Positions 1 to 64,000 of a stretch of DNA of 64,000 bases are shown piece by piece (position 1 is the first letter of the stretch; each line of letters starts with the position of its first letter). The DNA lies in the NCBI GenBank assembly GCA_037576195.1, contig CM075103.1:10974001-11038000 (forward strand). Direction: 5' to 3'. A program made the position numbers and the translations under genes. The stretch is from Phytoseiulus persimilis (lineage: Eukaryota > Arthropoda > Arachnida > Mesostigmata > Phytoseiidae). The notes under the pieces are model-generated. The model had not been told where the DNA came from. It saw nothing but the letters and a program-made list of their open reading frames with translations, and did no database searches.

Positions 1-3000
1 TCGGCCCTCAGGAAACTTGCCACTCTCCAGCATTAACAATGCCTGTCACTTTAACTGCTCGAAGCCGCTCGGCCGTGGATTGTTTCTTCTAGTGACCCGG
101 AACGGAGGAAATAATTTAACCGAGGCGGGGAATGGTAGCATTCGAAGGGCTTGAGTTACATCGATGAGGTTTGCCGAGCACGCATCGCAAGCCGTAAAGC
201 TCTTACGGGAGTTCTAGGAATTCGTGCTCGTGTCGGTGACAAAAGAAGTTTCGAAATGAGGTCGGAGTGGCTGCGGCGACCTCTTATATGCTTTAATTGA
301 AGAATCGTATGCGCTGCAGACTGGGCGCTGGCACGCTGCCCCTTCGGGAGGCTCGCGAAGCGATTGTGCCCCGAGCCACGATGAAAACAGTTTTGTCCCG
401 CTCGAGTGTTGGGAAAACGTTCTTGCCAGTGAAATACCTGGATTTCTTCTGATCGAAGGGCCTTTCCGTCTATTTTCTAACGTCATCATTCACGAGAGGG
501 AGCACTCCCGTAGGAGAATGGTACACCACGCAAAATACACAACTGATTACTTGGTGGTAGGGATGAATTTCCGAGACTCGGAACTCGGACAATAATATCC
601 GACTCGGGAACGGAGAACCATCATCAACGGATATTTCCAACCCATCTAAATCATTCAAAAAAGAATTCTTGACTTGGGCGTGAGAAACGGAGCATCTATA
701 GGAGGATATGATGATCTGTTTTTTTTTTAAACGAGGTGTCAGTAACGAGTAATGCAGTGGGAAAAAAAGAAAAAAAACGGTACAGACGAAAACGGTGGTC
801 GAGATTCTAGGTTCGATGGCTTCGAATGGGATCAATGGACTCTCAAGGTGTTCCGGACTTCGCGACGAATCTTGGAATATCTTTCTGAACGCTGCCTTCG
901 GTACTCGCGCTCTATACAATCGGCCGCGCTTACGGGGCTCGAATGCCCTGGGACGGTTGTCATTATTCGGTGCAGCCAATAATACGAATTGTGGAAAGTA
1001 AAAGGGCCTGCATCCCTTTCGTTCCTGAGATTTTGAGCCAGATCCTACATTGCTCCCACGTAGTTTCGCTCTTTCGCGACTCGAAACTCTGCGACCTGCA
1101 CCGGGAACTCATTCAGTCTCGCTTTCGGCTACCGACGCTTCCGGTTTCCGAACTGGGAAAATTAATTGAGAAAAATAATGAGAAAAAGTAATTTTCCCAA
1201 ACTAACATTCCAGGGCTCGTGGTGACTTGTCGACACGGATTGGAGGAACAGTCACATCACGCTGTTTCACGGGCGAAATATTTCACGAGGAAACGATTCG
1301 CTCCGAGAGAGCTGCTGTTCAGTCCGAGATAGGAGCGCGTGGAGCCAACAGCCATCTTGCTCCTGATGCGCTCAGAGCGTTCGCCCGAACCGGTCGTCCA
1401 CTGCCCAAGAGAACTCACTTGAAGAAGACTCAGAACACTCGATACTGGAATTCCATCCACAGCTTTCGCAGCGGAGAATGAGCAGACAAGCTGGCGTTCT
1501 ATGTAAAGCCCAGGAGCGCTTCTCCGCCAAAATTCGATAGGACTGGAGTAAGAGGGAAGCCGATTTGGAAACTTGGACAAACATAGCCAGTTCCGGACCC
1601 GTTGCCCAAAAACCTCTCACGGAAACCAGGCCCCTAGTCAAAACCAGTTCCAATTTTCAAGAGTCTGCGCAATGATCGCGAACTGAATCAGTTCTTGATC
1701 TATCCAAACATTGGAAGTGTTCGTTCCGTTCGCTTCAACCGCGATGAGTGTTCCGAGTCATGGGAACTCTGATCTCGAGAGATGGATGCTATTCGAGTCG
1801 CAACGAGCACAGAGGGACACGGATTCTCTCACTCGAGAGTTTGAATACGCTCGGAGTCACTCCATAGAAAGGCGGAAAATGAAGGATTCCACTGGGGGTA
1901 ATTCGAAGTTCGGCGAATCAGAGAAGCCAATTTAAAGTCAGGAACCGGTCCACGGAGCGGAGCAATGAGAAGTGAGGAAGGAGGGCAGAGGCGAGAATGC
2001 ATGTGGACTTCTCCGTTCACCTGAAACTGATCTCATCTGCCCTCCTTTCCGATTCCCCCCATACGAGGGAACCTTCCAGTTGTCGGTTGTTCCGGCCCAG
2101 CGAGTTCTACATTCAGCGGCTCGGAAGAGCTCTCATGTAGATTCGCAACCAACGCTATCAGACGCAACTTCTGCCTCTGTTCTCCGCGCCGGCGCTCCGG
2201 GGTAGTTTTCTCTGTATCATATGAAAAGACCCATCGTGCGTCTAAAAATGGTTCATGGTCCGGCAAGTCTCGGTTTATTTTTTGTCAATGGCGTTTCATC
2301 CATCTCCCATGCATGCCGTGAGCGGATGCTAAAGTAGGAACTCAGGGTTTGGGAGAAAGTCCATGAGACTTCCACGAAAATGGTTAAAGAGTAGGCTACT
2401 GCGAACGCCGGGGAGATGTTCCGAGAGAAACAAAGCACGGTCACTCGGAGCGCAAACGCGTGTTGAGCCCTGAGTGTTGTGATCTTTCCACGCAGTTCCT
2501 CGCAGGAATCCCGAAATTTTTTTTTATGGTTTCGAGTTGCAAACATTCCATTACCTTCATGACATATATGACTTAGATATGGATGATAATAATCCCTCTT
2601 TGCCTGCATGAGGAATGATAACGATGATTACATCCAAAGTGGTCATCGTAGCTCGGGAATTTACCCCAAAGCCTGGCGAATCAGGGACCACTTCCCCAAC
2701 CATAAATGTAGCTAAAATTCGCAGTCATCGATGGAATTTTCACGCTCCGACGTTTCTCCGTGACAGACGGAACTTTGCTACATCGTGCAAAATTATCGGG
2801 ATTCACATGCGTGCACACAAGCAAAAGTTCCAATAGCGTTCCCAGTAAAAAAAGTAGTCCCTCACCTCCTGGACTTCGAGGTACTTACCCCTTTCGCTCA
2901 TTACTCGGTGAATCGACACAATAGATAGTCGCAAATATGCCGCATTTTCTCCTTTTTCATATGCGCGCATTGGTCGAACGTGTCGTCTCCTGAAGCGGCT

Positions 3001-3227
3001 CAAAAATTGTTTTTTTCTTCTCCCTCTCAGACACTTTCTGGAGTCAACCGATCGAATGCGGGAGTGTCAGGCTCGATGCGGCTTAGGATACTTCTCAAAC
3101 GCCTGGAAACTCCAGATTTCCAGCTCGGGATCTTTTAGAAAGGCCAGCGATCGTTCGACCTTGACGTCGAGAGCTGACTCCTTGACAAGATCGCGTCGTC
3201 CCTGCATTGCGACTCTGGACTCCTCAG
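1..3227. other. Unassigned sequence
   Basis: No open frame here looks convincingly protein-coding. Frames under 170 codons occur on both strands and overlap one another, which is expected by chance at this base composition. Short A- and T-rich runs occur near 720-775. I see no transposon termini, tRNA or clear promoter. Upstream exons of the gene whose exons begin at 3228 may lie here, but none could be placed with an agreeing phase. Confidence 0.4.
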
Positions 3228-3716
3228 GTTCCCGAATTCAAAAACCTTTCCAATGCCGAAAAGCTCTTAGATTGGTCCAAACCACCCAACTATGGAGTCG
3301 GGAGTCGATCGGGAGCCGCGTTTTTCCCGCCCGAAAATCTGGTTCATTCCGTTTTTCTTCCCAGGACAAAAGAACTGGAGAAGCTCGGTTTTCGGGAAGG
3401 AACATTTCAGAATCTGGCTATTTTCCAGCGAGTGATGAGCGGAAGAAGAGAAGGTAAGAAAGTAGATCATCTGACGTGGTCTATTACACATACATCAGCA
3501 CCGGTGAGGTACAAGATCAACATTCATCGCAGAGGGTCCCGAACTAGGCGTCGCGGCACACAGGGAGTCCCGGAATGAGCTTGTCGGACAGTGCAAATCA
3601 GAGTCATTGCTTCCCACATTTGCGGCGCAAATGAGACCCACTGATGTCGAAACGGGAGAAATTTCGAAACTGCTGAGAACTACATGGAATAACTCTTTCG
3701 GAACAATGCCCTTAGT
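3228..3716 (+). CDS. Partial spliced gene, two internal exons, unknown product
   Basis: Two adjoining exons agree in frame. The first, 3228-3453, follows a CTCAG acceptor, starts in phase 0 and ends at a GTAAGA donor in phase 1. The second, 3533-3716, follows an ATCGCAG acceptor and ends at a strong GTGAGT donor in phase 2. The intron is 79 bp. Joined, they encode about 137 residues with a hydrophilic, ordinary protein composition, including the stretch DWSKPPNYGVGSRSG early on and a charged second half. I recognise no family, no signal peptide and no membrane segment. A third exon after the acceptor ending at 3775 is possible, but I could not continue it in frame. The beginning and end of the gene are therefore missing. 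Two open exons with matching phase support real coding; chance is not excluded. Confidence 0.35.
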
Positions 3717-6700
3717 GTGAGTTCTTTCTTCTTCCTCTTCTGTTGGATGACAATGAACCGATTGAAATCATTCAGAACGAGTTCCCTCGGGTCCCTGAAT
3801 GAGGTCGACGGCTCAGTTTTCTCCTGCGGTGGTAAAAATGGCGAGCAGACCCTCGATTGCCGAGATATCCACTGAGATTTTGGATGAAATGATAGCTGTT
3901 CATCGGCTCTGCGGAGTTCCGAAAGGAGGTCGCTCGTGACTCAACTGCAACGGAAGTGCTTTCCTGGAAAGCTCCGAAAACCATCGGGAGTTGGTTGACG
4001 ACCGAATGGCTTGGAAACCGAATATCGGAGGCGGAGCCGGAGCCTCTGCAAACCGCAAAAACCAACTCCGGTATCGAAATCTTGCGCCACGAGGGATGAT
4101 CCAGGGATTCGCTCCCGAATCACGCCAGCCATTTTCGCACAGGTGGCTCGAGCTGCCAGACGGGCTGCTTAGGAAGCCTAAACCGGGGTCACCAACTGGC
4201 TCTTTGGGCGTGAGTTCACGAACTGCCACTGAGATCAGATCTGTGAATTGAGTTCCTTGATGCTGCAACGCAAGCTCACACATTATACCAGCTTTCATAC
4301 AAAAGTATCAAGTTAGGCGGGGATTCGGCAGTGCTGGGTATGCGAGTTAATCGCACAACACCGGGAGCTCCTTCCAGTTGCATCAGTACCGAGAAAGCTA
4401 CGCAACGCATACCTTCCATTTTTGCCGCAAAACCAGAAGCTCCCACGAAAATACAACAGAGCTCGGGAGACGCGAGTTCCCGCTCACCGAAGTATTTTGA
4501 TTCCTTGCGAAATTCAGGAGAATCGGGATGAGGGCTCACACGTAGGACATGTCTCTGCTGGCACCGCGAGCACGGAAGTGGTTACGGATTCAGGAGCAGA
4601 GGGGCTTGACGGTGTCGGATTCTGAGTTTCGGGCTCTGGGATAGACAGATCGCTCCCGAGGTGTATCCCATCCTACAAAGGAGGAATCCGAGACAAGGTT
4701 TCTTCGTGTGATCCTGAGTGAGGCATGAGCCTGTCCAGTATGTGTCTTGCCAACGTGTGGGCTGCCATCTCACCTGGCGGTCCGCCATCGTTCCAGGGCG
4801 TAGTCCCGTCAGTTTTCAACTGTGCGGGAAGTTCTCGCATGCCCCAACCTAGCCCAACTGCGATCAGAGCGTGACCGCTCCAGCCGAAATCCGGAACAAA
4901 GAGTTGATCTTTCCGGATGGCCAAGGTTATACGGGAATTATTTCACATAATGAATTATTTTCAAAGACTAGAGCTCCACTTAACGAGCCATGGTCTTGAA
5001 GCGGTCGTGATCGAGAGATGGCCACGCACCCCAACAATTTATTTTTCCGTTCCTCACATCACGGCTGGTTTTATCGATGGAAAGATCAAGTACAGCGAAA
5101 GCTGTTCAATCGGGCCACCGACGCAGAATCACCGTCTAAGTGGAAGAAAATACCGATAATCCAGGTCCTCCGGATGGACCGATAAGACAGACGAGACGTT
5201 GGGGCACTCCCGAAGGCAAAGATCGCACTGTCCTCTCACTTGTCTTGTTAGGTTGGAATTTGCACAGTTCTGGGCCATTCTCCGCTCTCGAACCCAGCGT
5301 AACTCTGAATAGCAAGTCATGTTGCGGTTGGCCTGTTCGATATTCGTTTGCTGTCGCAGACTTGCTGAAAAATTTCTCCCCGAAGAAACTCGACCGTTCC
5401 AACACCTGTCAGCACAAAACTCCTCGCAGATGGGAGAGGATCGGAGCTCTCAAAGCTCAGGATGGATCCCCCACAGTGATGACACTCTTATTTAGAGTTC
5501 ATGTGAACATCGCTCCAGATGAGTCGCAGTGTTATTGTTTGGAGCTTGTGGTGCCTCTCTGTTCGACTGTGAAACTGGGACCCGGACATGGAGGCGGCCT
5601 TGAGATTACACCCATTTTTCCGCCTTGGACATCTGTTCGGCTGATTTTGTGGCTCTGCGGCGTCCTCGATAACGGCATCAGGAAACGAGAGCTCGTTCGC
5701 TGCGTTTTGCTCCGCCACTGACAGGAAAAGCACGGAACAGATTTGAGATGAGCAGGAGGAGTTTTCATCTGCACTTCAGAGCTCCCTTACCCCGTGATGA
5801 TGGAGACACAGAACGATTCAGAAATTCTCCTCGAGTTTTCTTGAGTGTTGAACGTATCGACGTCGTTCATCGTCGTCCGCGCAAATGACGTGACCGCACT
5901 GCTCCGACGACCGTCTTTGTTGAAGAGCTCTCTCTTGCCTGAGTAATTTTTCCGGCTAGAAGTTCCCGTGGGTGTCGTGACTCCTAAGGGAGGATTCGCC
6001 TGCAGGAATCAAGTAATGAGGTGATTGCATGCCGGTGAATAAACAGCAAAGGAGTTCTTCTTCCGCAGGAGGGAAACTGTCACCAGCGAAGAAGTCGACT
6101 CCGAGACGAATGAGGCAGCCCGCGTGGCACTCGAGCGGAGAACGAGTCTTGCTGAAGCATTCGCCAGCACAGGATCGAATCTCTCCTCTCGCGTTTAGAA
6201 TGACGACGGGCCAGAGGGAAAAAACGCAACGAGATTTTCGAGCTCAGCAGTCCGAATATCCAACAGGGTTCCGATTGCGTCAGCAACGGATCGCCATGAA
6301 TACGCAGCGCCTCCAAACTCGGAATAGGTCTGCGTCCCCGAGTGCGGACTCCCACATTTGACAGCGGACGAGAGGGAATGGCGGCGAACCGGCTTCACAG
6401 TACGTGGCGAGGAAGTAATCTCCTGTATCAATGGCTTCCCTCTCTGCTCCACTCGGATCCCGACGAAGGCCGCTTAGAGCCCCGCGAACGCCTTGCGAAG
6501 GATCTAACAGCAGAGGGAACATTTTATTCTCCACCTCCTGATCACACGGTGAGGACCAGATCTCTCCAGAACCAGGAGCCGACCTGTGTCCGGAGCCTGG
6601 CCTCTTTCTCACCCTACTGTTGACAGCGAATCATAGCCGGGCCGACTTGACAGACGCTTTCTCTAGTCGAAAGCCGCAGACGGTCTTCCACTCGTTTCCG

Positions 6701-9184
6701 ATGATGAATGACCGCTCAATTTGTCAACATGGTCACGGACGAACTCCTTCACCCCTTCGGAGGAGAAGCTCTCCGCGGCTCCTACAGACCAGGAGTTGAA
6801 AATCGGTCACAGATGATGATGCGTCCCGGAATAACGGAAGGACACGGTCGAGACGATTTGGAAGAGTCGGTGCCATGTTTCCCGCAATTCATCACGAGCT
6901 GTTTTCCTCGGCCTTCCGTTCGCTAAAAAGGCCTCGAGTCGCCCAATCCGTGGAAGTGAACAGACGCTGACTTGAGAAATGAAGTCCTCTCGGTGCGTGA
7001 CAGCGCTAGATGAATTTAGGATTTTTCTTCTTTTCACCCGAGTCCGCGACATCGCTGATTCGATCCAATTTGCACCCTCGCGATGCAATCTCTTTGAGGC
7101 CTCTGGCGCGCTTGGAAAGTCTCTCGCAGTCCTGTGTCGTCGACGGCAACAGTGAGGTTCAGGCCCGGCTCCGCGCAAACAAACACGAACGAGGTAACCT
7201 GGCATGGACTCGCGAACGGTCAAAAGAAATCGGACGCGAGGACTTCCACAACCCCGCGGATCTCTCATATCGGTTCATGAGGGAGGTCGCGTTTCAACCT
7301 TTTTTGACAACGGAAATAACTCGAGGAGTGGGGGCGCGCTGCTCTAATGAAAACTCCCGCCATTAGAATGATTTATCACGATTTCACTGCGGCGGGCGCA
7401 CGACATTCAGTTCGGAGCCACACCCAAGTGATTCTGTCAGTTTTTTATCATCGTTTCTTCGTGTTAATGGCCTCTTCGAAGAGTACGGCGCAAGAGACCA
7501 CCAGCCAAGTGGCGAAATCTGTTGCCGCCGCGAACGGTTTCGGACGCCTAGAACGGAAGATCCGGCGAGCTCAGAGAGTTCGATCCAGAAAAGTGTGAGA
7601 GAGGCTCAAACAGAGTCGCAGAAGAAAACATGTCACCGCACCGTTTGTCCGGAAGAGTCTGAGAGGCACGAACTTGAGCACGGGGAAAGTTTTGAGCAAA
7701 AACGGAGCCCGGCACTCGCTTGATGGTTCGGGTTCCCAGAGTTGTGCTTTTCCGGAAGCTGTTTTTGCGTGTTTGCTCCAACACTTTGCAACTCGGAGCC
7801 AGCGATGAGCCAACGTGCTGAGTGTCAAGTGCGCGAAGAGAACAGGAACTGCAGCTTTGAGAGGAGTTTTACGTCTCGGACACCAGAGCCAACGAGATTC
7901 ACTTTCCGCGTGGGTCCTAGCGGAAGTCGAGTGTTCTCTGACAGGGGAAGCTAGGATTTCCAGAGTGTTGAGATGCAGCTCCTGGAATTATTTCGTCGGG
8001 TGGAGCGTTTTCAAGGCTGCGCTAGCCCCTTGCGCAATTTTCACCGTCATCCAGCTGACGGATTTCAGACAGGGTTTGAGATTGAAGGATTCGAGTGTGT
8101 TCGCGGGGGACAGCTACTCACGGGCACATTAACGTTCGACGCCCAGACTCCTGGTCCGATTTTTGGTAGCTTCATGGGTGTTCCACCTGATTCTGGGAAG
8201 ACCCGTGAAAAACGCGAGAGGCTGAGTGAACGATTGAGTGCACTGAGGTGGTGCGCACTCAGGAACGAAAAGTCGCTTACGTTCCGACAGAGCCCGATGG
8301 GTCCAGCAAGAGTACGAGAGACGCTCCAGGAGCGAACAGGTAGCATTTCAGCCAAGAGACGAAAACAAAATGGCCGATTCAATGCTCGTCGCCCCACGGC
8401 TCAGAAACATGATCATTTACGCCTCCTCCGTAGCGGCCCTCTGTTGTCTCTGCGAGACCTCTGTTTCGCATGTTCCCTGAGCGATGAACTAAGCTCTATC
8501 AGATACGCACTTTCCGGAGGGAACATTTGTGTGACTCATGGATTCAGTTCTGGTTTTCTCATAATGTTTTGGCTTGATGTTTTTAGCGGCTCCTCATTAT
8601 TTTTCTAACTATAGCTAACGATTGATCATCAGGAGCGAAACTAACTATACTGACCAGCGAAACTTCGAAGTCCCGAGAACATGTTCGATTCCCACTCTTT
8701 CCCCCCAGAGTCGAGTGGGGATAGCGGACTGAGCGTTCTGGAATCTCATGAGAAATCTCCACTGGTGGATGGGAATCAATGTAACTGAAGCTCTGGAGGA
8801 ACTCGATAGATTCCTGAAGGATTTCAGCACATTCATGTAGTTACGAACTCAGGGTGAATAGTCTGGTTCGTTGGTAGTTTCAACGAGCGGGAATTTCCCC
8901 TTGGAATCATCGCAAAATGCTCCAGTCCGAGCAACAAAGCTTTCTTCCATGTTTTTCTCTTCAACGGACGAGCCGAAACACAGATCATGTGGAGCCGGGT
9001 GGTGATAACCTCCCAACTGCGCCCCGGGTTCACTCATTGGATCGGTCGGTCTCATTCTTCGTCTCATCAGTCGTTACTCCGAGGAAGTCCTGATTCGGAT
9101 AAACAAACATTCCCTTATCGGATGTTCTCACGATTTTTTCCCTGAATACGCTGCGGGACTTGTCGAGTTTTGGAGTATGCATGA
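3717..9184. other. Mostly unassigned; scattered exon-like stretches
   Basis: No gene could be assembled. Some minus-strand stretches look exon-like: one at about 6195-6434 follows an acceptor and stays open for about 80 codons to a stop, and another at about 5520-5706 follows a CTGTCAG acceptor. Neither could be linked to a neighbour by phase. On the plus strand, a short frame starting at 7465 (43 codons) ends beside a possible GTGTGA donor and could be a first exon. No repeats or mobile-element termini were noticed. Confidence 0.3.
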
Positions 9185-9508
9185 TCCGGAATCGAATTTC
9201 GGAAAAAAATCGGTTTTTCCGTACGCATCGCGCTCCAACATTCTTGTGCTCGTAAGCGGATATTTAAGCAGCTTCGAACAGCTAGGAAACTGCCTCTCGA
9301 ATTCTGCCGCTGGCGTATTCTGCTGAGATCGTTTTCTGAGGAGATTCTTGAGGGGAAACGGTTCGAGGCGCTAACAACCGAGATACAGCGACATTCCTAC
9401 GAGCTCGAGATGATGCGAAACGCCGCCGTTAATGACCGACTACAGCATCCGATTTGCGTCGACTTCCGATCTACGATATTTTGGAGAAGGTTCTCCGGTA
9501 TTTCGTAA
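9185..9508 (+). CDS. Open frame without an initiating Met, unknown product
   Basis: This frame stays open for 107 codons between two stops, and its middle looks protein-like: a basic, leucine-rich part (RIFKQLRTARKLPLEFCRW) followed by an acidic, helix-prone part. There is no ATG near its 5' end, so if real it is an internal or terminal exon. The arrangement loosely recalls small helical LYR/FMC1-type mitochondrial proteins, but the match is too weak for a name. No neighbouring exon was found. Confidence 0.25.
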   Translation, partial: SGIEFRKKIGFSVRIALQHSCARKRIFKQLRTARKLPLEFCRWRILLRSFSEEILEGKRFEALTTEIQRHSYELEMMRNAAVNDRLQHPICVDFRSTIFWRRFSGIS

Positions 9509-11455
9509 GCCTACGATTCCGCTCGCGGATGTTTCTCGTATCCGACAGCTGCTCCCATTCAAGCTCTAGGACGCTATCGTGAACTTGGTCTCACAATACA
9601 TACGGGCACATTGAGAAGTTTTCCGCTGCGACGGAGGTGATACAACAGAGCTGTTCGCTAGGCTATTTGATGGCAGCCGTGGCTGTGAAGTACGTCCTTG
9701 GTCAGCTTGTCAATCGCAGGGATGATATCGCAACCAAGCGCTCGCCTCGGAGAATCCCACAGATCAGCCGGACTTAGCCGAGCGAATCCACTGGAAAACC
9801 TCCTTGAATCTATCAGGCTCCCCGGATCGAGACAGCGCAGGCCCACCGCAAGAATTGCAACGCTCTGCTTCAACTTTCTCCCCCTGCGGACGGCGAACCG
9901 TGCCGAGCGGAATCTTTCAACTAAATCGCTTTCCGCGGTAAGCCTTGTTTTTCTTGTTGCTGGAAATCTCCCGAGCCCGATATTGGCACCATGATGAGAG
10001 CACATTAAGCTCACCAAGCCGCGAGTGCGGGGCTCATCGCTAAAGTAATTTGTTTCACTCAATCGGGGCAGGACGGAGGAGGGGAAGGAGAGAAATCTGG
10101 TTCCATGACAGGTCGTCTGCAACTGGAAGATATCGCGAAAGACACAGGCTCCGGATGTTGAGCGTTTCGGTAATCTCGTCAAGGGAATGTACAGTGCTCG
10201 CTCTGGCCGTATGGAAAAGCTTTGTCGCATCAGAGGGTGAGCTCAAGGTCAGCGCACGAGCAGCAGCCCGAGGAGCACCACAAGTCCTTTACATCGTTAT
10301 TCTCCGGCTTCCGCAGCGAACGACCGGGAAATGCTGTTGCCCTGAAACTCAGATCGAGAAGCTCCAGCCCGGGGCTCCGATGTCAACAACTCCCTTGCCC
10401 GTCAAGCCACCTCGTTTTTTGGGTGGAGGAGGAATATTATTCCAAACTTCATTTCGTTCGCAATGATTTGTTTTACTCTGGAGAGGAATAACAGGTCCAG
10501 CGGCTGCTGTTTCGATGGCCGTGCAAGGAAGTTTTCCCCAAGGTAGGAACGCACCGAGATGAATAATTCTCAATCTGAGATCCGCCCCTCCATGAGAATA
10601 TTCAGATTCTTCCTGAAGAAATGCAGTCCACGGCACGCGGCGGAGACGGACAGCCGCAATGCACTGATCCACCTTCGAAAACTTCCTCAATTGTCCTTTT
10701 GTCGAAGGAGAGCCATCTCGGGGAGTGGTTGCGGCTTTGTGTGCTTCTAGCGAATATCGATAGAACCGCTAAATGCTCCCCTCCCGGAGAACTTTCGGAG
10801 CAGCCTAATTGGGCGGATATCCTTGAAAAAAGTCTCTCGGCCTTCGAGGCAGTCGGAGTCCTCAGCCGCAGAAGATTCTCGGCGGAGAGGGAGGACCGGT
10901 TAAAAAACGGAGCTGGTTGTGGATGCAATCTCCTCTCCTGGCTTTATTGAATATTTTGGCCTCAACAAAACAGGGAAAACTTGGATAATCGTGTCAAAAC
11001 TCGCTCAAACATCTCTGTACAGGAAAAGGGCAAGAAGATAAACATCAACGTTTGTTTGGTACAAGGAAACCTGTTTTTGGAGCTGCGCCAAACCTACGCT
11101 GCGAACAGTGAGTCGTCGAACCAAGAGCTGGTTTGATCTCGGGTCGGAGCTGGAGGTGAATTCTGGACGACTTCCTCGAGTCGAGGTTCTTCGTCTTCGG
11201 GTGCGGATTTCGACTTCATCACTCCACTCGCATCCGTTGGGACACTCGTTCGACGAGCATCACTCCACACGGGAACGTATCTCCTCTCGTTTGGGAGCGA
11301 CCAGCTCGTAGTGTAGCGGAGCGGTCTTGGGGGAAGGATCTTGACCGATCGCGTGGAATCGAATTAACATTTCATTGACGTTTTTATGAGCTGAACGATG
11401 AGCGAGCCGCGGGACGCCTTTCCGCAACCCGCGCGCCCGCACTCCGATGTCTGCT

Positions 11456-13619
11456 CTAACTTCTAATTGCTGGCCGAGTGCTCAGTGGGCTTTGTGGGTT
11501 GAAGGGAACATCGGAACTGAGCTTGCGAGAGACGCACATTCGCTCGAAGTCTGCCGCTTCCTTATCGAGGGTTTCGATGAGGGCCCTCGCAGTCTTTTTT
11601 TCCGCCTTAACCAGCCGCGTCTGTAGCCGGCTGTTCTCCTTCCGCAACTGGTCGATGGTGAACTCCTGCTTATTCAACTGAAACCGAAGAAGAAGACTAG
11701 GCCCGCTGTTCCCCTTCCCGCTCAACTTCGAACTGGCGCTCTAGAAGCAGAACACTTCGGGGTTCGGGACGAGTTGGTCTGCCACCAGCGGAACCGATGA
11801 CTCCGAACAAAACGGAGCACTTTTCACGCGATCTACCCTCCAAAGTGGAGGGAAGGCAGGAAGTGTCCCGACATGATCACGCGGAGGAAAAACGAGCCGG
11901 AGAGGGAATCCGGAAGGTACAGGCCACGCAGCGCAAATACCGCTTTCGCGAAAGGCGCCTCGAGGCGTGCGGAGCACCATTCGTGCAGCGGGGAGCATGC
12001 GGGAATTCTCGTCTCGAAGGGAGGAGAGGCGGAAATCGAGAATGTCCGGGACGCTCACCTGTTCATGTAGTCTCAATACTTCTTGTTGCAGTCTCGCCAT
12101 GTAGGACATTTGCACTTGATACGCCTCAAGACTTTTCTCCTTCCTGGAACGGGATTTTTTTCCTCAGCCCATTTCCTGATTCGGGGAAACTTTGGAGTTC
12201 CCATCGACACGGAAGAGCTCATGCAGTCATGTCTCTCCGGAATATTACCCGCCCCCCCGTTACTCCACCTCCCCAGACTGGTAACGTCTTCAGGCACAGC
12301 CGGCTCTCGAGGCGATGGGAAAACTTCATTCCCTCACAGAAACCGGCTTCTCTCCACTTTTCCGGTGAACATGATGTGTGCATGAATCGCACCCTCGGTT
12401 CAGACTCGCGAACGCCAGAGGAGATTATCATGACCTCGTGTGCCCATCCGGCGGTTCTCACCATCTTTGAGCCTCCTCCTGCATGGCTTTGATGGAATTG
12501 TGCTGGGCCATCTGCCCCGTGGCCTGCTGCCCGTTGGCCTGCGTGTTGGCGCAGTTCATGTTCAAGTTCTGCGTGTTGTGGTACGGACCGCTCTCGAACG
12601 GCGGCAGGAAACACATGAGCACCTCGCCGGTTCTGACGTTTCCGTCCTCCTCGTGGAATCGACTGTTCAGGATGATGTCCGGCGTGAAGGAATTCTTTTC
12701 GAAAAAAGCCCTCTGTTTTGTTGATGAAACGCAATTGCTATGTTGGTTATGAGCGGGCTTGGCAGCACCGTTGCCAGCGGCTTCAGCGCACTGTTCTCCG
12801 CAGCGGATGTGCATTGTCATGGCGTCATATGGGCCTACCAGCGAGGGGCTCTTTATTCTCTGTGAACGTACGAGAAGACATTTATTTCCTCCTCCCTGCG
12901 ATGAGAGTTCGCGCGCTGCGAGTTCAGCTGAGGGCAATCCGGCGCGGAGCTCGGTGATTCGCATAACCGACGTCCCGGAAGCCGCATCGCCTCAAGTGGT
13001 ATTGCTCGCGACAAAGTTTTCGCGCCATTCCTTCCGCGGGCTCGGTTACACCTACCTTCACCATGAAGCTGCCGATGCCGTACCGTCGGAACTTCTTCCT
13101 CACAACGATGTTCGAGAGTACCACCACTTTTGCGCCTGAAGGCCTGGAATTTGCATAAAATCAAACCGAGGTCGACAGACACGAGATGGAAGGTGGCGGT
13201 GCGGGAACGGCTAGAGGAGGAGACGGAGGACCAAAATAGAAAGCGGGCCGTGAACCGGCTCAGCCTTAGAGACGAAGCTGGAGGAAACTGTTTGGACCAT
13301 GAACGATTGGTCTGAGCTGACCGGCTCAAAAAAGTTCGGGGGAACAGGAGGGGAGGGGGGAGGGGGTTGGCTCTGTCCTTCTTCGACGGGACATCTATTT
13401 TCACTGACATCTGAAGTGAGCGACTCGAGGTACGTACCTGTATTCTTTACAGAACGACGCGCAGGCGACGAGACGTGACTCCACGCCGACCTGGCGCTCT
13501 CGTTTTCTGTGCTGGACCGCTCTGAGATATGCCTCGAGGCTTTTAGTGAACATTTGACCGCAGTCGTTGGTTTCGAACTCGTCGTCCGCAATGCTGAAAT
13601 AAGAAATCGGTGGTTCCAT
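11456..13619 (-). CDS. GNAT acetyltransferase-like protein with C-terminal coiled coil (five exons)
   Basis: The exons, in transcript order, are 13619-13438, 13143-13056, 12859-12462, 12143-12059 and 11677-11456. All have GT/AG borders and their phases (2,0,2,0) agree, giving 324 residues and a stop. Residues about 60-150 look like a GNAT acyl-CoA N-acyltransferase core. A beta strand VVVLSNIVV (67-75) leads into RRYGIG (80-85), which fits the acetyl-CoA pyrophosphate-binding pattern R-x-x-G-x-G. Strand TMHIR (105-109) and the AFFEKNSF segment (141-148) match the later GNAT strand and helix. Residues 181-210 are rich in Asn and Gln. From about 211 to 290 the chain is a long charged helix with leucine heptads (MSYMARLQQEVLRLHEQ), so a coiled coil is likely. 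The tail is Ser/Pro-rich. About 24 residues (117-140) interrupt the GNAT fold. The substrate is unknown, and an activity is inferred from the motif only. The ATG at 13619 is the first in frame; an earlier exon is possible. Confidence 0.65.
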
Positions 13620-14538
13620 GAATTTTATTCCCGACGTACGACGAGGGTTTGAAGAAGCCCGCGATTTCAGGACCGCAACCCCGCGGGCGCCCGCAACTTC
13701 TGCATCAGGGCCGAGGGTGAACTATCATCTCTATAACTTCTCAGTTGACTATTATCAAACTCCGCTGACTATTAGTGATAGTCAAGATTCCTGGCGTGAG
13801 CCCGCAACAAAGCCCGGAAGCCCTATATACGACAACGGACCTAAGTGGGTGTGTGGCACTCGATGCCGTGGACCGAGCTCGCCAGAAATTCAAACTCCAG
13901 CTGGAGCGCTCTGAGGTCTTCCATGTGAAACGGAACTGGCCCCTTGGTTGACTCATATTTAATTATAATTTTATTTGAGAATCGTCTCGTGGTAAGGGAT
14001 CGATCGTGCTGAGGATTTTTTCGCCAGGATGGTCTCGATCTCAATTTCACTCGATGTCGCCAATATTGTACCACTCCTTCACCCCATATGTTGCAGTCGA
14101 TCGCTCCAAGCCTCCAAGACGTATGATCACATCAACTCGCTATTCGGAGTGTTGCGTTCGAGCGACGAAGGAGAGACTCGGATCCCGAGGAGAGTTTGGT
14201 CAGCGGTTCAATCGGGGCGTTTGGATGAAAAGACGCCATACGATTGGCCAGGACCGAATTCTACGCCGATGCGAGGATCGGTATTCGGATAACTCCTGGA
14301 TCCGAGTTCCGAGGTCTTGTCCAAGAACATCGTGGGGGCTACCTGGGCGTGCACAACTTCCCTCTGCTGAATTCATTCTGTTCCGCGGAAAATTCAAGGC
14401 GCACTCGTGGCCACCATCTTGCCTCAATTAATCAAGCGGGGACCGCCCTCATCCGAACTAAGGAAGTTCTTATTCAACGCCTTCCCCGCTTCAGAGCGAC
14501 TCGAGAAACGATGAATGCGCGCAAGTCGTAAACTAAAC

Positions 14539-16129
14539 TCAAGTCGTGGGCGCCAAAAAAAATTTGTACCCACACTCCCCATGATTCAAAAGTCCAACGA
14601 CTTGGCGTTGCTTCCTCCTCATCCCCCCTCCCCCTCCGGCTGTGCCCTGTTGGCACAGAGAGGAGGCAGATCGTTGTGGCGGCTCGTACTCGTGGGAAAT
14701 TTGACAGCTGCCAACGGCTCGCGAGCCACCCGACGTTCTTCGGACATGTTGGTATCTCTCGAGCCACGGGGAGCACCTCAGGGAAGGAGTTATGCCAGCT
14801 CACTCTATCACAACGGAGCTTCGAGTCGGAGTCAGCTCACATCCTATCAGTTGTCCGTCTTCCGGACCTGCAGACCATACCTTTCATCATCGTCGGACGA
14901 ATCGTCCCCGCAGACGTCTGAGTACAAATGGTCGGAGCAAATGCTCCCGCACTCGTTCAGGATTTCCTCTTTGTTCCGGCGGTTCCTGCAACGAAACGAA
15001 TCATCGATAAAATCGAATGACAAATGAATACGTTCAAGTCCATGCTGGATTCCATCGCTTCGGGTCGAGCCACTCCGATGAATCTAACGGCGAACGGTTG
15101 AGGTGCGATCCCATCTCGTGCCTCGGCGACCCACAACGAGGAAGGTTTTTCCTTCCCACCCCTGCCCCCTCCCCTACTCAAGTCGCGCTCATGCTCCCCC
15201 GGACTTCGAGACCGTCAATACTTGGCTGTCAGCTCAACAAGCTCGAAGAGCACTGCCTGTACGAAGTCCTGAGGGAATCCGACTCCTACCTGTATTCGCG
15301 TTGTCGATCGGGATATCGCATCAGCCCCCTCTCCCAACAAGTGACAGGAGAAAAGTTCGAGGAGACTCTATTGAGTTCGTCGGACATTGAACAAAGATCC
15401 GCTGATTTTGTTTCATTACTCAGAGGAGGAAGGATAGAGACAAAGGCGGACACTCACATGGAGGCCCAAGAGACCCACTGGCGGTTGTCAAGGGGGCTCT
15501 GGGTGGCATCGGACGTTGTGGCCGCCGACCCAGTCTGTTCCACGCCAACGACCCGGTCCGGTTCATTTTCTTCTTCTGGCGATGAGACACTCGCCGCGCT
15601 GAGCCCGTTGCCGTCGCTCCCGCCGGAGAGCGAAGGAACGATTTTCTGCCAGGGCTTCGCACTGCCCCCGAAACGGCTCATCACTATCGTATCGGTGTTG
15701 TTGTTGAATTCCAGTCGCGCCGACGAGGATTTCGAGTTCAAAACGTCACGTTGCGTCTCTGGAATCGGATTCACATCGATGTCTTATTTCTTCACTCGCT
15801 TCTGCTCCTGTCGAGGCCGATTTCACCGAGCTTCTGGTCTGAAACGAGTTCCCTGCGTTCGAGACTTTTCGCCGAGAAGCGGCTCTTCCAGCGAGACCCT
15901 AACGAGGCGCCTCCTCGGTTCCTTCCCTTGAAGGGGTGTCAACAGGGAAGTGGTGAAATCAGATCAGGTTGGGAACCAAGTACCAACCTTCGGGGTCCCG
16001 CAGAACCACCAGAGTTCGGGTTCCCTCGTGGCAGAGCTGTTGGAATATTTGATGAGGGGCGAGGTGAGGAAGATAGTTGTCGTGGAGGAGTGCCACTACC
16101 GAGTGAACCAGGTCGCTGTAAGTGATCGT
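14539..16129 (-). CDS. Unrecognised gene, last four exons
   Basis: In transcript order the exons are 16129-15988, 15758-15458, 14985-14881 and 14776-14539. Their borders are canonical (TTTGCAG, ATTCCAG, GTTGCAG and CCCTGAG acceptors; GTTGGT, GTGAGT and GTATGG donors) and the phases 1, 2 and 2 match throughout, giving 261 residues and a stop. The first exon encodes a compact hydrophobic segment (DLVHSVVALLHDNYLPHL) that looks like a folded helical domain. The second is polar, with an asparagine run and many Ser, Gly and acidic residues, and is probably disordered. The third ends in an acidic Ser/Asp cluster. The last exon is Gly- and Arg-rich. I do not recognise the family. Upstream exons are missing: several overlapping frames at 16.2-17.4 kb are candidates, but none could be fixed. 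A 304-codon frame on the other strand overlaps this gene; I take it to be a shadow. Confidence 0.45.
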
Positions 16130-19100
16130 CTGCAAAGAAACACGAAAACAACTCTTGTGAACAACGATTGGGGACGTCTTCTGAGCTCGGCCTGTTGAAG
16201 GGACCTCTGTCGACCGCCGCTGCAACGGACACCATCGTCGGAGTTTCTCCTCCCCGCTGGGGCCCTCCGTCTTCGACTACACGCTCGGGCGCCGTGTTAT
16301 GCCGACATCTCTTGTCCGACACCGTACATGCACGCAACCATCGCGGGCGTCGTGCTTCTCCAGTAGATGGGTATTCGGCTCGGTCTGAATCCAGGCAATA
16401 CGCGGAGCCCGAATCCTCGAGCAGCTTGGAGAGCGAAATCAGCCACATCCTGTTGATTTCGTTCCGTCCGCCACAGAGACGACCAAGTCGAAAGAGGCCC
16501 GACTGGACATTGGGCAACGACCTCGAGTGGACCAGCCTTGGTCTTCGGAAAGACTTCCTGCACGCCGCAGCCTTCAGTTGGAAGGAGTCGAAATCAAATT
16601 GACCCGAAGACGGCGAGATTCGGAGTTCAGATGAAAGATTCCGGAGAGGATTGTCAAGTCACTCTGGAATTCGAACTCGCCTCCGGCTCGGAAAACAGAA
16701 GCACTTTTCCGAAGAGACGGAGCCTTGTTTGACAGCTCTTTGAAGCGGACTCCCTCGAAAATTCGGAACGATTCCAAGCGAGCGCCAGACCGGGTCAAGG
16801 TCACGTCTACAGTTATTGTATGATGCTGACGAGGATAACGCACGGACAGACGGGCGGTTGCCCGGCTCGCAGTGATGCGGATCGAGCAACCTCGGAAACC
16901 GGAGAGGCCATTTAGTTGCTCTGCGTCGCACCGGGAATTCCGTAGGAATGATTTGATTGATGCGTGAGTCACCGCTGAACAAAGCGTCCGCGGCAGCTCG
17001 GGTCTCCAAAAGTGGAGCATTCCTGGATATCGCGGGAGTCGGGGAGCGAGGGAGACACGAGGTTTTGGTGGGCGCACCACACGTCCAGCGTCGATCCATG
17101 GTGTCCGAATGGATTCCCCCAATTCCTCCCATTCTCCTTTTGTAACATTATGCCTCGCGGAAACGCGATGTCGAGCCGTGGTATCTTGTCCGAAGTCATT
17201 AGTTGTGCAGTGAGAGGAAGTTGTACTTTGAGCTCTGAACGCTGCAATTTGCGACGCGTGCCAGAGAACCCAGCCTCGGTCATCGTCAAATTAGGCCGCT
17301 GATGAGGCGAGCCGACGATCTGGTCCAAAACCCGCCGAGCTGCTCCAGCAACACCGACAGCGAGGGGCCCGGAGAGGGAGCCGAGCCTGACATCAACGCT
17401 GCGCCATACCAACACTGTATCTAGTTTCGCCAGGCCACGTCAAGTTCCGTGATAGACGACGTAAACTCCGAGATCTCATAGATGTGACCGTCCAACCGAA
17501 ACAGCCACCTCCGCTGTCGTGGCTACACCGCCCTGCACACTTTCGTAAAAACCGTGCCCGAATTATGATCTTTCTCTCTCTCCGCAGCGTCTTTTCTCGG
17601 CCCCCCTCTCTCTCTCTCGGTCGGATTAAATAACATAATTGTTGAGCTGGCGCAGTCGTCCTCGGCGCCGCGCCACGAAAAAAATTTGCCGACCGTGTTC
17701 TTAGACGTTTCCTCTTCGAGCCATTCCGACGTGAACGACCTCAAATCGCGGAGTCGTCTGCTCCGAAGCGTCGTAACGCTCGTGCCTCAAAAAGCAAGAA
17801 CAAGCCATAAAGAACTAAATCAGTGGGTTATTTTTTTAATGAAACGACTCGAGGTTTTCCGACAGTGTTGGAGATCGCAACCAGATTGCTCGTAACGCGG
17901 TGGCTGAAAGATATGACGTCCCGCTGGGGGGAAAATGGCGGAGCGTCGTGCCGGAGGGGACAGCTTACAATGAAAAAGTTTTTCCTTCTCCTTCTCGTAC
18001 CCTAAAAACAGGCTGAAACAATCTACACTGAGGGCGTACCTCCTGCCGCGGGAAATGAACTCCACCACTCGTGCGACTCCACGACTTGTTGGCCTGCGTC
18101 GCATTCAGGAGATGCGAGCGAACGAACCAGAAAAGGGGCCGCATCCGAATGAGGAGTTGTGGGCCCCGAGGTTTAATGGAACGTTGGGTGTCGAGGATTT
18201 TCACAAGAAACTAATTAGTCGAGGGTGTTAATGAGGCTAGCTCGGCGTGGTTGCGCCATCCGGGCTGAGATAAGGGGCCATACCCGTGCCGTGGCCGAAC
18301 CTGAAATTCGATACAGGTCCCTCCGAGGTCCTTTCCCCGGCGGGGAGGCCTATCATCGATTCGAAACTCGACGAACTCGAGAATTCGGATGGCGCTGACT
18401 CTGTCGAGGCCATCAAGGTTTCTTCCGAATTCCACGAGCTGAACGAGATAATATCTTCTTTTCCGGAGGGACCGCCACGTCTGAGAAAAAGCCAGGGTGG
18501 CGTGAGCGGGAATAGTCCGAGATGCGGGCGATCATTTGCCGTTTAGTCGAGGGCCATGCTCGGTTGAGCGCCGCTCGTTCCTCGCTTGCTGCATACCGAG
18601 TTTGCACGCTCGACCCATCAATACACCAAATGCGGCCAACGCTCCTCTTTGGCCTATACTTTCCAACAGCCGCCAGACCGCCGAGAATCCGATCAGCTGG
18701 ACCGGAATTCCTCGCTCGACGAAAATTGGCGGACAGCCACTCAGGCACATGCCTGAACATAAGAGTCTCGATGTGTGCCGCACGGATGGCTCACGCCTCT
18801 GCATGAAAATTACGCCTAAACAGCTGAATCGATCCACTGTATCGATCACGATACAGCTCGTGCAGGAGCTCTTCCAGATCATTGCGGAAACCCCGCGAAT
18901 GATCAGAGCTCTCGATAAGAGCTCGACGCGACTCGTCTCTGCACAACAGGTGAAATTCCGGGAGGAATACGGGCTCTCAACCCGCGTCAGAGGAGCGGAA
19001 GGCAGAGGAAAGGCAAACTCGATCGTCGCTCGGAATCGCAACCAGTGGGTACCGCAATTCCCCCGGAACTTGGAACTGGACGGAGGAACGACGGAGACAT

Positions 19101-19882
19101 AGAATAATAAAAGTAGAAGGAAGAGGAGCACACAATAGAAACCACGGTCGTGTCAAGGCCGACTGGCTGCTGTCTCAACGTGGAACGAGAGCAGAAAGAC
19201 CAAGCGTCAGAGACCGCCCGCCGAGAACCAGCAGAGAGACCGATCGGGCTTCACTGGATGAGCCCAGGCGACCGCGAGAAGTCGACGGCGAATGCGCGAC
19301 GTGTTCGCCCCAGAGAAACAGGACCCGCACGACTTCTCCGTGCGTGAACCTCCTGTCGAGGAATCCTCGCGATTCGCCATCGCTCGACTCTGTCTTGTCC
19401 TTCATTGCCATCTGTGGTCGTCAAGAACATTTCGTGAATATAGACCGGAGCAGTGGATGAATCGGCTGCCTAAGAAGTCTATGATATGATGAGTCATCGA
19501 CTCGAACTCGCGTGCGTTCCCCTACCATGAACGTTGATGGCCCATACGACGACGATGATGATGATGTCGTTCAGAAACGTCCCTCATAACAACCCAGCAT
19601 CCTGATTCAGTTGATCGATAGCCGGAACGAGTAGTCATCTCCTACTCCCCACTAAAGTTCTCGCAGGAACACTTGAATCGGAACCAGACGATTCGCTTCG
19701 TCTCCTGCCAGATCTTGGCGAGCACAAGATCGACATGTACTACCTAGGAGAACTTGAGCACCTGCATTCCTCCTCAGTTTAGATCAAGAGCTCTCACTGA
19801 ATTGGAAAAACAGAAATCGGGGAACTTGCGGAAAACTCCAGCTGGACATAGCTTGTAGTGATCGGAGAGGTGAAACACTCAC
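16130..19882. other. Unassigned; possible 5' exons of the preceding minus-strand gene
   Basis: Three overlapping minus-strand frames between 16.3 and 16.6 kb, and others up to 17.4 kb, look partly protein-like. One contains RSLPNVQSGLFRLGRL, and another starts at 17415 and runs 148 codons. They could hold the start of the gene ending at 14539, but no donor with the needed phase 0 stood out. Around 18.5-19.1 kb both strands are open in several frames, which points to composition rather than coding. A short GAC/GAT run lies near 19545-19566. No mobile-element ends were seen. Confidence 0.3.
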
Positions 19883-20053
19883 CATTTCCTCGTCGACGGT
19901 CGCCGTCGCGGCCTGGGCCCACTTGGCGGGAAAGAATTTCCCAAACTGCACGACGATTGCAGTGCCGAGAAAACTTTGTCCTTTTTTGCGGCCTTTGAAG
20001 CGCAACTGTTCTCCTCCGGTCAGAGGAGAACTCAACGACGGAGCGCATAGCAT
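19883..20053 (-). CDS. Possible first exon, unknown product
   Basis: An ATG at 20053 opens a 57-codon frame that ends exactly at an ATG|GTGAGT donor in phase 0. The encoded peptide is basic in the middle (LRFKGRKKGQSFLGTAIVV) and then hydrophobic and alanine-rich. The strong donor and the protein-like composition are the only support. I found no second exon with a clear continuation, and the frame on the opposite strand is also open. Confidence 0.25.
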
Positions 20054-20206
20054 TGTTCGCGCGTCGAGGAACTCCGTCCACAGCAGGAAACTTCACGAGC
20101 GTTATTTTTTACCCCGTGTTTGGATGCTCCTGAATCTCTCCTTGGAGTGGCGCCGGAGCACTTCTTGCCGTACTTTTATTCCAGTGCGGATCCCGTGCTA
20201 GAGGGC

Positions 20207-23200
20207 GCTGCGCTCGTTTGAGGAGAGGGCGTTAAAGGGGAATGGCACGTTCAAATGGCAAGGAACGATGCTTGAACGGGGCATCAAGGTGCTCATCGGG
20301 TAAAGCAAGGAAATATGGCGATGCCGGACGAGCACAATTACGGCCAGTCGAGGCGAGGAACCGATGCGGATCGAGTCGATTGGCACGGACGCCTTTCCGG
20401 CTCAAAGATAAGCCGTCGTTGTGAAGTGTTCGTGCGCTCGTTCGATCCGAGACGGGATCGAATTCCTCGATGGGGAACCGAAGACACGTGGAAGCAAGCT
20501 ACCAGTAGCTGGAAATGCGACGATCGGCTTCCCTGAACCAATAAGGGACGTTTGCTCGGTATTCTGTCAGGGCTCTATCGACGAAAGAGTGAGAGAGGGT
20601 CGCGAGCTCCAACTAGGGCGGGCGACTCTGAACCTCGTTTGGTGCAGTCCAATCCTAACGTCGTTTGCTCGTTGACTGCCCCAATCCTCGTCAAACAAAC
20701 CGGAACTCCGATCTGAGGTTTGCTCTCGGTAACCGAATTGCGAAGCGGAGCAAGCCAGGCCGTTTGCCAGCTTCCCAACGGAAGGTTCATCGATTCTCTG
20801 GGAGGCTCGAAGCGGTCCTCAAAAACGACGGACGAAAGCGGGAACAGTTCACGTGTCTCGAGCAGATTTTCAGCCCAGGTACGCGACCTGGGACATGGTT
20901 GTGGTGAGAATCAGCGGGTGGGCAGGGCATATAAATCGATAAATCTGATAGGCAGGCCTTCGCGGAAAACGTAGAGAAGAACGGGAGAATAAAGTGCAGA
21001 GGTATTTCCGAGAACGTCTGACTTACATCCTTTCATCAAGTTTCTCTCTCTGCGATGCTTAGCATGTCAGCTGTTCTTTTCGCAAGAAATCGAGGCTGGC
21101 ACCCGACAAAGTTGTAGAAGAGGGCCCATTATAGATTCTGCGACTGATCATCGGATACTCACGAAGGATCACGAACCTCTATTTGTAGCATTTCAGCGTC
21201 CGAACCGGGGCATCGCTTTACATTGTCTACGACTCACGATTGGAGGGATTCCGAGATCCAAGTCTGGAATGCTCCAGTCAATTGGAGAAATCAGGGGTGC
21301 AGCCGGGGTGGTTTCGTGTTTGGCGCTGGACTCCCACAGGACCATGATGTATTCCGATACTTCGATTCGATGATGAGTCTGACGAAGCTGGTGAAAATGC
21401 CTCTTTCGTCCTCACTTGAGAATGCTCCCGCCCCCCATCCCTCCACTGCCCCGCTGCCTACTTCCAACCACATCTCTAATCCACAACTTGATTCAGCTCA
21501 TTCGCTCAGGTAGAATAACGCGAATCCATTCATTTTCCGACAGGACTGTTTTTCTTGTGATGCAATTTGCGAAACACACTCCACTCTTCGGGTGAGGCTC
21601 TGCAAGTTTTATCCCTCAGCAATATTTACAAGAGTCGACTTCACTGGAATATCGTCCGAGGAGTCGTGGGTAACCGAGACTCGAAGGAAAACTGAGAAAC
21701 GGACTTCCTGCCTGTTATTCTTCCGAGTTAACTCTCTCCCTTCCCAGGAAGTTGAAATCTGCGACGCCGCGTTTATAGGTTGTCAGTCCCAGCTCCGGTC
21801 CCTTCATATCAATGAAGTAGTGCCACGTTCTGCTTCAATCCGCGAACGTTTGACGGGCTATCCGGCGGACGACCTCTGCCTTGATGATTCTCCACTTCGA
21901 AACGTGGATCTAATATTTATAACTGTGGGGGCGTGTTTATTTTCATGGACACCGGACCTCGAGGACAACGTGAGGCTCAGTTCGACGGCAGAGACTCCTC
22001 CGTCCGACAATCGTGCTATGCCCTCAAACACGAGGAAATTCGTCCGAGGAGAGCAATCCCACGCGAATGATTGGTAATCATCTGGGTTTCGACATCTCTG
22101 TTCGTTCCTGACCAGGATTCTCCGGATCCTGTACAGTTCTCCTGGTTCCACGTTCAGCACGAAATGAGCATAACTCTTCGCTGGCATCACCGTGCTGTTC
22201 ATTTCACCACGCGCATTATTAACCACGCTGACTTTTGATGGTACTCTAAGAGCAACCTGGATGCAGCGCGTAGTTCAGGATATGAAGGCGGGGGATAACA
22301 AATATTCAGTGAGCCGAGCTTACGTCCATCCGTCCTTTCTTCACCGGGTGTGGTGCCGAGCAACTTGGAAGACATGGAAGGGTGAGAGCACGATCCCCAT
22401 CACCCGGGATTCTCTCATTTACAGGAAGGGATAATATGGTTCCCAGAATGGCTCGGAGATGATCCTGAATCAAACTGAGTTCTCTAGGAAAGCTCAAGAT
22501 ACCCATGTAGGTCCAGAAGTCACCGGATGCGAAAAACATGGCTTCTCCGTTTAAAACCTCCATATTATCGAGGAAATATCCGAATCTGCCCGAATGTCGG
22601 GCGTTCCGAGAGAGCTCGAGTCGACTTCGGGGGCCTTGAGGTCCGATTTCGCTGCACGAGCCGATTTGGGCAGAGATGACCCGAGTTCGAGCGGGAAACG
22701 AGAAAGAGAATGCCGTTCTCGACGAAGGATCCTTCGCTGATCTCCCCCTGGGCTGCGCGAGATGACCACAGGGTCCGATTGAGCTCGGGCAATGAATACT
22801 CGAAGACTGCCGTTTCCAAAAGCTGGCCTGAGATCACAATCTACGGGAACCCGCGGGAGCGATGAAATTTTGCTTTGATGAAGGAGAAGCTGACTTCCAT
22901 AATGATGAAAATGGAAGGAGAACGTGTGCCTTATCATGAATCAGTTCGCTTGAAGGATATCTCGTGCTCCTCCGGCCGACATTCTCGCTGTGTACACTCA
23001 TCCCCGAACAGAACGACGAATACTCGATACCATGAGAATCGTTCCTCGTGAAGCCAACTAGCCGACGCCCATGAGTCGAGAAGATTGTGAGTGAAAAAGA
23101 AGGCAATGTTCTCGCGACCTTCGATGACTGGGTGAAGAAAAAATCATTTAAGCAACCGAGCTCCTGCCTCAACTCCTAATAGAGGAAAATTTCTTCCGAA

Positions 23201-25177
23201 ACAAGCTGAAGAGAACTTACCAACATTCGTCTCCCGCGCTCGCTCACCTTGCCCAGGTCGAGCTCCGAGAAATTGCCAGCAACGGCAGGAGGAAGACACA
23301 CAGGATGTTTCTCTCCTGTGGTAAAGGCGGAGAGATTTGACGAAGTAACGCTCGGCTGCTTCGAGCTGAGCTGTATTCAGGTACGAGCGATGAGGGGACC
23401 CTCTTTCAAGGCTGGGACGGTGTATCCGAGTTGACGGGCTCTAATCTTGGCGAGTGCGGGACATTCTCATAACTTCCTTGAAACGAGAATTGGTCACAGG
23501 GAGGGGAGCAACATCTCGATTCCCCTCCCTTCAAATGCTTCGTGTCGCAGGATAAAATTTCGTCGGAGATGTAATTTTCAAGACTTCTATCTCCCTGGAA
23601 CTCAGGATCGATGACAAGTCAGAACATCATGGATTCGAGCGCGACAAATCGCAGGGCGGGGTTCCTGGCCGCCTTTCAAGGTTCCTGACAGAATCAGTCA
23701 TGCACGAACTCGCGGAATTTTGCTCCATCATCCCCGTTTGGCCAGAACGGGAGCTAGAAATCGAGGAACGGCAATCAGACGAAGGAGGAGGGACTAGAGG
23801 GCCCGATCGCGTCGGAAATGGCGCGGCCGAAACCAGCCCTCTCGACCCCCAATGTGAGTCCTCTCAGCGAAAACAAGCCCACTCATTGATGGGAAATAGC
23901 TCACATCGTGTCAAAACGAGAACAACTTCGTGCGTTAGCGAATGAACCCGAATACAGAGTCTCTCGCGGGCCTTGTACTCTATCCATTAGTGGCGCAAAC
24001 GCCCTCCGTTGGTTCCTGTTTCTGCTGCTCTCTGTTGGGGCGGGAGCCACTCGAGTTGATTCAGCAGCTTATTGGATGCCTCGGAAAACTCTCCGTTCGC
24101 TATCAAGAGGAGCAGCTCTAGAGAGCCGGAGAGCCTGAACTATCAAGCACCACTACAATCAGTGATGCGACTCTACGTACTGTGGCCCCAAGACTACGAT
24201 CGCCACCTGCATCAGTACATTCACGGCCACTGTTCTCGTCTTTGGTCACCGTCGCTGCCGTTCCTTTCACCACAACCGGTCGGCAGCGAGAAGGATACGG
24301 GGCAACGGGCCACAACACCCAACGACGACGGCCAGTAGTGGACTTTTATGGCACCGACGCACGCTGCCTGCATTCCGCTCTGGAAGCTGCTCGTCGCCCT
24401 GAACAGTTGGCCACTTCATTCGTCGTGTTCGGACCCGGAATTCCGGGCAATGCAGCGTTTCCTTTTCTTTTGTTTCCTCCGTTTGTTCGCTTCGGCATAG
24501 CTACCGCTCTGGTTGCTGTACGGCCAACGGCTCCTACGGTTCCCGCTTTGCGCCACGAATACGAAATTCGGCGAAAAGTATGTGCTTTTTCTGACGCTCG
24601 TTCCTCCATTTTTTCTCGTGAGCTCCCTTCGGACGACGCGAACGCATTTCAGACTCGGAATATGCAGCCGGTGGAGAAATCATTACTCTCGGAAATATGA
24701 GACCTGAGCTTTCGAGAGGAAAAGAACGCCCAAGCCTGTAGGAATCTGATAAATTGTTTTCCTTCCTAGTTGGAACATTTCGATAAGAGTTCAAAAAGCG
24801 ATTTCAGGACCGAGAAGGCTGGAGAACGGCCTGGCCGGCAAACGGGAAGGGGAGGGGGGACGAGCTGCCAAGCAAGCCAAATCGTCGGCGTAAAGGCCGG
24901 AAACTCGGAGAGCACTTTCGGAAGACACAAAGAACGGAATCGCCTGGGGGAATTTCTTCTCATCCTCCTTTCCGGGCTCCTTTTGTCTCCTGTGAGAGGC
25001 TCTCGTTCTCAGCTCCGTGCCTGGTCTCCTGATGTCTCAGTCGTACCTAGGATTAGTTGCTCTCCCCTCAGCCCAGAACAAAAGACTAAGATACAGAGAC
25101 AGGAGTAAACAAGGGGAAGGCAAAAAGGCAGACAAAGGAATTCTCTCACTCCTGGAGCCCCCGTAGCGAATACCCTC
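20207..25177. other. Unassigned sequence
   Basis: Open frames are short, overlap on both strands and show no family motif. The longest (172 codons, plus, 24182-24700) has a composition set by its GC content and no flanking splice logic. No transposon termini or tandem arrays were noticed. Confidence 0.35.
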
Positions 25178-25276
25178 ATGATGGATGGATGGAATCACTG
25201 GCAGGCTCGCTTGTGGGATGGATGGGAGGCGAGGCGAGTCGGGCGGCTGGCTGGCTGGCTGGCTGGATGGATGGAT
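25178..25276. repeat. Imperfect GATG/GGCT tetranucleotide microsatellite
   Basis: Runs of GATG (from 25178, about 25216 and about 25262) surround a run of GGCT copies (about 25242-25264). The units are interrupted by unique sequence, so this is a compound, partly decayed microsatellite. No function is implied. Confidence 0.8.
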
Positions 25277-25460
25277 AGAAAAACGGCGGAACGGACGGTG
25301 AGCAAAAGCGAGTGCGAAACTAATTCCTCGGACCGTCCCACGTAGCACACGGATCCAGTTTCTCACGAATAGACGTGTTGAAGGCATAAACCAACGCCTT
25401 GGGTGCCACGCTAAGCTAGCAATTGCGGGACAGAAATCTTTCTTATGTGGTAAAAAGAGG

Positions 25461-25619
25461 ATTTAATTCATATCAGAATTAAATCTGAACCATCTTAAGA
25501 CCCAAGCCAACCGCCCGCAATGGGATTTGCGAGGCGATAGGGAGTGTTACTGAAGCAATACCGAAAGGTGATTCCGGGACACTTCTGAGGGCTGGCTGAG
25601 AGGTTCAGCCGGAAAACAA
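25461..25619 (+). repeat. Short interspersed repeat, copy 1
   Basis: About 135 bp here recur at 40758-40915 (inverted) and 58117-58255 (direct), with only a few differences. One end is the core edge CCGGAAAACA. The other end in this copy carries a palindrome whose 9-bp arms, ATTTAATTC and GAATTAAAT, flank 6 bp; copy 2 has it, copy 3 does not. The segment GGCTGAGAGGTTCAGCC lies near the core edge and contains TGGCTGAGAGG, which fits a pol III A-box pattern, but I see no good B box. It may be a SINE or a hairpin-ended non-autonomous element. No target duplication was identified. Confidence 0.8.
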
Positions 25620-26779
25620 AAAAAAAAGACGTGTTGAAGGAAGCGAGAAATGTGACCTGGCCGATGCCTGTTGCCAGTTGCGCTTGGTTTTCTCGTGACC
25701 AAAGTTGACTCATCTTTCCCCCCTTGGCTTTGTCTGTGAAGTCCTTCATTGATCCGATAGGTAAACCCTACGACCTGTCCGTGTGGCCGCATGAGAAGGT
25801 GCTTTATCGAATAATTTTCCAAATTCGGGGACAAAGTTTCCACGATCCGCCATTTGAGCCGAAACGGAACCGGACGCCGCCGCTCACGCTCGGAGCGATC
25901 TGGAGAGTTCATGACACTGTCATTGCGTAGATAGTCTCACGCGCCAAGGAGCGAGACCGATTTGAGTTTTCCAGCCTAAAACCTCTAAGTTCTCTAACAT
26001 ATCACCACAGCGCCCAAGCGCTGGGTCAGTTGATCTCGCCGAAAGTTCGTGATCGAGAGGGATAACTGTGTTCATGCGTTTTGTGGGATCCCCGCTACGA
26101 CTACGGAGGGACTCTATTCCAATCCAAGGCTTCTCAACGCGAACCCAACGCGAACCTCCTCTTCGGAAGGCTCTCAACGTTTGAATCACGTTAACTTTCT
26201 CCTCGTCTTCATTGAATCGCAGCAGGCATCAGAGCGGAGGTTTGAGATCAGTGGCTCGGAAACGACGAGTGTAATGGCGGTGGCTATCAATCTCCTCTTT
26301 GACGCAATCAATACATAGGTCCATGCGGCTTGATCTGCACTTTTAGAGCCGTCGCTTTCATATGTGTTAGCGAATGATTCTACACATTGCCACAAGCCAA
26401 TCTCGATGCCAGATTTTTAGGAGGGCCGTGTACCGAGTATGGAATTCCTCGAACTAATCGTGAGGTTCACTTGCAGAACAGAGCTCCTTCCTACCCCGAT
26501 CGAAACGAAAAATGTTCTCGATGAAAATCCTTGGGAAATTCTCGCAGACCGATCGGTCCTTGCAGCATCCAAGCTCGACGGGGCCTCTCGTGATGTGTGT
26601 ATACTGGACCATGAATGGCCTCCGTATTGCGTGTAATGGACGACTGCTCTCTCGTGTGGCTCTCTGGCTGGTTTCGTGGCTACTGCCAGATTCGTCCATT
26701 GGGGGCCGGTTCGGAGAGTCCCGCGCGGGTCATTGACGTCATCATTTTCAACCCTCGGTTGAATCAACCAAACCGCAGA

Positions 26780-27121
26780 TCAGTGAAGCTCGAGCTTCGG
26801 TCGGAGTCGAGAACCGAGCACGAAATCCAGGACTCTCGACAACGTTTGGGATACCCTGTCCCTTGAATTCAGGATGGAGATTATATCGTCGAGACACTCG
26901 ACCGCGTGCCGCTCGACGAGCGCTGATTCGTGAAGGGGTTCCTTCAGGGATGCCGTCTGCTGGGCAGCAGTTGGCAACGAGGTGCAGGTCGTGGACGCTC
27001 GTGACCCTATCTGCCTTTGGATAGTATCATCATAAGGGAAACCTGATCTCTGAGCGGGGAAGCAGGAGCAGCGCCGTTCCAACACATTCAGGTCGCTCTG
27101 ACAGTCTGACGATGATCTCAT
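26780..27121 (-). CDS. Small open reading frame, hypothetical
   Basis: A complete 113-codon frame runs from an ATG at 27121 to a stop. The second half (ALVERHAVECLDDIISILN) looks like an amphipathic helix, whereas the first half is Cys- and Ser-rich without pattern. No signal peptide, motif or neighbouring exon supports it, and a poly-G run (about 27163-27180) lies directly upstream. It may be chance. Confidence 0.18.
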   Translation of the reverse strand: MRSSSDCQSDLNVLERRCSCFPAQRSGFPYDDTIQRQIGSRASTTCTSLPTAAQQTASLKEPLHESALVERHAVECLDDIISILNSRDRVSQTLSRVLDFVLGSRLRPKLELH

Positions 27122-27180
27122 GATGGGTTCCGATGCGCCAGACGAAATATTATTTCGAGGAGGAGGGGGGGGGGGGGCGG

Positions 27181-28639
27181 GGCTGAGTGCAAGAGAATCA
27201 TTTTGCAGGAGGTGTTGATTGATGCTGTGAAATCAATTCGTGGCTCCGAATCGGTCACGTCTGATGATGGTGTTGAAGCCGATTCACGAGAATTCTCATT
27301 CTCGCTCCATTATGGAATACGCTCTGTCGATTTTCAGCTTACAGGCCAGCGATGAATGGGGGCAGCCGACAGTGGCTCCATAACAGATGGAAAAGTCATG
27401 GCTTGAAATACAATCAGATCACACATCCAGTCATGAGATCTCATATTGTGCTCCGTCGACCATCACTGTTTATCGAGAACGAATCGCGAACACCCGTGGC
27501 TGCTTCGTGCTGCTCTCTAACAGCCTCTCAATGAATCAGATGCAAATCGACGACTGCGCAAAGCATTTATTGTTCTTCGTTGAACGATTTGCGTAGAACA
27601 TTCTTGCGTCAAGATCAGAGACAGACAGGTGTCACCGTTCTTGATAGATGATCCCCCTGAACTTCGACTTCGTCCTGACACAAATCATCGGGGCTGTCGA
27701 GATATCGTATCGGAACTACATCCTATGGCTCCAAAATGAGTTTTGGACAGTCTCGCTGACTGGCAATTGCAGTACTCCGCAATGCGTTTTAGTTGGGCCT
27801 CTTGCGTCATGAGTGTTACAATGAACGGCGGGTCTCGGACGGGATCCTCTCCTCTATTCTCCGCAGTTTAGTGCGGCGGAACCAGCCGGGGAGAGGTTGG
27901 CAGCGTGCAATCGGTGCGTGACTTCCAGGAATCGTCGCGTGCCGCGTTCAAGAACTCTTCAATGGCGTCCGGATCAAAACACGAGAGCCGTTACAATGAC
28001 GGTCGGCAGCCGGAACACCTGAAGTGGTGGGAGCGACGCCCGGTTTCCTGAGGTCGAAGCACAGCTCAGAAACCCGAGAATGTCGGAGGGAGGGTGCTAC
28101 TCGATTTGAGCGCAACTAATCCATTCGCACTGCTGTGAGTGTGGAGTGTGAGACAGAGGAGGAGGAAAATCCCCCACCTATCCTTCGATTGCAGACTACT
28201 CGACCAACAAAGAAAGTACGGTTGCTCGGTGGAATATGAAGAAGAAACCTGACCTAACCTCATCAAAAACATTTCTCCTTCTCGAGCCAAGCTGTGTTCC
28301 TTCGTCTGATTCATCGAGGGAATGTCGTCACCGAGTATCTCGTGCCGTCGTCTAAATTCTCCTCTCCATGTTACCCCGAGCAACCGTACTTTCTCTGTTC
28401 ATCGAGTAGTCTGCAATCGGCGGAAAGGTGAGGAATTTTCCTCTTCCTCCACATCATACTCTACATACACAGCAAACTCAACTCGACTGCGCTCAAATCA
28501 ACTGCGCTCAAATCGACTGACACGCGGAGGGAGAGACAACGTACTGCGAGGTCTCGGCCGTCCGCCTCAGAGCGCAGCGAACCTCATCCGACAAACCGGA
28601 TTCAAGCCTTGCCAGTTTCAGGCGTCCTCCATTCCCCGA
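27181..28639. other. Unassigned sequence
   Basis: No convincing coding frame. At about 28480-28520 there is a short direct repeat (GCTCAAATC twice, with related CGACTG/CAACTG units). Parts of the stretch near 28090-28210 recur weakly near 28400-28500 in opposite orientation (CTCAAATCGAGT-like and GATTGCAGACTACTCGA segments), which suggests a local inverted duplication of under 120 bp. Confidence 0.35.
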
Positions 28640-29000
28640 GAAACGGGCGCAACCATCATGGCCGTCGACGCGACGGAAACAGCTGTTCGTGCGGTTCTGC
28701 TGTACGAGCACACGGAGTACGGACGATGTCCCCTGTTGAAATTCTTGCCGGCGTTGTACGGATGCCAGAGCTCACGGCGAAAATTGTGGGAATCTAACAC
28801 TCTGGACTCATGGATGAAGTTCCACGCGACAGGAGCGATGATTTGGTCGCTGACACGCTGTCCCGACACAATCGGACTGACGCGATTATCCAACGAGTTC
28901 AGTCACCGTGGACGATTGAGGAAATGTGCGGAAGCCTGGAACAGGATGTGGAGCTGTTACCGCTGGTCATTCATGAAGCTCACGACGAATATTCGTCTCG
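28640..29000 (+). pseudogene. Decayed Ty3/gypsy-like pol fragment (RNase H to linker)
   Basis: One frame reads MAVDATETAVRAVLLYEHTE, resembling the start of the retroelement RNase H domain, where an Asp begins a D-A-S/T-x-x-x-x-GAVL pattern. After a frame change near 28730, the next frame contains DDLVADTLSRHN, which fits the V-A-D-A-L-S-R linker found between RNase H and integrase in Ty3/gypsy pol. A stop at about 28797 separates the two. No reverse-transcriptase part, LTR or primer-binding site was found, so this is a fragment and cannot be functional. A coincidental match is possible, because both motifs are short. Confidence 0.4.
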
Positions 29001-32000
29001 CGGACGATACCTCTGGCTCAAAACGTCGCTTCGACATGGCTTCCGTTTCCTGTCGCAAGGTTTCCGAGCAATGCCACAATGTAAGCCACCGGTGAGAAGA
29101 ATTCTCGCAGCTTCTGCCGTCATCGAGAAATGGCGAGACATGAACATCGCGAGTCGAGCATCGAGGGTTACTGGAAAACCACACCCCAGATCATTCCAAT
29201 GCCGACATCCCGTTTTTCACCTCTCCGGACCACTCTGACTTTCGAACAAGCAAGTTCTCACCATGGCTTGCGAGCTCATGAGAAGACTAGAACAAGGAGT
29301 CATAGATTTGAAGGTTCAGGTCTTACGACTTCAGACCAATGTAGACACATTTTGAGGAGCTTGCTCTGGAGCCCGGGTGATCCTCCAGGTTGCTACGAAG
29401 TTTCTATTGCCGCTGGACATTTTCCGGTTCTGTTTTTGCTCAATCACCCTTTGAGAGACGCATATTTCCCATTTTCGGTTGAGGATTGGTTATCTCGAGA
29501 GCACATCAGAGTCCATTTGAAACTTTTTTTCCGACACGCAACTTCAACGGGCTCGAAATCGCCGATTCTCAACGGATTTGTGATTTCCGAAATGGGCTCG
29601 ATTCGTCTCCAGAGCCCTCTGACATGCACCCATTCGTGTAAGGGTCCAACGCAAAATCGAATAGCTTGAAAAGGAAAGTTGCACTCCGACGTCCATCATC
29701 GCGACACTCTGCATCAAAGATCCAGTGTTCACACATTCATCATGCCATTCGCCATCTTAGAATGTTCGACCGCTACAGGGTCGATATGTTGAATGAAAGC
29801 CCACGAGTTTTCGATCATTCCACTCAAACAGGAGCCTCATTTCGGCCGTGCGGATCCTTGGAATTGGCCGCCTCAGTGAGCCACGGACGGCTTTGCAAAG
29901 GGACCGAAACGAGGGGGAGCGGAGTTTAAATCTTATCCGAGTTCCCTAAGTTCGCGCTGATGGGCGCAGTTTTGAGGGGGCTGGAAGAGGAGTCGAACTC
30001 GTTTCGGAAATCGAAAATCTGTTCAATTGATGACTTACGAGCCTTTTGAATTCGCGGATCGAACAAAAAAAATGGAAGGTCGACCCCGAATCACAAATTC
30101 TTAACCGAAGGCTGGAAACAAAACGGAAAGGAGGCGTCTTTTGGAGAGCGATCGATGTATCCGTGGAACCCTCTAAGCAGAGTTAAGCGAAAGCCGGACA
30201 ATCTCCATTGGAGTCAAGGCGAATGACTTCATGAACATAGAAGATAGAATGTAGGCTTTTCGGATTTCATTGAGATTGCGGTCTGCGGCCCATTCTCTAG
30301 CGCGCTGAACTCGCCCCGTTTGGAATTCCGTTTGCCACAACCCCGGGGAAATGGGGTTTGGACAACCGGACAACTCAGACACGCCCGGTGAGTTCCGTCG
30401 GAAGTCGTTGATTCTCGCCTTGATACTGCAATGCCGGCTAAACGGAGTGGACTCCTGTTAGCTTTGATTGGTCTTCCACAGATGGCTAGAAAGTACGGAA
30501 CTTTTGGCACAGAAAGAAGTCAAATAGTGTCATCGTCCTTAATTCGCGAAGCATCCGTGATCAGGGTGAATAATTCGCCTAGACCTGTGCATCCCGATCG
30601 TACGCTTTCCGGTCAGATCATGAGTCTCTCTTCAGTTCTTGGGGAAGGAACAACATGAGTAAGAATGGATCCGTCTGACTTCGTTAGATTCTTCGGAAGA
30701 AAGAGAGAAATGATCGATATCGAGAGCGACGTCGTTTCCAAGAGCTAATTTTCTCTCGATTATGTTACTCTCCGTACCCATGCAACGAGGAGTCCTCCCG
30801 AACGTGCATACACGATCTCATATTGCGTTTCAGAGAGAGAGAGAGGGAATGGTACAATCGATATGGGAACACAGAGAGAGTCTCAAAGAGTGTCAGGCCA
30901 GCCAAAGTCAACCCTCCCCCCCCTGCTTCTCACTCTCAACCAGCCTATGAAGCGTAGAAGTCCGGTTAGAGTCCCGTCTTGTGCACACGCCGCTGAATCA
31001 GTACAGTTGTCTGCCTAGCGCAGGCACTCCGTAACTACCCAAATCCTCGTGTCATTCATTTAGTGACTGTGCAGTCCAAGCGCTGCCAAACCTGTCGTCG
31101 CCATTGTATTGTATAGTGGACACCGAAGCACTAGGGCGCCCCATTGGTTGACGTCGGATAAACTCGTGAGTAACAATACCCTCGAGTTTCTGAAGTATCC
31201 GGGGCAGGGATCAGGGAGCAGAAAATCATCCCGTTTGTGCATTTTCCCGTATGGCCCCTAGTACCGAGCTAATGGAAGAACGGAGCTCTTCAAGATTGAG
31301 ACTCATGAAGGGTCATCTCCGATCCACCATGTCACAAACGATGTCACCTCTTGTCGAATCTTGCCATCCTGTCCAACGCGTAATGCATCACGGATGAGTT
31401 TGAACGTCGATGGGTCCAAGGAGAGGTGACCCAGTTGATCACATCTGGGTTAGCTCGCGCGAGCTGTCCTCAGTTCTCAGAAGGTCTCGCTGAAGATCTC
31501 CATTTCAGATTTTTTGGTATTTTCGGTAGTCTAAGAAATCAATCAGGGCGCCCCAAATGCGTTCCTCTCCTTGAACCTCACTAAGAATGAGGGAGGAGAC
31601 ATCAAATCACTGTCCCGTCCCGGGCATCATGCACGCTAGCCACTTCACTCCCCCCCCCCCCCCCAATGGAGAGTCGAGAGGTAGTAATCCGTGATTCCGG
31701 GTTAAGATTGCTCGGATGCGAGCTTCGTTTCGGAGGCTCTCGTTTCCGGCCTCTGGGGGAATCTGGAGCAACAACTTCTACAACTACCATCTGCTAGATA
31801 AATTCGAACAAGAAAACCATGAGCTCGGAGTGCGCCGGCGCTCGCGGATGTTGTAGACAGCGTTGGGAAGACAAGACGGTCTCAGATGGGTGTGCTCCGG
31901 CGAACTCCTCATTTTTGGAGTGTCTGCAAGTGTCGAGAGCACCCAGCTGTTATCAGACACGTTTCTGGGCGAACGTCGCGACGTCTCCCAACAACAGCTT

Positions 32001-33701
32001 GGACAACCTCCTCTGACAACAGGTAAGTCCTCGACGAGTTTCTCATCCTTCGCGATAGTTTTTTTTCGTGTTCGACGCTCAAGAACACGTGTTGCGTCAC
32101 TCGACCTGTAGCCAGATCCAGCAGAATTTCGACGGGTTCTCCAATCCTTCGAAGGTCTATCAATGGCACTACGCCCAAGAGTGGGGCTCCGAGATTCGTC
32201 ATGTACAAATGGCACTTTTTTTTTATACACCGAACGACTGGTCTCGGATTGTATGGTATGGTATTTTGTTGTGCCACTCACGTGATAGCGAAGCGAAAAG
32301 CTATAGTGAGTTCCGGGAGGCCCCATCAGTGCCCGTCGCAACTTGGCGAACAGCATCTTATCCCATAAGAAATTCGTAGTCTGCATCTGTAATGCATTTC
32401 CCCGTATTCTCTCCATTCTGAATGCGTTCATTTCGAGAAGAGTAGTGTTCAGCACGAATTTCAAGTTGTAACGATCAATGCAGTAGATGTGGAAGCTGTC
32501 GAGAGCGTAAGATTTCCTCAAGGGGCTAAACATTCGTCGAGCGCTATTGAGGACTCTCTCCATGCCAAACCTGTTTCGCACCCGCACGATTCGAGACTTA
32601 CTTCAGCTGCTCCCATTCCGCCCTCGAAATTCCCTCAAAAGTGGCCTTGAGCAGTTGTCACATCGAATAGATAGATGGCTTGATGGATGGACGATCAACT
32701 ATGCAGAGAAAATTAGATTGGAGAACCGAGGCGACTGTCGATTCGTATTACGTGATCCTACTCGGCTATCATCGGAATCATCGAGTCCCTAATCGAATGA
32801 TTCAAAAGTCTGCTCGAAGCTCTGTGTAACGATGTGCGCTTCGACGGTTCGCAGGAGGCTTCTCGAGAGAACGGCCGCACAGGGATTAAAGTCTCCTACG
32901 CTTGGTCTAGAATGGAAGAAAGCGAACATGGGTGGAGGGCGCGTGTTGGGACCACTGGCGTAGAATGGTGCGCGGATAGTGCCCGTAGTGTGCGGAGATT
33001 TTCAGGTAGGAGCCAAGTTCCACTCTCGGGCCTACGTGCTCTCATCCGGTACCACAGCGTGTTTCAAGAACGAAGTTCCAATCGGAGGCCGCTCTCCCTT
33101 CCGTGATAACCAACCTCTGATTTCACCAACTCTCATGCCGACGAGGCGTCCGTTCACGGGAGTGTTTCATTGTTTCCCAGTGAGAACGTGCCGACCGTAT
33201 TTTGTGTCTGCCTCTTTTCGCCGAGGTAGGGTTCTTCTTCCTCGTGCAGCATGGCACAGGTTCGGGTAGTCTCCAACGCATCTACGATCGCCGCTTGGCC
33301 TCTGTCTACTCTCTCTCAACAACCTTTTCTGGCCTTGGACGCCTGCTCCCCGCTCCTGGTTGATACTCACAAGCGTCCCATCGTTCCTCTTGATATATCC
33401 CTGCCACTTCTAGACTTGGTCGGGCTCCTCATCTCGAAGATGCATGCTTCTCGCGTGTTGGTCATGATCGTCAACTCGTTCAGCATGCATGACGTCTGGT
33501 TGTTAGGACAAATTGTTGTTCAAGAAAACCGCGAAGGTTATCAATGCTGCGTCTGGTCGTTCAAGTTGTGTATCGCCGCTGTTCCCCGCGTCACCGGATG
33601 AAAAACTTGTTGCACTCACTCAGCAATATTTTCCTCTCAAACCGATGTTGCTTCCATTGCCCTTCGTCCAGCTGTCGATATTTACCGCATCCTCGTAGAC
33701 A
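29001..33701. other. Unassigned sequence with homopolymer tracts
   Basis: No gene could be supported. A (GA)n tract lies near 30833-30845 and a poly-C run near 31650-31664. On the minus strand, 31784-32587 holds a 267-codon frame overlapped by a second, 122-codon frame (31909-32277) that includes GEPVEILLDLATGRV. Both look partly protein-like but match no family and have no flanking splice pattern. It could be a decayed gene or transposon part. Confidence 0.3.
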
Positions 33702-33845
33702 TCATCCTCCACGGGTCACATTCACCTCGGTCTTCTCTAACCCTCGAAGTCTTCGACCCTTCTTCATAGCATCAGTTAATAAGAACATGGAAAGCCTTAG
33801 GCCTTGTCTCACTCCCCGGTTTCCCTGTGCTTGGATGAGTAGCTC
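33702..33845 (-). pseudogene. LINE reverse transcriptase palm fragment
   Basis: The minus frame reads LLIQAQGNRGVRQGLRLSMF, then a short helix and a stop. GVRQG followed by L-S is the conserved palm segment of non-LTR reverse transcriptases (usual form G-V-R-Q-G-D-P-L-S-P). The Asp after GVRQG and the Pro after LS are changed. Flanking frames contain stops, so this is a dead, truncated copy. Its relation to the LINE at 35.5-36.6 kb is unclear. Confidence 0.5.
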
Positions 33846-34746
33846 CGGGTTTTGCTTGCAAAAATGCTATTATGCTGTCAAGTGTGATTTTGGCGACCGA
33901 GGACGGAAAACTGGATGAGGGTGATTTCCGGTGAAAATCAATAATCGTCAGTTCGACCTTGCAGCTCAATATTCGGATGATTCACCCATTTCTGAGTAAT
34001 TTTCACCACAGGAGTTACCTTCATTTCTGCCTCGTTGAGAAGTTACGAGAGGAAATGCGAGGGAAACCGAAGAGAATAAAATTAGCCAACGGGCAGGCCC
34101 TTGAAAAAGGGATTGATACGATCGCTTGCCATTTTTGGAGGAACTGAGATAACTTCGATCGTTTCCCCGGCGAAGGACCGGCTTCCTTTAGCGCGTCCAA
34201 CGCGATGAGTCCCCTATGAGTCCGATCGAATGGATATTGACGTTTTCACGATGACTTCTAGGGAGACCTCGAAAAAAAAAGGTAATTTTCGAAACCATTT
34301 TCTGACCCCAAATTTCCATCGTATCCATTCGAGTTTCGCAGAGAATGATATCTTCGATCGATCACCTCTTGATTTTCGAGAAAATTCCAAGAACCGAGGA
34401 AGTTATGGCCAAAACAAGATCGGGCTCGAAAATTCCCGACTAGAAAAAGCCACCCTGTAATAGGAAACCTTTTTTCTTCTTCTGCTCATGCTAACTTTGA
34501 CCGACATAATCTCGACTGATCTGCGATTGTTTCCTTTTGCGAATTACACTCCTCTTCCGTTTTACGCTCGCTAGACTGGAATCTCGTACGATGTCGGCTC
34601 ATCAATCGGCCGCCATATCAGCACTGCATCCAATATCGTACGTATTCCTCTCGATTCTGATTGAGTTCATCGCTTACCAATATCCAGGCCGCTTTTTCCA
34701 TCCTCAGCACCCTCCCCATCCTTCACTCTGGAACTGCCCACCACTT

Positions 34747-34920
34747 GTGGTTTCGAACTCTGTCAACTGCTTGGGCCATGATCTCAACTCCGACTTCTCT
34801 TGGAAGTCACAGCTAACGGTTTTCAGGGAAAAAGTGTTTCAATGGTTTACAGTCTGCATGGAATTCGTCACTCGGTCCCTCCGCGCTCTATTCAAGTTCT
34901 CGAATTTCTGCTCGGGAGCG
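34747..34920 (+). pseudogene. LINE reverse transcriptase thumb fragment
   Basis: Within an open plus frame, NCLGHDLNSDFSWKSQL fits the thumb motif of Jockey-type LINE reverse transcriptases (L-G-V-x-L-D-x-x-L-S-W-K-x-H/Q), followed by the expected Lys-rich helix and an LRALFKF part. Only this short region is recognisable, and its orientation is opposite to the LINE at 35.5-36.6 kb. No tail or 5' part was found. Confidence 0.5.
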
Positions 34921-35499
34921 CTCACTTGTTCTGTATTTTCACTCGGTGCGGAGAACACTCCCCGAGTTGGCCAGAATAATGCTCTTAGATCCGACACCTC
35001 CGTTCCGTCGCCCCCCCCCCCCTCAGGTGGGATTACGAGTTCCCGCAGCCCTCATACTCTCGGGGAGGAAATTATACTCGTGGTGAAGTTCGAAGGTATT
35101 TTCGGAAGAGCTGTTTTGGATACCTGACAGAGACCCCGATCGGCTGTTGGCCAGAGTCGGCTGGTTTGTTCATGACATGAGATGAGCACCTACCGAGCTG
35201 CTTGCAGAATCATCATATTTTCGTCAGAAATATCTAATTGGTTGAGTAGTTCCCTTCACGAGGGCTCAACTATCGTTGTGTTGTTAGTTCCTCCCCTTAA
35301 TCTGACACAATATGGGTGTTCTTATCGGTGGCGTCATCTCGACAGAGGGCTGCGACTCAAAGAAGAGTACTGTGCTTCAGTACAGCTCGAGTTTCTCTTG
35401 GGACCAGTGCGACGAGAGACCCGAGGGGGACTCGGGCTGCCCTATGTTCCTATATATGTTCCCTTTCGTTTCAGGGGTGAATTATATTGCGTTCACAGA

Positions 35500-36565
35500 T
35501 CATAGTTCGTTGTTCTCCCATCGCCTTAGGATATCCATCGTCCTTCTCAGGTCCCTCGCTGTTGAATCAGGGTGAAGTCCTAATCGGTGCGCGAATTCCG
35601 TCTGGGAGTACTTTCCTTCCTCGCATTCCAGAATGACATGTTTGTCGGTTTCCGGGGCTCCACATCGAGCGCATTTCATGTCTATGGAAGGGTCTCGGGA
35701 GTTTTGTCGGCTCTTGGTGTTGAGCATTCCTGCTCTGGCTAGCGCCAATAACCGACTGCCCCGCGAGTTATCGTATAGTTCCCTCTCGAGACCTCGAGTC
35801 TCTTTGAACTGTCGATAAACAGTCAATGTGGATCTGTATTCCATATTCCGTCTCCATATGGAGTCCAACTTATCCCGCACTCTCGTTTTGAGTTATTTGC
35901 GGAACATATTCCACATTGGTCTGTTTTGCGTATTTCTGGTCAGGCTGAGATCTTCAAGGTCATACTGGGTTCTCAAACTTCTGAGTCTCTCCATTGCCTT
36001 CACTTTTGTGTTTGTTATCTCAGTTGCTGTGAGTATCATTCTGGGCCATCTGGATGGATCCATTTGTTTCACTCTCTCGAAATACATGATTTTGCTGATG
36101 GTCTCCATGGCATCGAAGGAGGACCGCCCTAGTTCTCCCTCAATAAACTCCTTTGATACGGTGGAGTGTGGTATGCCCATGGCCCACCTGCCCGCGTCCC
36201 TTTGTCTGATTTCAATGAGGTTTCTCAGCCTTCTAGGCATGGTGATCACTCCATTGCAGCAGGTCAGTTGTGGTATTGCGGTGGCTTTCCAAAGAATTTT
36301 GGATACTTCAAACCTGTTGAAGCTCCAAAGAGTCCTCGCATTGAGTCTTTTGATCGCCGTGTTGGCCTTGTCCGTCAGCTTATTCCAGTGTTGGGATAAG
36401 TAATCTTTTTCGGCCGAAATTTCGATCCCCAAGTACTTATAGGATTCAACCATAGGTATTGACTTCCCTTGTATCTGTAGGTCTCCATTTGGATTATGAT
36501 CTGATCCAAATAAGACATAATTCTGGTGATAACGATTTTGGCTCTTGACACAGGCCGCTCACTCC
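35500..36565 (-). pseudogene. LINE ORF2 3' half: reverse transcriptase thumb to C-terminal CCHC motif
   Basis: Read on the minus strand, the frame runs from about 36565 (after a stop) through QNRYHQNYVLFGSDHNPNGD, the thumb motif ESYKYLGIEIS (about 36450), and a long helical region, to a TAA at 35893-35895. It then continues in the same frame from 35892 to the terminal stop at 35500. The C-terminal part carries C-A-R-C-G...H-V-I-L-E-C (about 35650), a C-x2-C-x7-H-x4-C finger typical of I/Jockey-type LINE ORF2 ends. Only that single internal stop (CAA to TAA would explain it) breaks about 340 codons, so the copy is 5'-truncated but fairly young. The sequence upstream of 36565 is unrelated. Fragments at 46.6-46.9 and 57.7-58.1 kb share the same C-terminal domain. 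Confidence 0.8.
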
Positions 36566-37379
36566 GGACGAGATATCTCTTGCAGGCCGCGGCAATCTGG
36601 CTGTGAATTCTCGCCACGATTTTCGTCAGTCGGCGACCGGAGGGGAAGTCCTCACCCACCTCCAATCCCGTGGCCTGAAGGTGAACCCGATGGAGACTTC
36701 GAGCCGTAATCCCCAGATTTGACCCCGGCGTGTCCCTGTACGCCTTTCAAAAAGGAAAGATTCGACTCAGAGAGCGCAGTCAGGGCAAAGTTCCTGCAGG
36801 CGAGATAGTCACAGCGCAGCTGTTTATAACACATCATCTTAGCAACTCGCTGGGGTATAAAACAAGTGAGGACGTGGAACGAATTCCAAGCGATCAAAAG
36901 CAGAAGGCTCGAGCTCTAAACCGACGGCGAAAACACACGGCCAGATCCGGATGCCATATCGACAAAGGAGACTCTTTCTTGATCGCTTCCTTCCAAGCGC
37001 TGTCCTCTTGAGGAGCAATTCACGAATAGTAGGTCGAATAATGGTTCTGAACGTCTCCGGAATTACGGTGTGCGGACCACTGATCTCTTCCAGAATCCTT
37101 GAATCTGTTAAGAATCTTTCATTTCGCTCAACAGCGTTCAACAAAGCCAATGCGGAACTCGTCACCATGTGAGTCCTCCTCTACGAATGCATGCGTCTGT
37201 GGGAGGACTTATCTGGAGGCCTGAATTCGGAGAGCTCTACAATCGCATTCGCCGCGACAAGCGAACATCAGCGTTGCCCGAAGCAAGACTCGGAAGCCTT
37301 AAAGAATTTTGCGGCAAAGCGGTATACCGGATTCCCTCTGATACGAGTGCAAAACTTCCATTGTTTCAACCCTCCGCAG

Positions 37380-37431
37380 GGGAGCACTTCCATATGAGAG
37401 AGCACTTTCATTGGAGAGGGCACTTCTCATG
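37380..37431. repeat. Short tandem array, unit about 17 bp
   Basis: Three imperfect copies of a unit like GAGAGGGCACTTTCATTG lie head to tail. The form (GAG, G-run, pyrimidine core, T-A/T-rich end) resembles the units in the MITE arms at 37730-37948 and 63494-63743. It may be one arm of another such element, with a possible partner of degenerate sequence near 38196-38271. Confidence 0.5.
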
Positions 37432-37567
37432 ATTCAACCGTCGTGAGAGGTGGAGACTTTCCTTGGAAACCAAACGATTCAGCCGACAAAGGAGCTCAGA
37501 GAGCAGTTTTGGGAGAATCGAGAGACAACTTGACACACTTCTTCATTTTAGAAACTCTGGAATGCCG

Positions 37568-37617
37568 CTCATAATGAACCCAACGTATAACGAACCCCAC
37601 GTTTAAGAAACCCCGCC
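37568..37617. repeat. Short tandem array of ATAACGAACCCC-type units
   Basis: Three diverged units (ATAATGAACCCAACG, TATAACGAACCCCACG, TTTAAGAAACCCCGCC) follow each other. They match the unit of the MITE at 37730-37948 in the same orientation as its left arm. This looks like a remnant arm of a related element. Confidence 0.55.
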
Positions 37618-37729
37618 AAAAACACACCCCACTAACCTCGAAGACCCGTCTTGTTCCGGAAAATGAACGGCCGAAACCTCATACCCACAGTATCTTGTCA
37701 TTCCCAGATCAATCACGAGCGCCCAATAT

Positions 37730-37948
37730 ACCCTAAAATCCCGCAGATAACGGACCCTCCCTTTCGTAAAATTATCTTTCAGATAACGGACCCCTCGGAT
37801 AACGAGCCCCTCAGATCACGAACTTTCAGTCGCAGACCCACAAAAGTATGGTCGGATCTATCCCGGGATTGCCCCAGCAGAACCCCGGGAGGAATTTATA
37901 TGAGGGGTCCGTTATCCGAGGGGTCCGTTATACACGGGATCTTAGGGT
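37730..37948. mobile_element. MITE with tandem-repeat arms (about 219 bp)
   Basis: The left edge, ACCCTAAAATCCCG, and the inverted right edge, ACCCTAAGATCCCG, form terminal inverted repeats. Inside them, each arm carries copies of a 16-bp unit: the left arm (37747-37820) reads GATAACGGACCCCTCG repeatedly, and the right arm (37899-37934) has the inverted form GAGGGGTCCGTTATCC. The core contains no open frame. No clear target duplication was found, so its transposase superfamily is not assigned. Confidence 0.65.
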
Positions 37949-38535
37949 TTTCAGGTACCACAGTATTCGAGCAATTTTTCAATCAGGTCCTTTGAAAGTT
38001 CTTCCCAGGAGCTCGAAATCCGGTTCAATTAGACCTCCATGAGCGTGGTTCCCTCGTCTTGTCAGTGGTTTGTCACCATGAACGATCCATTCTTTGTGAG
38101 ACTGACGGATTTTGCCTAGGTCTCTGCGCGGTTTGCGACGTTCGAGTACAAGTTTTTGAAGTAGGCCGGCTAGGCAGAATGCGTTTCTACTGGGGGGAAC
38201 ACTCCTCTCGTTTCGATCTCCCTCATAGGTGCACTCATACTGGAGGGAGTTCTTATATTAGAGAGAAAACGGTATATTTGATCATTATCGAGCGCTCGGA
38301 ATTCCAGCGTTCAGGCGCTCAATATTTGCGACTGATCAGCGAAACAGGTAATCGTCGATCGGAACTTCGCTGAATGTTGCGGAGAATTTCCCGGAAACTC
38401 TCGAGAGACTGCGATGAGAGGTAGTCCTAAATATGCTACGTGGCCCGTATCTCTCCGAAGTGTGGTGCCGACGCGTGAACGTCTTTCCCAACGTGGGGTC
38501 CGGTGGCTGCGTGGAAGTCAGTCCGTGAAGCCTAT

Positions 38536-38874
38536 CTAATCATCTCCGATTCTGAACAGGCGGGTGTCAACTGTTTCATTACTTTCTGGCACGTCTCCAA
38601 GTTCTCCGGAGAGACACGACAGTTCGTTCCTCAGGATAACGCCATTTCCGAGCCATTCCTTAAGGAATTCGTCAAGCGCGAGGAGCTGAATAAAATTTCT
38701 GAGCTCAGTTTTTGACATCGCAGAGCCTTGGGCATCCTTAAAATTCGAATTCAGATATTGCCTGATAGGGAGAGGAGCGACTGCAACACCTTTCGTTCGA
38801 CTTTGAAAACATCTGCACACTCGAAAGTCATAGAATGTCGTCCAGTAGTTCGGGAACCTTAACGCGGCGTGCAT
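38536..38874 (-). CDS. Small open reading frame, hypothetical
   Basis: A complete 112-codon frame from an ATG at 38874. Its second half (MSKTELRNFIQLLALDEFL onward) looks like a helical, acidic globular segment. No motif, signal peptide or splice partner was found. An overlapping minus frame (38828-39025) also looks protein-like, so a two-exon arrangement is possible. Confidence 0.2.
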   Translation of the reverse strand: MHAALRFPNYWTTFYDFRVCRCFQSRTKGVAVAPLPIRQYLNSNFKDAQGSAMSKTELRNFIQLLALDEFLKEWLGNGVILRNELSCLSGELGDVPESNETVDTRLFRIGDD

Positions 38875-40009
38875 GAGCGATCCCTCCCTGGCTGGGAATC
38901 GGAATCACAATAGAGCGAGCGAACGGATTTCGGCAATTGTCTGTCGAAATCTTGGAGTACGAGGCGGCGTTCTCCGGGAACGAGGACGGCACGCGCATAC
39001 CGACGTACTGGATGCACCGAGCCAATCAGACTTTAGACGGATCCACACCTGCGTCCCCATCGAACACGAAGCTTCGGGCATAGCTTTTTGGCATACTTTT
39101 TCAGTGTTCAACCCGACGCTCTTCCACACCTTAGGCTCCGCAAAGAGTGTGGCGCACGCTCACGGCGGCGGAGAGTACAGGCGAAAAATCGTCGATGGTT
39201 CTGAATCATCAGAAGAATTGTTGTTTAGTTACGATCAGATGGCTTGGCTTCGCGTGGGCACCGCTAGCATGGTAGTCTCCGCGAGCTTCCGCCAACGACC
39301 GGGATTATTAAGAGCCGCTAATGTAGCTGTTTCGATCACGCACATGCTCCATTCCCACGAACTTACTGTCGGACACGCTTGTGCCGCACACTGCGGGGCC
39401 ATGGAACAACCATCCCTTCACAAAATACCGACTGCGAGAAGCGATCACAGTGAAGCCCCGTTGTAAAAGAATCCGCAGAACCCGTGTCTGAAATTCCTTC
39501 AGCTTTTTTCGAGAGTCATTTTAGTTCAAGATTCGCGAGGCGGAAAGACGCCGACCTGTAGCTTGACCTCCGAGATTCGTGAACGAAGCCTCGCAAGTAG
39601 ACGAGACAGAATACTGTCTGGCCTAATGAGGACACAAAGCCGAACATAAAATAAATCCTCCGCCGCTCCTCTTCGCCAGATTGCTGGGCCACTAAAAATC
39701 CGTCTCCGCCAGCTTAGCCCCTAATGGCAGGACACCAGCCGAAGCGCTTCGGCTCGTCAATCTCTCAGGTCGCTCGAACACTCGCAGCCTGGAAGTAGGC
39801 GGCATGTTGTCTCTAGTCCGTTTCGTTCACTGATTGGAGTTCCACGAGGCGGTCCGCGCGAGATACAAACTTTCCCAGCACTGACCATGAACCATTCCGC
39901 AATTATGAGCGTTTTTCAAAATGGCGGTCTCGAGCCGAGTTCTGGAACACGTTGAAGTTTTCGAAGTGAACCGGAACGCGGACTCCAGAAGATGAGGTAA
40001 GGAATGGGG
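38875..40009. other. Unassigned sequence
   Basis: A 197-codon plus frame at 38873-39466 has no motif and is overlapped by open minus frames. I see no structure that favours either strand and no repeats. Confidence 0.3.
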
Positions 40010-40250
40010 CGCAGCTCACGCAGACCACTATTTGAGTCGGGAAACGAGGCTTTGTGTTCTGTCCATATAAATCCGAGTTCGATCGAGGAGAAAATAGGGA
40101 CGATGCTTCTCTGATGGATCGAACGCCTTCCTTAAAGCTCTCGTGGGAGCTTTCATCAAAAAACATCGGAGTCTCGACTCCAAGGTATTCGAAACGACAA
40201 ACCGTTGCGTCGAGCTCGATGGCTTCCACGGGGAACATTGCGACATCCAT
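40010..40250 (-). pseudogene. Possible LINE reverse transcriptase fragment
   Basis: The minus frame includes FPVEAIELDATVCRFEYLGV followed by a helix with DESSHES. F-x-Y-L-G-V is the usual LINE thumb motif. A diverged stretch at 45552-45621 (minus) shares WEYL and DKSSHES in the same order, and the DNA around CTCGTGGGAGCTTT is also shared, so both may come from one LINE family. The evidence is short and each copy is broken. Confidence 0.3.
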
Positions 40251-40757
40251 TTTAAAGCTGAAAAGCGTGAAGCCCTTTCCGACCCCTCTTGCCTCCCGAA
40301 CGGTTCTAGAAAAATATGCAAGCAGATACGTTGCTCAAGGACGCTCGGTCCTTGTGAAATCAGCCCTTTTGCCTCTCATTCGTCATTTTCGGATCCCGGA
40401 TCCATGGATGGCCATTCGCCACTGGAAGCGTGAAACGGGAAAAATGTTATTTTCCCTATTCTCCAACGACTCTCTCGGAAATACGGGGTCCGGCTCCGAT
40501 TTTTTCTGATTCACCGAGGAGCCACATTCATGGGGTTAAATTGCAGGAAAAACATCAAATCAGTAGACTCCACGAGAAAACATCAGCGTGAAATCTCGAA
40601 AGGAATCCCAGCTTCACGACGCTCCCTACTTGTCCCTTCCAGCGCAATGATGATTCAATCTCAGGGCCCGTTCGATCATCAACCGCATGAACTGTCAGGG
40701 AGCTGCTGGATCTCGAATTGTGAACCCGATCGGAGACACCCAGTATGCTTAAAGCTT

Positions 40758-40915
40758 TGTTTTCCGGCTGAACCTCTCGGCCAGCCCTCAGAAGTGTCCC
40801 GGAATCACGTTTCGGTATTGCTTCAGTAACACTCCCTATCGCCTCGCAAATCCCAAAGCGGGCGGTAGGCTTGGGTCTTGAGATGGTTCAGATTTAATTC
40901 TGATATGAATTAAAT
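40758..40915 (-). repeat. Short interspersed repeat, copy 2
   Basis: Inverted copy of the repeat at 25461-25619, including the ATTTAATTC/GAATTAAAT palindrome at the 40892-40915 end. The core has a handful of substitutions against copies 1 and 3. Confidence 0.8.
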
Positions 40916-43900
40916 GATTCAATTAATGATATTAGTTAGATATATAAATTATTATGCTTATAGCTTGTCAGGGTCATATCAGATCCAATGAACCCTATGA
41001 ATGAACAACATGAATCCAACTCCCGGCGTTTGGGATGGGCGTTGTTTTTCCATTTGATGCCGATACATACGGAGTTTCATCGGTTCTACAAGTTTCCGAG
41101 CCTGAGCCCCGAAGGCCTTCTGTTCTTGTCGTTTTCGGTTGCGCGCACTTCGAAGAGGGTCTGAGATCAAATCAGGTATCTGTTCCGCTAGCGAAATGTG
41201 AGTGAACCACATTCAATCGGGTCCGAATACTGGAAACTGGGAACAGCCACAGCGGGAAAAAAGCCACAGCGAAAGCGATCCTCTATCTGGTACAAGCCTG
41301 GGCAGCGTGGGACTTGGCTTGCCGCCTCGACAAAAAATAAATGAGCCGTTTCGCCAGAGTGGAATTCTCTTTTTCCGGGGGATTTTGTGATGAATGATCC
41401 TGCGTGGGCTCAAGGAGGCCGGGCTGGAGAAGCCTGATAGAGAGCAGGCTCAAACATTCGTGCTATTCAGACAGTCTCCTGTTTCAGGGTCTAGTTCTGT
41501 GCCGTGAGTGTGATTCTCCACTTCGACCGTTAATGAAATCCGTTGAAGGCGCACGTGGTTGAGCAATGAACCTTTGATATGGAAAAAAAGTTGTGAGACT
41601 AGTGCAACTTTTGGAACTCCCGGAATTAATCGGCGAAGTAGCTGAGAGTTGGTCGGCGGGTGTGTTGCAGGCCACTCGATAACGAGACGGAGGCCTTGAG
41701 TTCGCTGCGCGAGGGAGAAGCCTCCTTGTGGCCGATCGTTCTCATCCACCGAACGATCTTCCTATCCTTCCTGCGTCTCGGACTGCAGGCATATCGGCGT
41801 GCCCCACTTCCACGTGCACCTCTGTCAATGTGTGAGCCTTTACGGTCAGTGATGAATGAGCCTGGGGTTAACTTTTTGAGATTATGTCATCAATCGCCTG
41901 AGACTGGCTCATTGCAATTAGGCGATAATTTCGAAAAGACACCCAGACTTCAGGCTCTAGTGATGAAACTCTTCTTTTGAGCAACGTATATGTGCTGTGT
42001 GAGCGAAGACCGAAGTAACGGAACCGGGGAGTACCGCTGTGAGATGCGGGCGACGCCACAGCCGCAGAAAAAGTTCAGGCTGCGAAACTTGTAGGTTACG
42101 GCTCATTGGCTCAACGTCATGGTCTGTCGGGGGTTGACAAAAAGATGGCAAGTTCAAGCCCGAGGGCAAATCTCCAACAGGGGTGTCGCTCTCGGATTCG
42201 GCCTTAACTGAGGACGAGGTGAACGATTTCGATGGTGAATCTACCAATGGTCAAACGTCACAACTTGCGGGCCGAGCCCTCCCGTCTGGCCACCGAGACG
42301 GCATCGGGTCGTTGAGTTTTGCAATCACCCTTTCTTTTGAACCTATATGAGACGGACGTGAACAGCCATCAGAACTTTTCTCTGTGCTTAAAACAGGGGG
42401 CTCTATTGGAACCTTTCCAATTACTTTCTCAGCAATGACGCTCGCGTGTGTCGAGAATCGGCGCTCCAGCGTCACGTCGCGATCCGTCGAACAGCATCAA
42501 CGATTGCGCCATTGAAGTTCCCGAAATAAGCGATGTACCTCCGGTCCGTGGAAAGCAAGGGCCGGAATCCTCCAGCTGATGGAGGAATGGTTTCTCGGGC
42601 CCAATTATACCCCTCATTGTTTGCGTCTGGGACGGCTTCTTTATTTTTGTCGAAAGACAACAGCCTCCGAAAGCTGATCCAACGTAATGTACGGCCTGAT
42701 CGCCTCCACTGGAAATTCGGAGTGTTTTGCCATGTCCAGGTCGCGTTAATGGATAAATACGATCAGAGGAAATGCCGTAGAAGAACAAACGACCTGATCC
42801 ATCTTCTTTCTTCGCGAATGTTCCATCTAGCTGCCTGCCAACTCGAGAGACGAAACCCAGGGTAAACTGCAAGGGATTTCAGTGCATGGATAGGTTCGAT
42901 GCCTGAAAGTTCCACGCAGAGTTGTTGGTCTCTTTTTGTAGCGACGGAGAGATTCGCCCTGACAAAAATTATATACTTTGCATCGGGAACGACATGTTGC
43001 TTGACACCGAAGGCATTCGTTTCCCCCGGATCCAGGTTTCTCCGTGGGTGGCGTCCCGTCCCGCGAGCATGCTCGAGAGATGGATCGCGAGATGGGAAAC
43101 TAACGGTCCGGAAAAGAGTCCATTAGACTTCCGAGACACCCGTACTAGGTTCCCCGATGCCACCGGCCAGGTGGAGAAACGATGGTCATAAGACACCCTG
43201 GTTTATGACACATAGAAGCTCCCGAATGATTTCTTGATCGGAGAGTGAGCCGCGACGGGTTAGCAGGAGGAGATGCTCGAGGTATTCACGGCGATGTAGC
43301 GCTGTAATGGCGGGACGCATTGCCAGTCAATCTTCCGGATGAGGAGCAGTGCCGTCGGAGAATCAAGATCAACTCGGATCATTCGGGGAATCAACCTACT
43401 TGGTATACAAGAGTAAATACGATGCCGACTCGTCATTGGTAAAGTCGCAAGAGGGCGCTGAGACGCGTTGCTGTGAACCAACGTTATTCTGGATAACATC
43501 GCATGGTTATAACTTCGAGCAGGGGCGTGATCGGGGGGAAGGGGCGTCCGCCCGGGGCGGTTCACGTCGAGAGGCCTCCGAGGGTGGCATTTCGACCTTC
43601 GGTTGCCTTTTTTTCGTCTATTTTTCCTCCAGGGATCCGCGTTTGCGACATTTCCCGAAAATTCCGGTCCCCGATCTGGGCGGCGTCAATTTCTCTCTCC
43701 ACTTCGGGTTCTTCACGGAATTAATAACGCAACGAGGGGAGAAGAAACTCTGGGCAGTACACCAGCCAGTCGGAGCATTCAAAGCACAAAGCTTAGAGGA
43801 TGGCCTCCGAGGTCTGCCGTTTGCCGTCGGTCGGAAGGGGTCCCCAGACTCGGAAAATCCAGGAGCCACTGCTCTGAAGCAGCAGACGGGACCCACTCCA

Positions 43901-45551
43901 GCTCTCCTTCCGCGCTCTCCGAACTGCAAGCGTTACTTATGGGGATCGCGCTGACTGAATCGAGTTTACCCTGAGCCTTTTTTGAGGTGGATCTCCCTCC
44001 TCCGGCTGTTGCCTGGGATGGAAGCATCTGTTCCCTCCCGAAACCTTAATTTGATTCTCCGTTTCCTGACACCCTTGATGAAGGGCTCGAGTTGTTTTCT
44101 TTCACACATGGTGATTGCAGAGCACGGTACGCCTGAGAGACGGCTTTACCGGCGGCCAAGGATGGCGTGATTGTACTGACACAGGGATGCGCTGCTTCTG
44201 ACGCAATGAAATGCGAATGGCCAGTACCAGTTACGCGTAGTCCGAGAACTGATTCACCGAATCGATTCATTCGACTCTGCCACGATGAACTTGGGAAACG
44301 AAATTGGAGTTCGCGATCAGGCAACTGCTGCACCAGAATGGGGCCGTTGGGTCCCATATCACTCCCATTTCAGAGCGGGAGATTTTCTATTTGTAATTCA
44401 GAAGGAATGCTCTGCGATGTGTGAGAGCAACTGACACGAGTCGCCGTAGGATGTGAGCTTATGCGCCTCGATTGAAAAGTCTGCCCGTAGATCTATCAAA
44501 CAGTGTGGTTCACGGTACCCTGTTTTCTCGGAACTGTTGCCGGGCGCTGCAGAGCTCGGAGAACGAAATTAAACCAGACCCGAAGAAGCGACGTAGATTC
44601 CCAATTAGCTAGGGGGCTCGCTGGCAGCTTGTTGTCTCTCGGAGACAAAATTTCAGCGGTGTAAATTGGCCTTCCTTGTTTATCTCGGACTTCCTGGATC
44701 TGCCTCTCTCGAGATTTCGATACGGTGGCGTCCGGCAAAACGTACTAACTGCTCAGCTGTGACCTTCCCATATACGGGTTGGAGATCGGAGAATTTCTCT
44801 GTCCTCTTCCGACCACACAATTTTCCCACAGCGGCTTACTGGATCTCGATGCTATTGTTTTCCTGTGGACTTGAGTCCGCTCTATGACCCTTTCTACAAC
44901 CTTCCAGGCATCACCTTGAGATCGATCAGGTTCCAGACAGGGTGGTGAGCTCACGATCGAGGTTAAAAGTTCAGCATTGCCTCCTATTTTCCTCCCGCTT
45001 TGTTACCGAACGAAAAAGGCAGCCGTTGGAGCGTGAGCGGCGAGTGAGTTGAGGTTGTGTTGGCGGTCCTGATGCTTGAGTCTTTCAGGAAGCACATCGT
45101 CTAGGAGCGAGAGATAGAGGATTTTCCCTCCGCCCGCAGTCATCAAGTTCCCGGAAACAGAGTGGTAAGAGGTCAGCGATTTTCGGCGTACATCAATGCC
45201 AGGCCCTACGCCCGAATGAGGAGGTCATCCTGTTTGTCGCTGCTTCGATCCTACGTGTTTTGAATATCGGTCCGCTGCGCACAGACAACTCCATCGAACG
45301 TGAAACGCATAGTACTACTCCCATTTAGCTTCGGAATATTCCGGAACAGCCCGATCCCACGTGCAGGCTAAAGCTGGATCCCAGAAGGATGACTGGAAGG
45401 ATCCCTGAAATAAATGAAAGGAGCCCGCACGCAGGTCGAACATCGGTGGTCGACAGAAAGCTGTGTTCTGGAGTGAGGGAGAAACGACTTCATCTTACGC
45501 GAAGATAGGAACGAACAAGACTCCCGTAACGTATCGTGCGTTTCTCCCAAC
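40916..45551. other. Unassigned sequence
   Basis: No coding frame could be supported. Minus frames at 42429-42872 look partly protein-like but switch frame near 42640 and match nothing I know; they may be decayed coding sequence. No transposon termini were seen. Confidence 0.3.
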
Positions 45552-45621
45552 AACTCTCGTGGGAGCTTTTATCGGTGCCAATCGGGGTTTTTTCTTCCTC
45601 GAGGTATTCCCAGCGAAAGGC
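45552..45621 (-). pseudogene. Possible relic of the LINE fragment at 40.0-40.25 kb
   Basis: The minus frame reads FRWEYLEEEKTPIGTDKSS with HES following. It aligns with FEYLGVETP...DESSHES at 40.1-40.2 kb. Only about 23 codons correspond, so the assignment is tentative. Confidence 0.25.
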
Positions 45622-46574
45622 CGATACTACTTCTGCTATGACTCTTTTCCGGGAGACAGTGAGACATCGGCTCCCAAACTCAGGAGCCTCACGGATGGCG
45701 TGATTCTCGAGCTTCGCATCGCACGGGGAACGGCTGTTGGGGAACAAGTCTTGGCAGGTTCCGACTCCGCTGGGTTCAAGGACTCGGATCGCCAGATATT
45801 CCGATGAATCTGCCGGTCACTGGTTGGCCGGTGTCCCCAGATTTTTCTCAACCATTCACCTCAAACCAGCCGTTGATTCGTTTCGATGACGTTGGATTTC
45901 ACGCTTCGGGCAAACAAGGACCGATTTTCGATTCGATCGTACTTCTATACAATAACAACAGAACCGATCAATTTCTGAATTTCTCAGAGAATGATTCCAG
46001 AAGCGCTGGCAAGAGCGCTGCCCAACATGAGCCGAGTACCACTTTGGGTCCAACCAAATCGATCAGTTGCTCGGAAAGAACATCGATCCCTCTGAAATCT
46101 GGTAGAATCGGAGTCGAGCACACAAGGTGGAGGATCCGCACGGAAGCTGGGTCCATGAATCGAAGCAGCTGCTTCGCCACCATAGAGTGTCGGTGATGCC
46201 CTCGGCCTTGAACAACGTCACGTCGTCTCCGCAAGAATGCATAGATTGAACTGAAATGATTTCTGCAGCGCACTTCCTTGAAAACTTCGACCGGTGCCTC
46301 GGCCACATACAGCTCTCGGTTTCTGAGACTTCTTGCGTGCAGTCTCTGGTGTCTTCCGGGAGATCCAGGACGGCACATTTGGGGCGACCCATCCTCGGGG
46401 CGAGCCCACAACTCATAACCATCGTCTTATAGGCGCTGTCTCGATTATACTTGACCAACCGAATAAACGTTGAAGACACGTGACCACTAGCAAAGAGCAA
46501 TGTCTGCACTCCATGTCCCCAGATGGAAGGTATCGGACTCTATGGTTCATGGTTTTACTTGACCCTGAATCTAT

Positions 46575-46870
46575 GATATGTATAAGCATTTCAACGTCTC
46601 ATTTCAGGAGCGAGCAAGCTCAGCATTGCCTCCACCGCAGATTGATGCATCTCTTTGTTCAGCTCAGGGCTGGTTAGGAGGCCATCCGGCGTGTGGCGTG
46701 CATCGTCAAACTGGAATATCACTTGTCCTACTGTTCCCACGTTGATGTCACATCAAATGCATGTCCGTTCGGAGCTCCGGGAGAAACGGGACCAATGCTG
46801 CTTCGTGGGAAGACCTCTAGCTCTGGTTAGTGCCAGTAAGGCGGACCCCCTACGATTGTCGTATACGTGA
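46575..46870 (-). pseudogene. LINE ORF2 C-terminal fragment
   Basis: The minus frame runs from YDNRRGSALLALTRARGLPT through a CCHC-like region broken by a TGA (C-I-stop-C-D), then GQVIFQFDDARH and a Leu-rich tail. It matches the LINE at 35.5-36.6 kb (YDNSRGSRLLALARAG) and, more closely, the copy at 57.7-58.1 kb (RARGLPTK; HVIFQCNDAHH), including the DNA just after the stop. It is 5'-truncated and dead. Confidence 0.7.
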
Positions 46871-49800
46871 ACGGCCGTTGTTCTCGACTCCATGCGCATT
46901 CCACACAATTTGAGTCAAGATTTGCTCGCCATTCACCCAGTCGTTGTCCTGTGAAGCCTTGATCTCATCGTTCAGGAGACCATCATAGATGCCGAGGAGC
47001 GCTATTCCTGTCACATCGTCTCCGATTTGCTATGTGTCGCATCCGAACTTGACTCTGAGTTCCTCAACCCGTGCACTGGCTCTCTCCTTGACCAGAGAAG
47101 AACCGAGCGCATTAGTTCGGGCAACTAGGTTGTGACGATGACATTTAGTGCGATGGGCAGATTAAGGATGACATGAACGTGTGATCCCACGAGACAACAC
47201 CGACTCCACCAGCCTTGATAACGGGTGGCCGTCATCGATGCTTTCATTTACCCCTACACAATCCCACGTTCCAGCTCATGATGTTTGAAATCGAAGCAAG
47301 GCGTGTGCCGATCGAGAGAAAATTTATTCCTGCCACTAACTCTTTGTTGGCGAAATCGACAGAACTAAATGTCTGCGAAACCTCACTTGATCTGTTTAAG
47401 ACGACGTCACACCGACCGATAAGTGGCTCCTGGGAGCCATGGAGAACGGGACAGCTCAATTGCGACGTTCATTGAATAGCTTGTGAGGAAGCTCAAGATT
47501 ATTGGAGAGCCTGAAGATGGAAGCGCAACTGCGCACTCAGCGAAGAGTCGAATGGAATGGAGGTCGCCGACGTTCGGCTCTCCCTACCCGTCCGAGGTTT
47601 CCGCGCTTGGCATAATGTTCAACCAAGGAGGAGAAGCCCGATACGCATTTACTAGCAACACAGTGAGTGGAGTTTTCAACTATGGATGAAGGTCATGCGG
47701 GTGATACTCCAAAGTTGCGTTCATGAACGCATTCAAGTGACACTATACGAAGGAGACACTCATCCTCTTCGAATATGAGAACTGTGAGGCTCAGTCTACC
47801 CCAAAACAGCCTCTGTGTCGTATACAATATCGAGTCGCGAGAGAGGCGGCTCTCGTGGTTCGCAGGTTGCTGCACAACTCCGTTGCTGCGAAACCATAGA
47901 GGGAAAGTAGCGCCGTGGACTCAGCAACTTCTCGCGATGTTCCAATAGTGGCACTTTGATCGATTATAACTCGGCATGTGAATCATTCATCCCGTTCAGA
48001 GATCACCCATCCGAGACCGAGCACAAACTGCAAGCCTATCATAGCGAGCTCTGCAGAAATGGAATCCCACCCTCGATGAAAAGCTACTGGTTATCCACAT
48101 TCTCTGTCAAATATCGGACAGATTCCGCAATTCGGAAGTATGCTGCGCTGACACTATCTCATTGTGTAATGCCTCCATATAAGCTGATGCATACTCTTCG
48201 CGGAATAAATGGTCTTCCCGCATCTACAGCTGTGGTTCTCACTGTACGCGTAACCCATTCTCTAATTTACAGAGAGATTTCCTTGAATATCGCCCACGAA
48301 CAAGCAGCAATGCCTGGCTTTTTAAGCGTAAATAATTCACCCACCCACTTATCACTCCTGTATTTCAAAGATATGAACACCTTCGTCCGTCGAGCGTCGG
48401 TTACAGTGAAGAAGAGGGCTGGACGCGAAGCTAGCCGATTGGACTAGTCTCCATTCCATAGAACACAATAATCTGTATACAGGGGGTCGAATTGGGTCGA
48501 GATTTTTCCCCCACTTTTTTCTGACTGTTTCTCAGAGCTCAGTGAGCAGATTCCGGGGATTCGTTTGCAAAATGTGATTCATTCATTTGACTACATTTTC
48601 GGAGCTAACCAATTGCCTCAATCGTTTCCCGTTCCGTTTCGATCTCTATTTTTCGGAAATCGGCGAAAAAAATTGCGCTCAAATCCAGAAAGCTCGTAGA
48701 TTTTCCACAGGCAGCGGAACTAAGCTCACTAGGTGTGATGGGGAAGGGTGTTCATCTGACAAAAAAAGCCAGGTTTTACCAGCATCCTGCTCTCAATTGG
48801 GAAGAACTAACGAGCCAAAGCATGAGGGAGTAGCCATGAGAAATCGTTCGTTTCTGATGTCTTCCCCGGAAACTGACCACCGGGTCGGGAGTTTCAGTAT
48901 CAGTTTCAAAAACCAGTTTTTGAGGAATTACAGAACTCTCTTCGGTCCAGTTTCATGGTTTCCGCGGCGGTTTCATCGTGGCGACACTTTCAAGTTTTTC
49001 CTCGTGGAATTTTCCAGTTAAGACCGAGATGCTGGCAACAACATCTGGTTCTTATCAGATGAACACCCCTCCACATCACACCGAGCGAACTCACCTGCGC
49101 CGCCTGTGTAGTATTGACGAGCTCTCTGATTGAGGGGAGAATTTCTTCCCATCTATCTTTGAAAAAGGGAGATTTAAATGCAACGAAGAACCATGAAGAC
49201 ACTTGGTTAGCTCGAAAATGTATTGGAATGAGCTATATTTCCCCGAAAGAATTCCCGAAATCCGCCCACTCTGAATAACACTCGAAAGAGAAATAGCAAA
49301 GAGAATTCCCGAACCAATTTGACCAGCCTGTATAGTCGATTGAATTATTGACCCCCTTCCATTGTTCATGGATCCTTCCCCACCGTGAGCCTTCGAAGGA
49401 GTGAACCTTCGAACGCCCTTTCAGTTTGCCCCTCTTACGCCGGAGTCAACGAGAGTCAGAGTCGTTCAGTTTAGGTGGGAGGCGTCCGAGCGAGATTCCG
49501 CTTGGAGAACCTGAACCATCACTGGAAAGAACCCTGCTAGGGCTCTGTATAAGCGAACTGAATGCAGCAATTTCGTTCTGGAATTACGTTCTCTTTCAAT
49601 TGCATATGTGAGTATTACTGATGGAAATAAGTTGGATCTCGAGCATCCGTGCAAGGTCGTAATCCGAGAAGTGGAGGAATTCAAATGAAAAAATCTCATA
49701 GTCGCCCATCTCAGATCTAGTGGGACAGTCCAAATGTTGCCTGAACTAGAAGAATCCGGTAAGGGCTCTCGCCCTTAATGGTCGTGCGGAATCGCCTTGG

Positions 49801-50326
49801 CCGCCGCAACCGCGTTCGAACTGGCTCGAGATGAATGTTCGAACTTGGGCAGTGAGTTCGATCCCGAACGATGAAGCAGACACCTCTCACCCCTGCTGAG
49901 ACAATATGCCTCCTTGATCTGGAGGTCGAAAAGTTTGCGAAAAACCCAAGAAAGAGGCCGTTCCCGTCTCTATCCTGATTCAACACAAATTTTCGCGATC
50001 ACTGAATCGTTTCGAGAACGTTTGCTCTATGAGTATCCAGATCGGGTCGAGGTTTGTCTGAATTTTTTCCTCTCGTGGTGGTCATATCACCGCCATTCCC
50101 TCTCTTCCGAGTATTATATCCGGATTGAACAGTTCCAACAAAGCAGTGTAACGCCCACTCCCGATTTTCGAATGAGGGATGGAATCGAAAATGAGAGCAA
50201 ATAAAATCCAATAGAGTTCAAGCTGCATCCTTGCTTCGAGTGTGCCGCCTTTCGAATGTCTTCGAGAACAGAGAGTTGTGCGCAGGAACGATTTGATTAG
50301 AATACACAGCACGGCGCGCATAGGAA
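46871..50326. other. Unassigned sequence
   Basis: The longest frame is 163 codons (plus, 47956-48447). It starts with ATG and has an ordinary composition, but no motif, signal peptide, membrane segment or splice partner. The rest is short overlapping frames. No repeats were noticed. Confidence 0.3.
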
Positions 50327-50332
50327 TTTATT
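50327..50332 (-). terminator. Polyadenylation signal AATAAA
   Basis: A canonical AATAAA lies 79 bp past the stop of the serine-rich secreted protein gene, on the same strand. This is the right distance for a short 3' UTR and supports that gene being real and intronless at its 3' end. Confidence 0.6.
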
Positions 50333-50411
50333 GAGAGCTTTCGTAGATTTCAACCTTCCGTTCAAGAACAGCAGCTGAATGAGCTCCGAGGGCGTTCGGG
50401 GGTGTCGAGCC

Positions 50412-51017
50412 TCAGATTTCCGGTGTGGGATCGCCGGACGGGGAGCTTGAGCTCAGCTCGGGCTGATTCGAGGATGCCGGAAGTGGGGCGTCGGACGCTA
50501 TCGAGGAGTTGAAGAGTTCGGTAGTTTCTGAGGACTCTGAAGAGAACGACTCACTGGACGTGGAATCGTTGTTGGCGTTATCGTCGTTGAACGAGGAATC
50601 GGCGGCCGAGTCGTCACAAATGCAGTTTTCAAAGTCTCCAACGACAGTCTCGGTGTTTCCCGCCCGACGCAGCCTCTTTTCCCTGGACAGCCTAGAAATC
50701 AAGTCGCCTTTGATACTTCGAACGGTTTCGCAACTGATATCGGGAGTCCTGTCCTCGGAAGATTCAGAACTCGAGGAGGACGATGAGGAAGACGACGACG
50801 ACGACGACTCATCTCTGGAATTCCTGCGGTATTCGCGAAGCACTTTACAGAGGTTTCCGTTGATTTTCTTCGCGGATTTCTTGCTGAGGTCATTGCTCTC
50901 GATCGCTTGCCGGAGACACACCGCGCTCTTCCCGGACACGCAATCCCTCTTATTTTTCTTGGCCTCACCGAGCGCAACCAGAAGCACTAAACAAGTCACA
51001 GCCAGAGTAACCTTCAT
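50412..51017 (-). CDS. Secreted serine-rich protein
   Basis: The single-exon frame encodes 201 residues. Residues 1-19 are a classic signal peptide (Lys2, hydrophobic core LVLLVAL, then GEA as a likely cleavage site), so the product is exported. The mature part opens with a basic, Cys-containing segment (C26, C34, C57), followed by a run of 14 serines encoded largely by TCG/TCC/TCT codons and an acidic stretch. Next comes a second Cys-containing part with SREKRLRR, which contains the furin-type pattern R-x-K-R. The tail is acidic and Ser/Asn/Pro-rich. Six cysteines remain after signal removal, enough for three disulfides. A TATA box lies 41 bp upstream of the ATG and an AATAAA 79 bp downstream of the stop. 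I recognise no family. Serine-rich low-complexity secreted proteins occur in salivary, silk and cuticle contexts, but nothing here picks one. Confidence 0.75.
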   Translation of the reverse strand: MKVTLAVTCLVLLVALGEAKKNKRDCVSGKSAVCLRQAIESNDLSKKSAKKINGNLCKVLREYRRNSRDESSSSSSSSSSSSSSESSEDRTPDISCETVRSIKGDLISRLSREKRLRRAGNTETVVGDFENCICDDSAADSSFNDDNANNDSTSSESFSSESSETTELFNSSIASDAPLPASSNQPELSSSSPSGDPTPEI

Positions 51018-51057
51018 GCTGACAACTCATCGAAGCCGAAGCAATCTGAACATTCGC

Positions 51058-51063
51058 TTTATA
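51058..51063 (-). promoter_or_regulatory. TATA box for the serine-rich protein gene
   Basis: TATAAA (in CTATAAAGC) sits 41 bp before the ATG at 51017 on the same strand. A start about 30 bp downstream would leave a very short 5' UTR, as is common for highly expressed secreted-protein genes. Confidence 0.55.
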
Positions 51064-53803
51064 GTCGCTCTCACTCGTACCACCACCGCTGCCGTTGCTG
51101 CTCCGGCTCTGCTGGTGTGAGAGCTGCTGCCTCAAGTCAGGTGACTAGCGTCATGCAATAATGAGATTTCTGGAAAGGCTGACGGAGTGGTCTGCGGATG
51201 CATAGCGCCGCGGATTGATTGCCTCCAATGGAGATGCGACCGTTTTGTCTTCCCGCTCGCCGTGTTCTCAACACAGCCACTCAGCCGGATGATCACCCCG
51301 TCGAGTCACGACAGCGTGGCCGCTCTCAGACACAGTGTGTGCCATCGAGAATCGCGCGTCCCTTCTCGTGTTCGGGTGTTACGGTGATAGCGTCATGGGA
51401 GTTCCTCATCGCGACTCGATCGGGAACGGCATCAGCGGTCTCGTCGTTCGAGCAGGCGAAACATCGCATCGAAACCATACGAGTTTCGGCCAGAAGAGAT
51501 TCCTGATGGAGCTGATGAGGAATGCTTCGCTCAGTTCGAGTCTGACGGCCGTTCAGGTCACTGCTCAATTAGTAGGCATCGATGACGCTTTGACAAGTAC
51601 TGCATTTTGATCTCAACAAACTTTGATCTCTTGCTCGAGCCAGCGTGCACTGCGCGCTCGGTGAGATCATCCGCGGAAAACGTGGGCGGACGTCGCGCCC
51701 GATCACAACGTTTACGGGAGAATGCGCAAACTCCATCGATGATCGTTGAAGCTCGACGGAATATTCCTTCCGAGCTCGAGTCAGGAATCGATTGAGTTCT
51801 GTCGTGAAGTCGGGAGGGCGATCAATGCATGCGATCCTATGCTGACTGACTCTCAGCGGTCATGCCGTCGGAAACGGACCTGCGGACGACAGGCAGATCG
51901 AGGACGGCTGTATTTGCATAGAAATCAAAGTTCGGCCCGGGATAGACAAGATGGAGTCGTCGTTTCGTGGATAGGTAGGCCGGCAGGCAGGCCCGGGCCT
52001 GTCCGGTTCCAGCGTATTTTTTTCTCCGTGGGCTCGAGAGGAGGAGCTTCTTCGTTTTTAATTTTGAGCTCCAGTGTGCTCAGTGTGGTTTTCCCTGGCC
52101 GGCGACCGGGAGGAACCTTCGTTCAGAGCCGGTTCGAAATTGTTTGTTCAGCGCGGTTCTTCTCGATCGACTGCTCCCGACAGTCCAGAAGCGATCGAAG
52201 CCAATATCGCAGCAGAGGATACAACGTCATACATCTCGCTGGAGGGTTCGAGCAGAAGAGCGGTCTGGCTCCGCCATCTAAAACTGCTTTCCAGTGTCAT
52301 CATTGTGAGCCTCTCCTCGTTGTTCGACGCAGTCCATGTTGCGTGTGGCCGTCTTTTCGGGAGTGATGAAATTCATCATATGTACTTCTTTTCATCACGT
52401 TCCGAATCCTGGTTTGCGCATGCGTCGCTAACACTCGCGCATCCGATAAATCAGCCGCGGATCCCTTCCCAATGCCGTGCAACAACGCATTGTATTTTTT
52501 CCTTCGAGATGACGAGATGAAGTGGAGCGGGAACCAGCGTTATGAACGAGCGCGGAGGACGACCCGCTAAATATTAGGGCCGGGCACAACTGATGGACGC
52601 GCATCCGATCATCGAGATATTCTCGACACGAGATGATGTAATTTCTGGCTCCTCGGAGCCTCCTTTCGGATCGAAGGCTCCGCGCCCCGCTGAGGTGTCG
52701 CGTGTGGTCTGAATCCTCGGGAGATCGATCAGGACGTTGAGTACTATGTTTCCTGGGATGCATGTCGCTCGGGAGAGTCTAACTCCTCGTCGCGTATCGC
52801 GACTGAAGACATCGGTCAGAGTGGCTCAGAGTTAATTTTGGAGAAAAGCTTCTTGCGGCTCGATTTTTTGTCTGAGGACGGACGTAAACTCTCTCTTCGG
52901 GAGAGAACTGTGATTCCGTCCCGCGTTGTATCAAGACCTCCCAAGCTAGCTGTGATCTCCCGGGTGAGGCGTTTTCCAAACGGAGCCCTGATAGGAGCAG
53001 CTTCCTGATAGACCTCGAGTCTTCCGGCCTCTTATTCTGATGATAACAGTTTTTCACTCATGGGAACATAGAGCGCATCAACACCGAGTGTTCTGTCTGA
53101 GTGGAGCGCATGTCTGGCTATGCTCCAGTCCTCGCGAACCGTCTATCGGGGAAGGCCTCTCTATTGTCCCTGGTGAGCTCGAACCGGTCAGTCGAATCGA
53201 GAACAAGAATCGATTTGTTGAAGTCAAACGACTCCGAACCTCTTCGTATGGGCTCTGAACGATCACTGATTGTGGGCGAGAAGAAATCGGAATGTCATCG
53301 CCACATTATCGAGCATCACTCGTCTCTGACCTCACCCGAGTGTTCTCTCTACGTCATCCGAGCGGTTCATTCACGGAGGCCTGCGAGAAGGGATGAATTA
53401 TTCAGCGCAAGTCGGCGGATTCTACTTCCATTAAAGAAGCGGTTTCCAATGCGCACGAGGAGCCAAGGCCATGTAGACAGCAGTCTGGACAGCACAGTCG
53501 GTTGTCGTATTCCATTTCCCGACGTGTGTCGCCGAAAGAATAACGCCGTTATCAGCAAAAGCACGAGAACAGGCAAAACGGCTCCTTTTCGTTTCACTGC
53601 ACATCAAGTTCGTCGGAGCTTCACGTTTCTTGCCTATCCTCTGACCACAGTGTTCTCCCATTCTGAGCAAACTCCAGGACGCAGACTGTCAATCAACATT
53701 ATGAAACAACATTAACATCCGATTACCACTTGAACTGGTCGGGCCCTCCTCGAGTTCTACTTTCAAAGGCTAAGTTTCTCATCCACTGGGTACTGCTGAA
53801 CTA
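51064..53803. other. Unassigned sequence
   Basis: Overlapping frames on both strands up to 206 codons (plus, 51746-52366) show no recognisable domain. At 53.40-53.58 kb three minus frames are open at once; one is cysteine-dense (LCCPDCCLHG). The stretch ends at the left TA target site of the mariner element. Confidence 0.3.
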
Positions 53804-55087
53804 TTAGGTAAGTCAAAAAGTTCGTCGGCTTTTTGAAGCCGCATTTTTGAAATTCCCGCGCTCTACAGCAGTGCCGCCTGGGAGTGCGGCTGGGTGTTTA
53901 CACTGAAGATTAGACTCTCGGCTGCGCGCGGATACACCGCTCCCAACTTTATCGTATACTTTGTGGAATCAGCAGCTATTTGAAATGGAGGAAAAAAAAG
54001 AGCATTTTCGACACATCATGTTGTTCTCCTACCGCGAAGGCTTAAGTGCAGCGCAGACAACGCGGAAGATATGCGCAGTTTACGGCGAAAACGCACTACA
54101 CAAATCCACGGTCGAAAAGCGATTCGCCCGTTTCGAAGCTGGAAACTTCAATCTTGAAGATGAGCCGAGATCAGGACGACCTCAAGTTGTGAAGACGGAC
54201 GAAATCATTAGCTTGGTTACTTCGAATCCAGCCTTGACCATGAAAGAAATTGAAGATGTGACGGGAGTCTCTCACGGAACCGTTTGGAACCGCCTGCATC
54301 AAGCAGGTTTCTCAAGCAAGCGGAATATCTGGCTACCTCACGACCTCACTGATAGGCAGCTTGAACGACGCGTTGATACCTGTCACCTACTACTCCGGAA
54401 GAACCACAAGGAATCGTTTCTGAGGAGATTGATAACCGGCGATGAAAAATGGATACTCTACAGAAACGCAACACAGAGAAGAAGCTGGGTCCGCAAAGGT
54501 TCTCAGGCAGCAGCTATCCCCAGACCAGAACTTCATCAAAAAAAGGTCATGCTGAGCTGCTGGTGGGACTGCAAAGGCGTAGTGTTTTTTGAGCTGCTCC
54601 CGATGGATCAGACTATCAACTCCGAAGTCTACTGCAGACAACTTGAAGATTTGAAGACCGCAGTTGCATCCAAGCGCCCAGGTTTGGCAAACAGGTGGGG
54701 CGAGGTTTTTCAACATGATAATGCGAGACCACACAAAAGTTTGGCTTCCCGGCAGAAATTGGCGGAGTTTGATTGGGATGTGCTACCGCACCCAGCCTAT
54801 AGTCCCGACCTCGCACCATCAGATTATCACTTGTTCAGGTCTCTGCAGAACTCTCTTGACGGCGCCACATTTGAATCTTTGGAGGATATTAAAAATCACC
54901 TCCATCGATATTTTGATAATAAAGAGAAAAAGTTCTGGGAGAATGGAATCATGGATTTACCAGAGCGATGGGCGAAGGTCATCGAACAAAACGGTCAATA
55001 TATAATTGAATAAAAATATTGTTGTCTGCAGAGATTTGGCTCCTCAAAATCGGGTAGAAAAGCCGACGAACTTTTTGACTTACCTAA
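53804..55087 (+). mobile_element. Complete mariner transposon (1,284 bp)
   Basis: Both ends carry the same 30-bp terminal inverted repeat (53804-53833 and 55058-55087, beginning TTAGGTAAGTCAAAAAGTTC), identical at every position. It is flanked by the TA dinucleotide duplication (53802-53803 and 55088-55089) expected for Tc1/mariner insertion. The length is the family's usual 1.3 kb. Perfect ends plus an unbroken transposase point to a recent insertion that may still be mobile. It does not interrupt any gene I can see. Confidence 0.97.
53961..55013 (+). CDS. Mariner transposase
   Basis: A 350-residue intact transposase, the usual mariner length, that cuts and pastes its own element at TA sites in the nucleus. 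Residues about 15-115 form the paired helix-turn-helix DNA-binding region for the terminal repeats. WLPHDLT (124-130) is the family linker motif (W-V-P-H-E-L form). The DDE/D catalytic triad is complete: D161 in TGDEKW, D253 in QHDNARPH and D288 in YSPDLAPSDYHLF. The last two Asp are separated by 34 residues, the DD34D signature of mariner proper (Tc1 has DD34E). There are no frameshifts or stops. Two in-frame starts are possible, at 53961 and 53985; the second leaves out only eight residues before the conserved region and may be the true one. Confidence 0.96.
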   Translation: MWNQQLFEMEEKKEHFRHIMLFSYREGLSAAQTTRKICAVYGENALHKSTVEKRFARFEAGNFNLEDEPRSGRPQVVKTDEIISLVTSNPALTMKEIEDVTGVSHGTVWNRLHQAGFSSKRNIWLPHDLTDRQLERRVDTCHLLLRKNHKESFLRRLITGDEKWILYRNATQRRSWVRKGSQAAAIPRPELHQKKVMLSCWWDCKGVVFFELLPMDQTINSEVYCRQLEDLKTAVASKRPGLANRWGEVFQHDNARPHKSLASRQKLAEFDWDVLPHPAYSPDLAPSDYHLFRSLQNSLDGATFESLEDIKNHLHRYFDNKEKKFWENGIMDLPERWAKVIEQNGQYIIE

Positions 55088-55089
55088 TA

Positions 55090-56451
55090 TTTTAATTTCC
55101 CTAATGTATGCTCTCTGCTCTGCTCCGCGCCGAAAGCCACACCGCGCGGTTCTGCACGAAGCTAATCAAACTAAACCACTCTCTGGTCCAACAATAATGT
55201 CGTTTCGCATTACATTCGGGAGATAAATGGGTGTTTGCGAAGTTTGAATGAGCCAAGATTGCCAACTCGATGTGGGGTACGCCGAAGTCGATGCTCCGAA
55301 GTTCGCCATGTTCGATCAGAGGAAAGAGTTGCTCTTCAGTGATGATCGCTTCGAAGCAGGCTCCAGCATGTCGACTTCCCGGGGGTCAAACCGCTCCGCA
55401 AGATGCCACAATCGTTTCCATCCGTCAATGGAATCAAGCTAAATAGCGGCTTCAGAACACGTGGATCTACGAACTTCCCGAAAAACCGAGGGACTAGCCG
55501 GAATCCACTGCTATGGTTGGATTACGCGAAGTCTTGTGCGTCTGAACCCGAGTTTGAGAACTCCGAAATGATTCCACGCCAACAGAAGGAAGGGAGTCTT
55601 CGCTGAGATTTTTTTTTATCGAGTGAGACTCCTCATCCGACGAGTGGCCAAACTTCTCAAGTTGGGGAATAACTCTCAAGACGAATCGGAACGGAGCTCG
55701 TGTGCCCTCGCGTCGGCTCATCTCTGACATCATTTCTCAGGTGATATCTAGTCATTGACCAAGCTGTCGGTGTCTCGATGAAGCGATTCGATTCAATTCT
55801 GGAGTGAGTTGAACCCCAGCAACAACTGAAATCAGAGATGAGAGACTTCCCGAACTTCAGATGTTTCATGGGTAGAGTCCATGCGTCCAAGCACTATTCA
55901 TCATTTATGTGTCATTATGCCGTTAATCCTCAGAGGGATGATGGATTGGTAGGAAGAGGATTGTCGAAAATACGGGCTCTGGTAATGTGTCAGATGGTGG
56001 AGGTTTACCAGGGCTCGCCTACGGTCTTTGGTTCGATTCGAGAAGAGGTGAAGGAAAGGATGTTTGCTTTGAGATCGCGATTCGGTCGACTGGCACGAAC
56101 GTTTTCGTGGAATCCCAGAAAGTATCGATCGACCCCCGCATCACTAAAACACCGAGGACGAATCGTTACTTCCCTTCAATTCACGAAATTCCTACCAACT
56201 ACTTGAGAGCTAATATGAGGCCCCATCCACCTGCAATTCTCTACGATCTCTGAATGGAACTCGGGAAATATCCGAATCGAATTGCTTAGTTCTCCTATCC
56301 TGGGTGTGAGCTGAAACCCGTCGTCTGCGAGAATAATTCCGAGCGTATGTTCCTCTGTCGACGCTCACCTCTTCATGGGAGTCCTCGGCTTTGCTGTCGA
56401 CATGGTGATGGAATTCCAGGGGGCTCAGTGATTTCACAACTTCTCTCGCAG
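55090..56451. other. Unassigned sequence
   Basis: No open frame here has a recognisable motif. Plus frames at 55838-56206 and 55987-56253 overlap and look random. No repeat was noticed beyond the transposon edge. Confidence 0.3.
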
Positions 56452-56526
56452 CTTTTCGCGCTTCTTCTTCTATTCTTCGTCTCCGTGATCATCGGCGGCA
56501 TTCTGGGATACATGTTTAGGAACGAG
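56452..56526 (+). CDS. Possible tetraspanin exon (third membrane segment)
   Basis: A 75-bp phase-0 open stretch lies between a good acceptor (CTTCTCTCGCAG) and a GTTTCT donor. It encodes LFALLLLFFVSVIIGGILGY and then MFRNE, a hydrophobic helix followed by a charged end, very like the third transmembrane segment of tetraspanins, which typically end G-x-x-x-Y-x-x-R-x-x. A 75-bp exon for this part is also common in tetraspanin genes. Against this, I find no exon for the other membrane segments and no CCG motif within 1.5 kb downstream. It could be an isolated relic or chance. Confidence 0.3.
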
Positions 56527-57736
56527 GTTTCTGTCTTTTGCGTGTGGTAGCCCAGAGAACCGCTCCACAAAACGGCTCGAGTTTCATTCCGCTCCGATTA
56601 TTTGGAGAGTCCCGAATTCAGACAGACATGGTCTTCAATGACTGATTTCGAGCGATTTGCAGCATCACATATGGTTCGTGGAGCCGGATACGATACGAAA
56701 GCCCCGACGAGAAGTTCCGAAGATGCGCATTCAGAATGTTGCTCGTCCATCCTCCTGCTGATGATATTTAGAAACGACGAGTCCACAACTCGGAGTCCGC
56801 AACCCTAATTCCTTCACAGTGTAAGAGCTTCCCAAACCTCAATGATCGGGTCTGATTGCCTTCAGCTCGATACGGTACGGTGAGCAGCAGTCAATGTTTC
56901 ATGTATTGTTTTTAGTTGGAAGAAATCGGGCCAAAAATACTCAACAAGCTTTGTTGACCGAAGATATAGGGCGAGATCGATGTACATCGGGTTTATTTTG
57001 GATTGAGTTGACAGAAAACGGAGCAGCGCCTCCACTACGGAACCGAGTGCAGTCCGATCATCGGAGGATGATATCCCTCTTGGATTGCATTGTTGATCGC
57101 GTTCGCCTCGAGTCACTTGGCAATCGTTCCGAGCGCATCCTTAGGCCATCCCCAAACATCTATCAGGGGTCTGAACCACGGAATTTACCATGGTTGACAC
57201 AGATGGGTGGAATCGCTGGGCTAGAGGACGATCGCGAAGCTGAGATCTCGAGATTTCCCAATCCCACCGAGAAATACATGAAATGTGAAGCTGTCGCCTA
57301 TGAGAGCTCTCTTGCCGTCAACTTCCCAAGAGTATGGCAGCTCACCGGAGTGAACTCATTCCCGCAAGATTTTATGACGGAGTATCTGCTCTCATCCGAA
57401 TCGCACAGAGCCCCTGACGGAACTCTTCCGGCCCAGGACCCATATGAATTCCTAGCTCCATAGAGGATGTATGTGAGGAGCAAATCGCTGACGGCAGATA
57501 TTGCGAATATGACACTTGTTTGGCATTTGGAAAGCCCAATGGCTTCCTTAGGCGCACGCGCGCCGTGGTAGAATATCGCCATGCATTTCCCCGGGTCATC
57601 TGCAAAACCTCTCTCATCATAATTGGAGATATCACCTGCTGGGATTCCCTCAAGCGACTCTCACAAATTCCTCAAGTTGGAGAGGATCTCTAACTCCGAT
57701 ACACTGGCTCGCCGCCCACTCAAAAAAGGTCAAAAA
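56527..57736. other. Unassigned sequence
   Basis: No recognisable coding motif; the longest frame (plus, 56894-57463, 189 codons) has no family features. The LINE fragment starts at the end of this stretch. Confidence 0.3.
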
Positions 57737-58080
57737 AAGAGAGCTAGAGGTCTCCCTACGAAGGAGTATCGGTCCCGTTTCTCCGCCAACCCGGAACCGA
57801 CTTGCAGCAGATGTGGCATCAGCGAGGAAACACTAGGACATGTGATATTCCAATGTAACGATGCACACCACACGACGGAGGACCTCCTAACCAACTTGGG
57901 ACTGAACAGTGAGATGAATCGATTCGCCGTGGGAGCAACAAAACGACTCCTCGAGAAATGGGAGCGTGAGAACATAGGATCCGCTGAGCTTGCTCGCGCC
58001 TGAAGTGAAAGGCTGATGTGCTTATATATTATGCTATGTACACACACAGATCCAAATAAAACCATAACCATAACCATAAA
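57737..58080 (+). pseudogene. LINE 3' end with ORF2 C-terminus and CCATAA tail
   Basis: From about 57737 the frame reads RARGLPTKEYRSRF, then C-S-R-C-G...H-V-I-F-Q-C, the same C-terminal finger as the LINE at 35.5-36.6 kb, and ends with a TGA at 58001-58003. A short 3' UTR follows, closing with tandem CCATAA units (about 58058-58078). Short tandem 3' tails of this sort are typical of several non-LTR clades. The 5' part is missing, which fits incomplete target-primed reverse transcription. It lies just upstream of a copy of the interspersed repeat. Confidence 0.75.
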
Positions 58081-58116
58081 ATACTCGCTAGCCTCTCGGA
58101 CCATCTGAGCCATCTT

Positions 58117-58255
58117 GAATCTGAACCATCTTAAGACCCAAGCCCACCGCCCGCAATGGGATTTGCGAGGCGATAGGGAGTGTTACTGAAGCAATACCGA
58201 AAGGTGATCCCGGGACACTTCTGAGGGCTGGCTGAGAGGTTCAGCCGGAAAACAC
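58117..58255 (+). repeat. Short interspersed repeat, copy 3
   Basis: Direct copy of the core at 25461-25619, closely similar over about 135 bp, but without the flanking palindrome. Its left side is AATCTGAACCATCTT, preceded by a related AGCCATCTTGAATCT segment. Confidence 0.8.
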
Positions 58256-58691
58256 AGCCTCTCGGGAACCAAGAAGGCACCAACCCTGCTGAGGATTCTC
58301 AGAGATCTGCGTCTCCCGCGTGCAAGGATACTCGTCGACGTCAACTTTGTTGTCGTGGCCAAGGATTCGAAAGCCGCGATGGCCCATATTTCAGTCGCCG
58401 CCGAGCTAAAACATAGATTGGGATGGCGGGCCGCAATGACTGAAATCACCCCGGCCTACTGGTGTCACCCGGATTCACCGTACTGGCTTATCAAATTCAC
58501 ACATGGATCGCTCCTCCGATCTCTGGGGAGCTGTGACCCGAAGGAAGACGTAACCGAGTCTTCCGCGGCACGACAACCGCATCTGTATTCCTTCGCCTCA
58601 ATGCCCATGCCGAGATACCCATCAGGAAGGCATTTTCCACAACAGAACACATCGTGCTGTCCAGGGGGCGTCTGTCCGGTGCCGCCAGTGC

Positions 58692-58971
58692 CAGTGGCGG
58701 ATCCAGGAGTGACTCAAGGGGGGGGGGGGGGAGCTTTCGTAGATTTTTGATGGAGCTCATGACTTTTCCCTCTTGCTCTCGGTGGTCATAATGGGGGAAA
58801 ATTAGTTTCCGACCCTAAAAATGAGGGAGCGTACACTGTTATCGAACCTTGGGGGGCTCCTCAGCCGTGACAGAATCTATGAAGGAGAGTCTCTAGTTGA
58901 GAGGGCCACTCTGTGTGTCGCTCGAGAAAAATCTAGGGAGGGGCGATCGCCCCCACCTGGACCCGCCACTG
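58692..58971. mobile_element. hAT-like MITE (280 bp) upstream of NCAPH2
   Basis: The left end, CAGTGGCGGATCCAGG, and the inverted right end, CAGTGGCGGGTCCAGG, match at 15 of 16 positions. The flanking 8-mers GCCAGTGC (58684-58691) and GCCAGAGC (58972-58979) match at 7 of 8. CA-G-starting ends with an 8-bp duplication fit the hAT superfamily. The inside holds a long G run (about 58718-58731) and no transposase. The element lies about 120 bp before a motif cluster I take as the NCAPH2 promoter. Confidence 0.75.
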
Positions 58972-59092
58972 GCCAGAGCTCCTTCTGTCCGGACATTTCT
59001 CCACTCAGCAGCCATCCGAGGGTTGGACCCCACAGGAGCCGCAGTGCGAATCCTCTCCCCGTGTTTTGAAATTTCGTACACAGACTGCGTAG

Positions 59093-59112
59093 TTGGCGCC
59101 ATTTTACTTCCG
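59093..59112 (+). promoter_or_regulatory. Candidate NCAPH2 promoter elements
   Basis: TTGGCGCC directly followed by ATTTTACTTCCG contains an E2F-like site, a YY1-like GCCATTTT core and an ETS-like ACTTCCG. Such sites are common in promoters of cell-cycle and housekeeping genes in animals. They lie about 150 bp before the proposed NCAPH2 start codon. There is no TATA box nearby. Confidence 0.35.
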
Positions 59113-59247
59113 CGCGCTGTCGTCTGCTCTTGTGCCACCCAGAACGGCCGTGTAGTGCTCAAATGGGGTTACTATTCTCAATCGACGTCGACGATGCGAT
59201 TCCTAATTTAACATAGCGAGTATTCGCTGTTGCGAGTCGAGCTCGCT

Positions 59248-62200
59248 ATGCCGAATAACCGGGGCATTCGTCGCGCCGTGCGGGTGAGTCCTCGAAATTG
59301 TCCTGGAGGATGAGACTCGTTATATACGCCATTTTGACTCCGTCGCAGGCTTCTTTGAGCTGAGACTGTGTCATTCCGCATATTCCCCGCGGCGTAACCG
59401 GACGCTCGAAGCGAAATGAGCAAGAAAAAATTCGGCTGAAATCGTTCGAATCCGGAGTGTGCATCCCATATCAAAACAAGTCGGGGCTCAGCTGCTTTGT
59501 TTGGCGCCAACGAGTGACAGCCGTCATCTCTCGCAACGGCAGGGGAGCTCGATTTTTCAAGCCCTCCGATACGAACTGATCCAGAATCGATGTGCTTCAC
59601 GAGTCTCGGAGCTTAGTGCCTGCGATTGTCTGTATGGGGCACAATGATCGTGACCCGTCTCATTGGACATGCGGGATCCGGAATGGCGCCGAGTTTTCCC
59701 GTGCCTGGGAACAAGCTATCCTCGATTCATTTCCCGATTCCTTGCGTTTCGTCATTGACATTGAATACTTGCCGATTACAGCTCTCATCGGAACGATGCA
59801 CCAGCCCCGAGGACGAGCATGCGAGCTCTCTGAAGTACATAGAGGCCGCATACTCTGGAGATATCAAGCCCCTTAGAGATCTTACGCAGAATTTCCAAGT
59901 GAAACTGGATGTTCTGATCCAGTACGTCGAAAGACTGAAACAGGCCGTGTCCGATCGGATCAACTACTTTCATGCGGGACTCATTCTGCAGGTTAGTTAA
60001 TGAACCATCATGATCAGAACACTGTCAGGGACGTACCCAGCTTTTTTTTTGAGGGCGCCAAGGATGTGATGACTATGATGATGGTCATCATCATCGTCGC
60101 GAGTTCTTCATGTCGCAATCAACATAGTTTTCGAACCTGCGGAAATTTTCCTGGTAACACAGGATCTTTGCGGAGCAAATTCTTCTATCGAAGTGGTATT
60201 TAATCCGCCCTTCCCAATACTATCGAAGATTTTTTTTTGGGGGGGGGGCATGGCCCCCTTGGCCCTCCCCCTGGGTACGCCACTGATCACTGTCCATGGA
60301 ACTAAACCGAGCATAAAGCTTCCCCGTAGTGCTCTACGAATATTTGTGAATTATTCGTTGCTCAATTTGACATTACAGTCCAGCAGAGAAGTTTATTCCC
60401 GGAAAGTCGACTATCTCGAGATGCTCCTCGACGCCTTGGTGAGAACAGCGAGCTCCGTCGAGTTGGTTCTGGAAAAACCTGAGGGTGATGTCGAGCAGAA
60501 GAAATGCCCCAAACGTCACAGACAGCTTTGGCCGAAGTGAGTCTTCTTGGTTCTGTAATCGATGAAAATATATGTGTGTCTGAGTAGCTCATTGATTCAG
60601 CGGCGGTATCTTTTTCTGATAGTGGTGTTTTCCCCCAACAGACTGGATGAGTTCAAGCGGGTTTCCAAAGAAGAAATAACACTTCTGCCTGAATCTCAGC
60701 GAGTCGTGAATTTCGATCTACCCAAAACCGTCCGGTTGCCGCCGATCTTGCCCATGTTGTTGATGCCTCCGATTTGCAATCATGTATTCCTCCGAGATAC
60801 TAAAGGAGATGTTATGGGCCGTAAGGGCGACTTCCGCGTCAACTGGCCTGTGAATCGGGAAGGGATGCCAGTCGACCTCGCTAAACAACTCAGCAAAACA
60901 GCAAGAGACGACAAAGTAGAGAATACGAGTTAGTACCCGAGCTTCAATCGCGATTGGATCAGATGTTTGTGTTCCGACGGGAATATTGAGAAGGGGGTCA
61001 TGGATCGCGATTCCAGGAGGCTGCATGGACGATCGTTCCGTTTTTTCCAGTTCCCCTCCGGAACCCCTCAAAAGCTGCTGAGGACGTGGAGTCGGACGTC
61101 GACGTCGAGGGTGATGACGGCGCGCCCCTGCATGATGACTTCGACAGGATGGACGTAGAGGGAACCCTAACCAACGGCTTTACCGAAGGCCTATTTCCAT
61201 GTGGAGCGTGCTCGACTCCCACACCGCACGCGGAGCACGGCTATGAGTGAGTGGAGGCTTTTTAGAAATCTACCATGGCGACTCATCCGTCGGCAGAGCC
61301 GCCATCCTTCCGCGAGGGGCCATTCAACTCTTATCATCTAGCTTCAAAGATGCGAGAGATCGTTTACTTGATTTCATTGAAATTATGTTGTCTCTTCGCA
61401 GAATGCCTTGCACCCCGGGACCATCCAGGCCTGATACATCCATTTCAATGTAGGATTCGTCTAGGATACACCTCTGTATTCGTATTCGAAAGCTTGACTA
61501 GTCCTCGAGCGCCCCCCGAAACCTCCTCATGTGTGCGCTGTATTTCACAAGCTCTCCCGTGTTTCCAGGACACCTAAGAACGCTCCATTCGTCCCGATGC
61601 TGGACCCCAGCACTCGACCGAGACGCAGTGCGAGGAAGCTGCCAGCCATGATGACGATGACCGAATTCATCTCTGGAAAGAAGAAGGCCGAAAGTGCCGC
61701 GACAAAAAGAAAAAGAAAAGCAACGAAATCCTCAAAGGTATCGTCAGATGGTCACGGAGCTATCAGTGAGCGTGACTTCGCGACTCTTTGTTCAACTGAA
61801 TCTATCTGAGCCCATCCAAGTTCATTTATGAAGTCCAGCGTGGACGATGAACCGAATACGCGGACCAGAACTCTATCACTCGATTTGGCGCCTGTTCGAT
61901 TTGACGTCATTCAAACATCGTCCGAATTCTCCGAGTCAATATTCCGGACATGATCTTTTTAGGACCCAAAAAAGCTCAAAGCCAAGCGAACGAAGCTGGA
62001 CCCCGAGATCGAAGCTCACCTCCAAGAGGAAAACACCACACAGGCTGAGATCACATCTCAAGGAGAGGACGCAGATGCAACACAGGTTCAAAGTCCTCTC
62101 GATATTCTAGACACTCCAAGACCATCATCTGCGACGCCCTCTCATGTGAGTTATTTGTTTTCCATCATAACTGCGGCATATATTCGTGAATCGCACTGAG

Positions 62201-62869
62201 TTGTAGGTCCCGGTAAAAAAAACGCTCCACTGGCAAAGTGTCCTTTCTGAGCCCACTCCCGATTGTCCGACTCTGCGTTCCAGGGAATCGACTGGGATAT
62301 CGGGACACCAGACGATCTGGATGACGAAGTTGCAGAAATCATGAGTACCACCCAAGGTTCGCATCCGAAAGTGTCGTTTTCGTTGATATTCGGGACTTCT
62401 CCTTAACCATACGCTCGTCATCGTCTGTGAAAAATATTTTCCAACCATTCCAGAGCCTGATTTTTCCAAACTAGTGGCTGATGAGTCGTTGACTGACACT
62501 TCAACACCGACCCGGCAGCAGGAGGAAGCCGACGATCGGTATCAAACCTGGTCGGAGAAAATAAAACCGATTCTACAGAGGTTGGACGAACGGCCGAAGT
62601 TCAATCTTCGAGACACAGCGAAGACGATCATACGGGACATGAAAGTGGGTGAGCAGGTTTCCATGAAGGAAGTCCTGCGCCACAGAAAACCCGAACAGGT
62701 TTCGAGAAACTTCGTCGCGCTCCTGCAACTGTGCAATACGCGTAACGTCGAGATCGGAGACGACAGCGTTCTGTTGTTGAGTGATGGCTTCAAGCTCGGA
62801 GCTGAAGTTCCGACAGACGGCTATTCAGATCAGCTCATGGCTTCGACGTCCGGTAACCCGTCCTCGTAG
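59248..62869 (+). CDS. NCAPH2: Condensin-2 complex subunit H2 (kleisin), nine exons
   Basis: The kleisin of condensin II bridges the SMC2/SMC4 heads and binds the HEAT subunits, acting on mitotic chromosomes in the nucleus. Exons: 59248-59283 (tentative), 59782-59991, 60379-60536, 60642-60928, 61051-61246, 61569-61737, 61963-62145, 62284-62356 and 62454-62869. All phases agree, giving about 575 residues (human about 605). The N-terminal domain is clear: IKPLRDLTQNFQVKLD, then FHAGLILQ joined to SSREVYSRKVDYLEMLLDAL across an intron, as in other animals. LPPILPMLLMP and GRKGDFRVN follow. The middle is acidic, then ETPKNAPFVPMLDP and a basic KKK/KRKRK part that may be a nuclear signal. The last exon is the kleisin C-terminal winged helix (WSEKIKPILQRLDERPKFNL to LQLCNTRNVEIGDD). 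A short conserved central segment between exons 6 and 7 was not seen. The first exon rests on phase and donor only. Confidence 0.9.
60026..60285. mobile_element. hAT-like MITE (260 bp) in an NCAPH2 intron
   Basis: The left end, CAGGGACGTACCCAG, and the inverted right end, CAGTGGCGTACCCAG, match at 13 of 15 positions. The flanking 8-mers AACACTGT (60018-60025) and ATCACTGT (60286-60293) match at 7 of 8. The inside has a T9 run near the left end, a T/G run near the right, a small GATGAT/ATCATC inverted repeat, and no coding frame. It fills most of the 387-bp intron between the second and third exons without touching the splice sites. Confidence 0.8.
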
Positions 62870-63493
62870 ATCCCGGAGATCGGCTCATCCGCAGCTCAGT
62901 TTCATTTCCGACTCCTGACCAGATCTCTTCCACAATAATTCAAGGATAAAGTTATCCAATCTGGCACCGAACTAACATCACAGCTCATGAACATGGTTCG
63001 AGGCACAATTTCAACCTGATAACGTGACGGGAAACCTCCCTTGACGAAACAAAGTAACTTTCATTATTTATTTGTTCATGTCGCGAATCCATCTCGACCC
63101 CCTCCCCACTCGTGTAAACAATAGGAAGTGAAAGATCCCAAATCGGACCGTGGTCGCTTGTTTTAGTCGGCGGCTATCGGCTTGTGAACTGATATAATGT
63201 AAATACGTTTGTGAATGTTCAAAGAGACATGTAAGAGAGCGAGAAATTCGTTTGTAGAACTCCATGCCGGTTGTTTATAAGATTTGTTTCGGCCGCGTAC
63301 TTTTTCGTCACCGAGTGTTGACTTTTTGAGTGTTCAACAAATCTTTGTGTGCGTTCTCGAGATGAATGTTAACATCAGTGATAAACATCAACGACTTTTC
63401 TGAGCCGCCTTTTGTGTTGAATCTTGAGCTGGTTGAAACGAACGATACTGCTTGGGCTCCGGGGAGACCCTATATGGAAGTTCAGAAGACACC
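62870..63493. other. NCAPH2 3' flank
   Basis: AT-richer sequence following the NCAPH2 stop. No canonical AATAAA was seen close to the stop; AATAAT at about 62933 or variants near 63196 could serve. No coding frame is supported. Confidence 0.35.
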
Positions 63494-63743
63494 TACCGTA
63501 GATGGTCCAATAAACGCCCGGGTGCTGCTCTTCTCATCTCGTCGGCTGCGGGCGTTTATTAGAGAGAGGGCGTTTATCTCGCCGGCGGAGGCAGCTATTC
63601 GACGGGATTTCCGTTTTCTCTGCTAGTCCCGGTGGGGGCCGTTTCTTGGAGAGCGGCTGTTTTGATCCTTACGGATCGTCCGGGGATGCTTACTATTTGG
63701 GGGCCGTTCATTAGGGAGAGGCGTTCATTGGAGCATTACGGTA
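63494..63743. mobile_element. MITE with tandem-repeat arms (about 250 bp)
   Basis: The left edge, TACCGTAGATGGTCCAATAA, and the inverted right edge, TACCGTAATGCTCCAATGAA, form terminal inverted repeats continuing into ACGCC. The inside carries repeated units of the form GGGCGTTTATTAGAGAGA (63548-63582) and diverged versions further right (about 63633-63735). A TA at each edge could be a target duplication, but it may belong to the repeat itself. There is no open frame of note. Confidence 0.65.
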
Positions 63744-64000
63744 TATCTTATTCTCGGTGTTCGTCTCGATAGAGCTATATTCCAGGACAGAGCCGTTATA
63801 TTCGAGTGAGACAATTGTTGATGGCCGCGAACAGTGAAAGCCCCGATTGGGCGCCGCAGCGTAGACTCTCGAGGTTCTTACGAGCACCGCCATATGGGTT
63901 TCTCCCAGTCTGCGGAAATTTCCGTGCGTCTCTGCAACCCGGACTTCAGATATTCTTCAGGTGCAGCGGTTTGTGTTTACCAATTTCCTTTGAAAGATTT
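63744..64000. other. Unassigned end of window
   Basis: Nothing recognisable; short minus frame (63711-63893) only. Confidence 0.3.

Follow-up and report, generated by a model that had tools for sequence, protein, structure and literature searches.

The described systems closest to the gene studied here are the GNAT superfamily (PF00583, Acetyltransf_1; PF13508, Acetyltransf_7), NAA50 (N-alpha-acetyltransferase 50), the GCN5/PCAF lysine acetyltransferases and the leucine-zipper-type parallel coiled coils. GCN5 is an active enzyme. On beta-4, GCN5 has a catalytic Glu and NAA50 a catalytic Tyr, and the beta-5 His of NAA50 presumably has a functional role. To our knowledge, NAA50 carries no C-terminal coiled coil. 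Parallel dimers typically have Leu at heptad position d and, at position a, beta-branched residues together with a single Asn. The gene lies on the minus strand of a 64-kb window, by which the whole analysed stretch of 64,000 nucleotides is meant. The gene itself looks ordinary, and the domain order that it appears to encode is uncommon: a dimer-type coiled coil follows a diverged GNAT-like domain. The likeness to the GNAT superfamily consists of a beta-4 strand, an R-x-x-G-x-G loop and, in most variants of exon 3, a motif B-like end. On the other hand, the N-terminal part is short, motif B is without N-x-x-A and has FF for FY and SF for GF, and beta-5 is uncertain. The similarity to NAA50, of which a copy was found in this genome (locus L016), is seen in motif A (FRRYGIGSFMVKRI versus YRRLGIGSVMLKHV). 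However, the catalytic beta-4 Tyr of NAA50 is replaced by Val. With GCN5/PCAF, which locus L008 resembles, the protein shares a Phe where most GNATs carry the alpha-4 Tyr, but the beta-4 catalytic Glu is absent and no bromodomain was detected in the chain. The tail shares Leu at d and a single Asn at a with the leucine zippers. Unlike them, it has no basic DNA-binding region ahead of the coil, and its coil matches in Pfam and PDB are not significant.

The predicted gene runs from an ATG at 13619 to the last base of a stop codon at 11456. Its exons are 13619-13438, 13143-13056, a third exon ending at 12462, 12143-12059 and 11677-11456 including the stop. GT and AG were found at all these exon ends and a single frame is kept throughout. 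The order along the predicted chain is GNAT-like domain, Asn/Gln-rich linker and coiled coil. The features and the candidates considered are as follows.

13438 to 13619, minus strand: exon 1, with the start codon and the N-terminal GNAT-like part (residues 1-60 and two bases)
13056 to 13143, minus strand: exon 2, with the beta-4 strand and motif A, VVVLSNIVVRKKFRRYGIGSFMVK
12713 to 12859, minus strand: candidate left extension of exon 3, an open frame that would contribute a beta-5-like strand, DAMTMHI
12792 to 12859, minus strand: alternative to the left extension, a separate exon followed by a short intron (12791-12738)
12462 to 12712, minus strand: exon 3 core, with RAFFEKNSF... (motif B-like), GEVLMCFLPPF (beta-7-like), the Asn/Gln-rich linker and the start of the helix
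12059 to 12143, minus strand: exon 4, the first part of the coiled coil, with fitting phases
11456 to 11677, minus strand: exon 5, the remaining coiled coil, a Ser/Pro-rich tail and the stop codon
11094 to 11325, minus strand: candidate alternative last exon, an acidic open stretch ending in SSWFDDSLFAA and a stop codon

The donors of exons 1, 2 and 4 are ACAG/GTACGT, GAAG/GTAGGT and ACAG/GTGAGC (the slash marks the exon end), and the acceptors of exons 2, 4 and 5 are TTCCAG, GTTCCAG and GGTTTCAG. The acceptor matrix was built from 13 sites, three of them from the studied gene, which makes it partly circular that exons 2, 4 and 5 score high. The intron boundaries of NAA50, NAA10 and a chaperonin gene were inspected by eye. 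When the window was scanned for codon bias, with a training set of 16 GNAT pieces from this genome that makes the scan lean toward GNAT-like composition, exons 3, 2, 5 and 1 lay within the first, third, sixth and seventh best stretches. The top stretch (12470-12688) is inside the exon 3 core, and the stretches of exons 2 and 1 extend beyond their donors. The bias of exon 1 was 0.122 bits per codon, which is equalled by 0.3% of the stop-free stretches in the window. Upstream of its ATG the frame stays open to 13721, and there could still be an additional 5′ exon. The bias of exon 4 was weak (null fraction 0.048 in the first codon model and 0.763 in the synonymous-codon model). In exon 5, positions 11540-11677 were coding-like, with none of 1500 null stretches as high, and the last 27 codons (11459-11539) did not look coding in the first codon model (null fraction 0.896) and were ordinary in the synonymous-codon model (0.259). 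The candidate last exon could be reached from an internal donor of exon 5 (GAAT/GTGCGT at 11537) through an acceptor at 11326 in a fitting phase, and an AATAAA lies downstream of it at 10948. It was not adopted, since its acceptor is ordinary (29% of the AG sites in the window score as high) and its coding bias equals the background.

The start of exon 3 was analysed separately. Among the AG sites from 12990 to 12710, seven of 19 match the phase of exon 2 and keep the frame open (12949, 12895, 12859, 12850, 12790, 12757 and 12712). Therefore, agreement of the splice phases, which the preliminary description had used as an argument against an artefact of joining neighbours, is a weak argument. 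Its 290-residue chain is reproduced by the start at 12757. The matrix scores of 5.3 for 12895, 2.0 for 12859 and 1.9 for 12712 were not decisive. The segment 12859-12764 was coding-like (null fraction 0.03) and 12763-12716 was not (0.87), both halves of this split having been picked post hoc on data already seen. An exon from 12859 followed by a 54-base intron (12791-12738) would agree with this pattern. Introns as short as this occur, as the NAA50 gene of this genome has one of 55 bases by eye. By hand count, 26 residues separate DAMTMHI from the GIG loop, compared with 27 in NAA50. Of the five-exon, single-chain model proposed earlier, the ATG at 13619, RRYGIG in 13143-13056, the stop at 11456 and the one-frame GT/AG exon ends were retained, but seven acceptors compete for the left end of exon 3.

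On exons 1 and 2 alone, PF00583 scored 21.2 bits (cut-off 20.7) and PF13508 scored 16.9 bits (cut-off 27). The acetyl-CoA loop, R/Q-x-x-G-x-G/A, follows the beta-4 strand (VVVLSNIVVRKKFRRYGIG), and the motif RRYGIG noticed earlier was confirmed in exon 13143-13056. The full chains of 324, 290 and 275 residues gave 20.0, 19.2 and 21.0 bits with PF00583, and several truncated variants gave 21.0-21.4 bits, above the cut-off. The full-length 324- and 290-residue chains were under the curated cut-offs of both families, and PF13508 stayed below its own in every variant, with a maximum of 25.1 bits. In six-frame searches of the genome at E ≤ 0.01 with PF00583 (21 rows) and PF13508 (14 rows), the studied locus was absent, as expected for a diverged, intron-cut domain. 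A sequence search of the PDB returned one match at E 0.87 for the GNAT part of the 324-residue model and none for that of the 290-residue model. These marginal scores, the outcome of the PDB search and NCBIfam matches driven by the coil alone would agree with a chance match in motif A, the protein then being another coiled-coil protein. We regard this as highly improbable, because no GNAT family appeared at E ≤ 10 in any of seven controls, in which the 182-residue GNAT part was shuffled (six) or reversed (one), and because the residues matched by PF00583 are the same as those matched by PF13508, FR47 and Acetyltransf_CG. The GNAT assignment of the chain thus appears real but marginal. That exons 1 and 2 encode a GNAT half domain is predicted with good confidence.

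For the contribution of exon 3, PF13508 was compared across six variants.

Start 12859 (324 residues): 20.8 bits, ending at position 53
Start 12757 (290 residues): 25.1 bits, to position 83
Start 12712 (275 residues): 20.0 bits, ending at position 54
Start 12859 with the 54-base intron: 23.1 bits, to position 83
Start 12859 with an 81-base intron: 20.9 bits, to position 83
Shortened HNC variant: 21.6 bits, to position 83

In four of the six variants the match extends to position 83 of 84 (20.9-25.1 bits), in the other two it ends at 53-54, and the later GNAT elements claimed before are therefore found in most but not all of them. When exon 3 was shuffled, the match never passed position 56 in ten trials (16.1-20.2 bits); this control was made with the 12757 variant alone, itself the best chosen from six. 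With PF00583, the ten shuffles scored 19.7-23.9 bits and five of them reached the cut-off, and the real variants scored 19.2-21.4 bits, no higher than the shuffled ones. Therefore, PF00583 lends exon 3 no support. A read-through of exon 2 as the end of the GNAT domain was rejected, PF13508 giving only 18.6 bits to position 61. Overall, exon 3 probably completes the same GNAT domain.

The same evidence bears on whether two adjacent genes were joined, namely a short GNAT gene of exons 1 and 2 and a gene for the linker and coiled coil starting from an ATG near 12820. The frame of exon 2 continues, coding-like, to 12960, no acceptor of exon 3 is prominent, and 12829-12758 is coding-like with in-frame ATGs (MTMHI). 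However, the read-through does not extend the GNAT match, which four of the six joined variants do and the shuffles do not, and FFEKNSF and GEVLMCFLPPF resemble GNAT alpha-4 and beta-7. Two genes are therefore considered improbable. Since the linker lies in exon 3 together with the motif B-like part and the first helical residues, the fusion rests on one exon and not on phase alone. A GNAT-like domain and a coiled coil are likely to belong to one gene.

The Asn/Gln-rich linker between the GNAT-like part and the helix is encoded in exon 3, as had been described. With a COILS-type matrix and constants reconstructed for this analysis, the probability was ≥ 0.8 at residues 238-301 of the 324-residue model, equal to 204-267 of the 290-residue model. 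The heptad-rich helix of the preliminary description is thus predicted to be a coiled coil above chance, with 3 of 500 shuffles of residues 206-312 reaching its score, but it covers about 64 residues and not 80. The score peaked at 1.65 in the tail and at 0.95 in the GNAT part. The a positions are M238, V245, L252, I259, N266, L273 and T280, and the d positions are L241, L248, Q255, L262, L269, A276 and A283. From this heptad core, dimerisation driven by the coil is a fair inference. Five coil matches to the tail in the PDB (E 0.68-4) were not significant. In NCBIfam, TraP matched the coil at 24 bits against a cut-off of 135; this match and others far below their cut-offs were set aside as composition.

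Relatives were searched for in the assembly of 180,977,233 bases in 127 contigs. At least five matches to the protein were obtained, all those listed being within this locus, and they gave no second copy of the gene in this genome of 181 Mb. The loci include positions on four contigs of 28-55 Mb. Of 21 GNAT loci compared with the protein, the NAA50-like L016 matched best, with an E of 0.64 that is not significant overall. Two other GNAT loci, L010 and L011 (contig C4, 25.95 and 27.23 Mb), have an identical 91-residue stretch on opposite strands 1.3 Mb apart, which reflects either a recent duplication or an assembly effect. A tblastn search of plasmids with a 46-residue piece of exon 3 gave no match, and in prokaryotic genome contigs none of 21 pattern matches was confirmed. 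In the portions of the literature available to our search, no metazoan protein with a GNAT domain and a coiled coil was found.

The catalytic positions were compared in a hand alignment anchored on RRYGIG. The beta-4 residue aligned with the catalytic residue of GCN5 and NAA50 is Val, and the alpha-4 Tyr is replaced by Phe (FF for FY). This Tyr is retained by 12 of the 13 other GNAT genes compared in the same genome, the 13 being the following exon of L016 and 12 distinct rows that reach motif B. Left out of this count were L011, which duplicates L010, and L018, L019, L020, L021, L022, L024 and L025, which are short of motif B. The sole exception is the GCN5-like L008, which also has Phe. As GCN5 is active, Phe by itself does not establish that activity was lost. 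In motif B, GF is replaced by SF and N-x-x-A is not recognisable. The catalytic residues of GCN5 and NAA50 thus appear mostly not to be kept. Val at beta-4, Phe at alpha-4 and the changes in motif B could mean that catalysis was lost and that the GNAT-like domain serves as a scaffold on a coiled-coil dimer, either by its fold alone or by binding acetyl-CoA. This is unlikely, though less so than the joining of two genes. Against it stand the shared Phe of L008, the intact acetyl-CoA loop RRYGIG and, should 12859-12792 be coding, a His (in MHI) at the place of the NAA50 beta-5 His (26 against 27 residues from GIG). A narrower form, in which a catalysis-lacking GNAT on a leucine-zipper dimer serves as an acetyl-CoA-responsive scaffold and not an enzyme, in a lineage-specific animal gene, is quite doubtful.

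We tentatively propose that the locus is a diverged GNAT-superfamily gene of about 290-325 residues whose product is an enzymatic dimer, consisting of an acetyl-CoA-binding fold, a linker and a homodimer helix and acting in protein acetylation. Motif A, the linker and the heptads are read directly in the predicted protein, as is a second half resembling motif B in most variants of exon 3. From these, exons 1-3 would form an acetyl-CoA-binding GNAT-like fold, and the flexible linker would connect it to the leucine-zipper-like helix. The helix may assemble as a parallel homodimer, and would thereby pair two GNAT domains or dock them on a partner. Transfer of acetyl groups by the GNAT-like domain onto a protein substrate is our guess, for the activity as well as for the substrate. 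If orthologues keep both parts, this would be an acetyltransferase-like gene with a coiled coil of its own to dimerise or dock the GNAT domain, and the question would arise whether such a fold can still function when the usual catalytic residues are missing. Without orthologues, it would be a diverged protein of a large superfamily that has gained an oligomerisation element, and domain gains of this kind are common.

Other features were noticed in the window. On the minus strand, 35896-36683 holds stretches that we take to resemble the end of a non-LTR retrotransposon reverse transcriptase, and a Pfam search of 35896-36558 gave no match. An open frame at 50415-51026 (minus strand) starts like a signal peptide and has a sub-threshold Pfam match only. 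On the plus strand, 62387-62866 contains an exon for the C-terminal domain of the condensin II subunit CAP-H2 (PF16858, 62 bits), and 53907-55010 is an open frame of 368 residues that matches a mariner-type transposase (PF01359, 103.5 bits; HTH_48, 71.7 bits).
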